Shown: positions 1 through 20,581 of the stretch, piece by piece
How the letters are laid out: the number at the start of each line of letters is the position of its first letter
Position numbering within the stretch: the first letter of the stretch is position 1
IMG/VR virus record: IMGVR_UViG_3300010375_000056
Coordinates: 1-20,581 of that record
From: a virus
DNA length: 20,581 bases
Reading direction: 5' to 3' (one strand)
Made by a program: the position numbers and the translations under genes
The notes under the pieces: model-generated
Database searches by the model: none
The model's input: the letters and a program-made list of their open reading frames with translations, nothing else
What the model was told of the DNA's origin: nothing

Positions 1-39
1 AAACGAAAACCTAAACTCCTTGTGAGGGAGTTCAGGTTT
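1..39 (-). terminator. Rho-independent terminator after the leftmost small gene
   Basis: On the minus strand the arms at 27-39 and 7-19 form a 13-bp stem with one G-T wobble around a 7-nt loop (20-26). A T-rich tail (TTTTCGTTT) follows and runs to the window edge. It lies 5 bases past the TAA stop of the gene at 45-269, so it should end that transcript. The stem is also A/T-symmetric, so it could work weakly in the other direction. The same TTTTCGTTT tail follows the terminator at 331-366. Confidence 0.85.
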
Positions 40-44
40 GAGGG

Positions 45-269
45 TTACCGGTTGGCGTAGTAGCGCACAACGTTGGAGATGTGGATGTCGATCTCGTCGT
101 CGGTCATGCCCTGGTAGCCCTCGAAGCACGTCACGCTCATCACCTTGCTGCCCGTCAGCAGTATGAATGCGTGCATCTGGGCGGTTGAGTCGATGAGGGG
201 ACGTCCGTTGAGGGACTTCAGGGTCGGGACCATCGAGGGGCTATCGAACACGGCGATCTTGTCGTTCAT
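45..269 (-). CDS. Small protein of unknown function (74 aa), terminal cassette 1
   Basis: I do not recognise this 74-residue protein. It has no membrane segment or signal peptide. The N-terminal half is mixed (MNDKIAVFDSPSMVPTLKSL) and the C-terminal half is acidic (MTDDEIDIHISNVV). The ATG at 267-269 follows an AAAGG ribosome-binding site about 10-11 bases upstream, which is part of the repeated element at 280-323. The gene has its own promoter-like sequence and its own terminator (1-39), so it appears to be transcribed apart from the late operon. The reading frame and flanking signals make it a credible gene. The function is unknown, and a moron-like accessory role is inference only. Confidence 0.7.
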   Translation of the reverse strand: MNDKIAVFDSPSMVPTLKSLNGRPLIDSTAQMHAFILLTGSKVMSVTCFEGYQGMTDDEIDIHISNVVRYYANR

Positions 270-279
270 GGGCGTAGTA

Positions 280-323
280 CCTTTCAGGTAGGGGTCTCAT
301 CATAGCCCATGTTATTTCTGCGA
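280..323 (-). promoter_or_regulatory. Promoter/RBS repeat element, copy A
   Basis: This 44-base block matches copy B (698-740) except for one single-base indel and four substitutions. On the minus strand it contains a TATGAT -10-like hexamer (299-304), then GAGACCCCTAC and a GAAAGG ribosome-binding site just before the gene at 45-269. Transcription would start near 290-294 and give a leader of about 20-25 bases. I find no TTGACA-like -35 at 16-19 bases, so it may depend on another sigma factor, an activator or a weak promoter. What is seen is the repeat and the -10-like box; promoter function is inference. Confidence 0.6.
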
Positions 324-330
324 GGCAGCA

Positions 331-366
331 AACGAAAACACAAAGGACGTGTGGTTAGCACGTCCT
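331..366 (-). terminator. Rho-independent terminator after the small membrane protein gene
   Basis: On the minus strand AGGACGTG (359-366) pairs perfectly with CACGTCCT (344-351) across a 7-nt loop (352-358). The tail reads TTTGTGTTTTCGTTT and runs into the next cassette. It lies 34 bases past the stop of the gene at 401-691 and just upstream of repeat element copy A, so it separates the two small cassettes transcriptionally. The rest of the 270-400 gap holds only this terminator and the promoter-like repeat. Confidence 0.85.
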
Positions 367-400
367 CCATGTTTGGATTTACTGCAAGTCGATCAGGTTC

Positions 401-691
401 TTACCGGGACTTCAACACGAAGCCGAGGGCCTTGGACGTAACGACGTGGGCTCGCTCGTGCGTGAGGATCAGGACGATTCCAGCGAGGTTGGTCGCAGCC
501 AGGACCAGAGTGTCGCGGCTGACGGGCTTGGACGAATTGGCTTCGTTCAGCTTGGTCAGCTTGGACAGGTGGTCGAGGAGGCGAGCGTACTCTTCGGAAT
601 ACGTCGGTGTGCTCAGCAACTCGAGCGCGGCCGCGTCGATAGCGCCCTGCAGGTGGTTGGGCTTCTTGTTGAAAATCTTCAGGTCGAACAT
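401..691 (-). CDS. Small membrane-associated phage protein (96 aa), terminal cassette 2
   Basis: The N-terminal half is soluble (MFDLKIFNKKPNHLQGAIDA, then a helical YSEEYARLLDHLSKLTKLNE stretch). It is followed by one hydrophobic segment at about residues 60-78 and a short basic C-terminus (SKALGFVLKSR). Proteins with this 'KPVSxDTL, membrane segment, HVVTSKALGFV' layout recur as unannotated small genes in actinobacteriophages; that is from memory and I know of no assigned function. I chose the ATG at 689-691 rather than the in-frame ATG at 727 because AAAGGA lies 6 bases upstream and because the -10-like box at 716-721 would leave 727 outside the transcript. The gene is bracketed by its own promoter-like repeat and terminator. 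Confidence 0.75.
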   Translation of the reverse strand: MFDLKIFNKKPNHLQGAIDAAALELLSTPTYSEEYARLLDHLSKLTKLNEANSSKPVSRDTLVLAATNLAGIVLILTHERAHVVTSKALGFVLKSR

Positions 692-697
692 GGGGGT

Positions 698-740
698 CCT
701 TTCAGTAGGGGTCTCATTATAGCCCATGCTTTTCCTGCGA
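698..740 (-). promoter_or_regulatory. Promoter/RBS repeat element, copy B, with perfect TATAAT
   Basis: This is the second copy of the element at 280-323. On the minus strand it reads TCGCAGGAAAAGCATGGGC, then a perfect TATAAT (716-721), then GAGACCCCTACTGAAAGG, ending 6 bases before the ATG of the gene at 401-691. A start point near 706-711 would give a leader of about 15-20 bases carrying the ribosome-binding site. No consensus -35 is visible (CGAGTC at 17-base spacing). It fills the 60-base gap between the holin stop and this gene, where I see no terminator, so late-operon readthrough into the gene is also possible. Confidence 0.65.
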
Positions 741-751
741 CTCGCGAAATG

Positions 752-1177
752 TCACAGATTCAAGTGCTGAGCGTCCGCCGCCGGACTGGACGTTCCCGAA
801 GACTGATCGGTGTCCGGCATGATCTTCAACGTGGCCGACTGCTGGTTGAGCATCTTCTCGGGGTCGTTGTTGAAGACCAGGGTTCCGATGGTTTTCCCGG
901 CTTCGGTGTTGGCGACTCTGATTTCCCCGTCGAAGGGGGCGTCACTGTTGTGGTAGGTGTAGCTCGAGACTCCGAGCAGGACGCCGACGGCGGTGTTGAT
1001 CGCCGTGAGGGTTCCCATGACCTGGGCGGTGTTCGACCAGTGCCAGATCTGAGCCAGCGTGAAGTACAGCGTGATCAGACCGGGAAGCCCGGTTGTCGCG
1101 ACGTGCTTCAGAAGCTGGTATGAGACGTCACCGAGGAGAGGTCTCTTCGTCGTTGAAGCGGGAGATGACAGGGACAT
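752..1177 (-). CDS. Holin, r1t-type (141 aa)
   Basis: This is probably the holin that opens the cytoplasmic membrane so the endolysin can reach the cell wall. After a short polar N-terminus there are two hydrophobic segments, at about residues 26-46 (HVATTGLPGLITLYFTLAQI) and 52-75 (VMGTLTAINTAVGVLLGVSS), then a long polar C-terminus. This matches the Phage_r1t_holin family layout. I chose the ATG at 1175-1177 because AGAAAGG lies about 10 bases upstream. The in-frame ATG at 1225 has no ribosome-binding site. The chosen start still overlaps the preceding membrane gene by 50 bases, suggesting coupled translation. Its endolysin partner lies at the opposite end of the window. Confidence 0.75.
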   Translation of the reverse strand: MSLSSPASTTKRPLLGDVSYQLLKHVATTGLPGLITLYFTLAQIWHWSNTAQVMGTLTAINTAVGVLLGVSSYTYHNSDAPFDGEIRVANTEAGKTIGTLVFNNDPEKMLNQQSATLKIMPDTDQSSGTSSPAADAQHLNL

Positions 1178-1523
1178 TCGGGATAACCCTTTCTCTTTCT
1201 TGGTAGATTTCCCTGAAGCGGTCATGCGGTCGTATGGGAAGCATGTTCACCTGATCCCATATTCTCTCCGCAGGGCCATTTCCGCCCAAGGCGTGGTACG
1301 GGTAGAAGAAATACTTCCCGTATTCTCCGAGTTCTCCGGTGGTGATCCACCCTCGCTCGATGTATTCCACGCCGAGAGACACGATACGTTCGTAGGCGAT
1401 GCCCACAACGACTTGACTGATCGCGTCCTTCTTGTCATCCCGGCGTTTCATAAAGGACCAGAATCCTGACGACGCCAGGACAGATCCCACAGTAGCCACG
1501 AGAACTGGCAGCCAGGATTCCAT
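1128..1523 (-). CDS. Small phage membrane protein, holin-like or lysis accessory (131 aa)
   Basis: One N-terminal membrane segment (residues 3-25, LPVLVATVGSVLASSGFWSF) is followed at once by a highly charged KRRDDKKDA stretch and an amphipathic cytoplasmic region with YIERGWITTGE and YHALGGNG. A single anchor, a basic stop-transfer and a GWIT / LGGNG core is a common pattern for small proteins next to holins in siphophages of Gram-positive hosts. They are usually labelled holin-like or simply membrane protein. The ATG at 1521-1523 has AAAGG 6 bases upstream. It sits between the last tail gene and the r1t holin and overlaps the holin. An antiholin or holin-assistant role is inferred from position only. 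Confidence 0.65.
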   Translation of the reverse strand: MESWLPVLVATVGSVLASSGFWSFMKRRDDKKDAISQVVVGIAYERIVSLGVEYIERGWITTGELGEYGKYFFYPYHALGGNGPAERIWDQVNMLPIRPHDRFREIYQERERVIPNVPVISRFNDEETSPR

Positions 1524-1535
1524 TTTTTCCCTTTC

Positions 1536-2228
1536 TCAATGCCCAATCAGTCTAGTCGTGCATCTGTGCCATACACCTCCGGTGTTGACCCATGGCTCTG
1601 CCAAGTGCCATGCTCCCCCCACGTTTACGTAGGCCCCCAAGTCGGTTTTTCCGGATGCAGGACCGGACCATGGGCCCCAGCCGACGGAGTTTTCGGCTCG
1701 AACCCAGAAGTAATAGGTTGTGCCTGTCGCAAGCCCAATCAACTGAGCCGAGGTGCCAAACGAATATATGTTTGACAAGGCTCCTGATGGACTGGTGCTA
1801 TACGCCAGATCGTAGTCGTGGATGGGTGCTCCACCGGTGTTGATGGGACCAGCCCATGAAACCACCAACGAGTTGACGCGCGGATTACTTACAACGGGAA
1901 AGGGTGGAGGACCCGGGATTGTTGCTCGTCCAATGGACTGACTGAAGGTTGTCGGACCACCGAAACCTGATATTCCGGTGGCTGTAAGAAGTTTGAACGT
2001 CACGGTCTGCGTAGTGTGAACCGTGGTCGAATAGACCATCAACCAGTTCGCACCGGTCGGGTAGTTCACCGAAATCGGACCGACGTTCACGCCGTTCACA
2101 TCGACTTCGAAGTGTAGGCCGTTGTAGAAGTCGTTGGAATATCCGGCCTTGAACCAGAACTGCACGACGCTTCCGGTGTCCCGGATCATCATCGTTCCAG
2201 CACCGGAAGCGTGCGTGTAGTCTGTCAT
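1536..2228 (-). CDS. Minor tail protein with fibronectin type III domain (230 aa)
   Basis: This is probably a tail-tip or fibre component involved in host surface contact. Residues 1-104 form a beta-rich domain of unknown family. Residues 105-195 are a fibronectin type III domain: a proline-rich lead-in, LVVSWAGPINTGG, YDLAYSTS, then LATGTTYYFWVRAENSVGWG. The C-terminus carries two tandem aromatic motifs, YVNVGGAWH (200-208) and WVNTGGVWH (213-221). Such Val-x-x-Gly-Gly-x-Trp repeats recur at the ends of phage tail proteins. The ATG is preceded by GGCGGAGAG and lies 8 bases after the upstream small tail gene. It is the last gene of the tail module. Confidence 0.75.
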   Translation of the reverse strand: MTDYTHASGAGTMMIRDTGSVVQFWFKAGYSNDFYNGLHFEVDVNGVNVGPISVNYPTGANWLMVYSTTVHTTQTVTFKLLTATGISGFGGPTTFSQSIGRATIPGPPPFPVVSNPRVNSLVVSWAGPINTGGAPIHDYDLAYSTSPSGALSNIYSFGTSAQLIGLATGTTYYFWVRAENSVGWGPWSGPASGKTDLGAYVNVGGAWHLAEPWVNTGGVWHRCTTRLIGH

Positions 2229-2236
2229 CTCTCCGC

Positions 2237-2476
2237 CTAAGCGACGATCTTGAAGTAGATGTCGCCGTCGCTTCCCCCAGAAGGATCAGCGTATCCAGAC
2301 GAGATTCCCGACGCCGTCCGGAAACCGGACTTGCCGATCGGAATCATCGACTTGACCGCGGCGATGAAGTCTCTCGTGCGGTTGATCTCTCGACCACCCC
2401 AGCGAACACGACCTTCTTCGCCAGTGTCGGCGACTAGCGGATATCCTGCGGCTGCCGCCTGATCTCCGATGGCCAT
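2237..2476 (-). CDS. Small tail-associated protein (79 aa)
   Basis: This 79-residue soluble protein ends in GYADPSGGSDGDIYFKIVA. A Ser-Gly-Gly-x-x-Gly-Asp-Ile-Tyr-Phe ending of this kind is common in small and fibre-type tail proteins of actinobacteriophages (from memory). The middle carries RWGGREINRTRDFIAAVKSM. The start is very well supported: AAGGAGGTAAC directly precedes the ATG at 2474-2476, close to the optimal ribosome-binding site. It lies between Tal and the fibronectin-domain protein with gaps of 8-9 bases, so it is probably a tail-tip accessory. No catalytic motif is visible. Confidence 0.65.
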   Translation of the reverse strand: MAIGDQAAAAGYPLVADTGEEGRVRWGGREINRTRDFIAAVKSMIPIGKSGFRTASGISSGYADPSGGSDGDIYFKIVA

Positions 2477-2485
2477 GTTACCTCC

Positions 2486-3661
2486 TTACGGTTGGTTGCC
2501 CCATACAGATGTGGTGTCGGCGTCGAAGTCGATCCAGGCCTTGTTACTGGTCCAGGACATCCATGAGCCGGTGTTGATGAACACGTTCGCGGTGAGAGTC
2601 GGATATGACTTCACACCAGTTGAGTCGCTCGAGAAGATCTGTTCGGTGACTCGTTTGGTCATCGCGACACCGTCAATGTTCTGGAGCTCCACCAGATCTC
2701 CGAGGTTATAATGCTGCCCGTAGATATACGGACAGTTTTGGCTGATTTCACCATCGAAGCCTTGGAAGACCTGAGCTTTCGCCAGTGCATCCTTACCGCG
2801 CTGTATGAGAGCACTGGGGACGTCAGTGTAGCCAGCTGCGGTGGTGATGTCACTCGCGTCGACCGTGAGAACACGCCTTTGTAGACCTGAGATCGTCGGA
2901 TCGACATTCGGACCGTAGACGGTTTGGTAACCATCAGTCGAATATACGTATGCGACGTTCTTCGACTGGTCGATGGTGGTCAGCTCTTTGGTGTTCTGAA
3001 GGTTGTCCAGGTTCGGAGAGAATATAACCGGCGTCAACAGCGTTTGCGAGCTGGTTCGGTCGCTCCCCGAATATACATCGAAGTACATAGTCCCAGGTTC
3101 CTGTCGCAAGAACCTGAAACCAAGACTCCACACGGATCCAATCCCCGTGAGACCATTGTACAACGTGTCCGGCCTGAGTTTCACGACGATCGGATCAACT
3201 GGTTCCGGAATGTTCGAAGAGATCAGCGAAGACTCGACGACGCCCGGTATGATGTCATATATGTTGCCGACACCAGTCACGCAAATATCGTGGAAGAGCT
3301 TCCGCATGAGATCCGCGGGAGCCATCGTGATATTCCAAGTGGGTTCGGTGGTCAAGTCGACGTTGTTGTCTCTGGCCACGCGATCGATCAAGATGGCTTC
3401 GTACGATCGACCCTTCACCATCAGAGTCCTCGAACCGTTGACGCTAGCGTCGTCCTCTACAGATTCCACCCTCATCACGTAATTCGATTTGTCCATGGCC
3501 AAATATGTGTCCGCCGTGAACAACCGTCGAGTACCCGGCGTCGAAACGATCGAGAGTTGGAAATCGCCGTGGGTGTTGAACCTCTCCGTCCAGATAAGAG
3601 AGATGTATTGGTCCACGACATATTCTCTTCGGAGCAAAGGGTCCAGGGCGTAGATCTCCAT
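2486..3661 (-). CDS. Tail-associated (Tal/hub) protein, ReqiPepy6 Gp37-like (391 aa)
   Basis: This is probably the tail hub protein that closes the tail tip below Dit. The sequence matches the Siphovirus ReqiPepy6 Gp37-like family. The N-terminus (IYALDPLLRREYVVDQYISL, then WTERFNTHGDFQL) and the following beta-rich region (YVMRVESVEDD, LMVKGRSYEAILIDR) are the usual hub fold. The C-terminal part (YGQHYNLGDLVELQNIDGV) resembles the last hub domain. No peptidase or lysozyme domain is fused. I chose the ATG at 3659-3661 because it overlaps the Dit stop as TGATG. An in-frame ATG at 3700 would add 13 residues and a 40-base overlap. The order after tape measure and Dit is the standard siphophage one. 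Confidence 0.8.
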   Translation of the reverse strand: MEIYALDPLLRREYVVDQYISLIWTERFNTHGDFQLSIVSTPGTRRLFTADTYLAMDKSNYVMRVESVEDDASVNGSRTLMVKGRSYEAILIDRVARDNNVDLTTEPTWNITMAPADLMRKLFHDICVTGVGNIYDIIPGVVESSLISSNIPEPVDPIVVKLRPDTLYNGLTGIGSVWSLGFRFLRQEPGTMYFDVYSGSDRTSSQTLLTPVIFSPNLDNLQNTKELTTIDQSKNVAYVYSTDGYQTVYGPNVDPTISGLQRRVLTVDASDITTAAGYTDVPSALIQRGKDALAKAQVFQGFDGEISQNCPYIYGQHYNLGDLVELQNIDGVAMTKRVTEQIFSSDSTGVKSYPTLTANVFINTGSWMSWTSNKAWIDFDADTTSVWGNQP

Positions 3662-4497
3662 CAGAGCGCACCGAACCGCTTGTTGTACGAGATGCTGCAT
3701 GGAACACCGACACCCGCTGCAGAAGCTCTGACCCAGTTGTTCCCCGGAGCAAATTTCGCCCAGGTTGACTGAAGAGACACTGCGTAGAGAATCGAGCTCG
3801 AGACTCCGCTTCTGAGAAGGGTCGCGTACTTGTTGCCGGGAACGGTGCTGATCGTGACCACATCACCAGACAAGAACGGATTTACCACATCCATGCTCGT
3901 GGTCACGTTGTTTCCATCCGTGTTGTAGATCACGAATTCAGACAACGTTCTGTTGATGTTGATCGTGAAGACGTAACCCGTTTCGGTTGTACCCGCGTAG
4001 TTGATCAGAGTAGCCGTCGGGTCGCCGGTCGTCATACCAGAGACCACGGTGGGAACGGGATCCACGAAGTCCGGGTCGTAGCAGATCAAGGTGACGTCGA
4101 CTTCGGGAGTCTGAGAGAACATCGGCGACTGACAGCTTTCGACACGGCCATAGATGATGTAGCCGTCTTCCTGCCCGTCGATGAAGTCTTCCATGTAGAA
4201 CTTGAGCTGAACCTCGGTCTCAGTCCTGAAGAGCGTGTAGAGGTTGTTCCTCAATGTCCTGAGCGAGGTAGTGGAGTAGTCGACATCGAATCCTATTTTG
4301 AATCCGATCTGACGAGTGTCTCGTCGGGAAGACTGGAAGACCGCTCCATCCTGGTTGGCGAAACTACTGCCGACCAGTGTGGCCTTCACGGGGTCCAGCC
4401 CGGTGATATCCAAGACGTTGTAACCATTCGAGGTATCACCGAGCTGGAGCGTGAGGAGGGCTCCCTGGCTATTGCGTACCTCCACTTTGGTAAACAA
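3661..4497 (-). CDS. Distal tail protein Dit (278 aa)
   Basis: Dit forms the hexameric ring joining the tail tube to the tail tip. The N-terminal half has the Sipho_tail pattern: VEVRNSQGALLTLQLG, a loop ending in DITGLDPVKATL, then QIGFKIGFDV and the helix SLRTLRNNLYTLFRTETEVQ, with YGRVESCQSPMFSQTPEVDV closing the belt domain. The C-terminal half is a beta sandwich (YVFTININRTLSEFVIYN, then SGDVVTISTVPGNKYATLL). The start is TTG (4495-4497), with AAGGGG 5 bases upstream, and it overlaps the end of the tape measure gene by 29 bases. The position between tape measure and Tal supports the call. Confidence 0.85.
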   Translation of the reverse strand: MFTKVEVRNSQGALLTLQLGDTSNGYNVLDITGLDPVKATLVGSSFANQDGAVFQSSRRDTRQIGFKIGFDVDYSTTSLRTLRNNLYTLFRTETEVQLKFYMEDFIDGQEDGYIIYGRVESCQSPMFSQTPEVDVTLICYDPDFVDPVPTVVSGMTTGDPTATLINYAGTTETGYVFTININRTLSEFVIYNTDGNNVTTSMDVVNPFLSGDVVTISTVPGNKYATLLRSGVSSSILYAVSLQSTWAKFAPGNNWVRASAAGVGVPCSISYNKRFGAL

Positions 4498-7400
4498 GGG
4501 TGCCCCTTACAGCGGATAGTTGGTTGTTGGTCTGCCGATAGATTTCCGTGTCGGACAGAGCCTTCGGTGAGTAGTTGTTCTGTGTGAAGTTGTATGTCGG
4601 CGTCGTGGGTTGCCGGTTGAATGTATTGTCCGTGGAGGTGTTCCTCGAGTTGTTTCGAAGATATCCCTCGGAGGCATTTGTCGCTCCGTAGTACGAAGCA
4701 GGGTTGCTGAGGTTGATCGGATGAGCTGGGTCGCTCACGTCGAACACAGACCCATTGAAGTTGCTCATGTCGAGAACGGGCTTGATCTTCGGATTGAATT
4801 CCACTGCGTCGAAGTGGTCGCCAATCAAAGACATGCTCTGCGAGACGACGTCGAAAGCGTTCTTCGCAACCTTGGAATGCGCGTCGATCACTATGCCCGA
4901 ATTGTCCTCTACACCCATACCCCACCCGGCCATGCACCAGAAACCCATTTCTGCGTACCTCGTGGACGGGGAATTGATCCCCAGCCAGTGGAGAGGCGCC
5001 TTGATGGAGTCTTTGGCGATCTGCAGAAGCGTGTCAGCGACTTTACTCGCGCCAGCTTCGAGACCTTGGATGAGCCCGTCGATCATGTCTCCGCCCATCT
5101 GGATGAGAGCGGTGACGACCTTCGGGGTGTTCTGCTTGAACCCTTGCCCCAACGATGTGATGAACTTGATCGTCATGTCGAAGGCCGATTGAACGATCTT
5201 CGGCAGGTTGTCGCTGATGCCCTTGGTGAACGCGACAATCAAGTCTGTAGCAGACTGCACGATCTTGGGCATGTTGCGTGCCAGACCTTCGAGAAACCCG
5301 GAGATCAGATTGACACCCGCGTCTATCAATTGCGGAATGTACTTGGCAGCAGTTTGTAGCAGTTGCGTGAGCAACTTGAGGAAGAGGTCTACGACCTTCG
5401 GAACCAGTTTACCTAGCGTGTCCAGAATCGTGCTGAACAGAGTCAGGAACGCCTTCGCGATCGCTGGTGCTGATTGAGCCAAGGTCTCCACAAAGACGAC
5501 CAAGCCCAGGGCGAATTGCTTCGCCGCGATGGGAATCAGGTTCAAGAATGACGTAATAGCAAACACCATACTAGCGGTGTTCGCAGCCATTCCCACTGCG
5601 AGTGCCGTATAACCAGTGGAGAGGAAGACCAATCCCAAACCAGCAGACAAAGCACCCAACCCCAAGAGAGCAACAGCTCCTGCGAGGCTGAAAAGTACCG
5701 GAATGACTGGCTCGATCAGAGCGCCTCCCAGCGCCAAGACGACAAAGACTCCCGCAAGCTCGACGAGGCTCGAGAGGATGTTCCCCCACGACATGTCGCC
5801 CATGGTTTTGAGCGCAGGTGCCAAAATGTCGATTGCTGCTGCCATAACGAGAAGCGCAGCTGCTCCAGGAAGTGCTTCCGTCATGAGTATGGCCGCACCT
5901 GCGATGAGCACCAGTGCTCCCGCCAATTCGGTCAGACCCTTGGCTATCTCCGTCCAACTCTGAGCTCCCATTTTGCCGAGAGCGTCAGTGATCATCCCCA
6001 GAGATGCTGCGACAATGAAGATCGCTGCCGCAGAGAGAAGCGACGACGGCGGAAGAAGGTAGAGAGCCCCAGCGATGAGCGTCAGAGCACCAGCCATCAA
6101 AGCCAAACCGTGAGCGCCTTGACTCCAGGTTTCCTTGCCCATCTTGTCCAGCGCATTGCCGATCAATCCGAGCGAAGAAGCGACGATCAATACCCCCGCA
6201 GCGGAGAAGACCGACGACGGAGGAACAAGCTTCAAAACCAGACCGATAGCAGCCAGACTGCCCGCCATGAGGTCGAGTCCCTTGGCGATCGTTGTCCAAC
6301 TGTACTGTCCGATTTCCTTTACTGCTTTTGCCAGAATCAAGATCCCGTATGCCAGGATCGTCACTCCGAGACCTGTCCCGGCTCCAGCAGTGTCCGCGTC
6401 AGCGATGACCGAGAAAAGCGTCAATGCGCCTAGGACACCCGCCAACCCGGTGAGGCCTTTGCCGAGTTCTTCCCAACTGATCCCGCCGAGTTGCACCAGA
6501 ACATCGCCTAGGATTTTGACACCCTTGCCGATACTCGCGACGCCGAAACCGACAGCGATCATGTGGTTCGAATCGCCCATCAAGTTGACACTGAAGGCCA
6601 AAGTGGTGAGCATGACGCTGATGGCCAGCAACCCCTTTGCGAGGGAGTTCCAGTCTTCCTTCCCGAGCTTTATGACCGAACCCGAAAGAACATCGATAGC
6701 TCCCGCCAACAAGATCAGAGAGAGCATCATGACGGGCATTTTGACGAAGCCTTCAGAACCGATGAACTTCTGGAATATACCCATGGAAGTTATCAGCTGG
6801 GTGAACATCACAGCCAACGCAGTGGTGGACCGTTCGAGAGCGGGTCCATTGATGGCCGAAAGCTTGTCGGCTGCGACAGCAAGAATGGCTATCGCTGCGG
6901 CTATCTCGAGAAGAGTGGCCGCTTTGAGCGTTGTCTGCATCGACTCGAGTGTCTTGGTAAGACCCTCGAACGACTCCTTGATGGTGTCAAGGAAACCGTT
7001 GATGACGCCAGGCTTGTGACCGCTTCCGACGTAGTCCACGAATTTCTTCAGAAGCACGATCAGGCCGCCGAACAAACCAGTGTCGACAACACGCAACAAA
7101 CCCGTGAAGTCGATGCCTGCTGATCCGTTCGTGAAGCTCTTGGCCATGTTCTCAAAAGCTTTTGAGATCTTGTCCGCCAAAGGCTGAACACCATGGTAGA
7201 AGGCATCGATGTGATCGCGGACATAATCGAAGGCAGCGGCGAGAAGCTTGCTCTCGCTCAGAACTGAACTTAGAGAATCCTTGACTGAACCGATGGACTT
7301 CTGTGCCTTGTCTCCAACGTCGAGCTTGTCGAACAAGTCCCTGAGGAGCAGACCGAGAGCCTTGACCAAGGTGATCGGAACCTGGAGAACTTCCTGAAGC

Positions 7401-8926
7401 TTCAGGAAGAACTCGTTGAACCTCTGCCCAGTCTCCACTGCTTCCTTGAGCCGGACCAGGAAGTCGCCAACCCGAGCTCCGAAGTCGAGCAGATTGCTCG
7501 ATCCCCTGGAAACGGAAGAACCAAAGACAGCTTCGAACGTCTGGCCCAACTTCACGAGAATATCGTAGACGATCTTCACCGCGGAGAAGAGGCCGTCGAA
7601 GATCTGCCTCAGATCAGCACTAGTATGCGCTCCTATTTTGAACTTTTCAGTCAGCTGCTCGAAGACGTCTGTCAGATGCTTCAAACTCTGGGCGGTAGCC
7701 GGTGGGAAGACGTCTCTGAATGCTTCCCCGATCGGCTTCATGATCAAGCCGAGATCTTGGAACGCTTGGCCGAACGCCTTGATGAGTTCGGTCCTACCGC
7801 CTAGCTTCGCCCATCCCTCCAGGAGGTTGTTCAGCGCGTAGACCGGTCCGGTGAGTGCGTTCTCAGCAACGTTGTGGACCTTGGTGAAGAGGTTTGTCGC
7901 TTGATCAATGTTGCCGAAGATCGTCTTGAAGATCGCGCCATATGCGGTTGCCACCTCCTCCTTGAGCGCGTCGGCAAGCTGCGTCATCGTCTTGATGTGC
8001 GTAGCAGAACCGAGTGCGGTCTGACCCAGAGCCTGAATCTGCTTGGCCTGCTGAGCCGTGAAGCCCATAGCCTTGAGCTGAGCAGCACTGAGGTCGCCAG
8101 TGAACTGAGAGAGTGTCTTCGTGAGGATGTCGGATGTCAACCAACCCTCTTGAAGACTGTTGCGGAAGCTTCCAGCCTTCTTGATGATCGCATCGATGTT
8201 GGTGCCAGCGGCTCGAGCGGTGTTCTCCAGAGCAGTCTGGAACACCTTGCCGCCGAGACCAGCGTTGACGACGGAGTTCCAGTCCTGAAGCTGAACCTTG
8301 CCGGATGCGATGGCCTGGGACAGCTGATACATCGCGGTGGAAGCCTGCTGCGAACTAGCGCCAGACAGAGCCGCGAGGTTGGCGATACCCTTGATGGACT
8401 CGACCGAAGTCTTCAGATCCACACCGGCGGCCGTGAAGGTGCCGATGTTCTGAGTCATCTCAGAGAAGTTGTAGACCGTCTGGTTCGCGTAGGTGTTCAA
8501 CTCAGCCAAGGCCTTGTTGACGTCACCGATCTTCGTACCTTCAGAAGCCGTGTTCGCCAAAATCGTCTGAACCGCGTTGATCTGGGTTTCGTAGTTCTGG
8601 AACCCAGCCTTGATCGGGTCGATCGTGAGGGACTTGGCCATCTGCAGGCCAACGTCGACGATCTTGTTTGTCAGATTCGAGAGAACGGTGTAACCGATCA
8701 CCGACAAAGCGGTGAATCGACTCGCCACGTGATCCACGCCGTTGGCAAGAGGATCCATCGTGACGGATTTGACTGCTTCGCCGAGACTGGCAAAACCCTT
8801 GGCGGCACCTTCCAAGCTGAGACCCTTGTTCAGCTTGTCCATTGTGCCGAGTGTGACGGCGGCGTTGTGCTCAAACGACGTATTGTCGAAGAGCATTTGA
8901 ACGACCCGCTGGTCGATGTTGCTCAT
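4469..8926 (-). CDS. Tape measure protein (about 1485 aa)
   Basis: The tape measure sets tail length and is threaded inside the tail tube during assembly. Residues about 60-280 form the usual tape-measure N-terminal domain (DPIKAGFQNYETQINAVQT, LNTYANQTVYNFSEMTQNIG, KVQLQDWNSVVNAGLGGK). Residues about 670-1150 are hydrophobic helical repeats of about 55 residues, and about 1165-1295 are shorter repeats with PKIVQSA. Near 1310 comes GINSPSTRYAEMG, and near the C-terminus YNFTQNNYSPKALSDTEIYR, both typical of the family. I chose the ATG at 8924-8926 because it overlaps the previous stop as ATGA and GGTGA lies 7 bases upstream. The in-frame ATG at 8947 lacks a usable site. At about 0.15 nm per residue, the tail would be near 220 nm. 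Confidence 0.93.
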   Translation of the reverse strand: MSNIDQRVVQMLFDNTSFEHNAAVTLGTMDKLNKGLSLEGAAKGFASLGEAVKSVTMDPLANGVDHVASRFTALSVIGYTVLSNLTNKIVDVGLQMAKSLTIDPIKAGFQNYETQINAVQTILANTASEGTKIGDVNKALAELNTYANQTVYNFSEMTQNIGTFTAAGVDLKTSVESIKGIANLAALSGASSQQASTAMYQLSQAIASGKVQLQDWNSVVNAGLGGKVFQTALENTARAAGTNIDAIIKKAGSFRNSLQEGWLTSDILTKTLSQFTGDLSAAQLKAMGFTAQQAKQIQALGQTALGSATHIKTMTQLADALKEEVATAYGAIFKTIFGNIDQATNLFTKVHNVAENALTGPVYALNNLLEGWAKLGGRTELIKAFGQAFQDLGLIMKPIGEAFRDVFPPATAQSLKHLTDVFEQLTEKFKIGAHTSADLRQIFDGLFSAVKIVYDILVKLGQTFEAVFGSSVSRGSSNLLDFGARVGDFLVRLKEAVETGQRFNEFFLKLQEVLQVPITLVKALGLLLRDLFDKLDVGDKAQKSIGSVKDSLSSVLSESKLLAAAFDYVRDHIDAFYHGVQPLADKISKAFENMAKSFTNGSAGIDFTGLLRVVDTGLFGGLIVLLKKFVDYVGSGHKPGVINGFLDTIKESFEGLTKTLESMQTTLKAATLLEIAAAIAILAVAADKLSAINGPALERSTTALAVMFTQLITSMGIFQKFIGSEGFVKMPVMMLSLILLAGAIDVLSGSVIKLGKEDWNSLAKGLLAISVMLTTLAFSVNLMGDSNHMIAVGFGVASIGKGVKILGDVLVQLGGISWEELGKGLTGLAGVLGALTLFSVIADADTAGAGTGLGVTILAYGILILAKAVKEIGQYSWTTIAKGLDLMAGSLAAIGLVLKLVPPSSVFSAAGVLIVASSLGLIGNALDKMGKETWSQGAHGLALMAGALTLIAGALYLLPPSSLLSAAAIFIVAASLGMITDALGKMGAQSWTEIAKGLTELAGALVLIAGAAILMTEALPGAAALLVMAAAIDILAPALKTMGDMSWGNILSSLVELAGVFVVLALGGALIEPVIPVLFSLAGAVALLGLGALSAGLGLVFLSTGYTALAVGMAANTASMVFAITSFLNLIPIAAKQFALGLVVFVETLAQSAPAIAKAFLTLFSTILDTLGKLVPKVVDLFLKLLTQLLQTAAKYIPQLIDAGVNLISGFLEGLARNMPKIVQSATDLIVAFTKGISDNLPKIVQSAFDMTIKFITSLGQGFKQNTPKVVTALIQMGGDMIDGLIQGLEAGASKVADTLLQIAKDSIKAPLHWLGINSPSTRYAEMGFWCMAGWGMGVEDNSGIVIDAHSKVAKNAFDVVSQSMSLIGDHFDAVEFNPKIKPVLDMSNFNGSVFDVSDPAHPINLSNPASYYGATNASEGYLRNNSRNTSTDNTFNRQPTTPTYNFTQNNYSPKALSDTEIYRQTNNQLSAVRGTLVYQSGGTQ
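5560..6830 (-). repeat. Tandem hydrophobic repeats coding within the tape measure
   Basis: The tape measure region contains about six to seven degenerate units of about 55 codons (about 165 bp). Each is built on the pattern LxKMGxxSWxEIAKGLxxLAGALxLIAGA followed by LxPPSSLLSAAAxxIVAASLG. The clearest neighbouring units start near 6135 and 5969, about 166 bp apart. Outer units are more diverged (KLGKEDWNSLAKGLLAISV, KTMGDMSWGNILSSLVELAG). These segments could span membranes, as expected for tape measures thought to be released into the host membrane during DNA entry. That role is established for some phages and inferred here. The boundaries are approximate. Confidence 0.7.
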
Positions 8927-9300
8927 GCGGAAGTCACCGCCCTCCATACCCTTTCGGCGATTCGGTCAAATATCGGTGCCATCGCCGGGTTGATGTAGTC
9001 CCGGCCTTGAACGTAGCCTCCAGTGCCGGTTCCGTATCCATACTGGAGCATGATCGCTACTGGGAAGTCTGACTCTACGTCGGTGTTGGTCCAGTAGATC
9101 GTGTACCTACCGTTTCTGGCCGACACGTCGAAACTCCACGAACCCGCAGCGAGTCCAGTGTCTGTCGGCGTGGCCGAGGAAAGGGCCGCGACGCCTTCTT
9201 GTCCTGCCGACTTCAGAATATCGAGGATGTTCAGTTTCACAGCTTTCTGCAAGAACTGTTCAGTCGACTTGAAATCACCAGAGACAGTGTAGGATATCAT
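8923..9300 (-). CDS. HK97 gp10-like neck/tail-completion protein (125 aa)
   Basis: The protein has the HK97 gp10-family layout: an N-terminal helix with AVKLNILDILKSAGQEGVAA, the signature TPTDTGLAAGSWSFDV (compare the family's 'P-x-D-T-G-x-L' turn), beta strands, and the C-terminal QYGYGTGTGGYVQGRDYINP followed by the closing helix. The family normally works at the head-tail joint or in tail completion. The ATG at 9298-9300 has AAAGGAG 5 bases upstream. The stop overlaps the tape measure start as ATGA. Its location directly before the tape measure, rather than between head closure and tail terminator, is unusual for HK97-type order, so it may act on the tail rather than the neck. Confidence 0.75.
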   Translation of the reverse strand: MISYTVSGDFKSTEQFLQKAVKLNILDILKSAGQEGVAALSSATPTDTGLAAGSWSFDVSARNGRYTIYWTNTDVESDFPVAIMLQYGYGTGTGGYVQGRDYINPAMAPIFDRIAERVWRAVTSA

Positions 9301-9314
9301 CGCGGCTCCTTTCT

Positions 9315-11114
9315 TTACGCGGCTTCGACCAACAGGTAGGAAACGACAGACGTGTCGGTAGAGGATGTGCTCTTGATCACGAAACTCGTACCGACCGTGT
9401 GAGCGTTGACGAACAACGCGCCGGGAGTTCCTCCGGGGGTCACCGACCCCAAGATGATCCTGGTGTTGGCTGTCGTCGAGGTGTTGCTGACGGTCACGGT
9501 TCCGGCCACGAGAGTGGCAGTGCCCTGGCGGGCGTTGGTGCCCTCCTTGACTCGGAGACCCTTGCCTGCGAGTCCGATGATGATGTCGGAATCGGAGGTA
9601 CCGACCTGTGCAGTACCCAAACGCTTCCACGTCGTGTCACGAGCAGAGGTGCCGATACCATAAGTCATGGTTCCGTCACCAGCGAGGCGGAAGTTGTCGT
9701 TCGCAGCCACGCCACCTTGGTTTGAACTCAGGATCGTGTTGGCCGAAGAACTGGGCTGAGCTGCGAGCGCAGCTTGAGCCGTGAGACCGGCCGTATAGTT
9801 CGGGGTAGACGTGTAGTTCAGATTCGTGCTGCTGACATCTGCCACCACCGATGGGATGTTGGTCACCCAGTTCGAGGCGGCCGCACCGCTTCCTTCGAAA
9901 CGGGTGTTGATGCAACGAACTTTCTGGCCGGACGCAGCGATGTTGATGCTTTTCTGCACGCCATTCGAACCAGAAGCCACGATGCTCGAGGAGAATCGAC
10001 AATCGCTGATGACACCGGTAGAAGTCCCAGACCAGTTGATCTCGTAGTTCGTACCGGAAGAACCCGAGCCGTTGGCGGTCAAGCCGAGATCCAGAAGATT
10101 GATCGGATTACCCGATCCCTCGATCGAAACACCGTGTGTCTGGCAGTCGGTGATCCTGAGACCTCGTACGAAGAGGCTAGATGCCGCGCCGGTGACGCGC
10201 AGACCTATGACTCCGTACTGAAGAACGCCGTCTGTGATCTGAACGTTCGTAGGAGATCCACCGGCACTGTCCTCGATAAGACAGTTGGCTCCAGCAGAGC
10301 TGTTGGTCGTGGATCGAACGTTCACCATGAACAGATCTCTGACGGCGCCCTTGATGTGGAGATTGCTCCCCGTGCCATTTGCCATCTGCAGGTTGACGTT
10401 TGAGAACTCGAGATCTTGAGCGTCCTCGATGAACAGGCCGTCCATATTGGCGCCTGCGCCGGTTGTCACACCCATGGTTCGGAGCCAAATATCGCTCACT
10501 TGACCGTGGTAGATGTAGCTGTTCGGCGAATTGCCCTTCAGATGCATCCCCGCGGAGCATTGCTGGGCGAAGATCCTGCTGATCATGAGACCGTCGGGGT
10601 TGTTCCCGGAGGAGTCGCTGACGGCCTCTATGCACCACGAGTTGATGAATTGAAAGGTGCAGTTGTCGATCTTAGCGTGCTTGCCGCCGTAGACGTAGAT
10701 CGCATCCACGACGGGATTACCGGGCGTAGAGCTGGAGTTGGCTCCGGCTATCGTGATATCTTCCACGATGCAGTCTTGGCCGGTGATCGTGACGGCGGCA
10801 GTTCCGGTGAAAGTACCGCCGATCATGATCCGGGTTGCTTCGGGGCCTGCGCCCCTCAATGTCGTCCCGTCGGCACTGAGCGTGAGAGACGCGGTTGACG
10901 TCAGAAGGTAGTTTCCCGGAGGGACGAACACGATGCCGCCACCGCCGGACGAAGTGACCGCCGAAATGGCATCCGCGAAGGCGGTGTCGTTTGACGTGAA
11001 CGCGTCGCCGACTGCTCCGTAGTCCATGACGTTGTAGACTAGGGAGCCTTTGTCCACCTTCTCCGCGAGAGCAGTCTCAGTGGCTGCCGCGGTCATTGCT
11101 GTGACTGTAGCCAC
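9315..11114 (-). CDS. Tailspike or appendage with pectate-lyase-like beta helix (599 aa)
   Basis: This is probably a trimeric spike that binds or cuts a surface polysaccharide. A short Ala/Thr-rich head (residues 1-25) is followed by YNVMDYGAVGDAFTSNDTAF, the typical start of a pectate-lyase-3 right-handed beta helix. Then come helix rungs such as VFVPPGNYLL, CIVEDITIAG, AKIDNCTFQF and GVISDCRFSS to about residue 420. Residues about 490-599 form a separate C-terminal domain (DTTWKRLGTAQVGTSDSDII, RQGTATLVAGTVTVSNTS, TSFVIKSTSSTDTSVVSYLL) of the type found at the ends of phage fibres. The start is GTG (11112-11114), 12 bases after the preceding stop. An overlapping ATG at 11116 is out of frame. 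No catalytic residues can be assigned by eye. Confidence 0.85.
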   Translation of the reverse strand: MATVTAMTAAATETALAEKVDKGSLVYNVMDYGAVGDAFTSNDTAFADAISAVTSSGGGGIVFVPPGNYLLTSTASLTLSADGTTLRGAGPEATRIMIGGTFTGTAAVTITGQDCIVEDITIAGANSSSTPGNPVVDAIYVYGGKHAKIDNCTFQFINSWCIEAVSDSSGNNPDGLMISRIFAQQCSAGMHLKGNSPNSYIYHGQVSDIWLRTMGVTTGAGANMDGLFIEDAQDLEFSNVNLQMANGTGSNLHIKGAVRDLFMVNVRSTTNSSAGANCLIEDSAGGSPTNVQITDGVLQYGVIGLRVTGAASSLFVRGLRITDCQTHGVSIEGSGNPINLLDLGLTANGSGSSGTNYEINWSGTSTGVISDCRFSSSIVASGSNGVQKSINIAASGQKVRCINTRFEGSGAAASNWVTNIPSVVADVSSTNLNYTSTPNYTAGLTAQAALAAQPSSSANTILSSNQGGVAANDNFRLAGDGTMTYGIGTSARDTTWKRLGTAQVGTSDSDIIIGLAGKGLRVKEGTNARQGTATLVAGTVTVSNTSTTANTRIILGSVTPGGTPGALFVNAHTVGTSFVIKSTSSTDTSVVSYLLVEAA

Positions 11115-11126
11115 ATTGCCTACTTT

Positions 11127-11927
11127 CTAGAGAGAGGACGAACTCACCGTGTAGGTGTCGGAGTCGATGTAAACCGCACTGTCCCACGTGAGCTGAGCAG
11201 TGTTCGAATCCAACATGAACAGAGCGCCGTCAGGCGCCGTCATCGTGAAGGTGCCATCGCCGTTGTCGGTGACGGTAAGACCTCCGTTGGAATCGATGGC
11301 ACTGATGATTTCAGTGAACGGAGGAAGATGCGGAGGAGTCGTGTCCGTTCCGTACAGGGCGTTTTCCATGTATGTGAGAACGGGTTCAGAGAGCTCCCTT
11401 GAGTCGAGAATGTAATGTGCAGTCCTTTGATAGCCACTCACCGCCGGGGGCAATGCGGTGAGGGACCAAGCGAAGTCGGCAACATTGACGTTAGTCGTGT
11501 CGGACTTGTAGCTGTGGATCGAAGGCGAAGCCAAGACGTTGTACACGAGATGGATCCTGTAACCCAGAGCACCCGTCAGATCATTTCCGATGAACGTCCT
11601 GTAGGAAAGACTGAACGGCTTCCTCTTCTGCCGAGTAGCAAAGAAGCCGGTACGAACAGAAGCGTTGCCGTCGCAATCTTCGAATTCGTCAGGGTACGTG
11701 TACGCGGACAGCTGTGCTTGGTACTCCTCGGGCGAAGCGAGGTTTGAGTACTTGTCGCCGTCTACGTACAGCGGTTTCGCAGCTCCGCCTGAGATGTTCT
11801 CCACGACTGAAGTGAGACCACTCCAGGGGACACCCGGTTGATTTCCAATGTACAGAACACCTCGGTCGACGCCTGACTGATAGATGCGTGAGCCTGCCGC
11901 ACCCCAATTGATCGCGGTCAAGGTCAA
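11127..11927 (-). CDS. Second major-tail-protein paralogue (266 aa)
   Basis: Over about 200 residues this aligns by eye with the major tail protein at 12486-13361. Shared landmarks are SGVDRGVLYI/TGVDKGVLFI, LSAYTYPDEF/LSAYTYPDAW, SYRTFIGNDL/CYRTRIGNDL, GYRIHLVY/GYKLHLVW, FAWSLTALP/FTWSVTCVP and ENALYGT/EDTLYGT. It lacks the C-terminal beta domain of the first copy and instead ends in a different one (LTVTDNGDGTFTMTAPDGAL, then SAVYIDSDTYTVSSSSL). The start is TTG, overlapping the chaperone stop as TTGA, which suggests translational coupling and lower expression. It could be a minor tube ring, an adaptor for the adjacent spike, or a tail terminus component. The paralogy is firm; the role is inference. 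Confidence 0.8.
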   Translation of the reverse strand: MTLTAINWGAAGSRIYQSGVDRGVLYIGNQPGVPWSGLTSVVENISGGAAKPLYVDGDKYSNLASPEEYQAQLSAYTYPDEFEDCDGNASVRTGFFATRQKRKPFSLSYRTFIGNDLTGALGYRIHLVYNVLASPSIHSYKSDTTNVNVADFAWSLTALPPAVSGYQRTAHYILDSRELSEPVLTYMENALYGTDTTPPHLPPFTEIISAIDSNGGLTVTDNGDGTFTMTAPDGALFMLDSNTAQLTWDSAVYIDSDTYTVSSSSL

Positions 11928-12463
11928 CCCCTACTTTTCATCTCGGCTCGCCGGGCTTCGTTGAGTGCGCGGTTCCGTGCTGCCACTTCAGACGGAGTGA
12001 GCTCTTTTTCGGGTTGGTTCTTCTCGTTGCAGACTCTCACGAGAGTCAACAGTTTGTTGAGATGCCAATGCTGGCACTCGAAGGGGATGTTGAGAGCCAC
12101 CATCCAGTAGTAGATGATCTCAGCGGTGATGATCTCTCGAGCTTGTTGCGCTTTCTCGTCCTTGAACCAGGTCGCGGTCTGACGAGAATTGATGTAGGCG
12201 TTGATCTCTTCGATGTTGCCCACCGTCATTCCGTCATAGACATCGTCGGGAACATTTTCGGTGAGTGTCATCGCCTTGATGTACTCGAGGAGATCCTGAC
12301 CGCTCTTCTCTTCTCTCGAGATGAACGGCTTCTCTGTGATCGCCTCCCATTTTGACAGAGAAGCCAGAGAGTGCTCCAGTGTCAGTTCGTACTCCCCGAC
12401 GATGAACTCTTCGGTGATCTCATCGAAGAAGTCCTCGCCGTAAGGGACTTTGATCTTGAGCAC
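11924..12463 (-). CDS. Tail assembly chaperone (179 aa)
   Basis: This is probably the chaperone that holds the tape measure while the tube polymerises. Features are a short beta N-terminus (LKIKVPYGEDFFDEITEEFI), then a helical body (LEHSLASLSKWEAITEKPF, EKSGQDLLEYIKAMTL, EIITAEIIYYWMVALNIPFE) and a charged tail ending ARNRALNEARRAEMKSRG. It follows the major tail protein directly, the standard chaperone position. The start is GTG (12461-12463) with an AAAGGAG site 8 bases upstream. It is one complete frame: the alternative frames after its only A-rich run close quickly, so the usual G/G-T frameshift product is not evident. The tape measure is separated from it by three other genes. Confidence 0.8.
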   Translation of the reverse strand: MLKIKVPYGEDFFDEITEEFIVGEYELTLEHSLASLSKWEAITEKPFISREEKSGQDLLEYIKAMTLTENVPDDVYDGMTVGNIEEINAYINSRQTATWFKDEKAQQAREIITAEIIYYWMVALNIPFECQHWHLNKLLTLVRVCNEKNQPEKELTPSEVAARNRALNEARRAEMKSRG

Positions 12464-12485
12464 TCTCTGGTCTCCTTTCGTTCGG

Positions 12486-13361
12486 CTAGAAGGTGATCAG
12501 CCACTCGTTGACGTTCGGGTCCGGGATGTAGTACCCGGCCGTCGGCGTCGCCATGAACACGGTGTTGACCGTGATCGTGACGGTGCCCGTGACGAGGGTG
12601 GCCACGCCGTTCACGACCTTGTAGTACTGCAGGCCGGTGACGACGGGGATGGTGACCACGTGGGTCGAGGAGTTGTAGGTCGGAACCGTCGGGATCGCAG
12701 ACGACATGGTGCCCGCGAACATCGCCAGGACCTCGTCGGGCAGCGGCAGACGACCGTTGACGCCGGAGGTGCCGTAGAGCGTGTCCTCCAGAGTGGCCAG
12801 TGCGCTGGGGTTGACCTTGGTCGAGTCGATCACCAGCGTAGACGTCGGCTTGTAGCCGGTCGCGCTGATCGGCACGCAGGTGACGGACCAGGTGAACTCG
12901 TTCGCGGACGGGCTGTCGTTGATGGTGGACCAAGCCTTCTGGGACGGAGCCGCGGTGCAACCCCAGACCAGGTGGAGCTTGTAGCCCTCATCGGTGCCGA
13001 CCAGGTCGTTGCCGATCCGGGTTCGGTAGCAGAAGCCGAAGGTCTTGCGGCTCTGCTGTCCGACCGCGACGCCGATCTCCGGCTCCACGGTGCCGTCGCA
13101 GACACTCCACGCGTCGGGGTAGGTGTAGGCCGAGAGGTCGCAGCCGAAGTACTCCGTCGAGGTCAGGTTCAGGTATCGCGTGTTGTCGGCGTAGAGGGCC
13201 GTGGCGGTGCCGCCGACCGGCTTCTCGGTGACCTTGGTCAGACCGTTCCACGCGTAGGCGTTGACGTAGTTCCCGTTGTTGTCCGGAATGAACAGGACAC
13301 CCTTGTCGACGCCAGTCTCGTAGACGTGGTTGCCGACGGTGTCCCAAGTGAGAGCCACCAT
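12486..13361 (-). CDS. Major tail (tube) protein with C-terminal beta domain (291 aa)
   Basis: This is probably the protein that polymerises into the tail tube. The core (residues 1-215) is beta-rich (VYETGVDKGVLFIPDNNGNY, LTKVTEKPVGGTATALYADN, LSAYTYPDAW, FCYRTRIGNDL). Residues 223-291 form a separate Ig-like surface domain (VVTIPVVTGLQYY, ATLVTGTVT, TAGYYIPDPNVNEWLITF) matching the C-terminus of the capsid protein. The ATG follows GAGGAG with 9 bases spacing. Codons end strongly in G or C compared with neighbouring genes, as in the capsid gene, consistent with very high expression. It sits between tail terminator and chaperone, and a diverged second copy lies at 11127-11927. Confidence 0.88.
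   Translation of the reverse strand: MVALTWDTVGNHVYETGVDKGVLFIPDNNGNYVNAYAWNGLTKVTEKPVGGTATALYADNTRYLNLTSTEYFGCDLSAYTYPDAWSVCDGTVEPEIGVAVGQQSRKTFGFCYRTRIGNDLVGTDEGYKLHLVWGCTAAPSQKAWSTINDSPSANEFTWSVTCVPISATGYKPTSTLVIDSTKVNPSALATLEDTLYGTSGVNGRLPLPDEVLAMFAGTMSSAIPTVPTYNSSTHVVTIPVVTGLQYYKVVNGVATLVTGTVTITVNTVFMATPTAGYYIPDPNVNEWLITF
12489..12695 (-). repeat. C-terminal beta domain shared with the capsid protein (tail copy)
   Basis: Residues 223-291 of the major tail protein align with residues 618-696 of the protease-capsid fusion. Common elements are VVTIP-x-VTG, a Tyr three residues later, ATL-x-x-G, then GYY and a final NEW followed by alternating hydrophobic residues. This is a protein-level repeat; the DNA is diverged. 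Ig-like C-terminal domains of this kind are known additions to siphophage capsid and tail proteins and are thought to decorate the surface. Confidence 0.75.
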
Positions 13362-13376
13362 GCGGAGGTTCTCCTC

Positions 13377-13676
13377 TCAGAAGTAGAGATTGAAGACGTC
13401 GTGATTAAGATTGCTCGCCACGAAGAACCGATTTCGTCGGCACATTGGAAGTTGAGCAACCTTATCGGGGATCGCGCTGTCGGGATCAGGATCAATCACT
13501 GTCACCTGATACCCGACAGTGTGGTGGTAGGGATTGTTGTCGGCGAAGTTCGAAATCCCGTTGTAGCGCTGGTACACGATACAGGGGTACTGCATTTGAG
13601 TCTCAGACGGCGGCTGAAAATATACATTCTCAGTCACCGTCAAAAGCAGCGTGTGAAGATCAAGCCTTCGGCCCAT
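13377..13676 (-). CDS. Tail terminator / tail-to-head joining protein (99 aa)
   Basis: This is probably the protein that caps the finished tail tube and joins it to the head. The sequence has the look of the small siphophage terminator family: RLDLHTLLLTVTENVYFQPP, then QYPCIVYQRYNGI, the central strand HTVGYQVTVIDPDPDSAIPD and the C-terminal NLNHDVFNLYF. It is shorter than the usual 120-140 residues but looks complete. The ATG (13674-13676) is preceded by AGGGGG with 8 bases spacing and overlaps the end of the head-closure gene by 17 bases. The gene lies directly before the major tail protein, the expected place. Confidence 0.7.
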   Translation of the reverse strand: MGRRLDLHTLLLTVTENVYFQPPSETQMQYPCIVYQRYNGISNFADNNPYHHTVGYQVTVIDPDPDSAIPDKVAQLPMCRRNRFFVASNLNHDVFNLYF

Positions 13677-13992
13677 TGTACGAGCCCCCTAACGTGAGAA
13701 CGAGACGGGGGCCCTGGACTTCCACGTTAGTGACGGTCCAGAGCACCCCGTTCCATTCGACGTAGCGCATGGACAGGAAGTTTTCGACAGCGTACGCATC
13801 AGCCATTATGGATATGCTGTTGTTAACGACAATGTCGTCATTAACTTTGGCATTGTCTTCGAGACGTCGAGTGTTTCGAAGAACGTCACCGTAGTAATAA
13901 ACCTCGGTGATGGTGGAATTCCATATGCCAGGAGCGGTTTCCGTAGTTGAAGAAGCGTAACCAACCTTGCCGTAGAACCTCCTAGAAGCCAT
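13660..13992 (-). CDS. Head-closure / head-tail connector protein (110 aa)
   Basis: This is a small beta-rich protein (GKVGYASSTTETAPGIWNST, VYYYGDVLRN, ISIMADAYAVENFLSMRYVE, WTVTNVEVQGPRLVLTLGGS) with the features of SPP1 gp16/HK97-type head-closure proteins. In particular, the YVEWNG-x-LWTVTNVEV run followed by a LGGSYNG ending is typical. These proteins sit under the connector and stop DNA leaking from the filled head. The ATG at 13990-13992 lies 6 bases after the capsid stop and has no clear ribosome-binding site, so translation probably depends on ribosomes finishing the capsid gene. The tail terminator gene overlaps its end. Confidence 0.7.
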   Translation of the reverse strand: MASRRFYGKVGYASSTTETAPGIWNSTITEVYYYGDVLRNTRRLEDNAKVNDDIVVNNSISIMADAYAVENFLSMRYVEWNGVLWTVTNVEVQGPRLVLTLGGSYNGPKA

Positions 13993-13998
13993 GAGCTA

Positions 13999-16089
13999 TC
14001 AGGAGGTGGAGGTGGTCGAACCCACCTCGAAGTGCCACTCGTTGCCCATGCCGTCGGTCTCGAAGTAGTAGCCCGAGGCCGGAACGGCGAAGACGTTGAG
14101 CTCCTGACCGGCGGTCAGGGCGGTCTGTGCGCCCGCAGTCAGAGTGGCGTTGTTGGCCATGTTCTTGTAGACCACGCCGGTGACGGTCGGGATGGTGACC
14201 ACGCCGGTCGCCTTCACGAAGGTCGGAGCGATCGGAGAGGCCACGACGTTGGTCGCCGCGGTGGTCTGGACGACGAGGGCGGACTTGACCTTGACCAGCG
14301 AGCCGGAGATGCGGGTCTCCGTCAGGTACTTGTACTGGTTGTAGTCGATGTCGAAAAAGTCGAACATGCTGACCTCTCCGCCCTTGTTCGCGCCGATGTT
14401 GTAGTCGACCATGTTGACGATGATGCCGATGACGTTCGGCAGCGTCTCCATGACCTCGACGGGGACGATGTCGTCGACCAGCATGGCTGCGGCCAGCTCC
14501 GACTTGTTGTTGTACAGACGGCGGCCCAGGGTGTCCTTGACCAGCAGCATGTTCGCCAGCGTCGGCAGGGTGGTGTAGAACGTCGGCGTGCCGGTGCCCT
14601 TGTAGAAGCGCATGGAGCGCACGACCGCGTCGATCACCTCGACGTACGAGGAGTTCGAGTCGCCCAGGTTGACGAACACGTCGGTCTTGTAGAGCTCGTG
14701 CTCGTTGACGATGGAACGCACGCCGTTGCCGGAGGACGCGGCCGCGGGGTCCGAGATCTTGTCCGGGTCCGCGATGTCGCGGCCGTCGCTGATCAGAATG
14801 GCCCGCGCGACTTCCTCGCGGAGCATCAGGGCCATCTCGCCCTTCATCCACGCCACGACATCGAAGTCAGTGATGTCGATGACGTCGTCGCGGTCGATCT
14901 TCTGCTTCTTGTAGACGGTGGTCGGCCCGGTCGTCCGCTTGGTGACGGTGAACCACTCCTCCTTCTTGTAGTTCCCCTTGATGTAGCCCATCGCGCGGGC
15001 TTCGTCCTGGGTGATGTCGGCCACGATCGACCGAACGTTGGAGAAGGGGGACTTGGAGCACTTGTTGAGGACGCCCTCGACCCACTCCGTCCGCCGCTGG
15101 TTGAACTGCGGGGTGTTGGTGAGGTTCTGGAAGTTCGGGAACAGGACGTCGATCGGCTCGATGCCGTGCGCCAGCTCGTCCGCCTTGAACACGTCGTGGC
15201 TGAAGGCGTACTCGTTGACCAGGTCGCGCAGCGAGGAGACACCGCCGCCACGCTGGGCCAGGTCGAGAATCTCCTTCATCTGGCTGTGCGACAGCCTCTT
15301 CTCGGTCGGCTCGGAGCCGGTGGTGCGCTGCTCGAACACGTTGCGGGTCATGGGGCCAGCTCCTCCCTGGTGGCTGAGGTCGTCCTCGCCGGAGTTGTTG
15401 TTGTTTTCGGAGTGTTCGGCGGAGTTGTCCGCCTCGACGCCAGCCTCAGCGTCGTTGTCGCCATCACCGTCAGGATCCTGAGCGGTCTGAGCCGCGGACT
15501 CGGCGACGGCTTCCACGAGCTTCTGCTGGATCGGCGTCATGCTGTCCCAGATCTCCTGGGCGGTCGGCTCGTTCGCGTTGTCGGTACCGGTCGAGTCGGT
15601 ACCGTCGGTGTTTGTTCGCGCGTCGGAGCTGTGCGAGAAAGACTCGCCGGTGCCGATGATCGCGGCGTCGTCGATCTCGGAGATGTCGCCGTCGGAATGA
15701 CGAATGGTGACCGGGTCGATGAACGCTCCGGGGTTTGCACCAGCCAGGACCAGGCTGACCTCGCGGATCATGCCGTGCATGACCCTCTTGGACTGCTCGA
15801 CCAGCTGGTTGGCGTAGATCGAGAGGGCCTTGATGTCGCCGTGCTTGATCGATTCCTTGACGTGCTGAGCGGCTGCCGTGTTGTTGAAGTAGCAGTCCGC
15901 CATGACGCCTTCAGCCTTGTGACGCAGAACGGCGCGACCGAGGATGTTCTCGGGATTGGTGTGCGAGTGCTGCCAGACGAGAGGAACCGTCTGACCGTCC
16001 ATGTGCTTGAACGCGTCGGGCATGATGGTTCGGCCGTCGGAGCACACGAGGTTGGCCTTGGTGGCCCAGCCACTGAAATCAGGTTCCAT
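13999..16089 (-). CDS. Prohead protease fused to HK97-fold major capsid protein (696 aa)
   Basis: One gene encodes protease, scaffold-like linker and capsid protein. Residues 1-180 match HK97-type prohead proteases: WQHSHTNPENILGR holds the likely catalytic His41, and REVSLVLAGANPGA holds the likely catalytic Ser112. Residues about 180-245 are a helical segment (EIWDSMTPIQQKLVEAVAES) and a very acidic Asp/Glu/Asn linker. The capsid domain follows from about residue 247 (KEILDLAQRGGGVSSLRDLV, VLFPNFQNLTNTPQF, then beta strands). A C-terminal Ig-like domain occupies 618-696. I chose the ATG at 16087-16089 because AGGAGG lies 11 bases upstream; the in-frame ATG at 16140 has no site. It overlaps the portal end by 11 bases. 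Codons are strongly G/C-ending. A second start may exist at 15351. Confidence 0.9.
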   Translation of the reverse strand: MEPDFSGWATKANLVCSDGRTIMPDAFKHMDGQTVPLVWQHSHTNPENILGRAVLRHKAEGVMADCYFNNTAAAQHVKESIKHGDIKALSIYANQLVEQSKRVMHGMIREVSLVLAGANPGAFIDPVTIRHSDGDISEIDDAAIIGTGESFSHSSDARTNTDGTDSTGTDNANEPTAQEIWDSMTPIQQKLVEAVAESAAQTAQDPDGDGDNDAEAGVEADNSAEHSENNNNSGEDDLSHQGGAGPMTRNVFEQRTTGSEPTEKRLSHSQMKEILDLAQRGGGVSSLRDLVNEYAFSHDVFKADELAHGIEPIDVLFPNFQNLTNTPQFNQRRTEWVEGVLNKCSKSPFSNVRSIVADITQDEARAMGYIKGNYKKEEWFTVTKRTTGPTTVYKKQKIDRDDVIDITDFDVVAWMKGEMALMLREEVARAILISDGRDIADPDKISDPAAASSGNGVRSIVNEHELYKTDVFVNLGDSNSSYVEVIDAVVRSMRFYKGTGTPTFYTTLPTLANMLLVKDTLGRRLYNNKSELAAAMLVDDIVPVEVMETLPNVIGIIVNMVDYNIGANKGGEVSMFDFFDIDYNQYKYLTETRISGSLVKVKSALVVQTTAATNVVASPIAPTFVKATGVVTIPTVTGVVYKNMANNATLTAGAQTALTAGQELNVFAVPASGYYFETDGMGNEWHFEVGSTTSTS
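14002..14238 (-). repeat. C-terminal beta domain shared with the major tail protein (capsid copy)
   Basis: This codes for residues 618-696 of the fusion: APTFVKATGVVTIPTVTG, a YKNMANNATLTAG middle, then PASGYYFETDGMGNEWHFEV. The same pattern ends the major tail protein at 12489-12695. The domain probably projects from the capsid surface, as known for similar Ig-like additions. The short Ser/Thr tail after HFEVG is unique to this copy. Confidence 0.75.
15352..15368 (-). promoter_or_regulatory. Strong internal ribosome-binding site at the protease/capsid junction
   Basis: On the minus strand AGGGAGGAGCTGGCCCC directly precedes an in-frame ATG (15349-15351). The GGAGG core is 10 bases and the GAGGAG core 8 bases from the ATG. 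The ATG begins residue 247 of the fusion (MTRNVFEQRTTGSEPTEKRL), right after the acidic linker. Use of this site would give a free capsid protein of 450 residues alongside the full fusion. The Shine-Dalgarno bases also encode Gly-Gly, so chance is possible. Confidence 0.5.
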
Positions 16090-17377
16090 TTTGACTGTTT
16101 CCTCCTGTCCGTGAGAGTTGAAGTTGTTTGACCCCGGCAAGCTGTGCTTGGCTCGGCGGGAACGGTGGCCTTGGAGCTGGTTGCAGCGGTCTCGGTGTTG
16201 GCATGTTGCTGTTCTGAAGCATGTCCGCCTTCTTGTCCTTGGACGGCTTCAGACCGATGGCTGCACGGAGCTCGTTCGGCGTAGCGATCTCGTTGCGAGA
16301 CAGCATGTCGGCGATCTTCGCGAACTCTCCCATCGGAACGAGAGCAAACGGGTCGCGGAAGTAGACGATCGTCTGTCCCTGAGTTCGTGCGGTCTTGGAA
16401 AGGAACGTTCGAGCCATGGCTTCTGTGATGGCCTTGACGATGGGCTCGATGGTCCTCTTGTTGTAGTTGAGCATCGCTTGCTCCGACGCCATACCATTCA
16501 TGATGGTCGCGTCGATGCTGAGCTGCCCATAGAGCATCTCGGTCAGATACTGAATCTGAGCGAGAAGATTGTTCTCAGCAGGACGGTTGAGCTGCGTGAT
16601 CTTCTCGGTTCCGTCTGTGTAGGCGATGCCGTACTTGCTACCCTTGAGTTGGAACTCGATGTCTGTTCGTCGCTGTTCAGCCTGCTGCCTGCGAGCATCG
16701 GACTTGACGACATACGGAAGCTGCACGATCAAGTCGAGCTTGCCTGAGCTAGAGGCCTCGTCCACGGCATCCAACATGTTGAGCTTCCGGATCAGACGCT
16801 GAAGAGTCGAACTTGGCTCGTTCATCACCTGGTAGAAGGGATTCTCGACGATGGAGACCATGCTTTTTGGAAGCGTGATCTGCTGCCTGTACCCCACAGC
16901 CTGGTTATACAGGCTGACGCGAACGTGTTCGGGATACCATGCCACGATTTCTGCAGCCCGAAGCGTGACAACGTCGTAGGCGTTGCTGCTCGTGGGGTCG
17001 ATCGTCGTATCCACCGGAACGATAGCCACGACACCCTTGTCGAACATCGTCAGAACGATGTCTTGACGTAGTTGAGTCGCGGCCTGGTCGATATTGGCTT
17101 CGACGGTGAGACAGTTCTGAAGTCCGCTCACCATGTCTTCCACGTACCTCCCGTCCTTATCTGTTCGGACGTGAGACATATCCACCGCAGCCGCGTCTAT
17201 GGCGATCCTCGTGAGAATCGCTGAAACGATCGATTTCTCGTTCGAGAAGGTCAATCGGGTTCGGTCTGGTCTGACGTTGAACGCATAACCAGCGGCATAG
17301 CCTAGATTCTGCTGTTCATTCTCGTCCCAGTTTCTGAAGGCGTTCCACGCGTGCCTCAAAGATGCACGAAATCCCAT
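16079..17377 (-). CDS. Portal protein (432 aa)
   Basis: The portal forms the ring at the capsid vertex through which DNA is pumped. The layout matches the HK97-family portal. It has an N-terminal region before the clip (LTFSNEKSIVSAILTRIAID), wing strands (DVVTLRAAEIVAWYPEHVRV), and the conserved core near the C-terminal third (TEMLYGQLSIDATIMNGMAS, then RTIEPIVKAITEAMARTFLS). Next comes the typical MLSRNEIATPNELRAAIGLKPS and a disordered proline-rich end (PTPRPLQPAPRPPFPPSQ). The ATG is preceded by a perfect AAGGAGGTGA (17381-17390), the best ribosome-binding site in the window. The gene lies 18 bases after the terminase stop. Confidence 0.9.
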   Translation of the reverse strand: MGFRASLRHAWNAFRNWDENEQQNLGYAAGYAFNVRPDRTRLTFSNEKSIVSAILTRIAIDAAAVDMSHVRTDKDGRYVEDMVSGLQNCLTVEANIDQAATQLRQDIVLTMFDKGVVAIVPVDTTIDPTSSNAYDVVTLRAAEIVAWYPEHVRVSLYNQAVGYRQQITLPKSMVSIVENPFYQVMNEPSSTLQRLIRKLNMLDAVDEASSSGKLDLIVQLPYVVKSDARRQQAEQRRTDIEFQLKGSKYGIAYTDGTEKITQLNRPAENNLLAQIQYLTEMLYGQLSIDATIMNGMASEQAMLNYNKRTIEPIVKAITEAMARTFLSKTARTQGQTIVYFRDPFALVPMGEFAKIADMLSRNEIATPNELRAAIGLKPSKDKKADMLQNSNMPTPRPLQPAPRPPFPPSQAQLAGVKQLQLSRTGGNSQNGT

Positions 17378-17380
17378 GTG

Positions 17381-17390
17381 TCACCTCCTT
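17381..17390 (-). promoter_or_regulatory. Consensus ribosome-binding site of the portal gene
   Basis: AAGGAGGTGA on the minus strand is complementary over ten bases to the anti-Shine-Dalgarno end of 16S rRNA, and the GGAGG core lies 6 bases before the ATG. It fixes the portal start at 17377. Confidence 0.9.
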
Positions 17391-17395
17391 CCAGG

Positions 17396-19150
17396 TTACT
17401 CGAAGGCCTCTTTGTGGGCCTTGTAGGCGACATAAGCGTCCATCATAGCGGAGACGTTGTCTATCTTGGCGTCTTGTCGCTTTTTCAAGAGCTTCCGGTT
17501 TCCGTTGGTGTCCTCCATGGTTATGGCATTACCCATGGCGAACGTCATCAGCGCTTCGTCGAAGAATAACAAGCGTTCTGCGCTGAGGTTCTTCAGTTCT
17601 CCCAGCGGTACGGACTCCGTCTTTGCACCCTGTATAACCTTCTCGACCCCATAGGGGCCGTTTTCGGTTTCCCAGCGTGTGACGAATTCCTTCGCGTTGT
17701 ACGGGTCGAATCCCAAGGCACGTACATCGTACTCCATCTGTTCGATGTGACGTTCGAGGTCCTCGTAGACCTCCATCATGTCCAGGACAGTTCCTTCGAG
17801 AACATGAAGACTTCCCTCGTTGATGAATTCGTCGTACTTGAAGCGCATAGCTCCAGGCAACTTCATCAAAGTCAGCGAGGTGATATAACTTCGGGTTTTT
17901 ACGCCGAATCCTTCACGCAAAGGGAACAAGAACGTGAACGCGCAGAAGTCGTCACCCTGTGAGAGGTCAGCGCCAAGAGCACAAGGCATTCTCCAGAAAG
18001 AACGCGTCCGATGAGGAAGCGTTTCTTCGTAGGTGAAGAAATACGTGTATCCCTCCATTGGAATGCCGAATCTCTTGGCTAGAATGTCATTCCTAGAAGC
18101 CGGTGCTTTTTCTGCTCTTTCCACATCAAGCTGATAGGTCTCGTACGTGACGGTCTTTCCGAGATTGGGATTCGCCTTCAGCCACATCTCTGGCGTGGAG
18201 ACTTCTTCCAACTCATCGAGCTTGTAGTGCCAGATCGAAACGTGCGGAGCAACGTACTCGCCCTTGAGAATATCGGCAAGCTCCATCTTGATCGTGTCTC
18301 CGCTACCGTTACGAACCGTCCCTTCAGAACTGATCGCTACGATTAGGAAATCGTCAAGCTTCGTGGCCCCCTGCTCGATCGCACCAACGACATCTTCGCG
18401 TAGATCACCCGAAAGCCATTCGTCGATGGTCGAAATCTTTGGCCGAAGGCCTTGTAGTTTGTTAATGGACATCGGACGGACTTCGAGCAAAGACCCGGTA
18501 AGGAAATTCTCGACGCCCTTCTTCGTGCTGGCGAGTTTGACGCGAGTGGCCCGAGAACCAGTCGTGTTCTGTAGCGAACCTTCGGTCAAGAATTTGAACA
18601 AAGGCCCTCTCGCACGAGTCACAGCCGTTCTAAACGGCGACATGACCTCGTCAGCCTGCTTCATCGTAGGCGCGGTGGTGATCTGATGAGTCGTTGACGT
18701 GTCCACGTTCAAGAAATAGCTTTGGATGCAGGACCCGTACATCGACTTAGCAGCTCCTCGAGCTACTATGAGGAACTGCTTAGTCGTGAGCCTCTTCTTG
18801 ATCGTCTTGTTGACGTAATGTCCTGTTCGACCACCAAGCCCCGGACCAGAACCGGGTTCGTACACACTCCGTTCGACGAAGTAGTACCAACCGAATATCT
18901 GTTCGGCCCAGAGCTTGAAGGATGGCAACAGATGTAGATCGCTGCCATCCGTCAACGTCAACTCGTTTTCACAGTAGAGGATGAAACCCTCAACTGCCGC
19001 GTCGTCGTAGTAGAAGTTTGGGTTGGCGATGAGCGCGTCGATTCGGTTCATCTCCAACGAGATCTCTCGGTTTACCGGGATCTCCCCTCGGATAACCGCA
19101 TCGCGGAATTCCCCGTAGTAGATGGGGACCGCAGTGTTCGACAACGCCAT
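17396..19150 (-). CDS. Terminase large subunit (584 aa)
   Basis: This is the ATPase-nuclease motor that cuts and packages phage DNA. The ATPase part has a P-loop at residues 129-136 (VARGAAKS) and a Walker B/catalytic glutamate at 239-244 (ISTIDE). The nuclease part begins at ALGADLSQGDDF, with Asp395 as the likely first metal ligand. It continues with ALGFDPYNAKEF and ends with KIDNVSAMMDAYVAYKAHKE, whose aspartates fit the later ligands of the RNase-H-like nuclease. Length is normal for the Terminase_1-type family. The P-loop has Ala where most have Gly before Lys-Ser. The start lies 4 bases after the preceding stop with only a weak site. No small terminase gene is visible; it may lie beyond the right edge. 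Confidence 0.93.
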   Translation of the reverse strand: MALSNTAVPIYYGEFRDAVIRGEIPVNREISLEMNRIDALIANPNFYYDDAAVEGFILYCENELTLTDGSDLHLLPSFKLWAEQIFGWYYFVERSVYEPGSGPGLGGRTGHYVNKTIKKRLTTKQFLIVARGAAKSMYGSCIQSYFLNVDTSTTHQITTAPTMKQADEVMSPFRTAVTRARGPLFKFLTEGSLQNTTGSRATRVKLASTKKGVENFLTGSLLEVRPMSINKLQGLRPKISTIDEWLSGDLREDVVGAIEQGATKLDDFLIVAISSEGTVRNGSGDTIKMELADILKGEYVAPHVSIWHYKLDELEEVSTPEMWLKANPNLGKTVTYETYQLDVERAEKAPASRNDILAKRFGIPMEGYTYFFTYEETLPHRTRSFWRMPCALGADLSQGDDFCAFTFLFPLREGFGVKTRSYITSLTLMKLPGAMRFKYDEFINEGSLHVLEGTVLDMMEVYEDLERHIEQMEYDVRALGFDPYNAKEFVTRWETENGPYGVEKVIQGAKTESVPLGELKNLSAERLLFFDEALMTFAMGNAITMEDTNGNRKLLKKRQDAKIDNVSAMMDAYVAYKAHKEAFE

Positions 19151-19154
19151 TTCA

Positions 19155-19565
19155 TCAACCAGCCTTAGCCTTGGCCACCTTGATGGCGGCCTTTCCGATC
19201 GGGCCGTTGACGGTGTTGTGGATGTCGTTCAGAGTCTTGACGACGCTGAGGAAATCCTTCACGTGCCGATGGCCGGACTTGAAGGTGTTGGGCTTCTTGT
19301 TGTTCAGATCTCGGTTCGTTTGCTCCAACTGCAGTCGCTTGTTGAGCTGTTCGAGATCCGCGTTCGACAGAGCCCTCACGCCATGCTGCTTGATCGTGCC
19401 CTTGTGGGCCTCCGCGATGACGTGATCTTCGGAGACGAGAGGTGGCTTTGAAGATGGGCCCTTGCGGCTACCCCACTTCATCCCCTTCACACCGTGGTGC
19501 TCTAGTACCACCCCCAACATGGGTCCGGTAGCGGCACCGGTGGCGGCGGATTCGGGTCGACCCAT
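19155..19565 (-). CDS. HGVKGMKWG-motif phage protein (136 aa)
   Basis: Residues 22-31 read EHHGVKGMKW, then GSRKG. This short motif recurs in otherwise unrelated head-module proteins of phages of Gram-positive bacteria. Its function is not established to my knowledge. The middle is a charged helix (LSNADLEQLNKRLQLEQTNR) likely to form a coiled coil, and the end is a basic amphipathic helix (GPIGKAAIKVAKAKAG). I chose the ATG at 19563-19565 because AAGGA lies 5 bases upstream. The in-frame ATG at 19520 has no site. This start overlaps the connector gene by 64 bases. Its place just before the terminase fits a head assembly or packaging accessory, which is inference. Confidence 0.7.
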   Translation of the reverse strand: MGRPESAATGAATGPMLGVVLEHHGVKGMKWGSRKGPSSKPPLVSEDHVIAEAHKGTIKQHGVRALSNADLEQLNKRLQLEQTNRDLNNKKPNTFKSGHRHVKDFLSVVKTLNDIHNTVNGPIGKAAIKVAKAKAG

Positions 19566-19903
19566 GCTGTTCCTTCCCTTTCAACGCTTATGCGCCATTC
19601 GAATTGTTCGATCTGCTTGTTCATCGCATCGATCGCGAACCCGCTGATCGGCGGGTCGAAGATCATCTTGACACGAAGAGACATGTACGTCTTGACCCGA
19701 TTGAGTGTGGCATCGGTGCCGAGGAAGTCGCTCCACTGGGCAGTGTTGTCCGTGATCGAGAATCCATTGTCCGGGCCGATGCCGAGGTCATGCAGGTCTG
19801 AGAACACAGAGTTGATGTGCATGATAACATCGACGTCGAACACTGTGTAAGACGGGTCGAAACCCAAGACCTTTTTGACACTGTCGAGAATGCTCTCGGT
19901 CAC
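19502..19903 (-). CDS. gp6-like head-tail connector protein (133 aa)
   Basis: The sequence resembles the small helical head-tail connector (phage gp6-like/adaptor) family. It has an N-terminal ILDSVKKVLGF, DVDVIMHINSVFSDLHDLGI, then DNTAQWSDFLGTDATLNRVK and YMSLRVKMIFDPPISGFAID, ending in an EQFEWRISVERE helix. In the family this protein forms a ring under the portal. The C-terminus is a Pro-rich tail (PNPPPPVPLPDPCWGWY) within the overlap with the next gene. The start is GTG (19901-19903) with AAGGGAGG 8 bases upstream. It is unusual that it lies before the terminase, beside the endolysin, rather than after the capsid gene. An unrelated packaging-accessory role cannot be excluded. Confidence 0.65.
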   Translation of the reverse strand: MTESILDSVKKVLGFDPSYTVFDVDVIMHINSVFSDLHDLGIGPDNGFSITDNTAQWSDFLGTDATLNRVKTYMSLRVKMIFDPPISGFAIDAMNKQIEQFEWRISVEREGTAWVDPNPPPPVPLPDPCWGWY

Positions 19904-19925
19904 GAAGAGCGCCTCCCTTCGAGAG

Positions 19926-20581
19926 TTAGCGCAGCTCGCGGTTGACCTCGGCCTGCACGGCCCGAGCGTCGTATCCCGCCGCGGTCAGCTTCTGGGAGCG
20001 CTGCGGGTCGTTGCCCCACTCGCCGCGGATGACCTCGTGGGCCAGCTCAGCGATGGACTTCTTGGGCATCGACGGGGTGACGTGGCCCAGCTCGTGGTTG
20101 ACCTCGGCCTGCACCAGAGCCGCGTTGTATCCCGCCGCGGTCAGCTTGTTGACTCGATCCTGGCCGTTGCCCCACAGACCCTGGATGACTTCGTGGGCCA
20201 GCTGGACGACGGTCTTGGGGGTCGGAGCGTGCTGGGTGACGCCGGTCATCTGGTCGTACTGAGTCTGGATGGAGGCCAGGATTGCACCCCAGTGCGCCAT
20301 GACGAAGGGGCCGGGGCAGTCCGTCTGCGTCCAGTGCTGGTGCGGGAAGAGGTTCGCCGCGCTGGGGCGCTGCTTGATGACGTGGACGAACAGCCACGCA
20401 GCCAGACGGGTCGCAGCGGCCTGAGTCGCCGGAGAGATCTGCCAGCTGGGGTTGCCGGTCTGGTCAGCCATCTCGATGCTGATGGTGGTCTGGTTGCCCG
20501 CCCAGTTGCCGACGCCCCAGGCGATCTCGTCGACCTTGACGAACTGCGCGATGTTGCCGTCGACGTCGACGTCGAAGTGCG
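19926..20581 (-). CDS. Endolysin: N-acetylmuramoyl-L-alanine amidase with two CW_7 repeats (5' truncated)
   Basis: The lysin cuts peptidoglycan at the end of infection. The frame stays open past the window edge, so the N-terminus with the first zinc ligand is missing and 217 residues are visible. The visible part starts HFDVDVDGNIAQFVKVDEIA, then WGVGNWAGNQTTISIEM, as in Amidase_2 enzymes. It continues to FPHQHWTQTDCPGPF, whose His and Cys fit the remaining zinc ligands. Two CW_7 (Cpl-7) wall-binding repeats of about 45 residues follow (19932-20219). Any start at 20471 would lack most of the catalytic domain. Codons are strongly G/C-ending. It lies upstream of the head genes, far from the holin. 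Confidence 0.9.
   Translation of the reverse strand, partial: HFDVDVDGNIAQFVKVDEIAWGVGNWAGNQTTISIEMADQTGNPSWQISPATQAAATRLAAWLFVHVIKQRPSAANLFPHQHWTQTDCPGPFVMAHWGAILASIQTQYDQMTGVTQHAPTPKTVVQLAHEVIQGLWGNGQDRVNKLTAAGYNAALVQAEVNHELGHVTPSMPKKSIAELAHEVIRGEWGNDPQRSQKLTAAGYDARAVQAEVNRELR
19932..20219 (-). repeat. Tandem CW_7 wall-binding repeats in the endolysin
   Basis: Two copies lie at 20088-20219 and 19932-20066. Both carry LAHEVIxGxWGN, then KLTAAGY, VQAEVN and a final EL. The copies are alike at DNA level too, notably around the codons for LTAAGY and for AHEVI, which suggests a fairly recent duplication. CW_7 repeats bind muropeptides and usually occur in two or three copies. Confidence 0.85.

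Follow-up and report, generated by a model that had tools for sequence, protein, structure and literature searches.

Gene content of the window

The window, a fragment of 20,581 bases from the IMG/VR collection, carries its structural genes all on the minus strand. From the endolysin end they run connector, terminase, portal, protease-capsid fusion, head-closure-like protein, terminator, a first tube protein (MTP1), a chaperone-like gene (TAC) and a second tube protein (MTP2). Beyond MTP2 follow a spike, a neck-like protein, the tape measure, the distal tail protein (Dit), a Tal-like protein, a minor tail protein and a holin. The terminase and portal were identified by comparison with annotated relatives. 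The features on which the argument turns are the following.

13999..16140, minus strand: protease-capsid fusion protein, 713 residues (Peptidase_S78, E 1.8e-7; PHROG 3270, E 1.3e-220)
12486..13361, minus strand: MTP1, 291 residues, tube fold with a C-terminal Ig-like domain (PHROG 2645, E 3.6e-99)
11924..12463, minus strand: TAC, a putative chaperone-like gene, 179 residues, GTG start (PHROG 4338, function unknown, E 1.5e-69)
11127..11921, minus strand: MTP2, putative minor tail-tube paralogue, 264 residues, TTG start (PHROG 2645, E 5.5e-85)
11127..11327, minus strand: CTD2, approximately the last 65 residues of MTP2 (CTD2 profile, 94 bits in the window)
11058..11114, minus strand: spike anchor signature MATVTAMTAAATETALAEK, the first part of a shared anchor (matrix score 14.9; profile E 0.018)
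9315..11114, minus strand: tail spike, 599 residues, GTG start (Pfam PF12708, E 8.4e-12; PF24146, E 2.5e-23)
8923..9300, minus strand: HK97 gp10 / neck-like protein, position conserved (PHROG 5, E 1.1e-10)
4469..8947, minus strand: tape measure protein, about 1485-1492 residues (full-length profile match)
3661..4497, minus strand: Dit (SPP1_Dit, E 7.6e-11; PHROG 33, E 7.6e-24)

TAC may be chaperone-like, a label taken from the position of the gene; it sits between the two tube genes, a place kept in all relatives. The neck-like gene closes the MTP2-spike cassette ahead of the tape measure gene, which it adjoins at a distance from the head-closure genes, and the same holds in relatives. Two further observations concern the other end of the fragment. 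A head-tail connector-type gene (19502-19903, minus strand; Phage_connect_2, E 1.9e-39) occupies an unusual place upstream of the terminase gene, and small proteins of unknown function share a short HxGxKGMKWG motif (DUF7211), both in the window (19155-19565, minus strand) and at about position 7307 of locus L051.

Two tube paralogues with opposite codon bias

A first-pass annotation of this DNA had described MTP1 and MTP2 as two diverged tube proteins, and most of that description holds. Both open reading frames lie on the minus strand at the coordinates that it gave. The proteins share 38% identity and 57% positives over 213 residues (BLASTP, E=2e-51), and the four motifs named as common to them occur in each (GVDKGVL or GVDRGVL, LSAYTYPD, YRTRIGNDL or YRTFIGNDL, and LYGT). 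Both match PHROG 2645, a "major tail protein" family, and they do differ in C-terminal domain and in codon usage (GC3 0.93 in MTP1 against 0.66 in MTP2). Absence of the tube fold from the second protein would have refuted the idea, and the predicted fold is retained: AlphaFold2 models of MTP1 and MTP2 (pLDDT 86.7 for each) have tail-tube proteins and rings of tube-like fold among their PDB matches. A sequence search of the PDB gave no match for either protein. The MTP2 model reaches tube proteins in Foldseek with E-values down to 1.3e-5, and aligns with a tube chain in VIA over 158 residues (Z 11.7, rmsd 4.3), an alignment that leaves its C-terminal domain outside. That domain, CTD2, is modelled with moderate confidence (block pLDDT about 64-79).

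MTP1 ends instead in an Ig-like domain at approximately residues 222-288 (window positions 12492-12698, minus strand). Homology links this domain to the end of the capsid fusion gene, its C-terminal ~80 codons (13999-16140; 43% over 70 residues, E 2.7e-9), and the same homology was seen in eight relatives tested. It is as if the tail tube and the capsid, both bulk surface proteins, shared one decoration that MTP2 goes without.

The start of MTP2 requires a small revision. A TTG start had been proposed at 11927; a second TTG at 11921 is the better choice because the N-terminus of MTP2 then aligns with those of relatives and an AGG lies 8 nucleotides upstream. This start falls 2 nucleotides past the chaperone stop (TAC ends at 11924). 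The weak start had been listed among the differences between the two tube genes, and it proves to be peculiar to the window phage, since most relatives start MTP2 at ATG or GTG behind AGGAGG-type sites. Start-codon strength was therefore dropped as an argument about copy number: the start signal does not in general mark low expression, whereas codon bias does. The same junction bears on whether a -1 frameshift could extend the chaperone into the MTP2 frame and so yield a TAC-MTP2 fusion that replaces the T domain. The longest MTP2 reading frame in the window lies in the -1 frame and does overlap the stop of TAC, and the junction has a GGGG, but in relatives the two genes lie about 10-20 nucleotides apart, with a Shine-Dalgarno site for MTP2, and in Camille, Michelle, Makai and Argan whole genes separate them. 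Given these gaps and inserted genes the fusion is out, and the chance that it is correct is negligible.

Codon usage was scored per phage, with training on that phage's own capsid gene against its own tape measure gene, the capsid fusion serving as reference. In 18 of 18 phages MTP1 falls on the capsid side (average +0.23) and MTP2 on the background side (-0.33), failing the high-expression signature of a bulk tube protein. Five further contigs split the same way, bringing the total to 23 phages, whose genomes differ greatly in G+C. Within the window the scores are +0.35 for MTP1, -0.33 for MTP2, -0.17 for the spike, -0.24 for Dit, -0.39 for Tal and -0.33 for the portal. The single tube proteins of relatives score positive in eight of nine cases and zero in the ninth. 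From this opposite bias, MTP1 is the bulk tail-tube protein and MTP2 probably a low-copy one, with codon bias taken as a proxy for amount.

A low-copy protein need not be confined to one ring. MTP2 might be a minority subunit scattered through the tube in mixed or occasional rings, displaying spikes along the shaft, as the shared fold and the 38% identity would permit. There is also a precedent in SPP1, whose tube contains an extended variant of gp17.1 at 3:1 (PMC8718954). The codon bias, however, suggests that MTP2 is made far below such a ratio, at the level of the portal, Dit and Tal genes. Moreover, loops at approximately residues 46-69 and 147-153 are conserved in MTP1 and variable in MTP2, as expected if only MTP1 stacks upon itself. 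A scattered subunit is thus an unlikely arrangement, if one with some claim to attention.

Distribution and ancestry of the pair

The tube family was found by tblastn in 243 of 50,697 phage records, at 480 places. The premise that most siphophages have one tube protein is sound in general but fails for this actinophage lineage, in which two are the rule: most of the 243 related records carry both proteins. Two or three copies occur in the Streptomyces, Arthrobacter, Gordonia, Rhodococcus, Curtobacterium and Microbacterium phages examined, and only one in relatives from Lactococcus, Faecalibacterium and Bifidobacterium. The common order is MTP1, TAC, MTP2, variable genes, neck-like gene and tape measure, with extra genes sometimes separating TAC from MTP2. 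The window has this order, with gp10 as the neck-like gene, together with the protease-capsid fusion, and is a new member of the two-MTP lineage.

In a tree of 70 sequences all single tube proteins group with MTP1 (support 98/95) and the MTP2 proteins fall outside. The nearest neighbour of the window's MTP1 and of its MTP2 is the same relative, locus L009 (98/91 and 100/99), which indicates that the pair was inherited together. MTP2 has evolved faster, with a mean site entropy of 1.59 against 1.06 for MTP1. Some relatives encode a third protein with a tube domain (L005:6390-7622; L006:6536-8575; L010:10001-10702; L025:2088-3453; L014:4809-5543; L043:8147-8443). These include one minor-tail-protein fusion, one gene upstream of the capsid gene and one apparent fragment.

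CTD2, the spike anchor and their co-occurrence

CTD2 is private to MTP2: tblastn located it in 174 phage records, a single time in each, and it was not found in MTP1. At each locus that has it, at least one downstream gene starts with a common N-terminal anchor, of which the window and L009 have the first part. The full anchor spans ~48 residues (MATVTGFTAARMQEIE...HLILTRxDGTxIDAG) and was found in 151 phage records, solely in genera with CTD2. The bodies that it precedes are otherwise unrelated, and the genes after MTP2 include a GH46 chitosanase, Collar/Gp10_C fibres, glycine-rich proteins, K1-lyase-type spikes and genes annotated lysin B. In four Rhodococcus and Gordonia phages (L037, L038, L049 and L054) the gene annotated lysin B is part of the spike cassette and lies after MTP2 and before the tape measure, which suggests an enzyme carried on the virion for hosts with mycolate walls. 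The NGxLILxxRDGTxxDAG hairpin that makes up the anchor's second half also turns up by itself, within further minor tail proteins encoded in these cassettes (L044:8201-9991, L046:15544-16362, L043:8446-10716), and is therefore a mobile motif of its own.

In the window the spike has a pectate-lyase-like fold start (residues 27-108) and a K1-lyase C-terminal domain (527-596), an arrangement repeated in L009, the closest relative, whose spike begins MATVTSLTAEAITDALAAK. The window spike has the first part of the anchor at residues 2-17. A matrix trained without the window and L009 spikes ranked 43,708 possible N-termini and placed these two, at 14.9 and 12.1, right behind the true anchors, with the next match at 7.2; this rank rules out a chance match. 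A full ~48-residue anchor was sought in the window spike and rejected, only about the first 16-20 residues matching and the hairpin part missing. By this comparison the spike carries a shortened anchor, and the brevity of the match, with its weak profile score (E 0.018), counts against a docking role in the window itself.

The first-pass annotation had called for a survey of relatives for co-occurrence with the spike gene, and across the loci compared CTD2 and the anchor do go together. Of 32 loci, 27 have both CTD2 and the anchor, five have neither and none has one alone (Fisher p=5e-6, phylogeny ignored). Locus L024 lacks both, and its well-supported sister L023 has both. Among Arthrobacter records 95 contain the tube family, 50 CTD2 and 50 the anchor, and the two counts are equal per host strain (33 and 33 for ATCC 21022, 8 and 8 for B-2979, 4 and 4 for NRRL B-2979). 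At loci without CTD2, such as Mudcat, Michelle and L021, the fibre-like proteins start differently, that of L021 with Mtd_N. In single-MTP relatives no spike was found between the chaperone-like gene and the neck gene; the slot holds nothing, short reading frames or an endolysin (Amidase_3, Amidase_2 or GH25). A strict requirement of MTP2 for a spike was considered and rejected, since in L024 and L025 no accessory gene accompanies the MTP2-type gene, a circumstance that also weighs against a docking role.

Adjacency offers another account of the pairing. The anchor gene usually starts 4-16 bases past MTP2, and joint transfer of such neighbours could yield part of the co-occurrence. Taken further, MTP2 might be a tube-initiator or end ring with no part in spike attachment, resembling T4 gp48/gp54 or contractile tube-base proteins, and its pairing with the anchor would reflect shared transfer. 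The low-copy codon signature would suit such a ring, as would a gene placed between those for the tube and those for the tape measure and Dit. Against it, single-MTP relatives assemble without MTP2, and the pairing is kept at five loci where 0.75-1.4 kb of other genes intervene between MTP2 and the anchor gene. A natural fusion likewise points to attachment. In Arthrobacter phage Michelle, gp18 (L006:6536-8575) joins a third tube paralogue, residues 1-216 (E 3e-81), to the body of a minor tail protein, residues 234-636 (PHROG 14138, E 4e-72). Bodies of this type occur in 120 Arthrobacter phage records. Of these, 14 belong to a near-identical Michelle group, the 14 phages credited with the fusion, and 106 are divergent and annotated minor tail protein among the matches listed. 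PHROG 14138 aligns with the body from its residue 8 onward, which is consistent with a stand-alone protein. An initiator without a spike role accordingly retains a small chance.

A proposed docking ring and its known counterparts

Of the roles first suggested for the second tube protein, the spike-docking ring is favoured by the codon signature, by CTD2, by its pairing with the anchor, by the spike-less slots of single-MTP phages and by the fusion of a tube domain to a minor tail protein. We consider it probable, with appreciable room for error, that MTP2 forms a minor tube ring that docks lateral spikes; the position of the ring, its stoichiometry and the contact between CTD2 and the anchor are inferred. 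MTP1 would build an ordinary tube of some 50 stacked hexamers, as estimated from the length of the tape measure, with its Ig-like domain facing outward. MTP2, a diverged paralogue that keeps the tube fold and is presumably made in small amounts, would contribute one or a few rings to that tube, the likeliest place being its distal end, immediately above Dit. This placement is read from gene order only (tube, MTP2, spikes, tape measure, Dit, Tal). CTD2 would point outward as a candidate docking site and bind the short anchor with which the spike of the neighbouring gene begins, and the docked pectate-lyase-like spike would act at the side of the tail, in adsorption or as a depolymerase. CTD2 and the anchor, the putative docking parts, are conserved, and the spike bodies vary by phage and host.

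A low-copy substitute within the tube, also among the roles first suggested, keeps some probability. A terminal ring had been offered as a further option. Were MTP2 to sit at the head end of the tube, the spikes would be a neck or collar device, a thought encouraged by the neck-like gp10 gene in the same cassette. The MTP2 gene, however, lies on the tip side of MTP1, with the terminator and head-closure genes on the other side. Judged from gene order only, the head-end position is less likely, and we give it a slim chance. We give even odds to a broader reading, in which this large actinophage lineage gained a second tube protein by duplication and adapted it as a dedicated adapter ring. CTD2 would be the standard socket and the anchor the plug for exchangeable spikes, depolymerases or wall enzymes, the tube and the Dit baseplate staying unchanged, and sometimes a tube paralogue would be fused to an adhesin directly.

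At the level of annotation the arrangement is known. Two major tail proteins are mentioned for actinophage clusters AM, AU, AW, BI, CC, DJ and EL (PMC11080557; PMC10652937), which resemble the window in the gene pair, the gene order and the protease-capsid fusion; another report describes a phage with one annotated major tail protein (PMC6893835). The cluster papers note the pair without separate roles, and the present analysis adds the division of labour, CTD2 and its pairing with the anchor. Among the open papers covered we found no published role for either protein, no description of the division of labour or of the CTD2-anchor pairing, and no virion proteomics or electron microscopy of these phages. 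If the docking-ring reading is true, an exchangeable ring of tube paralogues would explain why most such actinophages have two annotated "major tail proteins". CTD2 and the anchor would then amount to a sequence rule for finding receptor-binding proteins, many of them annotated "hypothetical", in phages of Streptomyces, Arthrobacter, Gordonia, Rhodococcus, Microbacterium and Curtobacterium. The reading also makes a definite prediction that cryo-EM and mass spectrometry could address.

The usual view mounts siphophage adhesins on Dit, on Tal or on proteins of the baseplate. Special rings built from low-copy paralogues with a tube fold are familiar from T4 gp48/gp54 and from the tube-base proteins of contractile injection systems. 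Those systems are contractile and their rings serve initiation, whereas the window phage is non-contractile and the role proposed for MTP2 is docking. In the lambda-type G/GT arrangement an overlapping frameshift partner follows G; here the frame after TAC is MTP2, which does not overlap it in relatives. SPP1 gp17.1 and its frameshift-extended variant likewise provide two tube subunits that differ in C-terminal domain, but they come from one gene and the extension is dispensable (PMC8718954). In the window there are two genes, the core has diverged and the codon signature of the second is far lower; MTP2, a separate gene with its own start, is not a frameshift product of the SPP1 type. A further counterpart is the Dit-based attachment of adhesins, for example in JBD30, where a low-copy ring with tube-like folds also holds fibres (PMC11445458). 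The window phage has a normal Dit of its own alongside MTP2, which is a separate paralogue of the tube protein.
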